Shown here piece by piece: positions 1 through 64,000 of a stretch of 64,000 bases of DNA; within the stretch, counting starts at the first letter, position 1; each line of letters begins with the position of its first letter. The notes under the pieces were generated by a model that did not search any database, was not told the origin of the DNA, and saw only the letters and a program-made list of their open reading frames with translations. Both the position numbers and the translations under genes were made by a program. Source of the DNA: Kineosporia sp. NBRC 101731 (GTDB lineage Bacteria; Actinomycetota; Actinomycetes; Actinomycetales; Kineosporiaceae); assembly GCF_030269305.1 (NCBI RefSeq), contig NZ_BSTC01000005.1:434001-498000 (forward strand), in the 5' to 3' direction.

Positions 1-1
1 C

Positions 2-1483
2 GGCGCCGTGCACTCGGTGGTGTTCGGCGGTTTCGCCCCGGCCGAACTGGCGGTCCGGATCGATGACGCGCGGCCCAAGGTCGTGGTCGCGGCGTCGTGC
101 GGTGTGGAGCCCAGCCGGGTGATCGAGTACAAGCCCTTGCTCGACGAGGCGCTGCGCCGGGCCGAGCACGAGCCGGAGACGACGGTGGTCTTCCAGCGGC
201 CGCAGGCGGTGGCCGAGATGGGCCCCCAGGACGTCGACTGGCGCACGTTGATGACGCCCAACGTGGTGCCGCCCGCCGCATGCGTCACGGTGGAGGCGAC
301 CGATCCGCTGTACATCCTCTACACCTCGGGCACGACCGGCCGGCCGAAGGGCATCGTGCGTGACAACGGTGGGTACGCGGTGGCCCTGGCCTGGTCGATG
401 AAGGCCGTGTACGACATCGGCCCGGGCGACGTGATGTTCACCGCCAGCGACGTCGGCTGGGTGGTGGGGCACTCGTACATCGTCTACGCGCCACTGCTGG
501 CGGGGGCCACCACGGTGCTCTACGAGGGCAAGCCGGTCGGCACGCCCGACGCCGGGGCGTTCTGGCGGATCGTGGACGAGTACAAGGTGAATGCCGTGTT
601 CACCGCGCCGACCGCGTTCCGGGCCATCCGGCGGCTCGACCCGTTGGCGAAACTGCTCGAGGGCTATGACATCTCGAGTCTGCGCACCTTGTTCCTGGCC
701 GGCGAGCGGCTCGACCCCGACACCTACCGATGGGCGTCGGAGAAGCTCGGGGTGCCCGTGGTGGACAACTGGTGGCAGACCGAGACGGGTTGGCCGATCT
801 GTGCGAATCCCCGTGGACTGGAAGACCTTCCGCTTAAGGCAGGATCACCCTCGGTGCCGTTGCCGGGCTACGACGTGCAGGTGCTCGACCCCCTGGGGCA
901 GCCGCTGGGCCCGGATCAGGAGGGCGCCATCTGCATCCGCCTGCCGCTGCCGCCGGGCACCCTGGCCACGCTCTGGCAGGACGATGCGCGCTACGTCTCC
1001 TCGTACCTGGCCGCCTTCCCGGGGTATTACCTCTCGGGCGACGGCGGGTACCGGGACGAGGACGGCTACCTGTTCGTCATGGGCCGCACCGACGACGTGA
1101 TCAACGTGGCCGGGCACCGGCTGTCGACCGGTTCGATGGAGGCCGTGCTGGCAGCGCACCCGGCGGTCGCCGAATGCGCGGTGATCGGCGTGCACGACGA
1201 GCTGAAGGGCCAGCTGCCGCGCGGCTTCGTGGTGCTGAAGGCGGGTGTCGAGACCTCACCGGAGCAGCTGCGGGACGAATTGGTGACGCTCGTGCGCACC
1301 GAGATCGGTGCGGTCGCCTCCCTGCGGCGCATCGATGTGGTGGCCGCGCTGCCCAAGACCCGCTCGGGCAAGATCCTGCGGAAGACCATGCGGGAGATCG
1401 CCGACGGCGCGTCGGTGAACGTACCGAGCACGATCGAGGACGCGTCGGTGCTGGACACGCTCACCGCGGTGCTGCGGGACTAA
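2..1483 (+). CDS. prpE: Propionyl-CoA synthetase, PrpE-like (5' end cut by window)
   Basis: Acyl-CoA synthetase of the adenylate-forming family. It activates propionate (or another short acid) with ATP and CoA in the cytoplasm. The reading frame is open from base 2, and the first visible residues match the GAVHSVVFGGF stretch near one quarter of the way into PrpE/Acs proteins, so about 130 N-terminal residues lie outside the window. Visible motifs are the P-loop YTSGTTGRPKG (about residues 105-115 of the visible part), the WWQTETG motif and a C-terminal RSGKILR whose lysine is the usual acetylation-regulated residue. The SDVGWVVGHSYIVYAPL stretch favours PrpE over acetyl-CoA synthetase. Substrate preference is inferred. 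It ends in TAA just before a strong hairpin. Confidence 0.88.
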   Translation, partial: GAVHSVVFGGFAPAELAVRIDDARPKVVVAASCGVEPSRVIEYKPLLDEALRRAEHEPETTVVFQRPQAVAEMGPQDVDWRTLMTPNVVPPAACVTVEATDPLYILYTSGTTGRPKGIVRDNGGYAVALAWSMKAVYDIGPGDVMFTASDVGWVVGHSYIVYAPLLAGATTVLYEGKPVGTPDAGAFWRIVDEYKVNAVFTAPTAFRAIRRLDPLAKLLEGYDISSLRTLFLAGERLDPDTYRWASEKLGVPVVDNWWQTETGWPICANPRGLEDLPLKAGSPSVPLPGYDVQVLDPLGQPLGPDQEGAICIRLPLPPGTLATLWQDDARYVSSYLAAFPGYYLSGDGGYRDEDGYLFVMGRTDDVINVAGHRLSTGSMEAVLAAHPAVAECAVIGVHDELKGQLPRGFVVLKAGVETSPEQLRDELVTLVRTEIGAVASLRRIDVVAALPKTRSGKILRKTMREIADGASVNVPSTIEDASVLDTLTAVLRD

Positions 1484-1494
1484 GAGGTTCGGGG

Positions 1495-1540
1495 GACGAC
1501 GAAGGCCCCGGTCCGTCGTGGGACCAGGGCCTTCGTCGTC
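1495..1540. terminator. Bidirectional hairpin terminator between prpE and the roadblock gene
   Basis: A near-perfect stem of about 19 bp: GACGACGAAGGCCC then GGTCC pairs with GGACC and GGGCCTTCGTCGTC around a short loop, with single bulges. It lies 11 bp after the prpE stop and just beyond a TAG on the opposite strand, so it can end transcription from both convergent genes. There is no long T run, as is usual for GC-rich actinobacterial terminators. Confidence 0.8.
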
Positions 1541-1541
1541 A

Positions 1542-1640
1542 CTAGTCGAGCGTGATCTTCAGGGAACCGTCGAACCGGATGCTGCGCACAGTCTCGACCT
1601 GTGCCCGGGCCTCCAGCGCCCTCGGGGCGGGGGTACCCCC
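1542..1640 (-). other. Open in-frame extension after the roadblock stop codon
   Basis: After the TGA of the roadblock gene (1643-1641) the same frame stays open for 32 codons, to a TAG at 1544-1542 that abuts the hairpin at 1495-1540. The peptide would contain ALEARAQVETVRSIRFDGSL, an ordinary-looking actinobacterial composition. It could be an incidental open frame, a tail lost through a nonsense change, or a readthrough extension. No start codon with a ribosome-binding site was seen for a separate gene. Confidence 0.2.
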
Positions 1641-3089
1641 TCAGATCTCGATGGTGCGCTCCAGGTTCGCCAGCTTGCGGCGGGCCAGGGCCAGGTTCGA
1701 GCGGTGCTTGTCCAGCGCCAGGTAGAGGAACAGGCCGATGCCGGACTGGTCGGTGATCAGGCGGATCAGGTGATACTGGGTGTCCAGCGTGATCAGGATG
1801 TCTTCGATGCCCTCACGCAGGCCCAGGGCCTCCATGGTGCGCAGCTTCGAGCGAACGACCTCGGTGTTGCCCGCCGCGGCGACCTCGAGGTTCAGGTTGG
1901 CGCCACCGGCCTGGCCGAGCGTCATACCGCTCGTGTAGTCCACCAGCGCGACGCCGACCGCGCCGTCGATCTGCATGGCTTCCTTGAGGACGATGTCGAT
2001 GTTCGTCACGTTGTCTTCCTTCCGGCCCTGAAGGCTGGTGTGAGGGGAGCGGAGTTGCAGAGCGGTTCCGGGCCGGTCACCGGAACCGGAACCTAGGGGC
2101 CGGCGGGCAGGACTGACAGCAGACCCGTCGGGAATGCTCTCGGCTTGTCTTTCGGCAGTCCTGGCCGGATACCAATCCGCCGATTGGTCGGTCCGGCGAC
2201 GCAGGGCGCCCTCCGGTGCCGACCGGGTGGTCGGCTGGGCCTGGGCCCGGACGCGACGCAGATCGATGGGCTCGGTGGTGGGGGAGACCCGGGCGGGCGG
2301 GCGTTCGGGAGCGCCGCTGGGCGGGGTGCCGTAACCGGTGCCGTCGTAGCCCGCGTAACCACCGGGTCGGCCCTGACCCACGGGGGCGGGCCGGGGAGCC
2401 TCGTACCCCGGCTGCTGCGGCTGGCTGCGGGGGGCCGGGTTCGGCACTCTCGGGGCTCCCGGCTGCGCCCCGGAACGGGCGGCGCGGTAACCCTGCTCGG
2501 TGCGGTAGTCGTGGGGGAAGGGCTGCCCGTACTCATCCCGGGGCTGGGCCGGCGGCGGCTGCACGTGCGGGGCCTGCCCGTGCGGCACCTGCGTGTGCGA
2601 GGCCGGTGCGCGACGGGGCTGTGCGGGAGTGCCATCGGTCATGGCCCGGCGAGCTTCTTCCTGACGGCGGGCCTCGGCCGCGATCGGCGACGACGAGACC
2701 AGGTAGGTGCCGGAGACCGGCGAGATGACAGTGGCGGAGGAGATGATCGACTCGGCGCCGGTGACGGGCGGTACGTCCGCGCCGGCCTGGGGGCGCCCAC
2801 CCGGCTGGGGCGGCTGCTGCGGCTGGGGCTTCGGGCGCCGGTTCCGGGCCGGCAGCGGTGCGCCCGGCTCGAAGGCGAACAGGTGTTCCTGGTCCTCGGG
2901 CGACAGGTTCAGGTCGAGGCGGTCGCCGTCACGCATGTCGTCGGGACGCAGGGGCACGGGCATCTCACCGGAGTCGGTCGCAGTGGGTGCGGGGATCGCA
3001 CTCGACGGGTTGCCGGTGGTCGCATGTCTCGGCTCGGTGCGGGCCATGCGCTGGCGCAAGCCGGCAAAGCCCCTCTGTGAATTGCTCAT
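1641..3089 (-). CDS. Roadblock/LC7-domain protein with long disordered N-terminus
   Basis: 482 residues. The last 122 form a roadblock/LC7 domain like the MglB-type partners of small GTPases (VGVALVDYTSGMTLGQAGG ... LITDQSGIGLFLYLAL). The preceding 360 residues are rich in Pro, Gln, Arg and Ala and look disordered. The start is placed at ATG 3089 because GGAG lies 5-6 nt upstream; ATG 3104 has no such site. A GTG at 2009, 7-8 nt after GGAAGG, would make the roadblock domain alone (122 aa, the usual size), so a second product from an internal start is plausible. No GTPase, DUF742 or sensor kinase gene is adjacent, so this is not a complete conservon. Function: probably regulation of a GTPase or of polarity; partner unknown. 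Confidence 0.8.
   Translation of the reverse strand: MSNSQRGFAGLRQRMARTEPRHATTGNPSSAIPAPTATDSGEMPVPLRPDDMRDGDRLDLNLSPEDQEHLFAFEPGAPLPARNRRPKPQPQQPPQPGGRPQAGADVPPVTGAESIISSATVISPVSGTYLVSSSPIAAEARRQEEARRAMTDGTPAQPRRAPASHTQVPHGQAPHVQPPPAQPRDEYGQPFPHDYRTEQGYRAARSGAQPGAPRVPNPAPRSQPQQPGYEAPRPAPVGQGRPGGYAGYDGTGYGTPPSGAPERPPARVSPTTEPIDLRRVRAQAQPTTRSAPEGALRRRTDQSADWYPARTAERQAESIPDGSAVSPARRPLGSGSGDRPGTALQLRSPHTSLQGRKEDNVTNIDIVLKEAMQIDGAVGVALVDYTSGMTLGQAGGANLNLEVAAAGNTEVVRSKLRTMEALGLREGIEDILITLDTQYHLIRLITDQSGIGLFLYLALDKHRSNLALARRKLANLERTIEI
2007..2025 (-). promoter_or_regulatory. Internal ribosome-binding site and GTG for a short roadblock form
   Basis: On the minus strand GGAAGGAAGACAACGTG places a good Shine-Dalgarno 7-8 nt before GTG 2009, in frame with the long gene. 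Standalone roadblock proteins begin at this point (VTNIDIVLKEAM). Either the long ORF is the true gene and carries an internal start, or a separate upstream gene has fused to it. Confidence 0.5.
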
Positions 3090-3683
3090 CGAGTCTCCAG
3101 TCATCGAGGGCCGAAGGCTCTAACGGACTGTGCCCTCCCCACTGTCCGACAATGGAAACACACGTTGTCAGGGCAGGGAAGCGGCATTCAGAATTGCCCG
3201 CCGACCAGGCGCTCCAGGTGGGGGTAAACACCCAAGTCGCCCCAGTCCGGCGACTCACGGTGACGAATTGGCGATCCTTTACGCGACAGCTTCGCAACGC
3301 CCCGTGAGAAGCGGCTGGTCGTCCGACCATGCTAGAGCGCCATTCCAGAACGCAATACTAACGTTGCGTAGCGATCCGGCAACTGACGGATACGGAATGC
3401 GAGCGACCTGCTCATGATATTTCTGAGAGTGATGAAGGTATGACGTTGTGCATTGTCACGGAGCGTTCGCCGAGTGATTTCTTTCCTCTCGTATTGATCT
3501 CTCGAATCCTTGGCGGTCACGATTCGATGACGCTTCTTTTCGGTGATCGAGCAATTGCGGGGGTCGGTCCATTCTCACCCGTTCGGGCGAGTCCGATGCA
3601 GGGTAAACCCCCCTCGAATCACGCCCGGAATGGGACGCCCGGCATTCTTTATGTCCGTTTACAGGCATTTGAGGATGGTTCAT

Positions 3684-3722
3684 GGTTAAGGCCGGACCCG
3701 TTCTTGAAGGCCGGTCTTAACC
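3684..3722. repeat. 12-bp inverted repeat, possible terminator or operator
   Basis: GGTTAAGGCCGG at 3684-3695 faces CCGGTCTTAACC at 3711-3722 with a 15-nt spacer and one G-T mismatch. It stands alone in the non-coding region, so it may be an RNA hairpin or a protein-binding site. Confidence 0.45.
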
Positions 3723-3984
3723 GTTGGTGCCGGGCCGGCCCGGCGCTCTCCGGGCCGAGTCCCGGGTGCGCCGGACGGGACGCGGGACGGTGACCAGTGC
3801 CACGGTGGAGGTGGAGTCCACGCGGGCACCGAAAATGCCCCGGCCGGCCGTGCGGAAAACCTGGAGGAGCGCTGGACCGGGTCTTCGACCACCGGGCCGG
3901 GGTGATCGACCTCGGTGGGGAGAGGGCCCGGGGCGGGACTTACGGGATGATCGTCCTGGCGAAAACGGGTTCTCCGTCTCCCCC

Positions 3985-4033
3985 TTGTCCGTGATCATGC
4001 AAACTCGTTCGTGATCGTGCAAAGTGTCCCCGG
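3985..4033 (+). repeat. Two direct copies of the dispersed GTGATCATGCAAA repeat
   Basis: Copy 1 (3985-4003) reads TTGTCCGTGATCATGCAAA. Copy 2 (4008-4033) begins TTCGTGATCGTGCAAAG and continues TGTCCCCGG. The second is almost identical to the copy at 47751-47775. See the findings for the family. Confidence 0.75.
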
Positions 4034-4096
4034 GATCGACCGGACGTGCTCATACCGGCTCGTGCTGCCCGATCCCGACCGGTAACACTGGTGGGT

Positions 4097-4126
4097 ATGA
4101 AGATCTTCGCCGGCGCTGCCGGATGA
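4097..4126 (+). CDS. Possible 9-residue leader peptide overlapping the glycosyltransferase start
   Basis: ATG 4097 opens a 9-codon frame (MKIFAGAAG) whose TGA overlaps the ATG of the next gene as ATGA. The glycosyltransferase ATG has no evident Shine-Dalgarno, so coupling from this mini-frame could supply ribosomes. AACACT, a weak -10-like hexamer, lies 7 nt before ATG 4097. Speculative. Confidence 0.25.
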   Translation: MKIFAGAAG

Positions 4127-4995
4127 CCGGGGGCCTGCCCACGCTCAGCGTGGTGATCTGCTGTCGCAACAGCGCGTCCACTCTCGCCGGCACCTTGGAA
4201 TCGGTGGCGGCGCAGGAGTACCCGGGCTGGTGGGAGACCGTGGTCGTGGACAACGGCTCCCGCGACGCCACCGTCGAGGTGGCCCAGGGGTTCGCCGGGC
4301 GACTGCCGAATCTCCGGGTGCTGCGGGTGCCGGAGCCGGGCTTCCAGGCGGCGGCGCTCAACCACGGCATCGCGCAGAGCACCGGTGAGGTGATCGTCTT
4401 TGTCGACAGCGACGACCTGACGGCTGCGGGCTACCTGGAGAAGATGGCCCGGGTACTGGCCGCCGTTCCGTACGCCGGCGGTGAACTGGAGGTCGGCCGG
4501 CTCAACCCGCCACCCGTGCGTGCCCGCCGCGACCTGTTGCAGAGCCGGCATATCGACGTGTTCTGCGACTACCGCCCGGCCGTCGTCGGCGCCTCGATGG
4601 GGGTTCGGCGCGAGGCGATCGCCCGGGTCGGGGGTTTCGACGAGGCCCTGCCCACCCAGCACGACCTGGACCTCTCCTGGCGGCTGGCCGAGGCCGGCGT
4701 GCCCGCGACCTTCGTGCCCGGCGCGGTGCTGCACTATCGCTACCGCCCCGGATCACGTGAGACCTTCTGGCAGGAGCGTGGTTACGGCCTCGGTGAGGTG
4801 GTGCTGTATCGCAAGTTCCGGGCCCGGGGTATGCCCGGCCGCAGTCCCCGCCAGGCTGTCGGCAGCTGGGCGAGGGTGCTGTTCGCCCTGCCAGGGGCGC
4901 TCAGCCCGGCCGGCCGGGCGAGGCTCGCCACGGTGACGGGCAAGGCGGTGGGCCGGCTGGAGGGCAGCCTGAAGCACCGGACGAGCTACCTCTGA
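4123..4995 (+). CDS. Family 2 glycosyltransferase
   Basis: 290 residues with the GT-A fold of family 2 enzymes, which move a sugar from a nucleotide donor to a lipid, polysaccharide or protein acceptor at the cytoplasmic face. The N-terminus reads TLSVVICCRNSASTL. The metal-binding DxD is in VFVDSDD (about residues 93-98) and the catalytic-base region is in QHDLDLSWRLAEAG. No membrane segments are evident. A frame open further upstream (to 4024) crosses the repeat copy and is unlikely to be translated. It is alone with no other cell-wall genes, so donor and acceptor are unknown. It converges on the FAD oxidase gene at 5054. Confidence 0.82.
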   Translation: MTGGLPTLSVVICCRNSASTLAGTLESVAAQEYPGWWETVVVDNGSRDATVEVAQGFAGRLPNLRVLRVPEPGFQAAALNHGIAQSTGEVIVFVDSDDLTAAGYLEKMARVLAAVPYAGGELEVGRLNPPPVRARRDLLQSRHIDVFCDYRPAVVGASMGVRREAIARVGGFDEALPTQHDLDLSWRLAEAGVPATFVPGAVLHYRYRPGSRETFWQERGYGLGEVVLYRKFRARGMPGRSPRQAVGSWARVLFALPGALSPAGRARLATVTGKAVGRLEGSLKHRTSYL

Positions 4996-5027
4996 AACCG
5001 CGAGCCCGTGCACGTCGGCGGCAACGG

Positions 5028-5053
5028 CCCCCAACGAACGGTCTTCTTGGGGG
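5028..5053. terminator. Hairpin between convergent glycosyltransferase and oxidase genes
   Basis: CCCCCAA (5028-5034) pairs with TTGGGGG (5047-5053) around a 12-nt loop, immediately next to the stop codon of the minus-strand oxidase and 33 bp after the glycosyltransferase stop. Confidence 0.55.
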
Positions 5054-6466
5054 TCAGTGGCCCAGGAGCGGGGACATCAGGCGGGCCGCCACCGACTCGC
5101 GCTTCGTCAGGCGTTCCTCGGTGTCGGCCGCCGTCATCGCGGTCAGGCCGGCATTGGTGCCCAGCCAGCGCAGGGGTTCGGGCTCCCAGGTGGGGGAGCG
5201 GTGGCCCACCCAGGGCAGGTGCACCAGCTCGGTGTCGTGGCCCAGCACCAGATCGGCCAGGGTGCGTCCGGCCAGGTTCGTGGTGGACAGGCCGTCGCCC
5301 ACGTAACCGCCGGCCCAGCCGATACCGGACGAGGCGTCCAGCCCGACCGAGGCGTTCCAGTCGCGGGCGATGCCCAGCGGGCCGCCCCAGCTGTGGGTGA
5401 ACCCGAAATCGCGCAGGGCCGGGAAGAGTTCGGTCAGGGTCCGGCGCAGGGCGGCGAACACCCGGGGGTGCCGGTCGAAGGACGGATCGATGCGGGAACC
5501 GAAGTGGTACGGGGCCCCGCGCCCGCCGAAGGCGATGCGGTCGTCAGCGGTGCGCTGCCCGTAGATCACCAGATGGCGTGCATCGGTGAAGGTCTCACCC
5601 CGTGACAGGCCGACGGAAGACCAGAACGAGGCGGGCAGGGGCTCGGTCGCGACCATCAGGGAGTAGATCGGCGCGATGGCCCGGCGGGTGCCCGGCAACT
5701 GCGACGTCCAGGCCTCGGTGGCCCGGATGACGTGCTGCGCGTACACCGTCCCCCGGGCGGTGCGCACGCGGGGACCGGCGCCACCGGTGCCGTTGTCCGG
5801 GGTCCGCGGCAGGATCTCCAGGGCCGGGGTGCGTTCCAGGACCTGCCCGCCGAGTCGCTCGACCACGTCGGCCAGACCACGCACGAGCAGGGCAGGCTGC
5901 AGACGGGCGCAGCTCGCGGTGAACCCGGCCCCGACCACCCCGGAAGCCCGCACCCGAGCCGCGGTCTGAGCCGCGTCCCAGATCTCGTACTGATCGATGC
6001 CACCGCGGGCCTCATCGGCGGCCACCGACGTCCGCACGCGTTCGAGCTGCACCGCCGAGCGGGCCAGCTCGATGGTGCCGCCCTTCACAAAATGACAGTC
6101 GATGCCCTCGGCGGCGGCCACCCGGCCGACCTCGTCGACCGTCTCGTTCATCGCCCGGCGCATGTCCAGCGCCGGGCCCAGACCGTGATGCCGGGCCATC
6201 GCCTGCACGCCGACGGGGAACAGGGCCGAGCACCAGCCACCGTTGCGCCCACTCGCCCCGAAGCCCGCGATCTCGGCCTCCAGCACCGCGACGCGCAACG
6301 TGGGATCGGCCCGCAGCAGGTAGTAGGCGGTCCACAGGCCGGTCAAGCCACCGCCGACGATGCCGACGTCGACCGTCAGATCGCCGTCCAGACCAGGTCG
6401 AGGGGCGAGCTGATCACCCGCGGTCGCCGCCTGGTCGAACCACAGCGACACCGACGGGTAGCTCAC
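5054..6466 (-). CDS. FAD-dependent amine oxidoreductase, PuuB/DAO family
   Basis: 470 residues. N-terminal Rossmann FAD site VDVGIVGGGLTGLW (about residues 32-45), then the ASGRNGGWCSAL motif shared by gamma-glutamylputrescine oxidoreductase (PuuB) and related D-amino-acid oxidase-fold enzymes. It probably oxidises an amine or gamma-glutamyl amine, releasing an aldehyde and H2O2. GTG 6466 overlaps the stop of the upstream gene as GTGA, so it is the last gene of a tightly coupled four-gene operon. A paralogue lies at 13640-15109 at the end of the divergent uptake operon. Substrate is inferred from context. Confidence 0.82.
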   Translation of the reverse strand: MSYPSVSLWFDQAATAGDQLAPRPGLDGDLTVDVGIVGGGLTGLWTAYYLLRADPTLRVAVLEAEIAGFGASGRNGGWCSALFPVGVQAMARHHGLGPALDMRRAMNETVDEVGRVAAAEGIDCHFVKGGTIELARSAVQLERVRTSVAADEARGGIDQYEIWDAAQTAARVRASGVVGAGFTASCARLQPALLVRGLADVVERLGGQVLERTPALEILPRTPDNGTGGAGPRVRTARGTVYAQHVIRATEAWTSQLPGTRRAIAPIYSLMVATEPLPASFWSSVGLSRGETFTDARHLVIYGQRTADDRIAFGGRGAPYHFGSRIDPSFDRHPRVFAALRRTLTELFPALRDFGFTHSWGGPLGIARDWNASVGLDASSGIGWAGGYVGDGLSTTNLAGRTLADLVLGHDTELVHLPWVGHRSPTWEPEPLRWLGTNAGLTAMTAADTEERLTKRESVAARLMSPLLGH

Positions 6467-7113
6467 GAACGGCCTTCCGGCCAGTCCGAAAGAGCCGACG
6501 GCACAGCCGGATCACCGGGAATGCCGGGAGCGGTCAGGGGCTCGCCCCAGGTGTGGTGCAGCGGCACGATGCCACCCCACACCGAAGAGTCCAGATCTTC
6601 GGACGCGTCGTCGGGGGAGTCTTTCGCCGACACCTTGAGCGACCACTCGGTGAGCGGGAGGGCCAGCACCGACGTGGCCGCCAGTTCCTTGACCGACGGG
6701 GTGCGGGCCTGGGTCATGCCGGGCATCAGCGCCTCCGACAGCACGGCGAGGGCCCGGGCCTTCTCGTCGCCCTCCAGCGGGGAGTACCCGCCGAAGAGCA
6801 TGGCACTGCGGTAGTTCATGGACGACTCGAACTGGCTGCGGGCCACCACCACCCCGTCGAGCAGGGTGATGGTGGTGCAGGTCTCCACGCCGGTCGCGAG
6901 GAAGCGGAACGCCTGGGACGCGGTGGATCCGTGGATCAGGAGGTGGTCACCGTCGCGGGCCATGCCGGTCGGCATGACGGCCAGCCGGCCGGGGGCCGGG
7001 ACGGCGACGTGGGCCACCAGGGCCGCGTCGAGCACCGCGTCCAGTGCCTCCCGCGAGGTGACCTGCTTGTGCGGCGCCCGCCGTACCTGCGTCCTCAGAC
7101 GTTCCTGTCTCAC
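6463..7113 (-). CDS. FMN-binding split-barrel (PPOX-type) protein
   Basis: 216 residues with the pyridoxamine-5'-phosphate-oxidase-like split barrel (VAHVAVPAPGRLAVMPTGMA; HLLIHGSTASQAFRFL). These proteins bind FMN, F420 or heme and include NimA-type reductases. Start: GTG 7113 overlaps the aminotransferase stop as GTGA, matching the other junctions of this operon; GTG 7125 is also in frame but has GGAGG only 1 nt away. The last 30 or so residues are acidic and proline-rich. Its part in polyamine breakdown is unknown. It may handle a flavin or reactive by-product of the neighbouring oxidase; that is inference. Confidence 0.72.
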   Translation of the reverse strand: MRQERLRTQVRRAPHKQVTSREALDAVLDAALVAHVAVPAPGRLAVMPTGMARDGDHLLIHGSTASQAFRFLATGVETCTTITLLDGVVVARSQFESSMNYRSAMLFGGYSPLEGDEKARALAVLSEALMPGMTQARTPSVKELAATSVLALPLTEWSLKVSAKDSPDDASEDLDSSVWGGIVPLHHTWGEPLTAPGIPGDPAVPSALSDWPEGRS

Positions 7114-8495
7114 AGTCGGTTCCACGCCTCCGTCAGGACGGACCGGAGGATGCCCTCGATCTCGTCGAACTCCGCCGGCCCGATCGTGAGCGGCGGGGAC
7201 AGCTGGATCACCGGGTCGCCCCGGTCGTCGGCCCGGCAGTACAGACCGGCGTCGAACAGCGCCTTGGAGAGGAATCCGCGCAGCAGACGCTCGGACTCCT
7301 CGTCGTTGAACGTCTCCCGGGTGGTCTTGTCCTTCACCATCTCGATGCCGTAGAAGAAGCCCTCGCCCCGCACGTCACCGACGATCGGCAGGTCGCGCAG
7401 CTTCTCCAGGGTGGCGCGGAAGACCGGGCCGTTCACCCGTACGTTCTCCAGCAGCCCCTCCTCCTCGAACAGCTCGAGGTTGGCCAGGCCCACGGCCGCC
7501 GAGACCGGGTGCCCGCCGAAGGTGTAGCCGTGCGGGAAGTAGGTGGAGTCCTGGCGGAACGGCTCGAACAGCTTCTCGCTCGCGATCATCGCGCCGATCG
7601 GGGAGTAACCGCTGGTCATGCCCTTGGCGCAGGTGATCATGTCGGGCACGTAGCCCATCTCGGTGCAGGCGAACATGCCACCGACCCGGCCGAAGGCGCA
7701 GATCGTCTCGTCCGACACCAGCAGCACGTCGTACTGGTCGCAGATCTCGCGCACCCGCTCGAAGTAGCCGGGCGGCGGCGGGAAGCAACCGCCGGCGTTC
7801 TGTACCGGCTCCAAGAACACGGCGGCCACGGTGTCGGGGCCCTCGAACTCGATCGCCTCGGCGATGCGGTCGGCGGCCCAGCGACCGAAACCCTTGGGGT
7901 CGTCGCGCCAATGCGGCTCGGCGCGGTAGATGTTCGTGTTCGGCACCCGGAATCCGCCTGGCACCAGAGGCTCGAAAGCCTCTTTCAGGCTGGGGATCCC
8001 GGTGATCGACAGGGCGCCCTGGGTGGTGCCGTGGTAGGCGATCGCCCGCGAGATCACCTTGGTCTTGCCCGGCTTGCCCTTGAGCTTGAAATACTGCTTG
8101 GCCAGCTTCCAGGCGGTCTCGACCGCCTCACCGCCGCCGGTGGTGAAGAAGACGCGGTTCAGATCGCCCGGCGCGTGGCCCGCCAGCTTCTCGGCCAGCT
8201 CGATCGCGGGCGGCGTGGCGTACGACCAGAGCGGGAAGTAGGCCAGCTCCTTGGCCTGCTTCGCGGCGGCCTCGGCGAGCTTTTCCCGGCCGTGACCGGC
8301 CTGCACCACGAAAAGCCCGGCCAGTCCGTCGATGTACCGACGGCCGGTGGAGTCCCAGATGTGGTGCCCCTCGCCCTTCACGATGACCGGCACCGGGTCG
8401 GGTGCTTCCCCGAAATACCCCGAGTGCCGGGTGAAATGCAGCCAGAGGTGGTCCCGGGACTTGTCCTGGAGGGCCTGGGTCAAAGCGTCGGTCAT
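7110..8495 (-). CDS. spuC: Class III aminotransferase, putrescine-pyruvate (SpuC) type
   Basis: 461 residues, the normal length for omega-aminotransferases. It is PLP-dependent; the Schiff-base lysine is K291 in TCAKGMTSGYSPIGA and the cofactor-binding Asp is in SDETICAFGR (261-270). Overall sequence (LWLHFTRH near the N-terminus; GFFYGIEMVKD) resembles SpuC-type putrescine/polyamine:pyruvate transaminases, which make 4-aminobutanal. ATG 8495 overlaps the Lrp-type regulator stop as ATGA. Symbol is by similarity; beta-alanine:pyruvate or another diamine transaminase is possible. Confidence 0.8.
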   Translation of the reverse strand: MTDALTQALQDKSRDHLWLHFTRHSGYFGEAPDPVPVIVKGEGHHIWDSTGRRYIDGLAGLFVVQAGHGREKLAEAAAKQAKELAYFPLWSYATPPAIELAEKLAGHAPGDLNRVFFTTGGGEAVETAWKLAKQYFKLKGKPGKTKVISRAIAYHGTTQGALSITGIPSLKEAFEPLVPGGFRVPNTNIYRAEPHWRDDPKGFGRWAADRIAEAIEFEGPDTVAAVFLEPVQNAGGCFPPPPGYFERVREICDQYDVLLVSDETICAFGRVGGMFACTEMGYVPDMITCAKGMTSGYSPIGAMIASEKLFEPFRQDSTYFPHGYTFGGHPVSAAVGLANLELFEEEGLLENVRVNGPVFRATLEKLRDLPIVGDVRGEGFFYGIEMVKDKTTRETFNDEESERLLRGFLSKALFDAGLYCRADDRGDPVIQLSPPLTIGPAEFDEIEGILRSVLTEAWNRL

Positions 8496-8980
8496 CTGGT
8501 ACCCCAGTTGTAGAGCTGTTTGCGGAGTTTGAGATAGACGAAGGTCTCGGTGCTGCGGACGCCGGACAGGCCACGGATCTGGCGGCTGACCAGGTCGAGG
8601 AGGTGGTCGTCGTCTTCACACACCAGCTCGACCAGGAGATCGAACGAGCCGGCGGTGACCACGACGTAGTCCACCTCGGACATCGCCGACAGTTCGTCCG
8701 CGACCGGCTCGATCTCCCCGTCGACCCGCACACCGATCATGGCTTGCCGGGTGAAACCCACCTGCAGGGGATCGGTGACGGCGACGATCTGCATGACCCC
8801 ACCGTCGAGCAGGCGCTGGACGCGCTGCCGGACGGCCGCCTCGGACAGGCCCACGGCCTTGCCGATGGCGGCATACGGGCGTCGGCCATCTTCCTGCAGC
8901 TGTTCGATGATCTGCTTCGAGGTCTCGTCGAGAGGCTGCGAGGCGGACCTGCCGGGCGCCGGCACGGGTTTACGCGTCAC
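8492..8980 (-). CDS. Lrp/AsnC-family transcriptional regulator
   Basis: 162 residues. Residues about 18-60 form the winged helix-turn-helix (LDETSKQIIEQLQEDGR; AVGLSEAAVRQRVQRL), followed by a RAM/AsnC ligand-binding domain (VDYVVVTAGSFDLLVELV). The GTG 8980 start is preceded by GAGG 8 nt upstream; the frame is open further upstream but without a better site. First gene of the leftward operon and divergent from the polyamine uptake operon, the classic position for a local regulator. The likely ligand is a polyamine or an amino acid derived from it, and it may control both arms and itself (inference). Confidence 0.86.
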   Translation of the reverse strand: MTRKPVPAPGRSASQPLDETSKQIIEQLQEDGRRPYAAIGKAVGLSEAAVRQRVQRLLDGGVMQIVAVTDPLQVGFTRQAMIGVRVDGEIEPVADELSAMSEVDYVVVTAGSFDLLVELVCEDDDHLLDLVSRQIRGLSGVRSTETFVYLKLRKQLYNWGTR

Positions 8981-9488
8981 CTCTCGATCCTCGCCCGTCC
9001 GGAGCGGGTTCGGCAATAGATTTCGTTGTCTCTGGTGCGGAAACATTCGAATCCACGCCTGTGGTGCGTTCGGGACGACGGAACCGGTGGCCAGGTCGTA
9101 GCCACGCTCAGGACACATGATCGAAACATTGACGGCGAATTCCGCACTGCGTTTTCCAGCCGTCGAAACCCCCACAATCGACCGGTTTCACGGGCGCCTG
9201 TCGACATCCGGTAACGAATCCGTTGCGTTTGCCCGGTCAACGCTACGAAAAACCACGTTGACTCCTTGCCGTGTCTCTTAACTCCGTGTCAGTATCCGAG
9301 CTGTTCGGCCAGACCTATCCACCAGTGTTCACTGAGCGTTAAGTGCACCGGGTCACCGTGAAAGTTAACGACGTATTGCGAACCAAGCGTGATCGGCGTC
9401 GATGCCGGATTTCGTGCCTAGGCTGACGCCCCCCGCCGACGCCGCCCCGAGAACGTCACCCGTAGCGCCAGGAAAGGACTCTCGTCCC
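8981..9488. promoter_or_regulatory. Divergent control region of the polyamine locus
   Basis: 508 bp without a gene between the Lrp-type regulator and potD. It contains AT-rich pieces unlike its surroundings: TTGACT at 9258-9263, TTAACTCCG just downstream, GTTAAG and GTTAAC flanking about 9340-9370, and TAGGCT near 9418, a good -10 for potD. Lrp-family proteins bind several loosely spaced AT-rich sites in such regions. Exact promoters cannot be fixed by eye. Confidence 0.5.
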
Positions 9489-10724
9489 ATGACCCAGCGT
9501 CGTCGTCCGCTCTCCCCCGAGGCCACGGCCGTGATCCGGGCGCAGCGGGGTTTCTCCCGCCGCTCCCTGCTCGGAGGCACCGGTGCGCTCGGCCTCGGCG
9601 CCGCCCTGGCCGCCTGCGGCACCGCGGGCACCACCACTGGTAGCAGTGACTCCAAACCCGCTGCCGCGCAGGACACGTCGGCCAAGGACAAGATGGTCAA
9701 CTGGGCCAACTGGACGTTGTACCTGGATTACGACGAGAACAGCAAGTCCTACCCGACGCTCGAGGCCTTCCAGAAGCAGACCGGGATCGAGGCCACCTAC
9801 GACGAGGCCATCGAGGACAACGACTCGTACTACGGCAAGATCCAGGGGCAGCTGCGCAATGGCCAGGACATCGGCAAGGACGTCATCGTCTTCACCGACT
9901 ACATGGCCGCCCGGGTGATCGAGCAGGGCTATGTGCAGAAGCTCGACCTCGCCAACATCCCGAACAGCAAGAACATCCTCGACAACCTGAAGACCGTCGA
10001 CTTCGACAGCGGCCGTCAGCACTCCCTGACCTGGCAGTCCGGCTACGCGGGCCTCGCCTGGAACAAGGAAAAGCTGCCGCAGGGCATCAAGAGCGTGGAC
10101 GACCTGTGGCGGCCCTCGCTCAAGGGGCGCGTCGAGGTGCTCTCCGAGATGCGTGACACCCTCGGCCTGATCATGCTCGGCCAGGGCGTCGACATCTCCG
10201 GCGACTTCAGCAGCGACGACTTCGGCAACGCCCTCGACGTGCTCGAGAAGCAGCTCAACGAGGGCCAGATCCGCCAGGTCAAGGGCAACTCCTACAAGGA
10301 GGACCTGATCTCCGGCGACGCGGTCGCGGTGATCGGCTGGTCGGGTGACATCACGCAGCTCAACGCCGAGAACGGCGACAAGTGGGGTTTCGTCATCCCC
10401 GAGGCCGGCGGCACGCTGTGGAGCGACAACATGCTCGTGCCGATCGGCTCGCCGCACAAGGCGAACGCCGAGGCCCTCATGAACTACTACTACGAGCCCG
10501 AGGTGGCGGCCGAGGTGGCCGCCTACGTGAACTACATCTGCCCGGTCAAGGGCGCCCAGGACATCATGGCCGCCAGCAAGGACAAGGAGCTGGCCGCGCT
10601 CGCGAGCAACGCCAACATCTTCCCGACGGCCGCGGACCTGGCCAAGGTCAAGGTCTTCCGCACGCTGAAAGGCGCGGAGCAGACCGACTTCACGTCCGAG
10701 TTCCAGCGCGTGCTCGGTAACTAG
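9489..10724 (+). CDS. potD: Polyamine ABC transporter substrate-binding lipoprotein, PotD-like
   Basis: 411 residues. Extracytoplasmic solute-binding protein of the spermidine/putrescine family. A twin-arginine signal (FSRRSLLGG) runs into a lipobox (LAAC), so it is probably exported by Tat and lipid-anchored. The mature part has MVNWANWTLYLDYDE, the usual beginning of PotD proteins. ATG 9489 follows AAAGGA by about 10 nt; an upstream in-frame ATG at 9402 would put the signal too far inside. First gene of a four-gene ABC operon plus an oxidase. Confidence 0.87.
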   Translation: MTQRRRPLSPEATAVIRAQRGFSRRSLLGGTGALGLGAALAACGTAGTTTGSSDSKPAAAQDTSAKDKMVNWANWTLYLDYDENSKSYPTLEAFQKQTGIEATYDEAIEDNDSYYGKIQGQLRNGQDIGKDVIVFTDYMAARVIEQGYVQKLDLANIPNSKNILDNLKTVDFDSGRQHSLTWQSGYAGLAWNKEKLPQGIKSVDDLWRPSLKGRVEVLSEMRDTLGLIMLGQGVDISGDFSSDDFGNALDVLEKQLNEGQIRQVKGNSYKEDLISGDAVAVIGWSGDITQLNAENGDKWGFVIPEAGGTLWSDNMLVPIGSPHKANAEALMNYYYEPEVAAEVAAYVNYICPVKGAQDIMAASKDKELAALASNANIFPTAADLAKVKVFRTLKGAEQTDFTSEFQRVLGN

Positions 10725-10748
10725 TAACAACCCAGGAAGAGGGCACCG

Positions 10749-11912
10749 ATGGCGACTGCGGAAGCAGGCGGAGACCTGCGGCTGAGCGGCGTGACCAAGC
10801 GGTTCTCGGCGTTCACCGCCGTCGACGGCATCGACCTGACGATCGCGCAGGGCGAGTTCTTCGCCATGCTCGGGCCGTCGGGCTGCGGCAAGACCACCAC
10901 GCTGCGGATGGTGGCGGGACTGGAGGAACCCACCGAAGGGTCCATCCACCTGGGCGATCTCGATGTCACGCACAAGAAGCCGTATCAGCGGCCGGTGAAC
11001 ACGGTGTTCCAGAACTACGCCCTGTTCCCCCACCTGACGATCTTCGAGAACGTCGCGTTCGGCCTGCGCCGACGCGGTGCGAAGGACGTGAAGAAGCAGG
11101 CCACCGACGCCCTGGACCTGGTCGAGCTGGGGCACCTGGCCCAGCGCAAGCCGGTCCAGCTCTCGGGCGGTCAGCAGCAGCGCATCGCTCTGGCCCGCGC
11201 TGTGGTCAACCGGCCGCAGGTGCTGCTGCTCGATGAGCCGCTGGGTGCTCTGGACCTGAAACTCCGCCGCCAGATGCAGATCGAACTCAAGCGGATCCAG
11301 ACCGAGGTGGGCATCACCTTCGTGCACGTCACGCACGACCAGGAAGAGGCCATGACGATGGCCGACCGGGTCGCGGTGATGAACCACGGGAAGATCGAGC
11401 AGCTGGGAGCTCCGAGCGACCTCTACGAGGCGCCGGACACCACCTTCGTGGCGAACTTCCTGGGTCAGTCCAACCTGGTGCCGGGCACCCGGTCGGGCAC
11501 CGACGGCGAGTACGTCGTGGTGGAGAGCTACGGACAGAAGGCGCGGATCCTCCGGCGCCGCTGCGTCGAGGGGACCGATCTGCTGCTCGGCGTCCGGCCC
11601 GAGAAGATCCGGATCCAGGAAGCAGGGGACGCCGTTCCCCCAGGTCTCAACCGGCTCACCGGCGGAGTGGTCGTCGACGCCAGCTACCTCGGCGTCTCCA
11701 CCCAGTACCTGGTGCGTCTGCCGTGGGGGCAGAACCTCACCGTGTTCTCCCAGAACCTGGGTATCGCCGAGCGTTTCCGCGACGGCTCCGCGGTGACCCT
11801 GGTCTGGGAACCGGACCACAGTTTCGGCCTCGCCGGTGACGCCACGGCCGGGGTCGACGAGGAAGCGGCCGCGCTGGCCGCGGCGGCTTCGGCTCCGGCC
11901 TCGCAGAGCTGA
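10749..11912 (+). CDS. potA: Polyamine ABC transporter ATPase, PotA-like
   Basis: 387 residues. ATP-binding subunit with Walker A GPSGCGKTT (42-50), signature LSGGQQQR, Walker B LLLDEPLGALD and a C-terminal TOBE domain (LLGVRPEKIRI; GQNLTVFSQ). AGGAAGAGG lies just before the ATG. The C-terminus is alanine-rich. The gap to potD is 24 bp and to potB 5 bp, so it is one transcription unit. Confidence 0.92.
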   Translation: MATAEAGGDLRLSGVTKRFSAFTAVDGIDLTIAQGEFFAMLGPSGCGKTTTLRMVAGLEEPTEGSIHLGDLDVTHKKPYQRPVNTVFQNYALFPHLTIFENVAFGLRRRGAKDVKKQATDALDLVELGHLAQRKPVQLSGGQQQRIALARAVVNRPQVLLLDEPLGALDLKLRRQMQIELKRIQTEVGITFVHVTHDQEEAMTMADRVAVMNHGKIEQLGAPSDLYEAPDTTFVANFLGQSNLVPGTRSGTDGEYVVVESYGQKARILRRRCVEGTDLLLGVRPEKIRIQEAGDAVPPGLNRLTGGVVVDASYLGVSTQYLVRLPWGQNLTVFSQNLGIAERFRDGSAVTLVWEPDHSFGLAGDATAGVDEEAAALAAAASAPASQS

Positions 11913-11917
11913 TCGCC

Positions 11918-12820
11918 ATGGCCGCCATCGCCTCCCGGCCCGACACCGCCGAAGAGCTGCCGACCGCCACCGGCCGTCAGCTGCGCACCGTCCTGATCCT
12001 GCTGGTCCCGGGCCTGCTCTGGCTCGGCATCTTCTTCGTCGTGCCCCTGTTCACCCTGGCCGGCACCTCGACCCAGACCCCCTCGGGCTCCGGCATCCCC
12101 GGCGAGTTCGTCCAGACCTTTCACCTGTCGAACTACTGGGACGTGATCAGCGAGTACAAGGGCCATTTCGGTCGCTCGTTCCTCTACTCGATCCTGGCCA
12201 CGGTGCTGTGCCTGGCGATCGGCTACCCGCTGGCCTACTTGATCGCGTTCCGGGCCGGCCGCGCCCGCAACCTGCTGCTGGTGCTGGTCGTGGCCCCGTT
12301 CTTCACCAGTTTCGTGCTGCGCACGCTGGCCTGGCGGCAGATCCTGTCCGACGACGGCTGGGTGGTCTCCTCGCTGAAGTGGGTACACGTCATCCCGCAG
12401 GACATGGCGGTGACGGCCAGCCCGCTGGCCGTGGTCGCGGGCATCACCTACAACTTCCTGCCGTTCATGGTGCTGCCGCTGTACTCCAGCCTGGAGCGCA
12501 TCGACCCGCGGCTGATCGAGGCCGGGGGAGACCTCTACGGCAACGGTTTCGCGGTGCTGCGCAAGGTCACCTTCCCGCTGTCGATGCCGGGGGTGGTCGC
12601 CGGCACGCTGCTGACGTTCATCCCGGCCTCCGGCGACTACGTGAACGCCGCACTGCTGGGCAACAACCGCACCACCATGGTCGGGAACGTGGTGGAGAGC
12701 CGCTTCTTCCGCGTCGTCGACTACCCGACCGCCGCTGCTCTCAGCTTCATCCTGATGGCGATCATCCTGGTGCTCGTCGTGCTCTACGTGCGCCGCGCGG
12801 GAACGGAGGAGCTCGTATGA
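11918..12820 (+). CDS. potB: Polyamine ABC transporter permease, PotB-like
   Basis: 300 residues, six predicted membrane segments, and a binding-protein-dependent permease EAA-type loop (LIEAGGDLYGNGFAVLRKVT) that contacts the ATPase. The large periplasmic loop after the first helix (residues about 40-80) is typical of PotB. Its TGA overlaps the ATG of potC. Confidence 0.9.
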   Translation: MAAIASRPDTAEELPTATGRQLRTVLILLVPGLLWLGIFFVVPLFTLAGTSTQTPSGSGIPGEFVQTFHLSNYWDVISEYKGHFGRSFLYSILATVLCLAIGYPLAYLIAFRAGRARNLLLVLVVAPFFTSFVLRTLAWRQILSDDGWVVSSLKWVHVIPQDMAVTASPLAVVAGITYNFLPFMVLPLYSSLERIDPRLIEAGGDLYGNGFAVLRKVTFPLSMPGVVAGTLLTFIPASGDYVNAALLGNNRTTMVGNVVESRFFRVVDYPTAAALSFILMAIILVLVVLYVRRAGTEELV

Positions 12821-13623
12821 GCACCGGGATCAAGGCCCGTCGCTGGCTCGGCCGTCACGCCCTGCACATCTACGGGGTGCTGGCCTTCGCGTACATCTTC
12901 ACGCCGATCGCCTACGTGATGGTGTTCAGCTTCAACCAGCCCGCGCGCAGCAACCTCACCTGGCGTGGTTTCACGCTGGAGAACTGGACCAACCCCTGCA
13001 ACGCCCCGGACGTCTGCAACGCCCTGGGCAACAGCCTGAAGATCGGCGTGGCCTCGACGGTCATCGCCACGGTGCTCGGCACGATGGTGGCGTTCGCGCT
13101 GGCCCGCTACCGGTTCCGCGGCCGCACGACCACCAACCTGCTGATCTTCCTGCCGATGGCCACGCCCGAGGTGGTGCTGGCCGCGTCGCTGCTCACGCTG
13201 TTCCTGAACATGCGGGTGCAGCTGGGCTTCACCACGATCATCATCGCGCACGTGATGTTCAGCATCAGTTTCGTGGTGGTGGCCGTGAAGGCCCGGATCG
13301 CCTCGCTGGACCCACGGCTCGAGCAGGCCGCACAGGACCTCTACGCCAACGAGTTCGAGACCTTCCGCCGGATCACGCTGCCGCTGGTCGCGCCCGGGAT
13401 CGCGGGGGCCGCGCTGCTGGCGTTCAGCCTGTCGTTCGACGACTTCATCATCACCAACTTCGTCTCCGGCGACGTCAACACCTTCCCCAAGTTCGTGTAC
13501 GTGTCGGCGGGGCGCGGCATCCCGGCCGACGCGTACGTCATCGGCTCGGCGATGTTCCTGCTGGCCATGGCGATCGTGCTGGCGGCGGAGCTGTTCCGCT
13601 GGCGGCGGGCCAAGAACATCTAG
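12817..13623 (+). CDS. potC: Polyamine ABC transporter permease, PotC-like
   Basis: 268 residues with six membrane segments and the EAA loop (LEQAAQDLYANEFETFRRIT). ATG 12817 overlaps the potB stop as ATGA, which fixes the start against a longer open frame upstream. Partner of PotB in the membrane channel. Followed after 16 bp, containing AGGAGG, by a FAD oxidase in the same direction. Confidence 0.9.
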   Translation: MSTGIKARRWLGRHALHIYGVLAFAYIFTPIAYVMVFSFNQPARSNLTWRGFTLENWTNPCNAPDVCNALGNSLKIGVASTVIATVLGTMVAFALARYRFRGRTTTNLLIFLPMATPEVVLAASLLTLFLNMRVQLGFTTIIIAHVMFSISFVVVAVKARIASLDPRLEQAAQDLYANEFETFRRITLPLVAPGIAGAALLAFSLSFDDFIITNFVSGDVNTFPKFVYVSAGRGIPADAYVIGSAMFLLAMAIVLAAELFRWRRAKNI

Positions 13624-13639
13624 AAACAGGAGGCCGGGG

Positions 13640-15109
13640 ATGGCACGGAACAGGCAGACGAGGTCCTGGGCCGGTGGCTCCCTGACCGGGGCCAGCCGCG
13701 TCCCGCTCTGGCTGGACAACGCCGGTGCACCCGCTCCCCGCGGGAGTCTCGACGCCGACCTGCTGGTCGATCTGCTCGTCGTGGGTGGCGGTTTCACCGG
13801 CCTGTGGGCGGCGCTCCAGGCAGTGGAGGAGAATCCGGGACGATCCGTCGCCCTGGTCGAGGCGGGTTCCCTCGGGTGGGCGGCCAGCGGCCGCAACGGC
13901 GGGTTCTGCTCGGCCACCCTGACGCACGGCCTGAGTAACGGGCTGTCCCGCTGGCCCGGTGAGATGGCGCTGCTGGAGCGTCTGGGCCGGGAGAACCTCG
14001 ACGGCATCGAGCAGTCGATCGCGCGCCACGGCATCGATTGCGGATGGACGCGGGCGGGCGAGATGACCGCTGCGGTCGAGCCCTGGCAGGTGGACGACCT
14101 GGCCGAGTCGGTGCGCGTCGCACAGCAGCTGGGTGGCCGGGCGACGATGGTGGACGCGGTGGGCGCCCGGGCGGTCGCCGGTTCCCACACGTACCTGGCG
14201 GGTGCGGTGGACCCGGACTCCACGGCGGTCCTCGATCCGGCCCGCCTGGTGTGGGGGCTGGCCGACGCGGTCGAGCGGCTCGGGGTCACGATCGTCGAGG
14301 GGACGCGCGTGGTGGGTCTGCGCGACGAGGGGACGCGGGTGGCGGCCCGGGTCTGCACGGGTCTGGACACCGGTCTGGCGTCGGCCCCGGAATCTTCGGT
14401 CGTGCGGGAGTTCACCGTGCGGGCGAGCCGGGTGGTGCTGGCGACCAACGTGTTCCCGAACCCGCTGCGCCGTCTGCGCCCGTTCACGGTGCCGGTCTGG
14501 GACCACGTGCTGGCCACCGAACCCCTCACCGACCGGCAGTGGGACGACCTGGGATGGCACGGTGGGCAGGGCATCTCAGACGCCGGCAACCAGTTCCACT
14601 ACTACCGCACCACGCCCGACCGGCGTGTGGTCTGGGGCGGCTACGACGCCCTGTACTACTACGGCTCGGACCTGGCCCAGCGCCGCATGCGCCGGGACGA
14701 CACCGAGAAACGCCTGGCCGAGCACTTCTTCACCACCTTCCCGCAGCTGCGGGGCGTGCGGTTCAGCCACGCCTGGGGTGGTGCCATCGACACGAGCACC
14801 CGGTTCACGGCGCTCTGGGCCCGGGCGCTCGGGGGCAAGGTGGCGTCGGTCAACGGCTTCACCGGTCTCGGCGTGGGCGCGTCCCGGTTCGGTGCCCGCG
14901 TGGCCCTGGACCTGCTGGAGGGCACCGAGAACGAGCGCACCCGGCTGAGCATGGTGCGCCGGCCCCCGCTGCCCTTCCCCCCGGAACCCGTGCGCTGGGC
15001 CGGGATCGAGCTGACCCGCGCGAGCCTGGCCCGCGCCGACGCCTCGAACGGCCACCGCAACCTCTGGCTGCGCACCCTCGACCGCCTGGGCCTCGGCTTC
15101 GACAGCTGA
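13640..15109 (+). CDS. FAD-dependent amine oxidoreductase, second PuuB-like paralogue
   Basis: 489 residues. FAD site LLVVGGGFTGLW (about residues 45-56), then AASGRNGGFCSATL, the same motif pair as the oxidase at 5054-6466, and a C-terminal substrate-cap region ending in a conserved NGFTGLGVGAS. AGGAGG lies 6 nt before ATG. It closes the PotDABC operon, so it likely oxidises the imported amine or its gamma-glutamyl derivative. Two such oxidases on opposite arms suggest different substrates. Confidence 0.82.
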   Translation: MARNRQTRSWAGGSLTGASRVPLWLDNAGAPAPRGSLDADLLVDLLVVGGGFTGLWAALQAVEENPGRSVALVEAGSLGWAASGRNGGFCSATLTHGLSNGLSRWPGEMALLERLGRENLDGIEQSIARHGIDCGWTRAGEMTAAVEPWQVDDLAESVRVAQQLGGRATMVDAVGARAVAGSHTYLAGAVDPDSTAVLDPARLVWGLADAVERLGVTIVEGTRVVGLRDEGTRVAARVCTGLDTGLASAPESSVVREFTVRASRVVLATNVFPNPLRRLRPFTVPVWDHVLATEPLTDRQWDDLGWHGGQGISDAGNQFHYYRTTPDRRVVWGGYDALYYYGSDLAQRRMRRDDTEKRLAEHFFTTFPQLRGVRFSHAWGGAIDTSTRFTALWARALGGKVASVNGFTGLGVGASRFGARVALDLLEGTENERTRLSMVRRPPLPFPPEPVRWAGIELTRASLARADASNGHRNLWLRTLDRLGLGFDS

Positions 15110-15119
15110 ACCTGACAGC

Positions 15120-15147
15120 TGACCCCTGACCCCTGACCCCTGACCCC
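15120..15147. repeat. Four tandem copies of TGACCCC
   Basis: Four exact heptamers directly after the oxidase stop codon, flanked by CAGCTGA on both sides. Simple tandem repeat, probably slippage-derived; it lies just before the large inverted repeat. Confidence 0.8.
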
Positions 15148-15172
15148 TGCCAGCTGACCGCCCCAACCTTGT

Positions 15173-15257
15173 CCGTGATCATGCAAAACCTCCCCGGCGT
15201 TCTAGAACTCTCGGGCTCACAGTTCTAGAACACTGGGGAGGTTTTGCATGATCACGG
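15173..15257. repeat. 85-bp inverted pair of the dispersed repeat, probable terminator
   Basis: Left arm 15173-15195 and right arm 15235-15257 are perfect 23-bp inverted copies (CCGTGATCATGCAAA at the outer end, then a C-rich tail). A second perfect pair of arms, GTTCTAGAACT (15199-15209) and AGTTCTAGAAC (15221-15231), lies inside, with an 11-nt centre. It sits between convergent genes, so it could end both transcripts, but the shared sequence elsewhere marks it as a repeat-family member. Confidence 0.9.
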
Positions 15258-15288
15258 ATAAATAGGGGGGAGGGCGGTGCGCTCTTTC

Positions 15289-16977
15289 CTACGGCACCGG
15301 GAAGTAGTGGCAGGAGCGAGCGGTGCCCTCCACGTGGGTCAGGGCGGCGTCGAGGGTTTCGTGGTCGAAGCCGGTCCAGCGTTCCTGTCCGGCGCGGGTG
15401 TACTCGCCCCACGAGCGCACGGCGAACTGCTCGCGGTAGGTGTGATCGTTCTCGCCGCCGCGTTCCAGTCGCCAGGAGATCGCGCCGGTGCGGCGCCGTG
15501 ACCGTTCCACGCCCTTCATCGCGGTGACGAACGCCGCCGCCTCGCCGGGGCGCACCGTGTACTCGATCTCGACGGTGACCGGGCCGTCGGTGGGGTCAGG
15601 CTCGAACACCAGCTCCGGTGCGCCGGAGCTGAGAGCGGTGACGGTGCGGTCCAGCGTGCCGGTGGCCGCGCGCAGCGGCAGCACGGTCACGCTCAGGCCG
15701 GTGAGGACGAGCAGGCCCGCGGCGATCAGGAGGGCGTCCGAGCTGCCGATGGCGTCGGCCACCAGGCCCCAGACGAACGACGCGACGCCTTGACCGCCCA
15801 TGAAGACGAGCAGGTAGAACGCCACGCCCCGGGCCCGTACCCATCCGGCCAGGCTCAGCTGCAGGGCGGCGTTCAGGGTGGTCAGCGTGACGATCCAGGC
15901 CGTGCCGGTGACCAGGAACACCGGCACGAGCAACCAGACCGAACCCAGGGCGGGCGCGGCGCAGCCCACGGCGTAGGTGATCGCCGAGCCGGCCAGTAGC
16001 CAGGAGGAACTCAGCCGCCGGCGGAGGGCCGGGAGGGCGAAGACGCCGAGCACGGCTCCGGCCCCGAGTACCCCGAGCAGCACGCCGTACCCGCCCGACC
16101 CGAGGCCGAGCGTGCCGGTGGCGACGGTGGGCAGCAGCGCCCAGAGGGCGCAGGCCGGAACCGCGAAGAGCCCGGCGCGCAGCAGGATCCGGCGTACCCC
16201 GGGGGCTGAGCGAACGTATCGGGTGCCGGCCAGCAGAGCCTCGCCGAACCGCTCGTGGGCCAGTGGGGCCGGGCGCTGCGGGCGGTCCCAGCGCAGCAGC
16301 ACCACGAGCACGCCGATGAACGACAGGGCATTGAGGGCGAACACCGACCAGGGGCCGGTGAACCCGACGATCAGGCCGGCGGCGGCCGGGCCGATCGCCC
16401 GGGCGGCGTTGACGGTCACGCTTCCCAGCGACGCGGCTGCCGGGATCTCCTCCCGGGGAACCAGTTCCGGCTGGATCGCTTGCCAGGCGGGACTGGTCAG
16501 GGCGGACAGGCAACCGAGGGCGAAGGTCGCGGTCAGCAGCGACCACGGAGCCAGGACCCCGGTGGCGTCGAGCCCGACCAGGACGGTGGCAGCCACCGCG
16601 GAGAGCGCGGTGGTGACGACCAGCAGGCGACGGCGGTCGAGCGAGTCGGCGAGCACCCCGGCCGGCAGGGAGAGCGCTAGAACGGGAAGGAGGGACGCGG
16701 TCTGCACCAGGGCGACGAGGCTCGCGGAGTGGGAGTGCTCGACCAGGAACCACTGGGCCCCGACGCTCTGCATCCAGGCTCCGACGTTGGACGCGAGCTG
16801 CGCGGTCCAGAGCGTACGGAAGACCGGTCGCCGTAACGGGGCCCACGGTGAGGCGGAGGACGGGGGAGCCTGCGTCACGGAAACCACGGTCTGAGTGTCT
16901 GCCGGGGCTGGGTCCGGTGGTGAGGGGGCCGTCGGCCACGAATGCCTCGGATTCGGACACCCGGCCGGTGAGGGCAT
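15289..16977 (-). CDS. MFS exporter with C-terminal ABM-like domain
   Basis: 562 residues. About 12 membrane segments with the MFS loop LADSLDRRRLLV between helices 2 and 3; closest in type to the EntS/MFS_3 exporters (WMQSVGAQWFLVEHS; ALTSPAWQAIQPELVP). After the last helix there is a soluble domain of about 120 residues (VTVEIEYTVRPGEAAAFV), like antibiotic-monooxygenase-type dimer folds, which is normal for this subgroup. Start uncertain: ATG 16977 has a poor site, and GTG codons about 30 residues later are possible. Substrate unknown. It lies 47 bp downstream of, and co-directional with, the EAL gene. Confidence 0.82.
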   Translation of the reverse strand: MPSPAGCPNPRHSWPTAPSPPDPAPADTQTVVSVTQAPPSSASPWAPLRRPVFRTLWTAQLASNVGAWMQSVGAQWFLVEHSHSASLVALVQTASLLPVLALSLPAGVLADSLDRRRLLVVTTALSAVAATVLVGLDATGVLAPWSLLTATFALGCLSALTSPAWQAIQPELVPREEIPAAASLGSVTVNAARAIGPAAAGLIVGFTGPWSVFALNALSFIGVLVVLLRWDRPQRPAPLAHERFGEALLAGTRYVRSAPGVRRILLRAGLFAVPACALWALLPTVATGTLGLGSGGYGVLLGVLGAGAVLGVFALPALRRRLSSSWLLAGSAITYAVGCAAPALGSVWLLVPVFLVTGTAWIVTLTTLNAALQLSLAGWVRARGVAFYLLVFMGGQGVASFVWGLVADAIGSSDALLIAAGLLVLTGLSVTVLPLRAATGTLDRTVTALSSGAPELVFEPDPTDGPVTVEIEYTVRPGEAAAFVTAMKGVERSRRRTGAISWRLERGGENDHTYREQFAVRSWGEYTRAGQERWTGFDHETLDAALTHVEGTARSCHYFPVP

Positions 16978-17024
16978 GACCTCACCGGCCGCCCCGGCTC
17001 AGGGAACCGGCTCAGGGAGTGTGC

Positions 17025-18614
17025 TCAGGACAGCAGCCCGTCCAGCACCGGGCCCAACATGGCTGCGATCGTCCGGGCACCGCGGATCTGGCGGCGGGAC
17101 CAGGGGGCGTCGTCGCGGCGGTAGCACTCCAGCAGGCCGATCACCCGGTCACGACTGATCACGGGCACCATCAGCACGGTCTCGAAATGCAGATGCCGCA
17201 GTAGATCCCGCTCGGTCTGCTCGCCCGGGGGGCTGTGGCCGAAGGGGTCGTGACCGCGGTGGACGGGGACGACGCTGCGGGTGTTCAGACAGAGTTGGGT
17301 GAGGGGATAGCGGGCCAGGGGATACGTCGGCGTGCTGTCGCCGGTCGGGACGGGACCCGTGCGGTGGCCGGCCGCGACCAGCGCCGAGTCGCCGTCGGTG
17401 AGCACGCTGATCTCGAGCGAGTCCGCGCCGAGCACCCGACCGCAGCCGGTCACCAGGGCGCGGAGGCCGGGCAAGGACGTGACGGAGGTGAGGCGGACCA
17501 GGAACTCGTCGATGTCGGTCAGGTTGATGTCGGCCAGGTTGATGTCAGTCAGATTCTGGACGCACTCCCCGCCCAGGATCGGCGGTCGGGGTCCGAAGGT
17601 GGTGGGTACCGGGTGGGATGGAGGCCCAGGGCGCACCGGTGGTGCGAGTTGGGACGGGGTCGCGATGTGTGATGGGGACGCAAGGTGTGACGGGGGTGCG
17701 GTCGGTGACGTAGGGCGGGGGTGTGGCAGAGGCCCGGGGTGCGCCGCACGACCGGGGCGCGCCGCACGACCGGGGTGCGTCGGCCGACCGGACATCAACA
17801 CCACCAGGCAGTCGTGGGCCGAACGCACGGCGTCGGGCTCGGCTGCGCGGAACTCCGGCTGCGGCAGGCCGACGGCCCAACCCTGCGCGGAGGCGACGTC
17901 GAGAGCGGCGACGGCCTCCAGATCGTCGAGGTTCTCCACCCCCTCGGCACAGACGGTGGCCCCGATCTGCTCGGCGAGGTCCACGACGGCCCGGATCAGC
18001 GCGGCCTTCGACGGGTTGTCCGCCACGCCCTGCACCAGGGCCCGGTCGAGCTTGAGCTTGTCGGGCACGAGGTCCATCACCCGGCGCAGGCCGGAGTGAG
18101 CGGTGCCGACGTCGTCGATCGCTACCCGGGCGCCGCGTTCGCGCAGCTGGTCGAGCCGCCGGCGCAGGACGTCGGTGCCCGGTGACCACTCGTGCTCGGT
18201 CAGCTCGATCTCGATGCCGGTCAGGTCGGCGGGCAGCACAGCGACGAACGACGGGCTGGTCAAGACGGTCGGCGAGACGTTGACGGCGATCGTGGTGCCG
18301 GCAGGCCGCTCGTGCCGGCGGGCCAGGGCGCTCGCGACGGCCGCCGACTCCAGCGCGGTGCCGAGGCCGAGTTCGCGGGCGCGGGAGAACCAGTCCTCCG
18401 TCCCGCGGATCGGGCTCCCAGGGAACCGGGCTAGCGCCTCGTAGCCCTCGACCGTCATCCGCGACAGCGAGAGCTGCGGCTGGTAAACGATTTTCGGACC
18501 ACCGTCGCTGAGTACGCGGCGCAGAGCGAGCCGCGCCGCGTTCGCCGACCACGGGTGTTCGTCCTCGTGGGTCGCCGGACCGCGCCGGGCGGACGGGACG
18601 GAGGCGGTTTCCAT
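17025..18614 (-). CDS. EAL-domain (c-di-GMP phosphodiesterase-like) protein with C-terminal GAF domain
   Basis: 529 residues. EAL domain at about 30-270: EAL itself (59-61 in VEGYEALARF), NVSP, IELTEHE, IDDVGTAHSG, DKLKLDR and CAEGVEN. The usual metal and catalytic acids are therefore present, although loop 6 (normally DDFGTGYSS) is altered. A proline/histidine-rich linker and three short NL-D-I repeats join it to a GAF domain (about 375-529), a possible ligand or light sensor. No GGDEF domain. ATG 18614 has AGGGG 7 nt upstream. Likely hydrolyses or senses c-di-GMP; activity needs testing. Confidence 0.82.
   Translation of the reverse strand: METASVPSARRGPATHEDEHPWSANAARLALRRVLSDGGPKIVYQPQLSLSRMTVEGYEALARFPGSPIRGTEDWFSRARELGLGTALESAAVASALARRHERPAGTTIAVNVSPTVLTSPSFVAVLPADLTGIEIELTEHEWSPGTDVLRRRLDQLRERGARVAIDDVGTAHSGLRRVMDLVPDKLKLDRALVQGVADNPSKAALIRAVVDLAEQIGATVCAEGVENLDDLEAVAALDVASAQGWAVGLPQPEFRAAEPDAVRSAHDCLVVLMSGRPTHPGRAARPGRAAHPGPLPHPRPTSPTAPPSHLASPSHIATPSQLAPPVRPGPPSHPVPTTFGPRPPILGGECVQNLTDINLADINLTDIDEFLVRLTSVTSLPGLRALVTGCGRVLGADSLEISVLTDGDSALVAAGHRTGPVPTGDSTPTYPLARYPLTQLCLNTRSVVPVHRGHDPFGHSPPGEQTERDLLRHLHFETVLMVPVISRDRVIGLLECYRRDDAPWSRRQIRGARTIAAMLGPVLDGLLS
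17511..17555 (-). repeat. Three 15-bp tandem repeats in the EAL-GAF linker
   Basis: Units 17511-17525, 17526-17540 and 17541-17555 differ by one to three bases and encode NLTDI, NLADI, NLTDI on the minus strand. The pattern resembles pentapeptide-repeat coils (A(D/N)LxX) but only three turns long. Confidence 0.7.
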
Positions 18615-18857
18615 CGTGCGACCCCTGGGGGAGAAGGGCTTCAACGGGGCCGTGGGATTGCGGCCTGTTCGTGAAGCCTTCCACAGGGGTCCCACGGAGG
18701 AATCCTCTGAACGGCCCGGTTTTCGTTACAACCAGTGGAGGTGTCGTCACATCGGGGTGGGAGAATCCGGACGCCCGGGGCCGTCTGGTGATGCTCGGTG
18801 AGTGCCCGGCGGTCGACCCGGGCACGGCATCACGGAACGCTACCGGGGTGTGTTCCT

Positions 18858-18919
18858 GCGGCAGGCGGCAGGCGGCAGGCGGCAGGCGGCAGGCGGCAGG
18901 CGGCAGGCGGCAGGCGGCA
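18858..18919. repeat. Tandem heptamer GCGGCAG, about nine copies
   Basis: 62 bp of uninterrupted GCGGCAG units, ending where the last unit turns into GCGGCAT. Exact identity between units suggests recent expansion and a likely variable-number locus. Confidence 0.9.
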
Positions 18920-18947
18920 TGCGACCACGGCCGTCGGCATCTTCCTG

Positions 18948-19019
18948 TTCGTGATCGGGCGATACCTGACTCCCCGGCCGGGGTCTCTCGTTTCCGGGGA
19001 GGGTTTGCATGATCACGGG
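18948..19019. repeat. Inverted pair of the dispersed GTGATCATGCAAA repeat, one arm degenerate
   Basis: The right arm (18994-19019, read on the minus strand) is a good copy: CCCGTGATCATGCAAACC then CTCCCCGG. The left arm (18948-18980) starts TTCGTGATCGGGCG and ends CTCCCCGG but has diverged in the middle. It lies just downstream of gabT, so it may also end that transcript. Confidence 0.75.
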
Positions 19020-19047
19020 CAAGGGGACTGGGGCGGACGGGCGGCTG

Positions 19048-20439
19048 TCAGGCGACCTGTTCGGCGAAGGCCTCGGTGAGCACGGCGAGCGCGTCGTCGA
19101 GCAGGTCGTCGGTGATCGTGACGGGCGGTAGCAGGCGGATGACGTTGCCGTAGGTGCCGCAGGTCAGGGTGATCACGCCGTGCTGGTGGCAATGCTTCGC
19201 GACCCGGGCCGCCAGGCCCGCGTCCGGTGTCGCCGAGCCGGGGACGTTCAGTTCGATCGCCTGCATGGCTCCGCGCCCCCGGACGTCCGCAATCTGTGGG
19301 AACTTCGCCTGGAGGTCCAGCAGGAAGGATCGCAGCCGCTCGCCCAGCCGGCGCCCGGTGTTCACCAGATCGTCCTGCTCGATGGAAGCGATCGCGGCGA
19401 GCGCGGCGGCGCACGACACCGGATTGCCCGTGTAGGTGCCACCGATTCCGCCGGCGTGGGCGGCGTCCATGATCGACGCCCGGCCCGTGACCGCTGAGAG
19501 CGGCATACCGCCCGCGATGCCCTTGGCGGTGATCACCAGGTCGGGCACCACGCCCTCGTGCTCGCAGGCGAAGAAGTGCCCGGTGCGGGCGAAACCGGAC
19601 TGCACCTCGTCGGCCACGAACACCACGTCGTTCGCCGTGCCCCAGGCGGCCAGGGCCGGGATGAAACCCGGTGCGGGCACGATAAATCCGCCCTCGCCCA
19701 GGATCGGTTCGATCACCAGGCAGGCCACCCGCCTCGCGCCGACCTGGCTCTCGATGTCACTGATCGCCCGGGCGGCGGCCGCGGCCCCGTCGGTACCGAG
19801 CGGGTCGCGCAGCGGGTAGGACATCGGCGCCCGGAACACCTCGCCGGCGAACGGGCCGAAACCGTCCTTGTAGGGCATGTTCTTGGCGGTCATCGCCATC
19901 GTCAGATTGGTGCGGCCGTGGTAGGCGTGGTCGAACACCACCACGGTGTCGCGGCCCGTGGCGCGGCGCGCGATCTTCACCGCGTTCTCCACCGCCTCGG
20001 CGCCGGAATTGAACAGTGCGGAACGCTTTTCGAAGTCACCGGGAGTCAGGCGGTTGAGCGCCTCGCAGACCGCCACGTACCCCTCGTACGGGGTGATGGT
20101 GAAACAGGTGTGACTGAACTGCGCGATCTGCTGCTGCACGCCGGCGACGACGGCGGGCACCGCGTGGCCCACCGTGGTGACGGCGATGCCGGAACCCAGG
20201 TCGATGAGGTGGTTGCCGTCGACGTCCACCACGATGCCGCCACCGGCCCGGGCCGCGAACACCGGCATCAGGCTGCTGACCCCCGAGGCCACCGCCGCGT
20301 CCCGCCGGGCCGCCAGCTCGCGGGAGCGGGGACCGGGCAATTCGGTGACCAGGTGGCGCTTCTGGGCGACGGCCGGGAGGCTGTACTGCGCGGCGATCCC
20401 ACCGGTCGCGCCGGTCGGGGAGAGGGTGGAGTCGGGCAT
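19048..20439 (-). CDS. gabT: 4-aminobutyrate aminotransferase
   Basis: 463 residues. Class III PLP enzyme that converts 4-aminobutyrate and 2-oxoglutarate to succinate semialdehyde and glutamate. PLP lysine K306 in VITAKGIAGGMPLSAV; SGAEAVENAVK (145-155); VADEVQSGFARTG with the cofactor Asp. Length and motifs match GabT. The start is ATG 20439 because TATGCT, a -10 hexamer, lies 6 nt upstream (leaderless type); the frame continues upstream into dxr but is not gabT-like there. It takes the GABA produced by polyamine breakdown, linking it to the locus at 5-15 kb. Confidence 0.9.
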   Translation of the reverse strand: MPDSTLSPTGATGGIAAQYSLPAVAQKRHLVTELPGPRSRELAARRDAAVASGVSSLMPVFAARAGGGIVVDVDGNHLIDLGSGIAVTTVGHAVPAVVAGVQQQIAQFSHTCFTITPYEGYVAVCEALNRLTPGDFEKRSALFNSGAEAVENAVKIARRATGRDTVVVFDHAYHGRTNLTMAMTAKNMPYKDGFGPFAGEVFRAPMSYPLRDPLGTDGAAAAARAISDIESQVGARRVACLVIEPILGEGGFIVPAPGFIPALAAWGTANDVVFVADEVQSGFARTGHFFACEHEGVVPDLVITAKGIAGGMPLSAVTGRASIMDAAHAGGIGGTYTGNPVSCAAALAAIASIEQDDLVNTGRRLGERLRSFLLDLQAKFPQIADVRGRGAMQAIELNVPGSATPDAGLAARVAKHCHQHGVITLTCGTYGNVIRLLPPVTITDDLLDDALAVLTEAFAEQVA

Positions 20440-20451
20440 GGGCCCAGCATA
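20440..20451 (-). promoter_or_regulatory. Leaderless-type -10 box for gabT
   Basis: TATGCT (20451-20446 on the minus strand) ends 6 nt before ATG 20439, placing the transcription start at or next to the start codon. No Shine-Dalgarno is present. Confidence 0.55.
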
Positions 20452-20568
20452 GGTTCCGTAGAGATTTCTCGTGATCGCCCGGGCGCGGTCCGTCCTCACC
20501 TCCCCCGACGATCCTGAGCCGTCCGCCCCGGCACCGGGCCTGCGGTTCGGGATGCCAGACTGGCCGCC

Positions 20569-21744
20569 ATGTCTGAACGTCGCGACGTCGTGCTCCTCGG
20601 TTCCACCGGTTCCATCGGTACTCAGGCGATCGACGTGGTGAACCGCAATCCCGATCTCTTCCGGGTGGTCGCCCTGGCCGCCGGTGGCGGCAACCTCGAG
20701 TTGCTGGCCACCCAGGCGGCGCAGCTGAGGGTGGCGGTCGTCGCGGTCGGGGACGCGTCGAAGCGCGCGGCCCTCGAGGATCTCCTGACCCATCACGCGG
20801 GGGCGGGACACGGCATCGAGGTACTGGCCGGGCCCGATGCTGCCGCGCAGGTCGCGGCGCGCCCGGGCGACGTGGTGCTGAACGGCATCACCGGAGCCAT
20901 CGGCCTGGCCCCCACGCTCGCCGCGCTCGGCGCCGGCAGCACGCTGGCCCTGGCCAACAAGGAATCGCTGATCATCGGTGGCGAACTGGTGACGGGCGCG
21001 GCTGCTCCCGGCCAGATCGTGCCGGTCGACTCCGAGCACTCGGCGCTGGCCCAGGCCCTGCGCGGGGGGACGCCCGAGGAGGTGAAGCGGCTGGTGGTGA
21101 CGGCCAGTGGCGGCCCGTTCCGGGGCCGGACCCGGGCCGATCTCGAGAGCGTCACGCCGGCCCAGGCCCTGAAGCACCCCACCTGGGACATGGGTCCCAT
21201 GGTCACGACGAACTCGGCCACCCTGGTCAACAAGGGCCTCGAGGTGATCGAGGCGCACCTGCTGTTCGGCATCCCCTTCGACCGGATCGACGTGGTCGTG
21301 CACCCGCAGTCGATCGTGCACTCGATGGTCGAGTTCACCGACGGCTCCACCCTGGCCCAGTGCTCGCCCCCCGACATGCGCCTGCCCATCGCCCTCGGGA
21401 TGGCCTGGCCGCACCGGGTTCCCGGGGCGATCGGCGGACTGGACTGGACCACCGCGAGCACCTGGGAGTTCTTCCCCCTCGACGACGAGGCCTTCCCGGG
21501 GGTGCGGCTGGCCCGTGCCGCGGGGGAGCAGGCAGGCACGTTCCCGGCCGTCTACAACGCCGCGAACGAGGAGTGCGTCTGGGCCTTCCACGACGGGCGC
21601 ATCGGTTTCAACCAGATCCTCGACGTGGTCGGCGACGTTCTGGCCGACCACGCGCAGGAGGGTGACCTGACCATCGAGGCCGTGCTGGCCGCGGACACCT
21701 GGGCCCGGGAGCGCGCCCGGGAGCGCATGGCGAAGCTGACCTGA
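20569..21744 (+). CDS. dxr: 1-deoxy-D-xylulose 5-phosphate reductoisomerase
   Basis: 391 residues. Second step of the MEP isoprenoid pathway: NADPH-dependent rearrangement and reduction of DXP to MEP. NADPH site GSTGSIG (11-17), NKESLI and the metal/substrate region PVDSEHSA, then [20 protein letters not shown]. Divergent from gabT by 129 bp. CAGACT, a weak -10-like hexamer, lies 7 nt before ATG. In most actinobacteria the site-2 protease and ispG follow directly in the same direction; here a minus-strand GNAT-ispG block intervenes. Confidence 0.95.
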
Positions 21745-21822
21745 CCTGACCGGTCTCGTCCGGGACGGTCCAGTTTTTCATCGAGCAAGCGATAACAGGC
21801 TTTCGCTGCGTTAATTCAAGGC

Positions 21823-21867
21823 ATCGTGTGCATTCTCGGCGGACTGACCGCAAGGAATGCACACGAT
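21823..21867. terminator. 13-bp perfect inverted repeat between dxr and the GNAT gene
   Basis: ATCGTGTGCATTC (21823-21835) pairs with GAATGCACACGAT (21855-21867); the 19-nt centre can form an inner GCGG/CCGC stem. It lies between convergent genes, so a bidirectional terminator is likely. It is AT-richer than most terminators here, so a protein-binding site is also possible. Confidence 0.6.
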
Positions 21868-21955
21868 CCGGACCGGCTCGGCAGCGAAGGTGACGAGACC
21901 CGCGTCTTCTGCTCCGCCGACCAGGTGACCTCACCGCAAAGATGAGGTGATGGCT

Positions 21956-22807
21956 TCAGAACAGGATGGTCGCGTAGGTGCCGACCGTCTGGAACCCGAC
22001 TCGCTCGTAGGCCCGGATGGCCCGGGTGTTGTAGCCGTTGACGTACAGCGACACGATCGGGGCGACCTCGCGCTGCACGATCTCGACCAGGCTGGCCATG
22101 GCCGGGGCGGCGACGCCCTGGCCCCGGTAGCGCGGGTTCACCCACACGCCCTGCACCTGTACGGCCTCGGGCACCACCGAGCCGAGCTCCGCCTTGAACA
22201 CGACGACGGGGCCGGAGTCGGTCTCGTCCATGCGCACGAACGAACGGCCTGACGCGACCAGGCCGCTGACCTGGGCCCGGTAGACGGCGCCCCCGTCGGC
22301 GGCGACGGGGGAGTAGCCGACCTCCTCGGTGAACATCGCGACACAGGCCGGCACGAGCAGCTCGAGCTCGGACATCTGGCTGCGGCGCACCAGGGGGTCG
22401 GACTCCACCGTGGGCGGGGTGGACATGGCCATCAGCGGCTGGTTGGCGCGGATGTCACGGGCCGGACCCCACGACGCCTGCAGGTGCTGCCACAGTCCGA
22501 GCACCATGTGGGCGGGGCCGACGATGCTGGAGCACTGACGGCCACTGCGCCGGGCGCGGTAGGCGAATGCCTCCACGGCCTGCTCGTTGGCGTTGACGGG
22601 CACCAGGTTCGCGCCCGACCAGCAGGCGGCGCGCATGGCGCCGGACTCGTACCAGCCCCAGATCTCGCCGCCGTGCCGGCGCGGGTCACCCTTCAGGGCC
22701 CGCAGCCGGGCGGCCACGAAGAGGTTCGCGACCGGGTCCTGGGCACACAGGGCCAGGGCCTCTTCGACGTCGTCCCTGGCCAGAACCTTCAGCGCCGAGC
22801 GCAGCAC
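21956..22807 (-). CDS. GNAT acetyltransferase with N-terminal DUF4081-like domain
   Basis: 283 residues. The C-terminal half is a GNAT domain (VQGVWVNPRYRGQGVAAPAM, the acetyl-CoA loop; SLYVNGYNTRAIRAYERVGF). The N-terminal half resembles the DUF4081 domain of the actinobacterial GNAT gene that normally neighbours ispG. Start GTG 22807 has GGTGAGG 7 nt upstream; TTG 22813 is too close to that site. It lies 48 bp downstream of ispG in the same direction, so probably co-transcribed. Substrate unknown. Confidence 0.82.
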   Translation of the reverse strand: MLRSALKVLARDDVEEALALCAQDPVANLFVAARLRALKGDPRRHGGEIWGWYESGAMRAACWSGANLVPVNANEQAVEAFAYRARRSGRQCSSIVGPAHMVLGLWQHLQASWGPARDIRANQPLMAMSTPPTVESDPLVRRSQMSELELLVPACVAMFTEEVGYSPVAADGGAVYRAQVSGLVASGRSFVRMDETDSGPVVVFKAELGSVVPEAVQVQGVWVNPRYRGQGVAAPAMASLVEIVQREVAPIVSLYVNGYNTRAIRAYERVGFQTVGTYATILF

Positions 22808-22854
22808 GTGCAAACCTCACCTGTCGTCATGGTGCGCCCCGCAGCCGCCGCAGG

Positions 22855-24006
22855 TCAGCTGACGGACACCTGGGGAGAGCCCTCCGGCGCATCATCGCCC
22901 ATCTCCTCGGCGATGCGCATCGCTTCCTCGATCAGGGTCTCGACGATCTTCGACTCGGGCACGGTCTTGACGACCTCACCACGGACGAAGATCTGGCCCT
23001 TTCCGTTGCCGGAGGCTACTCCCAGATCGGCCTCACGCGCCTCGCCCGGGCCGTTCACCACGCAACCCATCACGGCGACGCGCAGCGGCACCTCCATGCC
23101 CTCGAGGCCGGCGGTCACCTGTTCGGCCAGCGTGTACACGTCGACCTGGGCGCGACCGCACGACGGGCAGGAGACGATCTCGAGCTTGCGCGGGCGCAGG
23201 TTCAGCGACTGCAGGATCTGGATGCCGACCTTGACCTCCTCCACCGGCGGGGCGGAGAGGGACACCCGGATCGTGTCGCCGATGCCGTTGCCGAGCAGGT
23301 GGCCGAAGGCGACGGCCGACTTGATCGTGCCCTGGAACGCCGGGCCCGCCTCGGTGACCCCCAGGTGCAGGGGCCAGTCACCGCGCTCGGCGAGCAGCTC
23401 GTACGCGCGCACCATGACCACCGGGTCGTTGTGCTTGACCGAGATCTTGAAGTCGTGGAAGCCGTGCTCCTCGAACAGCGAGGCCTCCCACACCGCCGAC
23501 TCGACCAGCGCCTCGGGCGTGGCCTTGCCGTACTTGGCGAGCAGGCGCTTGTCGAGGGAACCGGCGTTGACGCCGATCCGGATCGACGTGCCGGCGTCGC
23601 CCGCGGCCTTGGCGATCTGCTTGACCTGGTCGTCGAACTGCCGGATGTTGCCCGGGTTCACCCGGACGGCGGCGCAGCCGGCGTCGATCGCGGCGTACAC
23701 GTACTTCGGCTGGAAGTGGATGTCGGCGATCACCGGGATCTGCGACTTGCGGGCGATCGCCGACAGTGCGTCGGCGTCGTCCTGGCTCGGGCAGGCGACC
23801 CGCACGATGTCGCACCCGGCCGCCGTGAGCTGAGCAATCTGCTGCAGAGTGGCGTTCACGTCGGAGGTCAGCGTGGTCGTCATGGACTGCACCGAGACCG
23901 GTGCGTCGCCGCCGACCGCGACCTTGCCGACCTGGATCTTGCGGGATTTACGGCGGGGGGTGAGAACGGGCGGCGGCGCGGTTGGAATACCCAGACTGAC
24001 GCTCAT
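22855..24006 (-). CDS. ispG: 4-hydroxy-3-methylbut-2-en-1-yl diphosphate synthase (flavodoxin)
   Basis: 383 residues. Radical-type [4Fe-4S] enzyme late in the MEP pathway, turning MEcPP into HMBPP. Iron-sulfur ligands C280, C283 and C315 ([19 protein letters not shown]) with E322. ATG 24006 is used; AAGGAGG lies 13 nt upstream, rather far. Divergent from the site-2 protease gene; CATAAT at 24088-24083 on the minus strand is a possible -10. Orientation opposite to dxr is unusual for actinobacteria. Confidence 0.94.
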
Positions 24007-24293
24007 GACCTGAACCGTGCCTCCTTGGGAAAACCCCGTTTTAACTGCCCTTCCGTCCATTCAGAACGGATCGGAGCGTCAATTATGCCGTGCCCGGAGG
24101 GTGCTCCTTCTCACCTGTCCTCACCCGCACGGTGGGTACACCGGATGTTCATCCCGGCCGACAGAGCTCCCGGAGAACGAACCCGGGCTGTCGTGTGCCA
24201 CCGGTCGACAGGCCGGGCGGGTATAAAAGTGGGGCGTTCCCCGATCCGGGCGAACAGGGTGCATCTGACAGCGATCAGGGAGTAACGGCGGGG

Positions 24294-25559
24294 ATGAGTT
24301 ACACGATCGGGGTGGTCCTGTTCGCGCTCGGCCTTCTCATCAGCGTCTGTCTGCACGAGGCCGGGCACATGCTCTCGGCGAAACTGTTCGGGATGCGGGT
24401 CACCCGCTACTTCGCCGGTTTCGGGCCCACGGTGTGGTCGTTCCGCCGGGGTGAGACGGAGTACGGCTTCAAGGCCGTGCCGCTGGGTGGGTTCGTGAAC
24501 ATTATCGGGATGGCGCCCGGTGTGGAGGAACCCGAGGCCGAGGAGACCGAGGCGCAGGGCCGGGCCTTCTGGCAGAAGCCGTTGTGGCAGCGCACGATCG
24601 TGCTCGCCGCCGGTTCCATGACCCATCTGGTCATCTGCATCCTGCTGCTGGTGCCGGCCTTCTGGCTCTTCGGGGTGCCGACCGCCAAGGCCCTGGACCA
24701 GACCCCGGCCGTGGTCGGAGCGGTCTCGCAGTGCGTGATCCCGGACTACGACGTCACCAGTGACGGCGCCCTGCGCGCCTGCACGGCCGACGACCCGAAG
24801 TCGCCCGCGGCTCTGGCCGGGCTGGAACAGGGCGACCGGATCACCCGGCTCGGCACCTCCGACATTCCCTCGTACGCGGCGTTCCAGAAGGCCGTGCGGG
24901 AGCAGCCGACCGACCAGGCCGTGGCGCTGACCTACGTGCGCGACGGTCAGGAGAGCACCACCCAGGTGACGTTGGTCAACACCCAGCGCCCGCCGCTGGG
25001 GGCCACCGACTCCAGCTCCCTGGTCGCCACCCCGACCATCGGCATCCAGAACCAGACCGAGGTCTACAACGACCGCTACGGCTTCGTGGACAGCGTCGGC
25101 CAGGCGTTCAAGACCACCGGGGAGACGCTGGTCAGCGGCGTCGAGGCGATCACCCGGCTGCCCAGCAAGATCAGCTCGTTGTGGAACGCCCTGCTCGGGG
25201 GCGAGCGCTCTCCCGACGACCCGGTGAGCGTGGTCGGCGCCAGTCGTCTGGGTGGGGAGATCGTGCAGACCAGCGGCCTGCAGGGCGGGGCCACCTTCCT
25301 GTCCATCCTGGCCGGGTTGAACGTCTTCCTGGGCTTGTTCAACCTGTTGCCGCTGCCCCCGCTCGACGGTGGTCACATCGCGGTGGCCTGGTACGAGGCG
25401 GCCCGCCGCAAGCTGGCGCTGCGTCGTCAACGTCCCGACCCGGGCCCGGTCGACCGGGAGAAGCTGATCCCGCTCACCCTGGCGATCATCGTGATCTTCG
25501 GTGCCTTCACGCTGCTCACGGTCTCCGTCGACGTGGTCAACCCGATCCGCCTGCAGTAG
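24294..25559 (+). CDS. Site-2 intramembrane metalloprotease, Rip1/RseP family
   Basis: 421 residues. M50 zinc protease that cleaves membrane-bound anti-sigma factors and similar substrates. HEAGH zinc motif at residues 21-25 in the first membrane helix, the usual FGFGP-like motif (AGFGPTVWSF), a central PDZ domain (about 190-270) and the third metal ligand in PLDGGHIAV (about 355-365). At least four membrane segments. ATG 24294 follows a G-rich stretch. TATAAA at 24222-24227 is a candidate -10. Its TAG is followed with no gap by the ATG of an XRE regulator. Confidence 0.9.
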   Translation: MSYTIGVVLFALGLLISVCLHEAGHMLSAKLFGMRVTRYFAGFGPTVWSFRRGETEYGFKAVPLGGFVNIIGMAPGVEEPEAEETEAQGRAFWQKPLWQRTIVLAAGSMTHLVICILLLVPAFWLFGVPTAKALDQTPAVVGAVSQCVIPDYDVTSDGALRACTADDPKSPAALAGLEQGDRITRLGTSDIPSYAAFQKAVREQPTDQAVALTYVRDGQESTTQVTLVNTQRPPLGATDSSSLVATPTIGIQNQTEVYNDRYGFVDSVGQAFKTTGETLVSGVEAITRLPSKISSLWNALLGGERSPDDPVSVVGASRLGGEIVQTSGLQGGATFLSILAGLNVFLGLFNLLPLPPLDGGHIAVAWYEAARRKLALRRQRPDPGPVDREKLIPLTLAIIVIFGAFTLLTVSVDVVNPIRLQ

Positions 25560-26375
25560 ATGTCCTCCACCCTCGGTGAGTTCCTCCGGGCGCGGCGCGA
25601 GCAGACCCGGCCGGAAGACGCCGGTGTGCGGGTGACCGGGGTGCGCCGCACCCCGGGCCTGCGCCGCGAGGAGGTGGCCACGCTCGCCGGGATCAGCGCC
25701 GACTACTACCTGCGACTGGAGCAGGGGCGCGACCTGAACCCGTCGGTGCAGGTGCTCGAGTCCGTGGCCCGGGTGTTCCGGCTCGACGCCACGGCCACGG
25801 AGTACCTGCTCGGGCTGGCCGGGTCCCGGCACCAGCGCCACCGGCCGCAGCGCGAGGTGGTGCCCACACGCGTCCTTCAATTTCTGGACGCCATCGGCCT
25901 GCCGGCCTTCGTGGAGGGCCGCACGTTCGACGTGCTGGCCGCGAACCCGATGGCCACCGCGGTGATCCCGAGCCTCGTCCCGGGGCGTAACCGGCTGCGG
26001 TCGGTGTTCCTGGAGAACGACGAGTGGCCGCTGTACGAGGAGGGGATGCCCGCGTTCGCCGGTCTGGTGGCCGCCCTGCGCACCTCGGCAATGGACGACC
26101 CGGCCGACCCCCGGCTGACGGAACTGGTCGCGGAGCTGTCGGCCGGCAGCGACGAGTTCCGCCGGATGTGGGCCCGGCACGACGTGGTTCCGCTGGGCGG
26201 CGGGTCGTTCCGGTTGCGTCATCCGGTGGTCGGCCTGCTCGAGCTCTCCCGGGAGAAGTTCCCGCTGACCGAGGCTCCGGGCCAGATCCTGGCGGTCTAC
26301 CACGCCGAGCGCGGGTCGGAGACGGCCCGGTCCCTGTCCCTGCTGGGATCGCTCTCGGCCGCACCCGTGGAGTAA
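25560..26375 (+). CDS. XRE-family regulator with MmyB-like ligand-binding domain
   Basis: 271 residues. N-terminal helix-turn-helix ([20 protein letters not shown], about residues 34-53) and the conserved LEQGRD...PS of this family, then a MmyB-type domain that binds a small, probably lipid-like, ligand. Starts immediately after the protease stop codon, so translation is probably coupled, although the two proteins have no known link. MmyB-type regulators usually act on a divergent dehydrogenase; none is adjacent here. Confidence 0.82.
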
Positions 26376-26395
26376 AACCACTGGTGGTGAAGGAC

Positions 26396-26401
26396 TAGGC
26401 T
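26396..26401 (+). promoter_or_regulatory. Candidate -10 box for proS
   Basis: TAGGCT, 38 nt before the chosen proS start and just after the palindrome ACCACTGGTGGT that follows the XRE gene. No good -35 hexamer is seen 16-18 bp upstream. Confidence 0.4.
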
Positions 26402-26439
26402 GTAGAGCTGTTCAGTCCACCCCCAGGAGGATGAGTCAC

Positions 26440-28221
26440 GTGCTGCTTCGGATGTCGTCGTTGTTCCTGCGAACGCTTCGCGAGGACCCGGCGGACGCCG
26501 AGGTTCCGGGGCACCGCCTGCTGGTCCGCGCTGGCTACGTGCGCCGCGCGGCGCCCGGGATCTACTCGTGGCTGCCCCTGGGCTACCGCACCTTCCGCAA
26601 CGTCGAGCGCATCGTCCGTGAGGAGATGGACGCCGCCGGCTTCCAGGAGGTGCACTTCCCGGCCCTGCTGCCCCGCGAGCCCTATGAGGCCACGAACCGC
26701 TGGACCGAGTACGGCGACAACCTGTTCCGCCTGAAAGACCGGCGGGGCAACGACTTCCTGCTCGGGCCCACGCACGAGGAGATGTTCACCCTCCTGGTGA
26801 AAGACCAGTACTCGTCGTACAAGGACCTGCCGGTCTCGCTCTACCAGATCCAGACCAAGTACCGCGACGAGGCGCGGGCCCGCGGCGGCCTGCTGCGCGG
26901 CCGCGAGTTCGTGATGAAAGACAGCTACTCGTTCGACATCGACGACGCCGGTCTCGCAGCCAGCTACCAGCGGCACCGTGACGCCTACATCAAGACGTTC
27001 GAGCGGCTCGGCCTGGACTTCGAGATCGTGTCGGCCACGTCCGGCGCGATGGGCGGCAGCCGCAGCGAGGAGTTCCTGCACCCCACCGAGATCGGTGAGG
27101 ACACGTTCGTGCGCTGCACCACCGGGCACTACGCGGCCAACTCCGAGGCGGTCATCACGCCCGCGCCGGCCGCGATCCCCCTGGAGGGCCTGCCCGCCGC
27201 GCACGTCGAGGACACGCCCGACACCCCGACCATCGACTCGCTGGTCACCGCGGCCAACGCGATGTTCCCCGGCCGCGACTTCACCGCCGCCGACACCCTG
27301 AAGAACGTCGTCGTCACCCTGGTGCACCCCACCGGCGAGCGTGAGCCGCTGGTGATCGGGGTGCCCGGCGACCGTGAGGTGGACACCAAGCGTCTCGAGG
27401 CGGCGGTGGCCCCGGCCGAGATCGACGCGTTCGAGGCGGCCGATTTCGCGAAGCACCCCGGTCTGGTGAAGGGTTACATCGGCCCGCAGGCGCTGGGCAC
27501 GGAGTCCGAGACGAAGATCCGCTTCTTGCTCGACCCCCGCGTGGTCGAGGGCAGCGCCTGGATCACCGGCGCCAACCAGCCCGGTCAGCACGTGTTCGAC
27601 CTGGTCGCCGGCCGGGACTTCACCGCCGACGGCTTCATCGAGGCCGCGAACGTGGTCGAGGGCGACGCCTGCCCGGTCTGCGCCGCCGAGGGGGGCGAGG
27701 GTCGCCTCACGCTGGCCCGCGGCCTGGAGATCGGCCACATCTTCCAGCTCGGCCGCAAGTACGCCGACGCCCTCGGGCTGAAGGTGCTCGACCAGAACGG
27801 CAAGCTGGTCACGGTGACCATGGGGTCGTACGGCATCGGCGTCAGCCGGGCCCTGGCCGCGATCGCCGAGGCCTCCTGGGACGAGAAGGGCCTGTGCTGG
27901 CCCCGTGAGGTGGCCCCGGCCGACGTGCACCTGATCGCGCAGGGCAAGGCGGCCAAGGACACCGCGGTGTTCGAGGCGGCCGAGAAGCTGTCGCGGGAAC
28001 TGGAGGCCGCGGGCGTCCGGGTGCTGTTCGACGACCGCCCCAAGGTCTCGCCCGGCGTCAAGTTCAAGGACGCCGACCTGATCGGGGTGCCCTCGATCCT
28101 GGTGGTGGGCCAGAAACTGGCCGACGGCGTGATCGAGTTCATCGACCGCAAGAGCGGCGACTCACAGAACGTGCCGGTCGGCGAGGCCGTGAAGCACGTG
28201 GTGGCAGCGATCAACGAGTAG
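26440..28221 (+). CDS. proS: Prolyl-tRNA synthetase
   Basis: 593 residues, bacterial-type ProRS with an editing domain inserted between class II motifs 2 and 3. Motifs seen: [36 protein letters not shown] and the motif 3 [19 protein letters not shown] 26440 ([15 protein letters not shown] follows) is chosen because AGGAGG lies 9 nt upstream; the ATG at 26431 touches that site and cannot use it. Charges tRNA-Pro and removes mischarged Ala. Confidence 0.95.
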
Positions 28222-28235
28222 GCGGGTGGGGTTCC

Positions 28236-28643
28236 ATGCTCGATCTGGCATTGGCACAGCAACTGCGGAAGGCCGGTCTGGCCTGGAACCCCCTGCCCGG
28301 AGACCGCTTCGTCCTGCCCGACCGGGGCATGGACGACGAGGTCTTCGTGGTCAGCAACATGGTCGTCGAGGTGCACGACGTGCCCGGCGGCCAGGTGATC
28401 GGCTTCAACGGCACCACCGAGTGGGCCCTGGACTCCCTCGAGCAGCAGCAGGTGGTCTGGATACCGCGTGAGACCCAGCTGCGGGAGCTGCTCGCGGAGC
28501 GCTTCGTGAGCCTGGAGAGCGTCACCGGAGGGTTCGCGGTGACATTCTCCCCGAACGACGGCACGACGGCGCGGGAAGTCGATGCGGACGTCGAATCGGC
28601 TTACGCGCGAGCTGTTCTCGCCGTTCTCGCGACGCAGGGGTGA
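28236..28643 (+). CDS. Conserved actinobacterial protein of unknown function
   Basis: 135 residues, soluble. It starts MLDLALAQQLRKAG and contains PGDRFVLPDRGMDDEVFVVS, a pattern I know from small conserved proteins next to proS in actinobacteria but for which I know no function. No catalytic motif, signal or membrane segment is evident. It is 14 bp after proS and 3 bp before the HAD gene, so the three are probably one transcript. Confidence 0.75.
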   Translation: MLDLALAQQLRKAGLAWNPLPGDRFVLPDRGMDDEVFVVSNMVVEVHDVPGGQVIGFNGTTEWALDSLEQQQVVWIPRETQLRELLAERFVSLESVTGGFAVTFSPNDGTTAREVDADVESAYARAVLAVLATQG

Positions 28644-28646
28644 ACC

Positions 28647-29363
28647 GTGGCGATCGATGCCGTGATCTTCGACTGGGGCGGCACGCTGACCCCCTGGCAC
28701 GCGATCGACCTGGACCGGCAGTGGCAGGTGTTCGCGCAGGTCTACGCCGCCGATCATCCTGACGGTGGCACGGAGCTCGCCCGGCGCATGCGCCAGGCCG
28801 AGCGGGACTCCTGGGCCCGGCTGCAGGAGAGTGGCGCCAGCGCTCGCCTTACCGAGCTGTTCGAGGCCGCCGGCGTGCAGACCGACCACCCGGGGCATGA
28901 CGCCGCCCGGGTGGCCTACGAGGAGTTCTGGGAGCCGCACACCTATCTCGACCCGGACGTGCCCGAGGTCTTCGCCGGGCTGCGGGATCGCGGCATCCGG
29001 ATCGGCGTGCTCTCCAACACCATCTGGTCGCGGGAGTACCACCGCGGCCTGTTTGCGCGCGACGGCATCCTGCACTTCATCGACGGTGACGTGTACTCGT
29101 CCGAGATCCCTTACGTGAAGCCGCATCCGGAAGCGTTCGGGGCGGCTCTGAGGGCTGTCGGATCACCCGACCCGACGGCGTGCGTCTATGTCGGCGACCG
29201 CGTCTACGAAGACGTGCACGGGGCCCAGCGGGTCGGGATGCGGGCCGTTCACGTGCCGCACAGCGACCTCCCGCCCGATCAGCAGGTGCCGGTCGAGGTG
29301 ACTCCGGACGGCACGGCGCACCGGCTCCTCGACGTGCTCACCCTGGTGGACGGCTGGCGCTGA
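28647..29363 (+). CDS. HAD-family hydrolase
   Basis: 238 residues. Motif I is FDWGGTLT, with Gly in place of the second Asp of DxD, as in several haloacid-dehalogenase subgroups. Later motifs are LSNTIWSR (motif II Ser/Asn), PYVKPHPEAF (motif III Lys) and YVGDRVYEDVHGA (motif IV). GTG start with GGGG upstream. Its stop abuts the stop of the convergent lipoprotein gene with no bases between. Substrate not predictable. Confidence 0.82.
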   Translation: MAIDAVIFDWGGTLTPWHAIDLDRQWQVFAQVYAADHPDGGTELARRMRQAERDSWARLQESGASARLTELFEAAGVQTDHPGHDAARVAYEEFWEPHTYLDPDVPEVFAGLRDRGIRIGVLSNTIWSREYHRGLFARDGILHFIDGDVYSSEIPYVKPHPEAFGAALRAVGSPDPTACVYVGDRVYEDVHGAQRVGMRAVHVPHSDLPPDQQVPVEVTPDGTAHRLLDVLTLVDGWR

Positions 29364-30497
29364 TCAGCTGCGGCCCGGGTCGGCGACCGGCTTCTTCGTC
29401 CAGGCCGCCTGGCGCCGGGTGCAGTCGACCAGCACCCCTGCGCCGGTCGTGGTGACCTCGTCGTCCTGCGCCACGGCGATGACGTCCACGGCCAGCCCGG
29501 CCAGACGCTGCTCGACCGTCGCCGCCAGGTCCGCGGCCTGGCCGGCACTGGTCGGGGTGGTCACCGCGTAGGCCGCACTGCCCTGGACCGGGTCCACGTT
29601 CGCGGCCAGCAGCAGACGCTCCAGCTCGTCACGCTGCTGCCGGTGCACCTCCCAGATCTCGTCGGCCAGGTCCCGCCGGGCACCATCGATATGGGCCACC
29701 ACCAGCGGGTACGCGTAGAACGCGGCGTGTTCTCCGGCCAGCAGACGGTTCAGGGCGCCGCTCTCGTCGGTGGTGAGAGTGCTGGAGGACGCGGTGGCGC
29801 TCGTTCCCGAGGGTTCGGGGGTTGCGGAGGTGGAGGCGGTCGGGGTCCCGTCGCCGGTGGGCGAGGGTTCCGCGTCGTCGGTCGTGGAGACCGTGAGCTC
29901 ACCGAAGGCCTTGCCCCCGGTGGCCGAGCGCAGCAGGTCGGCGTTGGCCGCGCACGAGGCCGCGAGCCGGTAGAACAGCCCGGCGAAGGCCGGGCTCAGG
30001 CCGGCGGCGTCACCCAGAAGTGTTCGGGCCGCAGACCATTCGGCCTTGGCCAGGGCGTCGGGGGAATCTGCACCGGAAGTGTCGGAAGTGCCGGACGAGG
30101 TCGGCCCCGGGGTGGGGGAGGCGGTCCCGGACACCGGGGAGCCGAGCTCCGTGAGCTGGGCCGTGTGCGCCTCGGCCGTCCGGGTGAGCAAGGTCGCCGT
30201 GCTGCCCTTGATCCGGAGGGTCGCGCCGTTCGGCAGCGTGCCGGAGGCGAGCGCCGAGGCACTGGCGTACAGCGCCGTCACGGTCGTCACGGCCCGCGCG
30301 ACGGCGGCCGCCTCGGGTCCGGCGTCGGTATTCGCTGCCGCCGTGGTGCCGGCCGCGGAACTCGCGGAACTACAGGCAGTGAGCCCCACGCTCGTCAGGG
30401 CCAGGGCACCGAGAGCGAGGAACGCCCTGCGACCGGCCGGTGGCATCGGCGCGGATACGGGTGGGGCAAGGGGCGTTCCGGTGTTCGGGCTCAGCAC
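29364..30497 (-). CDS. Lipoprotein with ferritin-like DUF4439 domain
   Basis: 377 residues. N-terminal signal and lipobox (LTSVGLTACSS), a Thr/Ser/Pro-rich middle, and a C-terminal ferritin-like four-helix domain (LLAGEHAAFYAYPLVVAHIDG; EIWEVHRQQRDELERLL) of the DUF4439 type, with the Glu/His pattern of a possible di-iron site. This family commonly sits divergent to rimP in actinobacteria, as here. It is probably anchored on the outer face of the membrane. Function unknown; the first ATG (30497) may be followed by a better start at one of the inner Met codons. Confidence 0.8.
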   Translation of the reverse strand: MLSPNTGTPLAPPVSAPMPPAGRRAFLALGALALTSVGLTACSSASSAAGTTAAANTDAGPEAAAVARAVTTVTALYASASALASGTLPNGATLRIKGSTATLLTRTAEAHTAQLTELGSPVSGTASPTPGPTSSGTSDTSGADSPDALAKAEWSAARTLLGDAAGLSPAFAGLFYRLAASCAANADLLRSATGGKAFGELTVSTTDDAEPSPTGDGTPTASTSATPEPSGTSATASSSTLTTDESGALNRLLAGEHAAFYAYPLVVAHIDGARRDLADEIWEVHRQQRDELERLLLAANVDPVQGSAAYAVTTPTSAGQAADLAATVEQRLAGLAVDVIAVAQDDEVTTTGAGVLVDCTRRQAAWTKKPVADPGRS

Positions 30498-30661
30498 CGG
30501 GGGATCATTTCACGAGACGGATGTGAACCGTGGGTTCCGGCAGATCTTGACAAGTCGGGCACAGGTCAAGGGAAGCCCGCCAGGGACGGTATGTTTGTCC
30601 GCTGGCGCGCCCGCCCGGGTGCGCCACCATGGTTTCCCAATCCAATATCGAGGAGGTCGGC

Positions 30662-31198
30662 ATGAGCGCGTCCTCCGGACAACAGGCAGCCGACGGTGTG
30701 CGGGCCCTGGCGGAACCGCTGGCCGCAGACGCCGGGCTGATGATCGAGAGCGTCATCGTGACGCCCGCCGGCAAACGGCGCGTACTGCGAGTGACGGTCG
30801 ATCTTCCCGAGACCGAACTCGGCGGTGTGCCCATGGAGTCCGTGGCCATCGTCTCGCAGTCGATCTCGCAGGCGCTGGACGAGAGCAACGTGATGGGCGG
30901 TCTGCCCTACGTGCTCGAGGTCAGTTCTCCGGGTGCCGACCGTCCGCTGACCGAGCGCCGCCACTGGATGCGTGCCCGGCGGCGCCTCGTGCGCACCCTG
31001 GCCGTGGCCGGTGCCACCCCGCAGACGGGCCGGCTCACCGACGTCACCGACGCGGGCATCGTGCTGGACGACGAGCGCCAGGTGCCCTGGGCCGAGATCA
31101 CCGGCGGCCGTATCGAATTGGAGTTCGGGCACCCCGACGACTTCGCCGACCTCGACGACCTCGAGGCGGACGACGACTCCGACGAGGACGAGGGCTGA
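30662..31198 (+). CDS. rimP: Ribosome maturation factor RimP
   Basis: 178 residues. Needed for 30S subunit maturation. RimP core: LAADAGLMIESVIV, then LPYVLEVSSPGADRPLT, and an acidic tail (DDDSDEDEG). ATG 30662 has GAGGAGG 5 nt upstream. TATGTT near 30590 may be the -10. First gene of the rimP-nusA-ylxR-infB block; 3 bp to nusA. Confidence 0.92.
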   Translation: MSASSGQQAADGVRALAEPLAADAGLMIESVIVTPAGKRRVLRVTVDLPETELGGVPMESVAIVSQSISQALDESNVMGGLPYVLEVSSPGADRPLTERRHWMRARRRLVRTLAVAGATPQTGRLTDVTDAGIVLDDERQVPWAEITGGRIELEFGHPDDFADLDDLEADDDSDEDEG

Positions 31199-31201
31199 AC
31201 G

Positions 31202-32278
31202 ATGGACATCGATCTGGCGGCCTTGCGCGCGCTCGAGCGCGAAAAGGAAATCCCGCTCAACACGCTGGTAACGACCATCGAGACGGCTCTGCTGCAGGCC
31301 TACCACCGCACCGAGGGAGCCGAGCCGCTGGCCCGGGTGGACCTCGACCGCAAGAGCGGGCACGTGGTGGTCTGGGCCCGCGAACTGGACGACACGGGCG
31401 CGATCAAGCGTGAGTGGGACGACACCCCGGCGGGTTTCGGCCGGATTGCGGCCACCACCGCCCGGCAGACGATCTTGCAGAAGCTGCGCGACGCCGAGGA
31501 CGAGCAGGTGCTCGGCGAGTTCCGGGGCCGTGAGGGCGACATCATCTCCGGCATCGTGCAGCAGAGCGCCGACCCGCGCATGGTGCATGTCGACCTGGGT
31601 ACGGTCGAGGCGGTCCTGCCGCCGGCCGAGCAGGTGCCGGGGGAGACGTACCCGCACGGAACCCGGCTGCGCTGCTACGTGATCGGTGTGCGCAAGGGCC
31701 TGAAAGGGCCCTCGATCACGCTCTCCCGTACGCACCCCAACCTGGTGCGCAAGCTGTTCGCGCTGGAGGTGCCCGAGGTCGCCGACGGTACCGTCGAGAT
31801 CGCCGCGCTGGCCCGGGAGGCCGGTCACCGGTCGAAGGTGGCCGTGCGCGCGACCGTGGCCGGGGTCAACGCCAAGGGCGCCTGTATCGGCCCGATGGGG
31901 CAGCGGGTGCGGGCCGTCATGACCGAGCTACGCGGCGAGAAGATCGACATCGTCGACTACAACGAGGAGCCCGAGGCGTTCGTGGCCAGTGCGCTGTCCC
32001 CGGCCCGGGTGTCGTCGGTCGAGGTGCTCGACCTGGACGCCCGTTCGGCCCGGGTGATCGTGCCGGACTACCAGCTGTCGCTGGCGATCGGCAAGGAGGG
32101 GCAGAACGCCCGCCTGGCCGCGAAGCTGACGGGCTGGCGGATCGACATCCGGTCCGACACGGCCCAGTCGGGTCAGTCGGGTCAGTCGGGTCAGTCGGGT
32201 CAGTCAGGTCAGGCAGGTCAATCGGGACGATCCGGTCCGGATCTACCGGCGGCGCCGGCCGGTCCGGGGAGTTTCTGA
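31202..32278 (+). CDS. nusA: Transcription termination/antitermination factor NusA
   Basis: 358 residues. N-terminal RNA-polymerase-binding domain (about 1-100), S1 domain (about 105-180), then KH1 and KH2 ([31 protein letters not shown]). As in other actinobacteria there are no C-terminal acidic repeats. Instead there is a short low-complexity tail of repeated Gln-Ser-Gly encoded by tandem 9-bp units. Acts on RNA polymerase pausing and rRNA antitermination. Confidence 0.95.
32165..32227 (+). repeat. Tandem 9-bp repeats encoding Gln-Ser-Gly at the NusA C-terminus
   Basis: Seven units of CAGTCGGGT, the first four identical and the last three diverging (CAGTCAGGT, CAGGCAGGT, CAATCGGGA). The gradient suggests expansion at the 5' side. 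The unit is a multiple of three, so copy changes keep the frame. Confidence 0.85.
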
Positions 32279-32324
32279 GCGAGCCTTGAACGACCCTGGG
32301 AACAAACGCGCCGGATCCGGGGCT

Positions 32325-32645
32325 ATGCTGGGCGGGGCCGGTGACGCGGCCACGAATCCCGAGCGCTCGTCCTCGGTCCCGCACGGACCGATTCGTACGT
32401 GTGTGGGCTGTCGTGAACGCGCCGAGCGGTCCGACCTGTTGCGGGTGGTCGCGGCAGAGGTCGACGGTAAGTGGTGCGTCGTCCCCGATCCGGGCCATAA
32501 GCTGTACGGCAGAGGTGCGTCACTGCACCCTGTGCCGGGCTGCCTTGAACTCGCTGAACGCCGCAGGGCTTTTCCCCGGGCACTCCGCCGTGGAGGTCCG
32601 CTCGACGCGGTGCAGGTACATGAGTTCGTCGCAGCGAAGTCGTAA
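32325..32645 (+). CDS. ylxR: YlxR family RNA-binding protein
   Basis: 106 residues, DUF448. The family motif RTCVGCRERAERSDLLRV and the basic patch GHKLYGRGASLHP are present. It binds RNA, and has been linked to RNase P and to regulation in other bacteria. The start is uncertain: ATG 32325 is chosen, but TTG 32286 is also in frame and neither has a strong site. Lies between nusA and infB as in most bacteria. Confidence 0.85.
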   Translation: MLGGAGDAATNPERSSSVPHGPIRTCVGCRERAERSDLLRVVAAEVDGKWCVVPDPGHKLYGRGASLHPVPGCLELAERRRAFPRALRRGGPLDAVQVHEFVAAKS

Positions 32646-32809
32646 CAGGTGTCAGATGTGTCCAGACGAAAGCGGGTCCAACGCCATGAGCAGCACTTCG
32701 AAGGCAGAGTCGGCGCTGTGAGCACCCGATGAGCGCGCTCCGATGAGCACCCCCTTTACGTAACTACGGTCCGTAGCCTCCTCCTGGCTCGGGCCGAGAC
32801 AGGAGTGAT

Positions 32810-35968
<3,159 letters not shown>

Positions 35969-35982
35969 TCGAGCTGAAGGCA

Positions 35983-36013
35983 GGTGAGGCCGGCCGCACC
36001 GGCCGGCCTCACC
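35983..36013 (+). terminator. Hairpin after infB
   Basis: Perfect 13-bp stem, GGTGAGGCCGGCC (35983-35995) with GGCCGGCCTCACC (36001-36013) and a 5-nt loop. It lies 14 bp after the infB stop and 22 bp before the next gene. No T run, so it may be partial, dividing infB from the genes downstream. Confidence 0.65.
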
Positions 36014-36035
36014 GCCGTCAACCGCGGGAGGTGCC

Positions 36036-36335
36036 GTGTACATCGGATCTCTGACGCTCGACCTCCTGCTGGGCGATGTTCATTCGCTCAAGGAGAAACG
36101 GTCGGTGATCAAACCGATCGTGGCCGAGCTGCGCCGCAAGTTCGAGGTGCATGCCGCTGAGACCGGCGAGGCGAATCTCCACCGGCGCGCCGAGATCGGC
36201 GTCGCCCTGGTGTCCTCCGAGTCCGGTCAGTGCCGCGAGGTCCTCGAGTCCTGCGAACGGCTCGTGGCCGGCCGACCCGAACTGCAAGTGCTCTCCGCCC
36301 GTCTGCGGGTGTGGAGCGACACTGACGACGATTGA
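36036..36335 (+). CDS. DUF503 protein
   Basis: 99 residues. Small conserved protein found between infB and rbfA in Gram-positive bacteria (LTLDLLLGDVHSLKEKRSV; SECGQ-like region SESGQCREVLESCERL). GTG 36036 has GGGAGG about 6 nt upstream. Function not established. Its place suggests a role in translation or ribosome assembly. Confidence 0.87.
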   Translation: MYIGSLTLDLLLGDVHSLKEKRSVIKPIVAELRRKFEVHAAETGEANLHRRAEIGVALVSSESGQCREVLESCERLVAGRPELQVLSARLRVWSDTDDD

Positions 36336-36350
36336 CGAGCGGGACGGACG

Positions 36351-36806
36351 ATGACCGACACGGCACGGGCACGCAAGCTGGCTGACCGGGTACGCGAGGT
36401 GGTGGCCGAGGCCCTGGAGAAGCGGATCAAAGATCCGCGACTGGGTTTCATCACGGTCACCGATGCCCGGGTGACGGGTGACCTGCAGCACGCCACGGTC
36501 TTCTACACCGTCTTCGGCGACGACACCGAGCGGGCTTCGACCGCCGCGGCCCTGGAGAGCGCCAAGGGCGTTCTGCGGTCCGAGGTGGGCAAGCGCACCG
36601 GGATCCGGCTCACGCCGACCCTGGAGTTCATCGCCGACGCCCTGCCGGAGACGGCGGCGCAGATGGCCGAGCTGCTGACCAAGGCGCACGAGAAGGATGC
36701 GCAGGTCGCGGCCCTGGCGAACGGCAAGCAGTACGCCGGCGACGCCGACCCGTACAAGAAGCCCGCCACCCCGGCGGATGAGGACGACGAGGACGACGAC
36801 GCGTGA
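36351..36806 (+). CDS. rbfA: Ribosome-binding factor A
   Basis: 151 residues. KH-like 30S assembly factor: [18 protein letters not shown], then [19 protein letters not shown] and a C-terminal acidic tail (DEDDEDDD). Overlaps truB by 4 bp (GTGA). Confidence 0.93.
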
Positions 36807-37702
36807 AGTCCCGTGAGCCGGGTCCCAGCGGCCTGGTGATCGTGGACAAGCCGGCCGGGATGACGTCGCACGACGTCGTCAGCCGGATCCGCCGGCTCGC
36901 CGGCACACGTCGTGTCGGCCACGCCGGCACGCTCGACCCGATGGCCACCGGTGTGCTGGTGATCGGGGTCGAGCGCGCCACCCGGCTGCTGACCTATCTG
37001 GTCGGCGCGGACAAGGCCTACGCGGCAACGATGCGGCTCGGGATCGGCACGATCACCGACGACGCCGAGGGCACGCCGTCGTCGATGCCGGGCCAGGCGC
37101 CGCTGGGGCGGGCCGAGGTCGACCTGGCCGCGGAGTTCCTGCGCGGCCAGATCCAGCAGGTGCCGAGCTCGGTCAGCGCGATCAAGAAAGACGGTAAGCG
37201 GGCCTACACCCGGGTGCGCGAGGGCGAGGACGTACAGCTCGAGGCGCGTCCGGTGACGGTGTCCGAGCTGAGCGTGCTGGCGGTGCGCCCGGCGGAACAG
37301 GACGGCACGCCGGTACTGGACGTGGACGTGCACGTGGTCTGCTCGTCCGGCACCTACATCCGGGCCCTGGCCCGCGATCTCGGTGCGGCTCTGGGCAGTG
37401 CCGGGCACCTGACCGCGTTGCGGCGCACCCGGGTCGGCCCTTACCTGCTCGACGGGGCGCACACGCTGCCGGAGCTGGAAGAGTCGTTCGCCCTGTTGCC
37501 CATCGCTGAGGCTGCTCGGGCCGCGTTCACCGGCCGTGACCTCACCCAGGACGAGGCGCGCAAGCTGGCGCACGGTCAGCGGCTGGAAGCGAGCGAGCTG
37601 GGCCCGGGACCCGTTGCGGCGTACGCACCGGACGGGTCACTGGTGGCTCTCATCGCCGACGCCGGGCTGACCGCGCGTCCGCTCGTCGTACTGACAGGCT
37701 GA
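36803..37702 (+). CDS. truB: tRNA pseudouridine-55 synthase
   Basis: 299 residues. Makes pseudouridine 55 in the T arm of tRNAs. Catalytic Asp45 in [14 protein letters not shown]; substrate motif [18 protein letters not shown]-terminal PUA-like domain of actinobacterial type. GTG start inside the rbfA stop. Confidence 0.95.
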
Positions 37703-37710
37703 GAGCCGGA

Positions 37711-37884
37711 TCAGCTGTTGCTGGTCGCCATGGCTTTCTCGTCGCTGGTCTGCGGAGCGGCCTGGCTGCACGGCCAGACGGTTCCGCAGATCACGCAGAA
37801 GCCCCCACCGCTGCTGTGGAGAAAACTGTCGATCCCTCGTTGGGCGGGCATCGGAGCCCGTCCGGCGACACGCTGGCTGTCCAT
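37711..37884 (-). CDS. Small cysteine-containing protein
   Basis: 57 residues. ATG 37884 has GAGG 8 nt upstream. The centre reads GGGFCVICGTVWPCSQAA, with a CxxC and a third Cys 6 residues on, suggesting a small zinc- or iron-binding knuckle. It is antisense to nothing, ends 9 bp from the convergent truB stop and is divergent from ribF. Too short to name a family; the site and the Cys pattern make it more than a chance frame. Confidence 0.6.
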   Translation of the reverse strand: MDSQRVAGRAPMPAQRGIDSFLHSSGGGFCVICGTVWPCSQAAPQTSDEKAMATSNS

Positions 37885-38052
37885 AGTGGTGTCCTCGCTG
37901 GACTTGGTTAACTGAACGTGCTTTCTCAATCGCCGATCGTGAGGGGCTTGTTATCTTGCTCTCACGACGAGCGTCTGATTTCACCACATCGGAGCACCGA
38001 ACGTGGAACTGAAGTGGCCACCTGGCAGAGTTGTCCCGTGAAAGAGAGCCAG
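37885..38052. promoter_or_regulatory. Divergent promoter region of the small Cys protein and ribF
   Basis: 168 bp, AT-richer than its surroundings (GTTAACTGAACGTGCTTTCT; CTTGTTATCTTGC). An inverted repeat GTGAG...CTCAC surrounds TTGTTATCTTG near 37937-37965. No FMN riboswitch core is visible although ribF follows. Confidence 0.4.
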
Positions 38053-39042
38053 GTGCACGTGTGGCGGGAACTGAGCGAGGTTCCTCCCGGCTTCGGCCCC
38101 TCGGCGGTGACCATCGGGAACTTCGACGGTGTGCACCGGGGTCATCTCGCCGTTCTGGACCGGACCGTGCAGGCCGCGGTCGCCCACGGGTGGCGTTCGG
38201 TGGCGATCACCTTCGCCCCGCACCCCTTGGCGGTGCTGCACCCGGAGCGGGCTCCCCAGCCGCTCTCGACCGTGGAGCACCGGCTCGAGCTGCTGGCCGA
38301 CACCGGCCTGGACGCCGTGCTGATGCTGCCGTTCACCCCGGAGCTGGCGCAGTGGAGCCCCCGGCGGTTCGTCCAGGAAGTGATGGCGGACGCCCTGGGG
38401 GCGCGTGAGGTGGTGGTCGGTTCCGACACCCGGTTCGGCCGTCGCAACGCCGGTGACATCGGCACGCTGCGCGAGCTCGGGTCGGAACTGGGCTTCTCCG
38501 TGGACGAGGTGGCCGACCGGCTGGCGGCGGACGGCGCCCGGCGCTGGTCGTCGACGCTGGCCCGGGAGCTGATCGCCTCGGGCGAGGTGGTCGAGGCCGC
38601 CGACGTGCTGGGCCGCCCGCACCGGGTGACCGGCGTGGTCGTGCACGGTGACCACCGCGGCCGGGAACTGGGTTTCCCGACCGCCAACATGACCGCCGAC
38701 GCGATCGGGGCCGTGCCCTCCGACGGGGTGTACGCCGGCTGGCTGGTGCGCCCGGGCGCGAACGGTGAGCCCGGGGCCTGTTCCCGGCACGACACCGGGG
38801 AGCGGCTGCCCGCGGCGATCTCGGTCGGCACCAACCCGACGTTCGACGGTGAGGAGCGTCGGGTCGAGGCCTACGTGCTCGGCCGGACCGACCTGGACCT
38901 GTACGGGGAGCGGGTCGCCGTGGAGTTCGTCGAGCGGTTGCGGCCCACGCTGCGGTTCGACGGCATCGCGTCGCTCATCGACCAGATGAACGCCGATGTG
39001 GCCCGGTGCCGCGAGGTGCTGGGAGTGAACACACCGGCTTGA
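38053..39042 (+). CDS. ribF: Bifunctional riboflavin kinase / FAD synthetase
   Basis: 329 residues. The N-terminal nucleotidyltransferase domain has SAVTIGNFDGVHRGHLAVL; the C-terminal kinase domain has GRELGFPTANM and GVYAGWL. Makes FMN and FAD, which the flavoenzymes of the 5-15 kb locus need. Start uncertain: GTG 38053 (GAGAG 4-5 nt upstream), with GTG 38038 and 38059 also in frame; homologues begin two residues before the Trp here. Confidence 0.93.
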   Translation: MHVWRELSEVPPGFGPSAVTIGNFDGVHRGHLAVLDRTVQAAVAHGWRSVAITFAPHPLAVLHPERAPQPLSTVEHRLELLADTGLDAVLMLPFTPELAQWSPRRFVQEVMADALGAREVVVGSDTRFGRRNAGDIGTLRELGSELGFSVDEVADRLAADGARRWSSTLARELIASGEVVEAADVLGRPHRVTGVVVHGDHRGRELGFPTANMTADAIGAVPSDGVYAGWLVRPGANGEPGACSRHDTGERLPAAISVGTNPTFDGEERRVEAYVLGRTDLDLYGERVAVEFVERLRPTLRFDGIASLIDQMNADVARCREVLGVNTPA

Positions 39043-39186
39043 TCGACACACCACCCGTTGCTCAATTGGGATGACTGCCCGTTGCGCTGTTAACGTAGCT
39101 GGTGCCGTTAGATCGGCCGCGGATTCCAGAGTGCCCGGGTGGATGTGCCCCGGCGCGCCGCGCAGCGATTTTCAGGAGGACATCGA

Positions 39187-39456
39187 GTGCCGCTCGACGC
39201 CGAAAAGAAGCAGAGCATCATCGCGGAGTACGCGACTGTCGAGGGTGACACCGGTTCCCCCGAGGTCCAGATCGCGATGCTGACGCAGCGCATCAAGGAC
39301 CTGACCGAGCACCTCAAGGAGCACAAGCACGACCACCACAGCCGTCGTGGTCTGCTGCTGCTGGTCGGTCAGCGTCGTCGCCTTCTGAAGTACGTCCAGA
39401 AGAAGGACATCACCCGCTACCGGGCGCTGATCGAGCGCCTCGGCCTGCGCCGCTAA
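39187..39456 (+). CDS. rpsO: 30S ribosomal protein S15
   Basis: 89 residues, full length for S15. Contains [17 protein letters not shown] and [25 protein letters not shown] 39187 with AGGAGG exactly 7 nt upstream. Followed by a terminator and then pnp, the classical rpsO-pnp arrangement. Confidence 0.97.
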
Positions 39457-39463
39457 CTGAAGT

Positions 39464-39496
39464 GAGGCCGTGACCGGGGCTCCCGGGCACGGCCTC
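39464..39496 (+). terminator. Terminator after rpsO
   Basis: GAGGCCGTG (39464-39472) pairs with CACGGCCTC (39488-39496); the intervening CCGGGGCTCCCGGG can extend the stem. Followed by TTCGGTGTGT. Confidence 0.75.
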
Positions 39497-39762
39497 TTCG
39501 GTGTGTCAGGTTGTGTCGTCGGCCCGTCGTTGCCCGATCATCGGGTCATCGGTGGGCCGTAGCGCAAAGCAGCACCGCCCTATCACCCGCACCACGCACC
39601 AACCTCAGGTAAGAAAACAGGAGGGGTCGGCGAGCACCGGTCACCGGTCCTCGGTAGTGGCCTCCGCGAGGCGCCGTCAGTACAGCGACAGGCAACCCGC
39701 GTGGGCCTCGATCGAAGACCGGAACGCCTCGACCACGACTCCCGCACCACTCCTGCCCGATG

Positions 39763-39781
39763 CCGCGGCGAAAAGCCGCGG
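39763..39781 (+). promoter_or_regulatory. Leader hairpin directly upstream of the pnp ribosome-binding site
   Basis: CCGCGGC, loop GAAAA, GCCGCGG: a perfect 7-bp stem with a GNRA-like loop, ending 3 nt before AACAGGAGAG. In E. coli, PNPase controls its own mRNA through a leader hairpin cut by RNase III; the position here would suit a similar feedback (inference). Confidence 0.5.
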
Positions 39782-39800
39782 AAGAACAGGAGAGTGACCC

Positions 39801-42038
39801 TTGGAGGGTCCCGAGATCACCGCGGCCGAGGCCGTTATCGACAACGGCTCCTTCGGCCAGCGCACGGTCCGGTTCGAGACCGGCCGCCTGGCGAAGCAGG
39901 CCGCCGGTTCCGTCGCCGTCTACCTGGACAACGACACCATGCTCCTGTCGGCCACCACGGTCGGCAAGCAGCCGAAGGACCAGTTCGACTTCTTCCCCCT
40001 CACGATCGACGTCGAGGAGCGGATGTACGCGGCCGGGAAGATCCCCGGCTCGTTCTTCCGTCGCGAGGGCCGGCCCAGCACCGACGCGATCCTGGCCTGC
40101 CGCCTGATCGACCGCCCGCTGCGCCCGACCTTCGTCAAGGGTCTGCGCAACGAGGTCCAGGTCGTCGTCACCGTGCTGGCGCTCAACCCGGAAGACCCGT
40201 ACGACGTCGTCGCGATCAACGCCGCGTCGCTGTCCACGCAGATCTCCGGCCTGCCCTTCTCCGGCCCGATCGGTGGCGTGCGTATCGCCCTGATCGACGG
40301 CCAGTGGGTCGGCTTCCCGCGCCACAGCGAGGTTGAGCGCGCCGTCTTCGACATGGTCGTCGCCGGTCGCGTCGTCACCCTCGAGGACGGCACCGAAGAC
40401 GTCGCGATCATGATGGTCGAGGCGGAGGCCACCGAGGGCTCCTGGACCCTGATCAAGGACCAGGGCGTCGCGGCCCCCACCGAGGACGTCGTGGCCGCCG
40501 GCCTCGAGGCCTCCAAGCCGTTCATCTCGGCGCTGTGCAAGGCCCAGGCCGAGGTGGCTGCGGCCGCCGCCAAGCCGACCGCCGTGTTCCCGCTGTTCCC
40601 GGACTACCAGGACGACGTCTTCCAGGCGGTTTCCGCCGCGGCGTCCGACGATGTCTCGCAGGCCCTCACGATCGCCGGCAAGCAGGAGCGCGAGAGCCGT
40701 CTCGACGAGCTCAAGGACGGCATCAAGGCCAAGTTCGCGGCCGAGTTCGAGGGTCGTGAGAAAGAGGTCTCGGCCGCTTTCCGGGCCGTCAACAAGAAGC
40801 TGATCCGTCAGCGCATCCTCAAGGACAAGGTCCGCATCGACGGCCGTGGCCTGGCGGACATCCGCCAGCTCGGTGCCGAGGTCGAGGTCATCCCGCGCGT
40901 GCACGGTTCGGCCCTGTTCGAGCGCGGCGAGACCCAGATCATGGGTGTCACCACGCTGAACATGCTGCGCATGGAGCAGCAGCTGGACACCCTCTCCCCG
41001 GTGACCCGCAAGCGCTACATGCACAACTACAACTTCCCGCCCTACAGCACCGGTGAGACCGGCCGCGTCGGTTCGCCGAAGCGCCGCGAGATCGGTCACG
41101 GCGCCCTGGCCGAGCGTGCGCTCGTCCCGGTCCTGCCGAGCCGGGAAGACTTCCCGTACGCGATCCGTCAGGTCTCCGAGGCCCTCGGCTCCAACGGTTC
41201 CACCTCGATGGGCTCGGTCTGCGCCTCGACCCTGTCCATGCTGAACGCCGGTGTGCCGCTGCGCGCCCCGGTCGCCGGTATCGCGATGGGCCTGGTCTCC
41301 GACACGGTCGACGGCAAGACCGAGTACGCCGCGCTCACCGACATCCTCGGCGCTGAAGACGCTTTCGGCGACATGGACTTCAAGGTCGCCGGTACGTCGG
41401 AGTTCGTCACGGCGATCCAGCTCGACACCAAGCTCGACGGCATCCCCGCCTCGGTGCTGGCGTCCGCGCTGACCCAGGCACGCGACGCGCGTCTGCACAT
41501 CCTCGACGTGATGAGCGAGGCGATCGACCGGCCGGACGAGATGTCCCCGTTCGCCCCCCGCGTGATCAGCGTGAAGGTTCCCGTCGACAAGATCGGCGAG
41601 GTCATCGGGCCCAAGGGCAAGATGATCAACCAGATCCAGGACGACACCGGCGCCGACATCTCGATCGAGGACGACGGCACGGTGTACATCGGTGCGGTCG
41701 ACGGCCCCTCGGCCGAGGCGGCCCGGACGGCGATCAACGCGATCGCCAACCCGACCATGCCCGAGGTCGGGGAGCGCTACCTGGGTACCGTCGTGAAGAC
41801 GACGACCTTCGGTGCGTTCGTCTCGCTGGTGCCGGGCAAGGACGGCCTGCTGCACATCTCGCAGATCCGCCGCATGGTCGGTGGCAAGCGGGTGGAGAAC
41901 GTCGAGGACGTGCTCAGCATCGGCCAGAAGGTCCAGGTGCAGATCGCCGAGATCGACCCGCGGGGCAAGCTCTCGCTGGCGCCGGTCCTGGAGGAAGACG
42001 CTGAGGGCAAGTCCGAAGCGGCCGACGCGACTGCCTGA
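39801..42038 (+). CDS. pnp: Polyribonucleotide nucleotidyltransferase (PNPase)
   Basis: 745 residues. Phosphorolytic 3'-to-5' exoribonuclease. Two RNase PH domains (first about 15-150, second about 345-560, with [21 protein letters not shown]), an all-alpha linker, a KH domain ([20 protein letters not shown]) and an S1 domain ([20 protein letters not shown]). TTG start: GGAGAG lies 7-8 nt upstream and no ATG or GTG in frame fits. TTG can lower translation, which suits an autoregulated gene. The next gene starts 1 bp after its stop. Confidence 0.96.
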
Positions 42039-42039
42039 C

Positions 42040-43416
42040 GTGACGGCGACTCCTCTGCCGCTGGTCGCAGCGGGAGCCTCCGGATCGTCCCAGATCATCG
42101 CTGGGGAGGACGGCGGCGCCATCGTGCGCCGTACCGTTCTCCCCGGCGGGGTCCGGGTACTGTCCGAGGCCATGCCCGGCCTGCGCTCGGCCACGATCGG
42201 TTTCTGGGTCGGGGTCGGTTCGCGCGACGAGACCACCGGGCACCACGGTTCCACGCATTTCCTCGAGCATCTGCTGTTCAAGGGCACGAGCCGGCGCACG
42301 GCGATGGACATCGCCACCGCGTTCGACCGGGTGGGCGGTGAGTCGAACGCCGTCACGGGCAAGGAGCACACCTGCTACTACGCCCGGGTGCTCGATGACG
42401 ACCTGCCGATGGCTGTCGACGTGCTCTGCGACATGGTGACGGGCGCCAAACTCGACGCCGATGACGTGGAGAGCGAGCGGGGGGTCATCCTCGAGGAACT
42501 TGCGATGAACGACGACGATCCCGCGGACGTCGTGCACGAGCGGTTCGCCGAGCTCGTCCTGGGGCAGCATCCCCTGGGCCGGCCCATCGGTGGCACGCCC
42601 GAGACGATCCGCGCCGTCGTGCGCGACAACATCGTCGACCACTACGCCGAGCACTACCGGCCTCCGGGCCTGGTCGTCACGGTGGCCGGGGGCGTCGACC
42701 ACGACCGGGTCTGCGAGCTGGTCTCCGCCAGCCTCGCCCGGTCCGGCTGGGCGCTCGAGGCGGGTCACACTCCGAAGGCGCGGCGCGACGTCTCTCTCCC
42801 CGAGCGGGAGGAGGCGCAGCTCTCCGTCGACGGTGCCCCGCACCGGCTCGTCGTGGTGAACCGGCACACCGAGCAGGCACACGTCGTGGCCGGCACCACC
42901 TCGCTGGTCGCCACGGATCCCCGCCGTTACGCGATGTCCGTGCTCAACGCCGTGCTCGGTGGCGGCATGAGCAGCCGGCTGTTCCAGGAGATCCGTGAGC
43001 AGCGCGGCCTAGCCTACTCGGTCTACTCGTTCGCGAGCGGCTACTCGGACGGCGGTTACTTCGGTCTCTACGCGGGCTGCACCCCGGCGCGCGTCGACGA
43101 GGTCATCGCCCTGATGGTCGCCGAGCTGCGGCGTCTGGCGGCCGACGGCGTGCCGGAGGAAGAGCTGTTCCGGGCCCACGGCCAGCTGGCCGGCGGTCTG
43201 GTGCTGGGCCTAGAGGACACCGGTTCGCGCATGTCCCGTCTGGGCAAGGCAGAACTGGTGCACGGCGAGTACCTGGGCCTGGACAAGGCACTGACCCGGA
43301 TCCGTTCGGTCAGTGCGCAGGACGTGCAGGACCTCGCCACCGACCTGGCCTCCCGTCCGCTGTCCCTGTCGGTGGTGGGCCCCTTCGAGGAGAACCGCCC
43401 CTTCCGGGTCGGCTGA
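42040..43416 (+). CDS. M16-family zinc peptidase
   Basis: 458 residues. Pitrilysin/processing-peptidase family with the inverted zinc motif HFLEH (in STHFLEHLLFKG) and the downstream Glu in ESERGVILEELAM. The C-terminal homologous half has GGGMSSRLFQEIREQRGLAYSVYS. GTG 42040 begins 1 bp after the pnp stop. A conserved companion of pnp in Gram-positive bacteria; natural substrate unknown. Followed by a strong terminator that closes the block. Confidence 0.92.
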   Translation: MTATPLPLVAAGASGSSQIIAGEDGGAIVRRTVLPGGVRVLSEAMPGLRSATIGFWVGVGSRDETTGHHGSTHFLEHLLFKGTSRRTAMDIATAFDRVGGESNAVTGKEHTCYYARVLDDDLPMAVDVLCDMVTGAKLDADDVESERGVILEELAMNDDDPADVVHERFAELVLGQHPLGRPIGGTPETIRAVVRDNIVDHYAEHYRPPGLVVTVAGGVDHDRVCELVSASLARSGWALEAGHTPKARRDVSLPEREEAQLSVDGAPHRLVVVNRHTEQAHVVAGTTSLVATDPRRYAMSVLNAVLGGGMSSRLFQEIREQRGLAYSVYSFASGYSDGGYFGLYAGCTPARVDEVIALMVAELRRLAADGVPEEELFRAHGQLAGGLVLGLEDTGSRMSRLGKAELVHGEYLGLDKALTRIRSVSAQDVQDLATDLASRPLSLSVVGPFEENRPFRVG

Positions 43417-43433
43417 CCGAACCACCTGCATTG

Positions 43434-43469
43434 AGGACGCCCACCAGCCCACGGGCTGGTGGGCGTCCT
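43434..43469 (+). terminator. Strong terminator after the M16 peptidase gene
   Basis: A perfect 17-bp inverted repeat (43434-43450 with 43453-43469; outer bases AGGACGCCC / GGGCGTCCT) followed by TCATTTCT. It cleanly separates the pnp block from the gene pair at 43530-45330. Confidence 0.9.
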
Positions 43470-43529
43470 TCATTTCTGGCGGGGTTCCCGGTCCGATACC
43501 CTCCCTGACTCTTCGGGACGGGGAGGTCG

Positions 43530-44684
43530 ATGACGCTTCTGCGGAGGCGGGCTGCGGAGGCGTACGGCGAGGTCGCGGCGCTGTTCGCGAGAGCCGAGGC
43601 GCTGCGGGACGACGCGGTCGTGCATGGCTGGGACAGCCTGGCCGAGGGCTTGCAGACCTGTTCAGCGGCCCTGGACGCAGCCGCGGCCCAGCTGGACGAG
43701 GCGATCGAGGCGATCAGTGAGACGTCCGATCCCCTGGAGACCGCGATGTCGGCGGTCCCGGGACTCACCGACGTCGCGTCGATCCTGACCACGGCCCACG
43801 AACGCCTGACTGATGCGGCCCTCGCACTGCACTCCTGCTCGGAACACCTGGGTGAGGCCCAGAACTGGGCCGAACTCACGGGTTTCGAGGTGCTGGCCGG
43901 GCGGATCGAGCAGGTCCGCGAAGAGATTGAGGAACTGCACCAGGACACCGAGACCCGGGTGGAGCAGGTCCGCGCCGACCTGGGCCTGGCGCGTGAGGAG
44001 TCCGGCCCGGCACCGGACGAGCCGCAGATGTCCTGGCCGGGGCAGAACCCGCCAGGGTGCACAGGTCTGCCGGGCACGGATCTGCTCGACCCACGCCGTT
44101 TCGCGGAACCACCGGACGCTGAGGACAGCCAGGATGCCGAGGCGATGCGCATCTACGCACGCATTATTCAGATGAGCGACGACGTTCCGCGCATTGCTCA
44201 GGTGGTCGGTGCACCGATCGAGGTCATCGCGACGGTGAAGCGTCACTTCTTCCTGACCCGGCATGTGACACCCACGGGTCCCGAACAGACCGCCTACGGG
44301 TATTTCTCACCGGACGGAGCTCAGGCCTGGCGGTGGGAATCGGTCGCGACGGGGCGTGAACTGGATGCTGACGGCCTCGAGCTCCTGAGGAAGTTCGTCG
44401 CGCACGAGTATGTGGAGGCCAGGCTCATGGCGAGAGGACTGCCGTACAGATCGGCGCATCCGGACTGTTATGCGAATCCGACAGCAAGCAACCAGGCAAC
44501 CCGGCAGCATTATGGAGCTCATGACGTGGCTCCGAATGCACATGCCTCCGACGTCCTGAAGCACTGGCGACGCTGGGGCGGGACCAGGCCGAGCACCGGT
44601 GCGGTCGGCGATCTCTCCCGCATCGACGAGATAGTGGAGGCAGCCATGACCCTACTCAGGGAGTCCGGACGAGATGTTCGATGA
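43530..44684 (+). CDS. Putative polymorphic-toxin-like protein: helical N-terminus, separate C-terminal domain
   Basis: 384 residues, no signal peptide. Residues 1-160 are alanine/glutamate-rich helices (RRRAAEAYGEVAALFARAEA; GRIEQVREEIEELHQDTETR), like WXG/LXG-type delivery segments. A Pro/Gly linker follows (about 165-195). Residues about 200-384 form a distinct domain with YARIIQMSDDVPRIAQVVG, FVAHEYVEARLMARGLPYRS, QHYGAHDVAPN and KHWRRWG. I remember similar His/Glu-rich ends in LXG- and RHS-type toxins but cannot name the family. The C-terminal part uses a less GC-rich vocabulary than its neighbours. The next gene overlaps by 11 bp. Toxin activity is inference. Confidence 0.55.
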   Translation: MTLLRRRAAEAYGEVAALFARAEALRDDAVVHGWDSLAEGLQTCSAALDAAAAQLDEAIEAISETSDPLETAMSAVPGLTDVASILTTAHERLTDAALALHSCSEHLGEAQNWAELTGFEVLAGRIEQVREEIEELHQDTETRVEQVRADLGLAREESGPAPDEPQMSWPGQNPPGCTGLPGTDLLDPRRFAEPPDAEDSQDAEAMRIYARIIQMSDDVPRIAQVVGAPIEVIATVKRHFFLTRHVTPTGPEQTAYGYFSPDGAQAWRWESVATGRELDADGLELLRKFVAHEYVEARLMARGLPYRSAHPDCYANPTASNQATRQHYGAHDVAPNAHASDVLKHWRRWGGTRPSTGAVGDLSRIDEIVEAAMTLLRESGRDVR

Positions 44685-45330
44685 GAAGATCGGCCAGACA
44701 GGCACCAGCCCTGCGATGATCAAGGCAGCTGAGGACCTGGTCGACCGGATCGAGCAGGTTGTCTGGGACGTCGAGTACGACGACGACGGGAAAGACCCGG
44801 TCACATCGCGGGTACTGCTCATGCGGGAGCATCTGCGCAGGTCAGCGGTCTGGTGCACAGCGATTGAGTCTCATCTGCCCGAGGGGCGGGTGCAGCGTCA
44901 GTGGTACTTCAGAGATCTCGCGCAGCTCGTCGCGCCGGGGGTCCGGGCGGAACAGGCCACGTTGGACCGGTTTCGGGCGCACTGGGACGGTCGGTTCGGC
45001 GGAGTGCACACGATCAACTCGATCTACCAGGCGCTGCATTGGTCCGCGCTCTCGGTGGCCGGCGATCCTCGGCACGACAATGTCGCGCATCGGCTCGGCC
45101 CGGATGCCGATCCCTATGAACCTCTCCTGCGTTTCTTTGAGCGCGGGGGTGCCTACAGTCTGGCCGGGGGTGGTGAGATCGACATCGACTTCTACACCGG
45201 ATTCCGGGCCGGCCAGACCGAGGACATCCTCGCCCACGAGCCCCTGTACGACCTCTCCCAGGAGAACCTCGACCGCATCGACGGCTTCCGCTGGGTCGCG
45301 CCCGGCCCCTCACAGCCGCTGGTGTCCTGA
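44674..45330 (+). CDS. Putative immunity protein of the preceding gene
   Basis: 218 residues, acidic, soluble, with no family I recognise. Contains QVVWDVEYDDDGKDPVTSR, RQWYFRDLAQLVAPGVRAEQ and FFERGGAYSLAGGGEIDIDF. ATG 44674 lies inside the upstream gene (11-bp overlap), so the two are translated together. Size, acidity, overlap and position after a modular toxin-like protein fit an immunity protein. It could equally be a second unrelated hypothetical. Confidence 0.5.
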   Translation: MFDEKIGQTGTSPAMIKAAEDLVDRIEQVVWDVEYDDDGKDPVTSRVLLMREHLRRSAVWCTAIESHLPEGRVQRQWYFRDLAQLVAPGVRAEQATLDRFRAHWDGRFGGVHTINSIYQALHWSALSVAGDPRHDNVAHRLGPDADPYEPLLRFFERGGAYSLAGGGEIDIDFYTGFRAGQTEDILAHEPLYDLSQENLDRIDGFRWVAPGPSQPLVS

Positions 45331-45451
45331 GCTGTCCGCAGGCTGACCGGCGACCGGCGAAACACAGTGACCCATGACCGAAACGGCCCGTTCGTTGACC
45401 CGGTCGGCCTCCGGTGATGGGATGCGGTAAACAGACGGATGAGGGCGTGCC

Positions 45452-46867
45452 ATGGGCGTTTACACGCAGACGAGCAGAGGCACGACGTACCGGTTCGACG
45501 GGCTGGTCGAGCTGATGGCGAAGGCCACGCCGGCGCGCTCGGGTGATGAGCTGGCCGGATGTGCCGCCGGCAGCGATGCCGAGCGGGTGGCAGCGCAACT
45601 GGCGCTGGCCGACGTCCCCCTGGTGCAGTTTCTCCAGGAACCGCTGGTGCCGTACGAGACGGACGAGGTCACGCGGCTCATTCTCGACACGCATGACGCG
45701 GTGGCGTTCGAGCCGGTGAAGTCACTGACGGTGGGGGCGTTCCGGGACTGGCTGCTGGAGCTGACGCCGCGTGCTGAAGCGGGTTCGGTGCTGAGTGCGC
45801 TCGCCCCCGGGCTGACCCCGGAGATGGTGGCCGCGGTCAGCAAACTCATGCGCAACCAGGACCTCATCGCGGTGGCGAGGGCGACCCGGGTGACCACGGG
45901 GTTCCGGTCGACGGTGGGGTTGCCGGGCCGGCTGGCGACCCGGTTGCAGCCCAACCATCCCACCGACGACCTGCGGGGTATTGCCGCCGCGACCCTCGAC
46001 GGGCTGCTGCTCGGCTGCGGTGACGCGGTGATCGGCGTGAACCCGGCGGGCGACTCGCCGCAGACCTGCGCCGATCTGCTGCACCTGCTCGACGGGATTC
46101 GCTCGGAGTACGAGATTCCTACGCAGACCTGCGTTCTCACGCACGTGACGACCACGATCGGATTGATCGAGGCCGGGGTGCCGGTCGACCTGGTGTTCCA
46201 GTCGGTGGCGGGTACGCAGGCGGCGAACGAGGGGTTCGGCGTCTCGCTGTCGATGCTGCAGGAGGGCTACGAGGCGGGGTTGTCGCTGGCCCGGGGGACG
46301 GTCGGCCAGAACGTCATGTACATGGAGACCGGACAGGGGTCGGCGCTGTCGGCAGACGCCCACCGAGGTGTGGGGGGCCGGCCCGTGGACCAGCAGACCC
46401 TCGAGGCCAGGGCCTACGCGGTGTGCCGGGAGTACAAGCCGTTGCTCGTCAACACCGTGGTCGGGTTCATCGGGCCGGAGTACCTGTACGACGGCAAGCA
46501 GATCATCCGGGCCGGGCTGGAAGACCACTTCTGCGGCAAGCTGCTCGGCCTGCCGATGGGCGTCGACGTCTGTTACACCAACCACGCCGAGGCCGACCAG
46601 GACGACATGGACAACCTGCTGACCCTGCTCGGTGTCGCCGGTTGCTCGTTCGTCATCGCGGTCCCCGGGGCCGACGACGTGATGCTCGGCTACCAGAGCA
46701 CGTCCTTCCACGACGCGCTCTACGCCCGGCAGGCACTCGGGTTACGTCCCGCCCCGGAGTTCGAGGCCTGGCTGGGGAAGATGCAGATGATGGACGACGA
46801 CGGTCGGGTACTGCCGGTCGAGGCGTCGTCCTCCGCCCTGAGGGCCCTGACGGGAGTGGCTCGGTGA
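45452..46867 (+). CDS. eutB: Ethanolamine ammonia-lyase large subunit
   Basis: 471 residues, full length. With EutC it splits ethanolamine to acetaldehyde and ammonia using adenosylcobalamin. Typical stretches: VPLVQFLQEPLVPYETDEVT, GFRSTVGLPGRLATRLQPNH, GDAVIGVNPAGDS and ADQDDMDNLLTLLG. No other eut, microcompartment or B12 genes are near, so the enzyme is probably free in the cytoplasm. Its stop overlaps the eutC start. Confidence 0.95.
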   Translation: MGVYTQTSRGTTYRFDGLVELMAKATPARSGDELAGCAAGSDAERVAAQLALADVPLVQFLQEPLVPYETDEVTRLILDTHDAVAFEPVKSLTVGAFRDWLLELTPRAEAGSVLSALAPGLTPEMVAAVSKLMRNQDLIAVARATRVTTGFRSTVGLPGRLATRLQPNHPTDDLRGIAAATLDGLLLGCGDAVIGVNPAGDSPQTCADLLHLLDGIRSEYEIPTQTCVLTHVTTTIGLIEAGVPVDLVFQSVAGTQAANEGFGVSLSMLQEGYEAGLSLARGTVGQNVMYMETGQGSALSADAHRGVGGRPVDQQTLEARAYAVCREYKPLLVNTVVGFIGPEYLYDGKQIIRAGLEDHFCGKLLGLPMGVDVCYTNHAEADQDDMDNLLTLLGVAGCSFVIAVPGADDVMLGYQSTSFHDALYARQALGLRPAPEFEAWLGKMQMMDDDGRVLPVEASSSALRALTGVAR

Positions 46868-47712
46868 CGGATTTCTGGGACGAGCTGCGCGCGACGACCC
46901 AGGCCCGGATCGGGCTCGGCCGCGCCGGTGACGGCATGCCGACATCGCGCGTGCTGGAGTTCCGGCTGGCCCATGCGGTGGCCCGCGACGCGGTGCACGA
47001 CCCGCTGGACGTGGATGCCCTGGTGGGCGAGCTGGTGCGGTCGGGCGTCTGTGCGGGAATGAAGGACGACGTTGGCACCGGTGCGGTCGGCCCGCCGGTG
47101 GTCGACGGGGAGCCCGGGAGGGCTCGGCCCGGTGCTCGGCTCGGTGCTCCGGTCGTGGTGACGAGCCGCGCGGCGAACCGCGCGGAGTACCTGCGACGGC
47201 CTGACCGGGGCCGGCTGCCCCGAGACCTCTCGGGTCTGCCGTCGACCGGTGCGGACGTCGGATTCGTCCTGGCCGACGGTCTTTCCGCCCGGGCTCTGCA
47301 GACCCACGGCCCGGCCCTGCTGGAGGCGCTGGTCGAGGTCCTGCCCGCGACCTTCACCCTGGCCCCGCCCGTCATCGCCACCCAGGCCCGGGTCGGCCTG
47401 GGAGATCACATCGGCGCGGCCCTGGGCGTGACGACGGTGCTCGTGCTCATCGGTGAACGGCCCGGCCTGTCGGTGGCGGACAGCCTGGGCGTCTACCTGA
47501 CCCACCACCCGGAACCGGGCCGGCCCGACTCCGACCGCAACTGCGTCTCGAACATCCACAGCCCGGGCGGTCTTCCGTACGAGGCCGCGGCCCGGGTGGT
47601 CGGTGGCCTGATCGCCGGTGCCCGTCAGCTGGGCCGATCCGGCGTGGCCCTGAAAGACACCAGCCGCGAGGCGGCGATCGTCGCGTCCACCCCGGACGCC
47701 GCCCTGTCATAG
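46864..47712 (+). CDS. eutC: Ethanolamine ammonia-lyase small subunit
   Basis: 282 residues. Small subunit carrying part of the cobalamin site: FWDELRATTQARIGLGRAGD at the start, PVVVTSRAANRAEYLRRPD, GLSARALQTHGPALLEAL, IGERPGLSVADSLGVYLTHH and DSDRNCVSNIHSPGGL. GTG 46864 overlaps the eutB stop as GTGA, ruling out the longer open frame upstream. Confidence 0.94.
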   Translation: MTDFWDELRATTQARIGLGRAGDGMPTSRVLEFRLAHAVARDAVHDPLDVDALVGELVRSGVCAGMKDDVGTGAVGPPVVDGEPGRARPGARLGAPVVVTSRAANRAEYLRRPDRGRLPRDLSGLPSTGADVGFVLADGLSARALQTHGPALLEALVEVLPATFTLAPPVIATQARVGLGDHIGAALGVTTVLVLIGERPGLSVADSLGVYLTHHPEPGRPDSDRNCVSNIHSPGGLPYEAAARVVGGLIAGARQLGRSGVALKDTSREAAIVASTPDAALS

Positions 47713-47721
47713 CGTTCGGTG

Positions 47722-47750
47722 AAGGTGGGGGTGCCGTGCCTCCCCACCTT
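47722..47750. terminator. Terminator between eutC and the MarR pair
   Basis: AAGGTGGGG (47722-47730) pairs with CCCCACCTT (47742-47750), followed by TTCG. It is directly joined to a dispersed-repeat copy and serves both convergent operons. Confidence 0.75.
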
Positions 47751-47775
47751 TTCGTGATCAGGCAAAGTGTCCCCG
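47751..47775 (+). repeat. Single copy of the dispersed GTGATCA repeat
   Basis: Begins TTCGTGATCAGGCAAAG and continues TGTCCCCG. Differs from the second copy at 4008-4033 by two bases, although 43 kb away and next to unrelated genes. Abuts the terminator hairpin. Confidence 0.8.
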
Positions 47776-48198
47776 TTACCCGAGCGCGGCGTCCGCCCGC
47801 TCGGTGACCTTCAGCAGAACGCTTGCCGCCGTGGCCTTCTCAGCCTCGGTGAAGCCCGCGAACAGATAGCCGGTGAGGGGCCTGACCTCGTCGTCGACCC
47901 GGGTCCAGAGCTGTCGGCCGGAGTCGGTGAGGGCGAGCTCGTGGTTCTCGTCCACCGTGAGATACCCGGCCTCGACCAGAGTGGTGATGCTCTCGCGGGC
48001 CCGCTGCTCGCTGATCCTGAGCCCGCCGGTGACGAACACGATCAGGTCCCGCGGCGTGATCGGGCCACCGGTGCCGACGGCGTTCAGCGGGATCCAGGTC
48101 TCGAAGCCGAATCCGGCCGGGGCAAGTTTCTGCTCCAGCAGGGCGCGGACGGCGTAGTGGGCGCGGCCGATGTGCTGACCGGTGAGGGCAGTGCTCAT
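47776..48198 (-). CDS. MarR-like winged-helix regulator (second of a tandem pair)
   Basis: 140 residues. Helical N-terminus, winged helix at about 45-105 (PITPRDLIVFVTGGLRISEQ; ALTDSGRQLWTRV, which is the typical wing and post-wing sequence), helical C-terminus for dimerisation. Its ATG 48198 overlaps the stop of the other MarR gene as ATGA, so the two are made together. Possibly a heterodimer partner (inference). Confidence 0.75.
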   Translation of the reverse strand: MSTALTGQHIGRAHYAVRALLEQKLAPAGFGFETWIPLNAVGTGGPITPRDLIVFVTGGLRISEQRARESITTLVEAGYLTVDENHELALTDSGRQLWTRVDDEVRPLTGYLFAGFTEAEKATAASVLLKVTERADAALG

Positions 48199-48665
48199 GG
48201 TGCTGCTCCTTCGGGTTCCGGTGCGAGATCGAGCAGGGTGTTGAGGTCTTCGCGGAACTGCCGGGCACGAGGGCTTTCCGGGCCGCCGAGGGGTTCCAGC
48301 AACTGGGCGACGAGATGGCGGACGACGTCCACGGCCTTTTCCGTGACCTCGGCTCCCGCCGGAGTGAGGGAGAGCCGGACCGCGCGGGTGTCGGCCGGGT
48401 CGGGCTCACGCGTGATCAGCCCGGCCGCCTCGAGCCCTCGGGCCAGCTTGGAGACGTAGAGCGGCTCCAGGCCGGTGTGGTCGGCGAGAATGCGCTGGCT
48501 GGGCGCATGGCCGTCGGTGCTCAGGGCGGAGAGCGACGCCAGGGCGACGTACTGGGCGTGGGTCAGGCCGAGCGGGGTCAGGGCCCGGTCGACGGCCACC
48601 CGCCAGCGCAGGGAGAGCCGCCAGATCAGGTGACCGTGCGGGTGGACCGGTTCCGGAGGAGCCAT
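48195..48665 (-). CDS. MarR-family transcriptional regulator (first of a tandem pair)
   Basis: 156 residues. Canonical MarR fold: GLTHAQYVALASLSALS, winged helix ADHTGLEPLYVSKLARGLEA, wing REPDPADTRAVRLSLTPAG. Start chosen at ATG 48665; ATG 48680 and 48695 are also in frame and none has a clear Shine-Dalgarno. The most upstream ATG lies inside the palindrome TAGCCATGGCTA, so autoregulation is likely. Confidence 0.83.
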   Translation of the reverse strand: MAPPEPVHPHGHLIWRLSLRWRVAVDRALTPLGLTHAQYVALASLSALSTDGHAPSQRILADHTGLEPLYVSKLARGLEAAGLITREPDPADTRAVRLSLTPAGAEVTEKAVDVVRHLVAQLLEPLGGPESPRARQFREDLNTLLDLAPEPEGAAP

Positions 48666-48688
48666 GGATTCACGGTACATGGCAATAG

Positions 48689-48700
48689 TAGCCATGGCTA
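48689..48700. promoter_or_regulatory. 12-bp palindrome TAGCCATGGCTA, likely MarR operator
   Basis: Perfect palindrome at the 5' edge of the tandem MarR operon, containing one of its possible start codons, in an AT-richer patch (TATTTACTAG). MarR proteins bind palindromes of this kind over their own promoters. Confidence 0.5.
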
Positions 48701-48770
48701 GTAAATAGCTGGGGCGTGAAGGGCGGCGTCCTGTCGCAACCGTCCCGGTCGTCCGTGCGTCATGGGGTGA

Positions 48771-50830
<2,060 letters not shown>

Positions 50831-50992
50831 CGGAACAGGGGTGCGGAGCCGGACGGGAGGCGAAGAGATTTACCGGTCAGGGAACCGGACCGAGCGGCGA
50901 GCCTCACCCCGGAGACGCCGGAGGAGGAACGGGCGAGCGGGGCGGCCGTCACCTCCGGGGTCGGTGGCACCTGGTTCACCCGGGTACCCGAC

Positions 50993-51538
50993 TCAGGCAT
51001 CCGACGACTCCGCGATGTCTGCGCCGTAGCGCGCTTCGGTGACCGTGGCCCCGTCGGTGCCGGCGAACGAGCGGCGGGCGCCGTCGGCGACCATGCCCGC
51101 GGAGGCGAAGAAGGTCGCCCGGGGCTCGTCGGCCTCGGGTACCCAGACCGTCATCGAGGTCAGGCCGTGACCCCGCAGATGGTCGACCGCCGCCGCCAGG
51201 AGCCGGGAGCCGTGCCCCGCCCGCTGGTACCCGGGGTCGACCGCGAGCACACCCAGGGAGCCGACGCCTTCGGTCGCGTCCTTGTCGTCGCTCGGCGCGA
51301 CCGCGGCGAAGCCGATCACCAGATCGTCGGAGACAGCCACGAACACGCCGTGTTTCGGGCTGGGGGGCCGCAGCACCGCCTCCCGCCAGACCGGTGTGAG
51401 CTCTTCGGGATTCAGCGCGGCCAGGGCCGGCGCGGGCAGCAGACTCGCGTACGCGAGCCCCCAGGCGCGGGCCTGGATGGAGCCGATGACGGCGGGATCG
51501 CCGCCGTGGGCGGGCCGGACCAGGACGTTCGATGCCAT
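50993..51538 (-). CDS. GNAT-family N-acetyltransferase
   Basis: 181 residues. GNAT core with acetyl-CoA loop LAVDPGYQRAGHGSRLLAAA and the beta-bulge region FASAGMVADGARRSF. N-terminus ASNVLVRPAHGGDPAVIGSI fits a normal start at ATG 51538; ATG 51547 is equally possible (GGTGGA nearby). Substrate unknown. Confidence 0.8.
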   Translation of the reverse strand: MASNVLVRPAHGGDPAVIGSIQARAWGLAYASLLPAPALAALNPEELTPVWREAVLRPPSPKHGVFVAVSDDLVIGFAAVAPSDDKDATEGVGSLGVLAVDPGYQRAGHGSRLLAAAVDHLRGHGLTSMTVWVPEADEPRATFFASAGMVADGARRSFAGTDGATVTEARYGADIAESSDA

Positions 51539-51720
51539 GTGGGACATCATTCCACCCGGCACCGACAACACCGGCAGTTCTGGGTTGGCGGCCATCGCCT
51601 CCTGCGGACCATCGCCTCCTGCGGGCTCACGGAGCACCACTGCGAGGGGGCTTCGGCCCCGCCCGGTCCACTCACCGGGGCACCTCCGCAGCTAGCGGCA
51701 GCGACGTCCCCAACACGCCC

Positions 51721-51726
51721 TAGTCT
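51721..51726 (+). promoter_or_regulatory. Leaderless-type -10 box for the HAD gene
   Basis: TAGTCT ends 6 nt before GTG 51733. Same hexamer and spacing as at rimO. Confidence 0.6.
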
Positions 51727-51732
51727 GGCGTC

Positions 51733-52404
51733 GTGGCCGACAACGTTTCCCTGGGTCCGCTGGCCGGGCGCACCTTCGCCGCCGTCCTGTTTGACATGGA
51801 CGGCACGCTGATCGACTCCACCCCCGCGGTGGAGCGTTCCTGGCTGCGCTGGGCCGACGAGTTCGGGGTCCACCTGACCGGTTTCGGAAGCTGGCACGGC
51901 ATCCCGGCAGCACAGATCGTGACGCGGTTCCTGCCCGAGGAACAGTGGGAGACCGCCGTGCGCCGCATCGAGGAGATCGAGACCCAGGACGTCGAGGGCA
52001 TCGTGGTGCTGCCCGGCGCCGCCGACGCCCTGGCCGCGCTGGCCCCTTCGGGCCGTTCGGCGATCGCCACGTCCTGTGTGCGGAACCTGGCCCTGGCGCG
52101 GATCGGGGTCACCGGTCTGGTCCCGCCGCCGGTTCTGGTGACCGCGGACATGGTGAAGGTGGGAAAGCCCGACCCGGAGCCCTACCGGCTGGCGGCGCAG
52201 CGTCTGGGGGTGAACGCCACGGACTGTCTGGTGGTGGAGGACGCACCGGCCGGCCTGGCTTCCGGCCGCAACGCCGGCGCGGCCCGGCTCGCGCTCGCGA
52301 CCACGCACCCGGCCGGCGCACTGGAGGCCGAGGCCGTGGTGAAGGACCTCTCCGCCGTGCGTTTCGTGGTGACCGGCGAGGGCGCACGGGTCGTCCCGGC
52401 CTGA
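51733..52404 (+). CDS. HAD phosphatase, phosphoglucomutase/sugar-phosphatase type
   Basis: 223 residues. Motif I FDMDGTLIDST, motif II ATSC, motif III KVGKPDPEPY, motif IV VEDAPAGLASGRNAG, with an alpha-helical cap between I and II. Similar to sugar-phosphate phosphatases of the DOG1/YfbT kind. GTG start, leaderless type. Substrate not predictable. Confidence 0.85.
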   Translation: MADNVSLGPLAGRTFAAVLFDMDGTLIDSTPAVERSWLRWADEFGVHLTGFGSWHGIPAAQIVTRFLPEEQWETAVRRIEEIETQDVEGIVVLPGAADALAALAPSGRSAIATSCVRNLALARIGVTGLVPPPVLVTADMVKVGKPDPEPYRLAAQRLGVNATDCLVVEDAPAGLASGRNAGAARLALATTHPAGALEAEAVVKDLSAVRFVVTGEGARVVPA

Positions 52405-52461
52405 ACTGGCCTGAACCGGCCTGATCGGGAAGGCTTCACCGGAACTGTCGGTGGGGCCGCG

Positions 52462-52467
52462 TACGAT
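52462..52467 (+). promoter_or_regulatory. Leaderless-type -10 box for thyA
   Basis: TACGAT ends 7 nt before ATG 52475, supporting that start over the ATG at 52451, which would lie upstream of the promoter. Confidence 0.6.
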
Positions 52468-52474
52468 CCCAGCC

Positions 52475-53272
52475 ATGAAGTCGACGCAGTACGAAGACCT
52501 GCTCAGGCACGTGATGGCCACCGGCGTCACCAAGTCCGACCGGACCGGTACCGGCACGCGCAGCGTCTTCGGTCACCAGATGCGCTTTTCCATGCGCGAC
52601 GGCTTCCCGCTGATCACCACGAAGAAGGTGCACTTCAAATCGGTGGCGGTCGAGCTGCTCTGGTTCCTGCGCGGCGACTCGAACATCAGCTGGCTGCACG
52701 AGAACGGCGTCAGCATCTGGGACGAGTGGGCCTCCCCGGAGGGTGAGCTCGGCCCGGTGTACGGCGTGCAGTGGCGCTCGTGGCCGAAACCCGACGGGGG
52801 CCACGTCGACCAGATCGCCGACCTGGTGCAGACCATCCGCACCAACCCCGACTCGCGCCGCATGATCGTGTCGGCCTGGAACGTCGCCGAGATCGAGAAC
52901 ATGGCGCTGCCGCCGTGCCACCTGTTGTTCCAGTTCTACGTCGCGAACGGCGAGCTGAGCGTGCAGGTCTACCAGCGCAGCGCCGACCTGTTCCTCGGCG
53001 TGCCGTTCAACATCGCCAGTTATGCCCTGCTGCTGCACCTGGTCGCCCAGCAGACCGGTCTTGTCCCGGGCGAGCTGATCTGGACCGGTGGCGACTGCCA
53101 CATCTACGACAACCACGTCGATCAGGTGGCCGAACAGCTGGGTCGCGACGTGCGTCCGTTCGCCGAACTGAAGGTCCGCAAGGCAGCGAGTCTCTTCGAC
53201 TACACCTACGAAGACCTCGAGCTGGTCGGGTACGACCCGCACCCGCTGATCCGCGGCCAGGTGGCGGTGTGA
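52475..53272 (+). CDS. thyA: Thymidylate synthase, ThyA type
   Basis: 265 residues. Converts dUMP to dTMP with methylene-tetrahydrofolate. Nucleophile Cys148 in [12 protein letters not shown]; dUMP site [28 protein letters not shown]. Start ATG 52475 from the -10 position. Its stop overlaps the dfrA start, coupling it to the reductase that recycles its dihydrofolate product. Confidence 0.96.
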
Positions 53273-53751
53273 CGCTCTCCCTGATCTGGGCGCAGGCCCG
53301 TGGCGGGGTGATCGGGCGTGACGGCGACATCCCCTGGCACGTCCCGGAAGACCAGGCGAACTTCCGCCGTCTCACGCGGGGGTGCGCCGTGATCATGGGC
53401 CGCGCCACCTGGGACTCCCTGCCCGAGCGCTTCCGTCCCTTGCCCGACCGGGTCAACGTGGTGCTCACCCGCGACCCGTCGTGGAAGGCCGACGGCGCAG
53501 TCGTGGCCCACACTCCGCACAAGGCCCGGGAGCTGGCCGGTGACGGTGACATCTGGGTGATCGGCGGGGGAGCGGTCTACGCCGAGTACCTGCCGGCGGC
53601 CGACCAGCTCGTGGTCACCGAGGTCGATCTGGCCCCGGCCGGCGACACGTACGCCCCGGAGACCGGCTCCGAATGGGTGCCGGAACCCGGTGACTGGCTG
53701 GAGTCACGAACGGGCACCCGGTATCGCTTCATTACCTACCGTCGCCGGTAG
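53269..53751 (+). CDS. dfrA: Dihydrofolate reductase
   Basis: 160 residues. Reduces dihydrofolate from the ThyA reaction. Catalytic Asp28 in [21 protein letters not shown] motif [16 protein letters not shown], and [14 protein letters not shown] 53269 overlaps thyA as GTGA. Confidence 0.95.
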
Positions 53752-53861
53752 TTGATCACTCAGCGTGGGGGAGGAATTCGTGAACCACCAATCGTCATGT
53801 GACCCGCATCACTTCTCGACGGTTTCCGTAACATCCCCGCGTGGCAGACCGATGAGCCTGG

Positions 53862-53917
53862 TGAGTCCCGACGCTGCTCGAACCCCCGAGCGAGCCAGCG
53901 TCGGGACTCATTGTTTT
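53862..53917 (+). terminator. Strong intrinsic terminator downstream of dfrA
   Basis: TGAGTCCCGACGCTG (53862-53876) pairs perfectly with CAGCGTCGGGACTCA (53896-53910), with an inner GCTCG/CGAGC stem, followed by TTGTTTT. The T run is unusually good for this genome and sets direction as rightward. Confidence 0.88.
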
Positions 53918-54167
53918 GCCGCACGCCCCGGGAGGATTCACTTTCGGTGCGGTTCGGTCCGGGGCGCCGGATTTCCGGTGCGGGCCGGTGGCGGGCCTTG
54001 CATCCTCCGGCCGCGGCCGTGGGTGGGCAGGAGCACTTACGGTGCCCAGGTCGCAGGGGAACGCGGTCGGTGCCGGTCGCTCCCCGCGAGCCCGGTGACG
54101 GCCGACGGCTGCTCACCGTGACAGCGAGCCCTGGGGCGGCCGTCATCGAACAGGCCCCCGCGCCGGG

Positions 54168-54173
54168 TACCTT
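54168..54173 (+). promoter_or_regulatory. Leaderless-type -10 box for dapA
   Basis: TACCTT ends 7 nt before ATG 54181. Same hexamer and spacing as dapB, so the two lysine-pathway genes may share promoter type. Confidence 0.6.
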
Positions 54174-54180
54174 TGGCGCC

Positions 54181-55080
54181 ATGCCCGTGGAACCTGTCAC
54201 CCGTTCGTTCGGTTCTGTCGGCGTGGCCATGGTCACGCCCTTCACCGACACCGGGGAACTCGATCTGGACGTCGCCCAGAGCCTGGCGACGCACCTAGTC
54301 GAGGGCGGGTGCGACGCCCTGGTGGTCTCCGGCACCACCGGTGAGTCGCCCACCACGAGCGACGTGGAGAAGGAACAGCTCCTGCGGGCGGTCGTGGAGG
54401 CGGTCGGGTCGCGCGCGGTGATCATCGCGGGTGTCGGCACCAACGACACGGCCCACACCCTCGAGCTGAGCCGCCAGGCCGCCAAGGCCGGGGCCCACGG
54501 CCTGCTGGCCGTGACGCCCTACTACTCGAAGCCCTCGCAGGCCGGCCTGATCGCGCATTTCACCGCGGTCGCCGACGCGACCGGGCTACCCGTGATGCTG
54601 TACGACATCCCGGGCCGGTCGGGCATCCCGATCCAGACCGAGACCCTCCTGCAGCTGGCCGAGCACCCGCGCATCGTCGCGGTGAAAGACGCCAAGGACG
54701 ACCTGTACGCCGGGTCCTGGCTGCTCGACCGGACGGGTCTCGAGGTGTACTCGGGCTCCGATCAGCTGAACCTGCCCTGGCTCAGCATCGGCGGCTCCGG
54801 CATGATCAGTGTTGTCGGCCATGTCGCGGCCGCGCAGTACCGGCGAATGGTTGAGGCCGTTGACGCAGGTGACCTGGTCACCGCGCGACGGATCAACTCC
54901 GAGGTACTGCCTGCGGTCCGTGGCGTCATGACTCGCGCACAGGGCGCGGTGATGGCGAAGGCTGCCCTGGAACTCATGGGTGTACTGCCCAACAGAACAG
55001 TACGACTGCCGCAGACGGCGGCGACGAACGAGGAGGTAGCGCTGCTGCGCAGCGACCTCGAGGAGGCAAAACTTCTTTGA
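54181..55080 (+). CDS. dapA: 4-hydroxy-tetrahydrodipicolinate synthase
   Basis: 299 residues. Condenses pyruvate with aspartate semialdehyde. Schiff-base Lys169 in RIVAVKDAKDD, Tyr141 in VMLYDIPGRSG, and VSGTTGESPTTSDVEKEQL. The frame is open upstream to 53911, but the -10 box and family length place the start at ATG 54181. 67 bp before rnj. Confidence 0.95.
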   Translation: MPVEPVTRSFGSVGVAMVTPFTDTGELDLDVAQSLATHLVEGGCDALVVSGTTGESPTTSDVEKEQLLRAVVEAVGSRAVIIAGVGTNDTAHTLELSRQAAKAGAHGLLAVTPYYSKPSQAGLIAHFTAVADATGLPVMLYDIPGRSGIPIQTETLLQLAEHPRIVAVKDAKDDLYAGSWLLDRTGLEVYSGSDQLNLPWLSIGGSGMISVVGHVAAAQYRRMVEAVDAGDLVTARRINSEVLPAVRGVMTRAQGAVMAKAALELMGVLPNRTVRLPQTAATNEEVALLRSDLEEAKLL

Positions 55081-55147
55081 ACCTGGCAATTGAGACCGGT
55101 GCCTCACAGCAGCGCGCCGGTAATGGCGCCTGCCGCGAGGTGACCGC

Positions 55148-56839
55148 GTGAACAAGACCCCGAACGAGCAGCTCGGCCTGCCCAAGCCCATGAAAGACGG
55201 CGCACTGCGCGTCGTCGCTCTGGGCGGTCTGGGTGAGGTCGGCCGCAACATGGCCGTCCTGGAACACCGGGGCAAGCTCCTGATCGTCGACTGCGGAGTC
55301 CTCTTCCCCGAGGACCACCAGCCCGGCGTCGACCTGATCCTGCCCGACTTCTCCTATATCGCCGATCGCCTCGACGACGTGGTCGCCGTGGTGCTCACGC
55401 ACGGCCACGAAGACCACATCGGCGCCGTGCCGTACCTGCTGCGCCTGAAGAACGACCTGCCGCTGATCGGTTCCCAGCTCACCCTGGCCCTGGTCGAGGC
55501 GAAGCTGAAGGAACACCGCATCACCCCGATCACGCTCGCCGTGAAGGAGGGGCAGACCGAGACCTTCGGTCCGTTCGAGTGCGAGTTCGTCGCGGTCAAC
55601 CACTCGATCCCGGACGCGCTCGCGGTCGCCGTCAAGACCAGCGCCGGCACCGTGCTGCACACCGGTGACTTCAAGATGGACCAGCTGCCGCTGGACGGCC
55701 GGATCACCGACCTGCGCGCCTTCGCCCGGCTGGGCGAGGCGGGCGTCGACCTGTTCATGCCGGACAGCACCAACGCCGAGGTGCCGGGCTTCACGATCTC
55801 CGAACGGGAGATCACGCCGGTCCTGAACTCGGTGTTCGGCGCGGCCGAGCGCCGCATCATCGTGGCCTCGTTCGCCTCGCACGTGCACCGGGTGCAGCAG
55901 GTGCTCGACGCCGCGCACGCGCACAACCGCCGGGTGGCCCTGGTCGGCCGTTCCATGGTGCGCAACATGGGCATCGCCCGTGACCTGGGCTACCTGAACG
56001 TGCCGCCGGGTGTCCTGATCGACATCAAGGCCGTGGGCGACCTGCCCGACGAGCGCGTCGTGCTGATGTGCACGGGCTCGCAGGGTGAGCCGATGGCCGC
56101 GCTGTCCCGGATGGCCAACCGCGACCACCGCGTCGAGGTGGGGGTGGGCGACACCGTGGTGCTCGCCTCGTCCCTCATTCCCGGCAACGAGAACTCGGTC
56201 TTCCGCGTGATCAACGGGCTGACCCGCCTGGGTGCGAAGGTCGTGCACCAGGGCAACGCCCGCGTGCACGTCTCCGGTCACGCCAGCGCCGGTGAGCTCC
56301 TGTACTGCTACAACATCATCAAGCCGAAGAACGTCATGCCGGTCCATGGCGAGATGCGGCACCTGGTGGCGAACGCGGAGCTGGCCGTCAAGACCGGCGT
56401 CCCGCGCGACCGCGTACTGGTGGCGGAGGACGGCGTGGTCGTCGACCTGATCGACGGCAAGGCCACGGTCGTCGGCAAGGTCGAGTGCGGCATGGTCTAC
56501 GTGGACGGTTCCACCGTCGGCGAGATCACCGAGGCCGATCTGAAAGACCGCCGCATCCTCGGTGAGGAGGGTTTCATCTCCATCATCGTGGTGGTCGACC
56601 CGACCAGCGGCAAGGTGGTGGCCGGGCCGGAGATCCACGCCCGGGGCTTCGCCGAGACCGAGGCCGTGTTCGACAAGGTCCGTCCCCGCATCGTCGACGC
56701 CCTGCGCGACGCGGCGAACAACGGCACCAACACCGACACACACCAGCTCCAGCAGATCGTGCGCCGCGTCGTCGGCCGGTGGGTGAACGAGTCCTACCGC
56801 CGTCGTCCGATGATCATCCCCCTGGTGATCGAGGCCTGA
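55148..56839 (+). CDS. rnj: Ribonuclease J
   Basis: 563 residues. Metallo-beta-lactamase/beta-CASP nuclease with 5'-to-3' exo- and endonuclease activity on mRNA and rRNA precursors. Zinc motif HGHEDH (85-90), then VNHSIPDALAV, HTGDFKMD and the beta-CASP region PVHGEMRHL. GTG 55148 has GAGG 7 nt upstream. With pnp it supplies both directions of RNA decay in this window. Confidence 0.95.
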   Translation: MNKTPNEQLGLPKPMKDGALRVVALGGLGEVGRNMAVLEHRGKLLIVDCGVLFPEDHQPGVDLILPDFSYIADRLDDVVAVVLTHGHEDHIGAVPYLLRLKNDLPLIGSQLTLALVEAKLKEHRITPITLAVKEGQTETFGPFECEFVAVNHSIPDALAVAVKTSAGTVLHTGDFKMDQLPLDGRITDLRAFARLGEAGVDLFMPDSTNAEVPGFTISEREITPVLNSVFGAAERRIIVASFASHVHRVQQVLDAAHAHNRRVALVGRSMVRNMGIARDLGYLNVPPGVLIDIKAVGDLPDERVVLMCTGSQGEPMAALSRMANRDHRVEVGVGDTVVLASSLIPGNENSVFRVINGLTRLGAKVVHQGNARVHVSGHASAGELLYCYNIIKPKNVMPVHGEMRHLVANAELAVKTGVPRDRVLVAEDGVVVDLIDGKATVVGKVECGMVYVDGSTVGEITEADLKDRRILGEEGFISIIVVVDPTSGKVVAGPEIHARGFAETEAVFDKVRPRIVDALRDAANNGTNTDTHQLQQIVRRVVGRWVNESYRRRPMIIPLVIEA

Positions 56840-56849
56840 CATCACGCAT

Positions 56850-57716
56850 GTGCTGTGCGCCGGCGGCGCGGTGGTGGATCTCAAGATCCGTTTCACCGCG
56901 CCGTCCGTCGTCGGCACGTCCAACCCGGGCACCGGGGTCACCTCGCTGGGTGGGGTGGCCCGCAACGTCGCGGAGAACCTGGCGGTGCTGGGTGTTCCCG
57001 TGAGCCTGCTGTCAGCCGTCGGTGACGACGCGCCGGGCGCAGTGCTGCTCGATCTGTCCCGCGAGCGCGGCATCGGTACCGAGCACGTCGCCGTGCTGGC
57101 GGGCCGGACGACCGCGCAGTACGTGGCCCTGCTGGAACCCGGCGGTGACCTGACCATCGGCGCCGCCGCGATGGACGTGCTCGACGGCATCACGGTCGGG
57201 CACCTGCGCTCCGCGTGGCCCTCGACGAAAGACGCGTGGGTCTTCTGCGACGGGAACCTCAGTTCCGCGGTGATCGCCGAGGCCCTGGGTGGCGATCTGC
57301 CCGTGGTCTTCGACGCCGTCTCGACCCACAAGGTGATCCGGCTCCCGCGTGACCTGACCGGCCTGACCCTACTCAGCTGCAACCGCGACGAGGCCCGGGC
57401 CTGGCTGGCGCACCACGGCTTCCCCGCCGATGACGACGATCCCGGGCTGGCCCGCCGCCTGCTCGAGGCGGGAGCACAGTCGGTGCTGCTCACCCGGGGT
57501 GCCGACGGCGTGGTCGTGGCCGGTGACGGGGTGATGGCCCAGCTCCCCGCTGTCCCCGCCACCCCGATCGACGTGACCGGCGCCGGCGACGCGATGGTGG
57601 CGGGCACCCTGGCCGCCCTGGTCGAGGGCCTCGACCTGGTGGGAGCGGCCCACCGAGGTGCTGAGCGCGCGGCGAGGACGGTCGAGAGCGAGTTCAGTGT
57701 GCTCCCGCACCCCTGA
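56850..57716 (+). CDS. psuK: PfkB-family sugar kinase, probable pseudouridine kinase
   Basis: 288 residues. Ribokinase fold: GGVARNVAENLAVLG near the N-terminus, and the anion hole/catalytic base VTGAGDAMVAGTLAAL near the C-terminus. Followed by psuG in the same direction, so pseudouridine is the likely substrate (phosphorylated to pseudouridine 5'-phosphate). GTG 56850 is the first ordinary start; an in-frame ATC at 56841 has GAGG 6 nt upstream and would add three residues, the length homologues have. Confidence 0.83.
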   Translation: MLCAGGAVVDLKIRFTAPSVVGTSNPGTGVTSLGGVARNVAENLAVLGVPVSLLSAVGDDAPGAVLLDLSRERGIGTEHVAVLAGRTTAQYVALLEPGGDLTIGAAAMDVLDGITVGHLRSAWPSTKDAWVFCDGNLSSAVIAEALGGDLPVVFDAVSTHKVIRLPRDLTGLTLLSCNRDEARAWLAHHGFPADDDDPGLARRLLEAGAQSVLLTRGADGVVVAGDGVMAQLPAVPATPIDVTGAGDAMVAGTLAALVEGLDLVGAAHRGAERAARTVESEFSVLPHP

Positions 57717-57750
57717 CACCCGTGCTCCGTCGCGAGTGGCCACCGCCCTG

Positions 57751-57824
57751 GAACCGCAGGTGACGTGCGTCCTCCATCGTGCGTGCCCAGCCACCCCCGA
57801 ACCGCGCGTGACCCGCGTCCTCCA
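57751..57824. repeat. Two 26-bp degenerate direct repeats between psuK and psuG
   Basis: 57751-57776 and 57799-57824 match at 22 of 26 positions (GAACCGC..GTGAC..GCGTCCTCCA), period 48 bp. They are followed at 57849 by a copy of the dispersed repeat. Confidence 0.65.
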
Positions 57825-57848
57825 CGAACGTGGTCGCCACCCTCATCG

Positions 57849-57890
57849 TTCGTGATCAGGCAGAGCGTGCCCAGAGTTCTGGAACTCCGC
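57849..57890 (+). repeat. Diverged copy of the dispersed repeat with inner AGTTCTGGAACT
   Basis: Begins TTCGTGATCAGGCAGAG; after a CCC it contains the palindrome AGTTCTGGAACT. The order (core, C-rich tail, then TTCTxGAAC palindrome) matches one whole half of the element at 15173-15257, showing that the inner palindrome belongs to the family. Confidence 0.65.
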
Positions 57891-57950
57891 GTCGCCGGGA
57901 CATCCGGAAAGCCTTGGCGCGCCCCCGTCGGCGGGGGGAGGATTCGTCAG

Positions 57951-58949
57951 GTGGCCTCTTCTTCCGAGTTCGCCGTCCGTCATCCCTTTCTCGACGTCGG
58001 CGACGAGGTCGCCGCGGCCCTGTCCCATGGGCTTGCCGTGGTGGCGCTGGAGTCGACGATCATCAGCCACGGCATGCCCTATCCACAGAACCTCGCCACG
58101 GCCCGGGCCGTCGAGCAGGTCGTGCGTGACCACGGCGCCGTCCCCGCCACGATCGCCTTGATCAAGGGCCGGCTACGAGTCGGCCTGGACGACGCCGCGC
58201 TGGAGGAACTGGCCCGCCCCGGTGACGTGGCCAAGGCCTCCCGCCGGGACCTCGCCGCCCTGGTCGCGGCCGGGGCCACGGCGGGCACCACCGTTGCCGC
58301 CACGATGTATGTCGCGGCGGCGGCCGGTATCGGCGTCTTCGCCACCGGAGGCATCGGCGGGGTGCACCGGGGTGCCGACCAGACGTTCGACGTCTCCGCC
58401 GACCTGATCGAGCTCGGCAGTACCCCGGTGACCGTGGTGTGCGCGGGGGCCAAGTCGATCCTCGACCTCCCGAAGACCCTGGAGGTACTGGAGACATACG
58501 GGGTGCCGGTGATCGGCGTGGGGACGGACGAGTTCCCGGCGTTCTTCTCCCGCACCAGTGGCCTGCCGGTCGCCCACCGGGTGGAGTCGGCGGGTGAATT
58601 GGCCCGGCTCGTCGACGCGCAGCGCCGGCTCGGCCTGGCGCAGGGAGTGCTGGTGGCCCACCCGATCCCTGAGGCCGACGCCCTGGCCCCGGACGAGATC
58701 GACGGCATCATCGAGCAGGCCCTGACCGACGCCGACGAGCAGGGCGTGACCGGCAAGGACGTGACGCCCTACCTGCTGGCCCGCGTCAACGAGCTCACCG
58801 GCGGGCGGAGTCTGACCGCCAACGTGGCCCTGATCCGCAACAACGCCGCCTTCGCGGCCGACCTGGCCGTAGAGCTCACAGGTCTATCCGCAGCCGAGGT
58901 CGGCGGCGTCGCCGAGGGCCTTGACGTAGACCGGGATCCCGGCCGGTGA
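57951..58949 (+). CDS. psuG: Pseudouridine-5'-phosphate glycosidase
   Basis: 332 residues. Breaks pseudouridine 5'-phosphate to uracil and ribose 5-phosphate. VALESTIISHGMPYPQN, IALIKGRLRVGL (catalytic Lys region), GGIGGVHRGA and CAGAKSILDLPKTLEVLET are family hallmarks. GTG 57951 with GGGAGG 9 nt upstream. The last 66 bp overlap the convergent SGNH gene, and the C-terminus is somewhat longer than in E. coli PsuG. Confidence 0.93.
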   Translation: MASSSEFAVRHPFLDVGDEVAAALSHGLAVVALESTIISHGMPYPQNLATARAVEQVVRDHGAVPATIALIKGRLRVGLDDAALEELARPGDVAKASRRDLAALVAAGATAGTTVAATMYVAAAAGIGVFATGGIGGVHRGADQTFDVSADLIELGSTPVTVVCAGAKSILDLPKTLEVLETYGVPVIGVGTDEFPAFFSRTSGLPVAHRVESAGELARLVDAQRRLGLAQGVLVAHPIPEADALAPDEIDGIIEQALTDADEQGVTGKDVTPYLLARVNELTGGRSLTANVALIRNNAAFAADLAVELTGLSAAEVGGVAEGLDVDRDPGR

Positions 58950-60161
58950 CAGGTGGATGGTGTCGGCGCCGAACCAGGCGTCCGCCGTGCCGGTCGCGTG
59001 CTGGTCGGCCTGCGTGCCCCAGTCGTAGAAGGCCAGGCGGGGCTGGGATTCGGCGTTGGAGCGCAGCACCGCGTTGATCCGGGCAGCGGCCAGCTCGAAC
59101 CGGTTGCCCCGGGGCGTGCCGGCGTACTTCTTGCCCTGGCTGGCCATGCTGACCAGCACGGTGCAGTGGCCGTGCTGGGCCATCTCGTCGAGCGTCGCCT
59201 GCAACGTCGACAGGGTCCAGCTGAGCCGGATCTCGAACTGCGCGTCGTTCGGGGCGAGGCTGGCGTAGGTGGAATCGTTCGTGCCCAGCGCCACGACCAC
59301 GGTGCCGGCTTCCCGCAGTCCCCGCAGCTCGTCGAGCATGGTGCCGTTGGCCAGGTCCAGCGCGTCGGACGGCTCCTGGGCGACCACCCAGCGACGCCCG
59401 CCTTGCCCGTCCACCTGCGGGCGCAGCCCTTTCGACGTCAGGAGGGACACCAGAGGTCCCGAGCCGGCGGCGCCGACGGTGGCCTGTGCGGTCGACGCGC
59501 TCGAGGGGGAGGGGGACTCCGTCGGCTCACCCGGGATCGGGGAGACCGTGGCCCCGGACGAGCCGAACTCGGTGCCGTTGGAGGGAATCAGCTGGGCGAT
59601 CAGGCTGTCACCGACCACCGCGACCGACCCGCGACCGGCGGCGCCCGGGCCGAAGGCCGCGGCATAGACCGTGCAGGCGCCGTCCGGGGTGACGAACCGC
59701 GGTGAGAGGGAGGCCGAGATCGCGACCTGCGAGAGGCCGGACAAGGGTGCGGTCAGGGAGTGGTCCCAGGCGAAGTCGGTACCGGCCACCTCGGCCGGGG
59801 CCTGGTTCCAGCGCAGCTGCCACTGGTCGGCGCCGCGGTCGGTCCAGGCGCCGTCGGGCAGCGTGCGCACCGCCATCGCGGTGGGCAGCACCCCGGTGCG
59901 GTCGGACACCGTCCACGACACCCGCCACTGCTGGTTCGTGGACGGGTCGGTGCAGGTGGACGAGCCGTTCTGGTCGGCCTGCGCGGGGTACGTGGGTACC
60001 GGGTCGGGGGTCAGCCGCCGGACCCCGACCACCCCGGCGATCAGGGCGATCGCGACGAGCACGATCACGAAGAGGGCCGGACGGGTGAACGGGTGGTGGT
60101 GGGACGTCCGGGCCGGGTTGTTCCCCGGTTCGGCGTCGATCCACTCCTGCTGGGCCGGCAC
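58884..60161 (-). CDS. Membrane-anchored SGNH/GDSL-type hydrolase
   Basis: 425 residues. One membrane segment at about 28-48 (LFVIVLVAIALIAGVVGV) puts the rest outside. SGNH blocks: VVGDSLIAQ (nucleophile Ser), ALGTNDSTYA (Asn) and DTIHLSPAG (catalytic Asp/His). The Ser/Pro-rich insert between blocks is low-complexity. Similar domains act as O-acetyl esterases or acyltransferases on cell-wall sugars; substrate unknown. Tail-to-tail overlap with psuG of 66 bp. Confidence 0.78.
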   Translation of the reverse strand: MPAQQEWIDAEPGNNPARTSHHHPFTRPALFVIVLVAIALIAGVVGVRRLTPDPVPTYPAQADQNGSSTCTDPSTNQQWRVSWTVSDRTGVLPTAMAVRTLPDGAWTDRGADQWQLRWNQAPAEVAGTDFAWDHSLTAPLSGLSQVAISASLSPRFVTPDGACTVYAAAFGPGAAGRGSVAVVGDSLIAQLIPSNGTEFGSSGATVSPIPGEPTESPSPSSASTAQATVGAAGSGPLVSLLTSKGLRPQVDGQGGRRWVVAQEPSDALDLANGTMLDELRGLREAGTVVVALGTNDSTYASLAPNDAQFEIRLSWTLSTLQATLDEMAQHGHCTVLVSMASQGKKYAGTPRGNRFELAAARINAVLRSNAESQPRLAFYDWGTQADQHATGTADAWFGADTIHLSPAGIPVYVKALGDAADLGCG

Positions 60162-60331
60162 GCCCCTGAATGTAGAGGGGACGGGCGCAACCGGGTAATG
60201 CAGAGCGGTGGTGTGTCCGTCTCGGACGGGTAAAGAGTTGACTGCGCCCCCCGGTGAACTGCCCGGCGGCGGGCCGCCGCCGCTGACCGTGACGCTCGGC
60301 GTTGCAGCCGTGATCGGACGTGCCTATCGCG

Positions 60332-60337
60332 TAACCT
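60332..60337 (+). promoter_or_regulatory. Leaderless-type -10 box for ftsK
   Basis: TAACCT ends 7 nt before ATG 60345. No Shine-Dalgarno is present. Confidence 0.6.
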
Positions 60338-60344
60338 CGCCATC

Positions 60345-63080
60345 ATGGCGACCCGTACGTCCACATCTGGCGGCAGTTCGGCACGCTCGAATGCCTCCAG
60401 GAGTGCGTCGGGCCGGGGCCGCGGGACCGCTGCGTCCAAAGGTCGCACCACCAAGCCCCGGGCCTCGTCGAAGACCAAGGCCACGACCAAGGCCGCGGCG
60501 AAGCCGGCCGCCCGGGGCACCACGAGGGCGCCGGCCCGGCGCACCGCGGCGTCGCGTCCGTCACTCCCGTTCCGGATGGTCCGCAGCGTCTACCTCGGCG
60601 TCGCGCACCTGATCGGCGGGGGAGCCCGGGCCGTCGGTCAGGGTGCCCGCGACCTCGACCCGGACCACCGGCGTGACGGCGTCGGCTTCATCCTCGTCGC
60701 CGCCGCGATCGTGGTCGCCTCGCGGGAATGGTGGGGCCTGCCCGGGAACCTGGGCGTCGCCGTGCACGCGATCGCCGCTGGCACGGTCGGCAAGGTCGCG
60801 CTGGTCCTGCCGATCCTCCTGCTGGTCGGCGGCTGGCTGGTGATGCGCCGCCCCGACGAGATGGCCTCGGTGCACCGGATGGCGATCGGCACCACCGCGA
60901 TCGTCGTCTCCGCCACCGGCCTGACCCACCTGGCCTCCGGCCTGCCCAGCCCTTCCGACGGAGCGCGCCAGATGCGCGGCGCCGGCGGCATGATCGGCTA
61001 TCTGGCCTCCGCCCCGCTCAACGCCGGGGTGAGTGCCTGGGCCGCCGTGCCGATCCTGCTGCTGCTCGCCTTCTTCGGCATCCTCGTCGTCACCGCCACG
61101 CCGGTCTACGCCATCCCGGAACGCCTGCGGTACGTGCACGACATGCTCACCGGGATGGGTACGGACGAAGACGTCCACTACCGCAACCGCCGCAACCGCC
61201 GCTTCGACGACGAGGGCCCGCTGCACGGTGACGAGGCCTACGCGACCCCTCTCCTGAAACCCGACGACGAGGAAGAACCTCAGCCCGCCCGCGGCCGCAA
61301 GAGCAAGGCGCAGCGCGTCTTCGACGTCGATGCCGCGGAACAGGCCGACCGGGACCGTGACGTCAACGAGGTGGACCTGCAGGATCTGCTCGACGCGGGC
61401 CGGGGAACCCCTCTCAAGAAGTCCCCACCTCCTCCGCCCCCGCCGGTCGAGCGCACCCAGCCGGTCCCCGTCGCGCCGGTGCCCTCCACCCCGCCCGAGC
61501 CCCCGGAGACCACCCAGCTGCCCGGCCGGGTGGAGCAGTTGCTGCTCGCCGGCGACGTGACTTACCACCTGCCGCCCTCGGACATCCTCAGCGGCGGCCC
61601 GCCGCCGAAGGAGCGGAGCGAGGCGAACGACAAGGTGGTCGAGTCGCTGACCCGGGTGTTCGAGGACTTCGGCATCGACGCGCAGGTCACCGGCTTCAGC
61701 CGCGGCCCGACGGTGACCCGGTACGAGGTCGAGGTCGGCCAGGCCGTGAAGGTCGAGAAGGTCACGGCGCTCAGCAAGAACATCTCCTACGCGGTGGCCA
61801 GCGCCGACGTGCGCATCCTGTCGCCGATCCCGGGCAAGTCGGCGATCGGTATCGAGATCCCGAACACCGACCGCGAGACCGTGGCGCTCGGCGACGTGCT
61901 GCGCAGCCAGACGGCGCGGCGCTCGGAGCACCCGATGGTGATGGGTGTGGGCAAGGACGTCGAGGGCGGCTTCGTCATCGCGAACCTGGCCAAGATGCCG
62001 CACCTGCTGGTGGCGGGGGCCACCGGTGCGGGTAAGTCCTCGTTCGTGAACTCGATGATCACGTCGCTGCTCATGCGCTCGACGCCGGACGAGGTCCGGA
62101 TGGTGCTGGTCGACCCCAAGCGGGTCGAGCTGACCGCCTACGAGGGCATTCCGCACCTGATCACGCCGATTATCACCAACCCCAAGAAGGCCGCCGAGGC
62201 TCTGCAGTGGGTGGTGAAGGAGATGGACACCCGTTACGACGACCTGTCGGCGTTCGGGTTCAAGCACATCGACGACTTCAACAAGGCGATCCGCAACAAC
62301 AGCGTCGTGCTCCCGCCCGGCAGCGACCGCGCGCTCCAGCCCTACCCCTACCTGCTGGTCGTGGTGGATGAACTCGCCGACCTGATGATGGTCGCTCCGC
62401 GTGATGTGGAAGACGCCATTGTCCGTATCACCCAGCTCGCCCGGGCCGCCGGCATCCACCTGGTGCTGGCCACGCAGCGACCCTCGGTCGACGTCGTCAC
62501 CGGTCTGATCAAGGCCAACGTGCCGAGCCGGATGGCCTTCGCGACCAGCTCGGTCACCGACTCGCGGGTGGTACTCGACCAGCCCGGCGCAGAAAAGCTG
62601 ATCGGTCAGGGCGACGGGCTCTTCCTGCCGATGGGCGTGTCCAAACCGATCCGTGTGCAGGGTGCATGGGTCACTGAGAGTGAAATTGAACGTGTTGTCG
62701 AGCATGTGAAGGAACAGCTCCAGCCGGTCTATCGTGAAGACGTGGCCGTCGTGGCGGTGCGCAGGGAGATCGACGAGGACATCGGTGACGATCTTGAGTT
62801 GCTGCTCGCGGCTGCCGAGCTCATCGTTACCTCCCAGTTCGGGTCGACCTCGATGCTGCAGCGCAAGCTGCGGGTCGGGTTCGCGAAGGCGGGCCGGCTG
62901 ATGGATCTGCTGGAGTCCCGTGGCGTAGTGGGACCGAGTGAGGGCAGCAAGGCTCGTGACGTCCTGGTGAAACCTGACGATCTTCCTGGCACGCTGGCCC
63001 TTATTCGGGGGGAGACCCCGCCGGATGACGATGCCGGGCGGGTAGAAGATCTATGGGAACCAGGTATGGATGATGATTGA
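60345..63080 (+). CDS. ftsK: DNA translocase FtsK/SpoIIIE
   Basis: 911 residues. Pumps chromosome ends through the closing septum. Basic, Ser/Thr/Lys-rich N-terminus (1-75), about four membrane segments (about 105-260), a Pro/Glu-rich linker (about 280-400), then alpha and beta motor domains with Walker [11 protein letters not shown] (about 557-566) and Walker [14 protein letters not shown]-terminal gamma winged helix ([20 protein letters not shown]) that reads KOPS sites. Confidence 0.96.
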
Positions 63081-63729
63081 TGACATGGGCGACGACGCCC
63101 CCCTTTCGGTGGACGACCTGATTCCGGGTGGCGCCGAGCTTGATCTTCTGGTGTGGGATGCACCCAATATCGATATGACGCTCTCGAACGTGATCGGCGG
63201 CCGTCCCTCGGCGCAGTCCCGGCCCCGGTTCGACGCGGTGGCGAAGTGGCTGCTGGCGCAGGCGGGTGACCGTGAGGTCGAGGGCGCGGTGTTCGCCAAC
63301 GTGCCGCCGGGAGGTGCCGCGACCATGCGGGGCTGGGTCGAGGCCATCCGCTCGTTCGGTTACGCCGTCTTCGCCCGGCCGAAGCTGGGCCCGCTCGACG
63401 ACGTGGACGCCGACATGCTGGCCCACATCGCCGAGCGCCACCGCACGCACCGGCTGCGCCGTCTGGTCGTGGCCAGTGGTGACGGGCGTAACTTCAACGA
63501 GCCGCTCGAAGAGCTGGCCCGTGAGGGTGTCGACGTCACGGTGCTGTCGTTCGTCGAGGTCGCGGGCTACGCCCAGGAGTCCGACGTGATCCGGTTCGTC
63601 GACCTGGAAGACGTCCCCGGCGCGTTCACCACTCCGCTCCCGCGGGTGCGGCTCGACAACCTCCCCGCCGGTGGTGCGTGGCTCCAGCCGACCCGTTCGA
63701 TGCGGTCGTTGCTCAGCGAGAACGCCTGA
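63070..63729 (+). CDS. NYN-domain (PIN-like nuclease fold) protein
   Basis: 219 residues. Acidic N-terminus, then [20 protein letters not shown] with the conserved Asp-Asn of NYN domains, [20 protein letters not shown] (second Asp site) and [17 protein letters not shown] proteins are PIN-like nucleases, usually acting on RNA. ATG 63070 overlaps the ftsK end by 11 bp; ATG 63085 just after it is also possible. Its place behind ftsK is common in actinobacteria. Confidence 0.8.
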
Positions 63730-63797
63730 TCAACGACACCTTGAAGACGCTCTGACCGGCGCCCGCACGAAGGTGGACGCCGGTGGTGGTGCAGTTC

Positions 63798-63830
63798 GGA
63801 GGGCCCCGGTCGTCACGACCGGGGCCCTTC
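63798..63830 (+). terminator. Terminator after the NYN gene
   Basis: AGGGCCCCGGTCGT (63800-63813) pairs perfectly with ACGACCGGGGCCCT (63815-63828), with two more outer pairs. Separates ftsK-NYN from rimO. Confidence 0.85.
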
Positions 63831-63914
63831 GGCGTTCATCGGTGTTCGGGAGGCGTTCAGGAGGTATCGGGGGCCCATCTGACCAGGGCAGAACCGCGAC
63901 CCCGAAACGGCCAG

Positions 63915-63920
63915 TAGTCT
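63915..63920 (+). promoter_or_regulatory. Leaderless-type -10 box for rimO
   Basis: TAGTCT ends 6 nt before GTG 63927. Confidence 0.6.
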
Positions 63921-63926
63921 GTGGGC

Positions 63927-64000
63927 GTGGTTGCCCCTCGTTCCAACACCCGCTCCGTCGCACTGGTCACTCTGGGATGCGCCCGGAACGAGGTCGATTC
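63927..64000 (+). CDS. rimO: Ribosomal protein S12 methylthiotransferase RimO (3' end cut by window)
   Basis: Only about 24 codons are visible: VAPRSNTRSVALVTLGCARN, continuing EVDS. The LGCARNEVDS stretch, with the first Fe-S Cys, is characteristic of the RimO N-terminal domain, which methylthiolates Asp of ribosomal protein S12. GTG 63927 fits the -10 spacing; GTG 63921 is also in frame. Confidence 0.85.
   Translation, partial: MVAPRSNTRSVALVTLGCARNEVD

Follow-up and report, generated by a model that had tools for sequence, protein, structure and literature searches.

The window, by which we mean the whole 64,000-nucleotide stretch analysed here, belongs to an 8.26 Mb Kineosporia genome (G000), and between two of its convergent genes lies an 85-bp element built of two nested inverted repeats. 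The parts of the element and its two neighbours are the following:

13640 to 15109, + strand: upstream neighbour, a FAD-dependent oxidoreductase gene (PF01266), with its stop 64 nt before the element
15173 to 15195, + strand: left outer arm CCGTGATCATGCAAAACCTCCCC; its first 12 nt contain the base motif CGTGATCATGC (15174 to 15184)
15196 to 15198, no strand: 3-nt interruption GGC, which differs among copies
15199 to 15209, + strand: left inner arm GTTCTAGAACT, which contains the palindrome TTCTAGAA and hardly varies within the 83-bp class
15210 to 15220, no strand: apical loop CTCGGGCTCAC, 11 nt, hypervariable (length kept, sequence nearly random among copies)
15221 to 15231, - strand: right inner arm AGTTCTAGAAC
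15232 to 15234, no strand: 3-nt interruption ACT
15235 to 15257, - strand: right outer arm GGGGAGGTTTTGCATGATCACGG, with the base motif GCATGATCACG at 15246 to 15256
15289 to 16977, - strand: convergent neighbour, an MFS transporter gene (PF05977), with its stop about 32 nt after the element

The nested arms are as perfect as the initial annotation described them (outer 23/23 and inner 11/11 complementary), and no other inverted repeat of the window comes near the element in length (41-nt arms, 93%). Its predicted RNA fold has an energy of -80.1 kcal/mol against a mean of -31 for shuffled sequences (z -13.2), which 0/200 dinucleotide shuffles equalled. A tandem 7-mer, CCTGACC (5.6 copies, 15111-15149), lies between the oxidoreductase stop and the element and repeats the context of the TGA stop.

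The element is one of many. The half site TTTTGCATGATCACGG has seven matches in the window at up to three mismatches, where 0.15 are expected, and 369 in the whole of G000 at up to two, against 0 for the reversed control. Besides the element itself, the window holds these members:

3990 to 4020, - strand: two solitary half sites side by side, between divergent genes
18950 to 19017, no strand: degenerate second copy of the family (a degenerate pair), between tandem (-/-) genes, 30 nt beyond the stop codon of the gene at 19048-21039
47753 to 47763, - strand: solitary half site, in a convergent gap
57851 to 57890, - strand: half element with a degenerate inner arm, CGTGATCAGGC at 57851 and then AGAGTTCTGGAACTC

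The last was already known as a second site at 57849-57890, and the partial match is real, but it amounts to a single degenerate half; the members at 18950-19017, 3990-4020 and 47753 are additional to those first annotated. Just before the degenerate hairpin at 18950 there is a GCGGCAG tandem array (9.4 copies, 98% match, 18858-18923).

Exact-motif hairpins, defined as CGTGATCANGC...GCNTGATCACG and counted at gaps of 12-42 and of 43-73, number 86 and 80 in G000, i.e., at least 166, and 61 and 110, i.e., 171 or more, in the nearest named relative, Kineosporia mesophila JCM 16902 (94% amino-acid identity for the element's neighbouring gene). The proposal of a multi-copy hairpin element is thus borne out. 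The family is not high-copy in four of the five other Kineosporia, which have 0-4 copies each (G003 3+0, G004 3+1, G001 and G005 none). Four main size classes occur. The 44-bp form consists of the base, a middle and CCCC/GGGG; the 60-bp form carries a single TTCTAGAA at its tip; the 83-bp form, to which the 85-bp element belongs with one extra pair at its base, has two TTCTAGAA and a loop; and the 112-bp form has an extra hairpin module, CCCCCAGCCTTCGGCCGGGAGGTGCCCCC, on one arm. The last was counted over the opening 1.2 Mb of contig C1, where it has eight copies. At C1:616772-616808 and 356057-356083 of G000, half sites are in addition paired the other way round, + before - at a spacing of 26-36 bp and with the GGGG ends facing outward, and this is a different palindrome made of the same halves. 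A second family of gene-end hairpins in G000 has another fixed base, TGRAGGACG...CGTCCTYCA, with a matched variable middle and often a palindromic tip, GAGACTCGAGTCTC; copies lie at 43434-43469 of the window and at C1:342363, 952065, 982134 and 1446852, among others. It counts 13 exact copies in G000, five in K. mesophila and two in G005, and in an order-wide test it rose above noise in Kineosporia only.

The location of the copies was surveyed over 1.56 Mb (contig C1, the window and contig C45 of K. mesophila) with a purpose-written, codon-based gene caller, one half of each hairpin being allowed one mismatch. The 67 hairpins found in the two Kineosporia genomes distribute as 29 in convergent, 30 in tandem and four in divergent gaps, with four in predicted genes, while the intergenic bases of the same 1.56 Mb are 12.6% convergent, 53.6% tandem and 33.8% divergent. 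Exact halves are mostly extragenic pairs, with few inside genes. Tandem-gap copies lie a median of 15.5 nt from the upstream stop (mostly 7-25 nt) and 144.5 nt from the downstream start, and in 20 of 24 roomy tandem gaps the copy is nearer the stop (p = 0.0015). Ordinary perfect hairpins of at least 10 bp fill the same place, a median of 9 nt from the stop, in 43% of the convergent gaps without an element (5% of divergent gaps, 0% of shuffles), so the element occupies the slot of a terminator. A stable hairpin shortly past stop codons is what an intrinsic terminator offers, and the family does offer it. T makes up 24-39% of positions 7-12 after the hairpin, a mild enrichment at about +6 to +12 and no canonical U-tract. 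Complementarity of the flanks beyond the stem, in Kineosporia, was not above that of shuffled partners.

In the set of 35 copies of the 44-bp form, the base CGTGATCA and the GC that follows it are invariant, an invariance partly imposed by the search pattern; since an exact pattern of the base served to retrieve these copies, this set alone is no proof of it. One base position (T/A or G/C) was free in the pattern, and it is itself mirrored. Independent support comes from other families, where the base CGTGATCA(T/G)GC closes hairpins with wholly different stems elsewhere in the class. G007, of the same family as Kineosporia, has 59 such copies (CACTTTCGAnnnnTCGAAAGTG); G034 has 12 and G013 five, and others occur in G016, G027, G462 and G467; outside the order, there are 34 in G710 (CACGTCCTGGG...), four in G694 and one in G744, and single matches such as the latter may be due to chance. 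Altogether, 13/248 genomes of the order and three of about 138 sampled class members outside it carry base hairpins, with reversed-pattern controls at 0 throughout. Copies of the base in nine other genomes (43) show the same location, 24 in convergent and 19 in tandem gaps with none in divergent gaps or genes, single distances in these genera being approximate because the gene caller was trained on Kineosporia. Hairpins of 42 bp in G007 (L201-L208) abut the stop codons of convergent genes, several at both genes' stops, and some G007 stems run on through both TGA/TCA stops. Terminators surveyed in 13 genomes are reported to lack any conservation of the sequence around the hairpin (PMC8355165), which makes a fixed base unusual. 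The literature searched for the motif as a string holds no description of it: the match in the S. coelicolor literature proved to be an entry in a table of ArgR sites, the other matches were in unrelated papers, and a search for Kineosporia with palindromic repeats gave nothing relevant.

The perfection of the arms was originally ascribed to recent formation or active upkeep, and for the family only the latter stands. Among the 35 distinct 44-bp copies, 94.7% of alignment cells pair, as opposed to 32-46% in slid controls, and two-sided changes affect 70 cells where shuffling gives 22.2 (0/500 shuffles), nearly all of them mid-stem. Mirrored differences are also seen at the same locus between G000 and K. 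mesophila, namely at C1:738107, 740299, 767695 and 785600 and partly at 825815. The 83-bp class was compared over 57 copies. Their arms differ at a mean of 1.9 of 62 positions (3%, i.e., about 97% alike), and their loops at 4.61 of the nine central positions, compared to 4.76 after column shuffling; pairs that seem to come from the same locus in the two species contribute to the slight surplus of similar loops. With arms near-identical and loops unrelated, these copies are not recent duplicates of the whole element; the arms are either kept alike or restored to likeness, and the loops diverge independently. At C1:638934 and C1:663296, G000 has a module arm and K. mesophila a plain one, with loops that differ by only one or two bases, so that an arm was exchanged there without the loop. 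Replacement of one arm by the 29-31-nt module is seen at four places in G000 (C1:636056, 638934, 663296 and 805856), all four of which have the plain arm in K. mesophila. Over about 270 kb of synteny, 13/16 hairpins have a counterpart at the matching position in K. mesophila, and most tested copies therefore predate the split from that species; the remaining three absences show neither clean breakpoints nor target duplication. Together with the mirrored arm changes and the near-random loops, this is why active upkeep explains the perfection and recent copying does not. Template switching is a documented route to the making and repair of stems, and mirrored changes can come from it without selection (PMC8794818).

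The copy at the window locus has a narrower history. In K. mesophila the element is gone and the MFS gene is partly deleted, for which reason the locus cannot serve as a clean empty site. In Kineosporia G003 both neighbour genes are kept about 40 bp apart, and the element is missing between them, which means that it is dispensable at this place in that species. Missing from both loci, this copy is lineage-specific. The initial annotation held that conservation of the element at its place across distant genera, with absence elsewhere in the genome, would make it simply a terminator; the outcome is mixed, as the copy is not conserved at its locus (G003) and the family is abundant genome-wide. 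Since the copies are located as terminators are, ‘terminator’ and ‘repeat family’ are not mutually exclusive here.

Could the family be mobile? Like REP, BIME and REPIN sequences (PMC3733652, PMC3116915), it is dispersed, palindromic, high-copy and extragenic, and lies 3′ of genes and between convergent genes (for REPs, see PMC3733652). It also has two inverted halves, and the initial annotation suggested the architecture of a REPIN, in which case a RAYT transposase would mobilise it. That identity does not hold up and we consider it highly improbable. RAYT (Y1_Tnp, PF01797) gave 0 matches in G000 and nine other Actinomycetes genomes (eight carriers of the motif and G003), with positive controls detected in the control genomes; the unpaired GTAG/CGTC tag is absent; the halves pair with each other into a single stem and form no separate REP hairpins; the conserved part lies inside the stem; and high copy number is lacking in the four Kineosporia named above. 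GTAG- and CGTC-tagged REP families are described for other phyla, the text of PMC3733652 making no mention of Actinobacteria. A MITE-like, non-autonomous element, with its invariant ends CGTGATCATGC as the site of some putative transposase, and inserting in or near terminators so that the gene-end position would mostly reflect tolerance, is less far-fetched, yet still unlikely. Like MITEs, the family is short, has conserved terminal inverted repeats (CGTGATCATGC/GCATGATCACG) around a lineage-specific interior and is high-copy in some lineages only, in what looks like a boom-and-bust spread (two Kineosporia with 166+ and 171+ copies and four others with 0-4, then 59 in G007 and 34 in G710), and 3/16 copies are missing in K. 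mesophila. Against it, neither target duplications nor surplus direct repeats were seen around 63 copies, clean empty sites were not found, no transposase was identified (RAYT being absent from the genomes searched), and viral contigs, phages and plasmids had no match to the family. Moreover, recent copy-and-paste would not give loops as different as column-shuffled ones on arms about 97% alike.

The stems might also be neutral palindromes with no terminator function, their arms kept perfect by template switching, which makes and repairs perfect stems (PMC8794818), and their location shaped only by selection that purges them from promoters and coding sequence. Purifying selection alone does predict depletion from divergent gaps and genes, but it leaves unexplained why copies in tandem gaps follow the upstream stop so closely (mostly 7-25 nt) and why the base is invariant across families while the mid-stem changes freely, and we regard this account as rather more doubtful than the MITE-like one. 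Rfam returned nothing above the gathering score, only sub-threshold miRNA models, as expected of any long hairpin. An integron attC site was considered, given the nested arms and variable loop of the element, and dropped as a candidate; the stem is symmetric, the copies lie scattered and no cassette array came to light.

What we have, then, is a dispersed family of gene-end hairpins of conserved structure, whose fixed base recurs on unrelated stems across the class. Judging from sequence and position, it is probably a bidirectional, terminator-like hairpin with a sequence-specific base. Either strand of the element, lying between the convergent genes, would fold into a 23-bp stem that leads over a short internal loop to an 11-bp stem capped by an 11-nt loop, so that RNA from either gene would form the same hairpin just past its stop codon. 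This hairpin could dislodge or block RNA polymerase and protect the 3′ end, i.e., act as a terminator or 3′-end barrier, and with polymerase stopped there, neither transcript would enter the opposing gene. The base CGTGATCA(T/G)GC would be invariant because a sequence-specific factor reads it, and two processes would keep the arms identical, namely palindrome correction through template switching and a conversion among copies in which the loops are spared. The family shares with intrinsic (Rho-independent) terminators a GC-rich hairpin that follows the stop codon by some tens of nt at most, and differs from them in its fixed 11-bp base on unrelated stems, its 22-35 bp stem and its nature as a dispersed repeat. 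Several points speak against termination. After the hairpin, T is only mildly enriched and there is no canonical U-tract; terminator hairpins of Mycobacterium and Streptomyces are often without one (PMC8355165). Position alone is no proof, as REPs of other phyla lie at the same place past stop codons (PMC3733652). The element at this place is missing in Kineosporia G003, and to a plain terminator an invariant base would be unneeded.

There is a precedent for a short fixed motif at gene ends, for in Neisseria and Haemophilus paired DNA-uptake sequences double as terminators, the motif occurring as inverted pairs in gene-end stems. The present family likewise has a short fixed motif in inverted pairs that form gene-end stems, and differs in that its half sites, about 370 in 8.3 Mb, lie mostly outside genes. 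More tentatively, it is possible that the base is the binding or cleavage site of a putative, hitherto undescribed factor widespread in the class (Actinomycetes), be it a termination/roadblock protein or a recombinase that creates the hairpins and keeps them uniform, and, as part of the same suggestion, that gene-end hairpins of otherwise unrelated sequence belong to one regulated or mobile system.

In conclusion, terminators are thought to be unconstrained in sequence apart from their fold, and a fixed 11-bp base on unrelated stems in some ten families of the class would be either a sequence-specific component of the ending of transcripts or the footprint of an enzyme that makes hairpins. The frozen arms, set against random loops, offer a natural test of palindrome correction and of conversion between dispersed copies in high-GC genomes, and strong bidirectional terminators, should these hairpins be such, would be useful parts for actinobacterial genetics.
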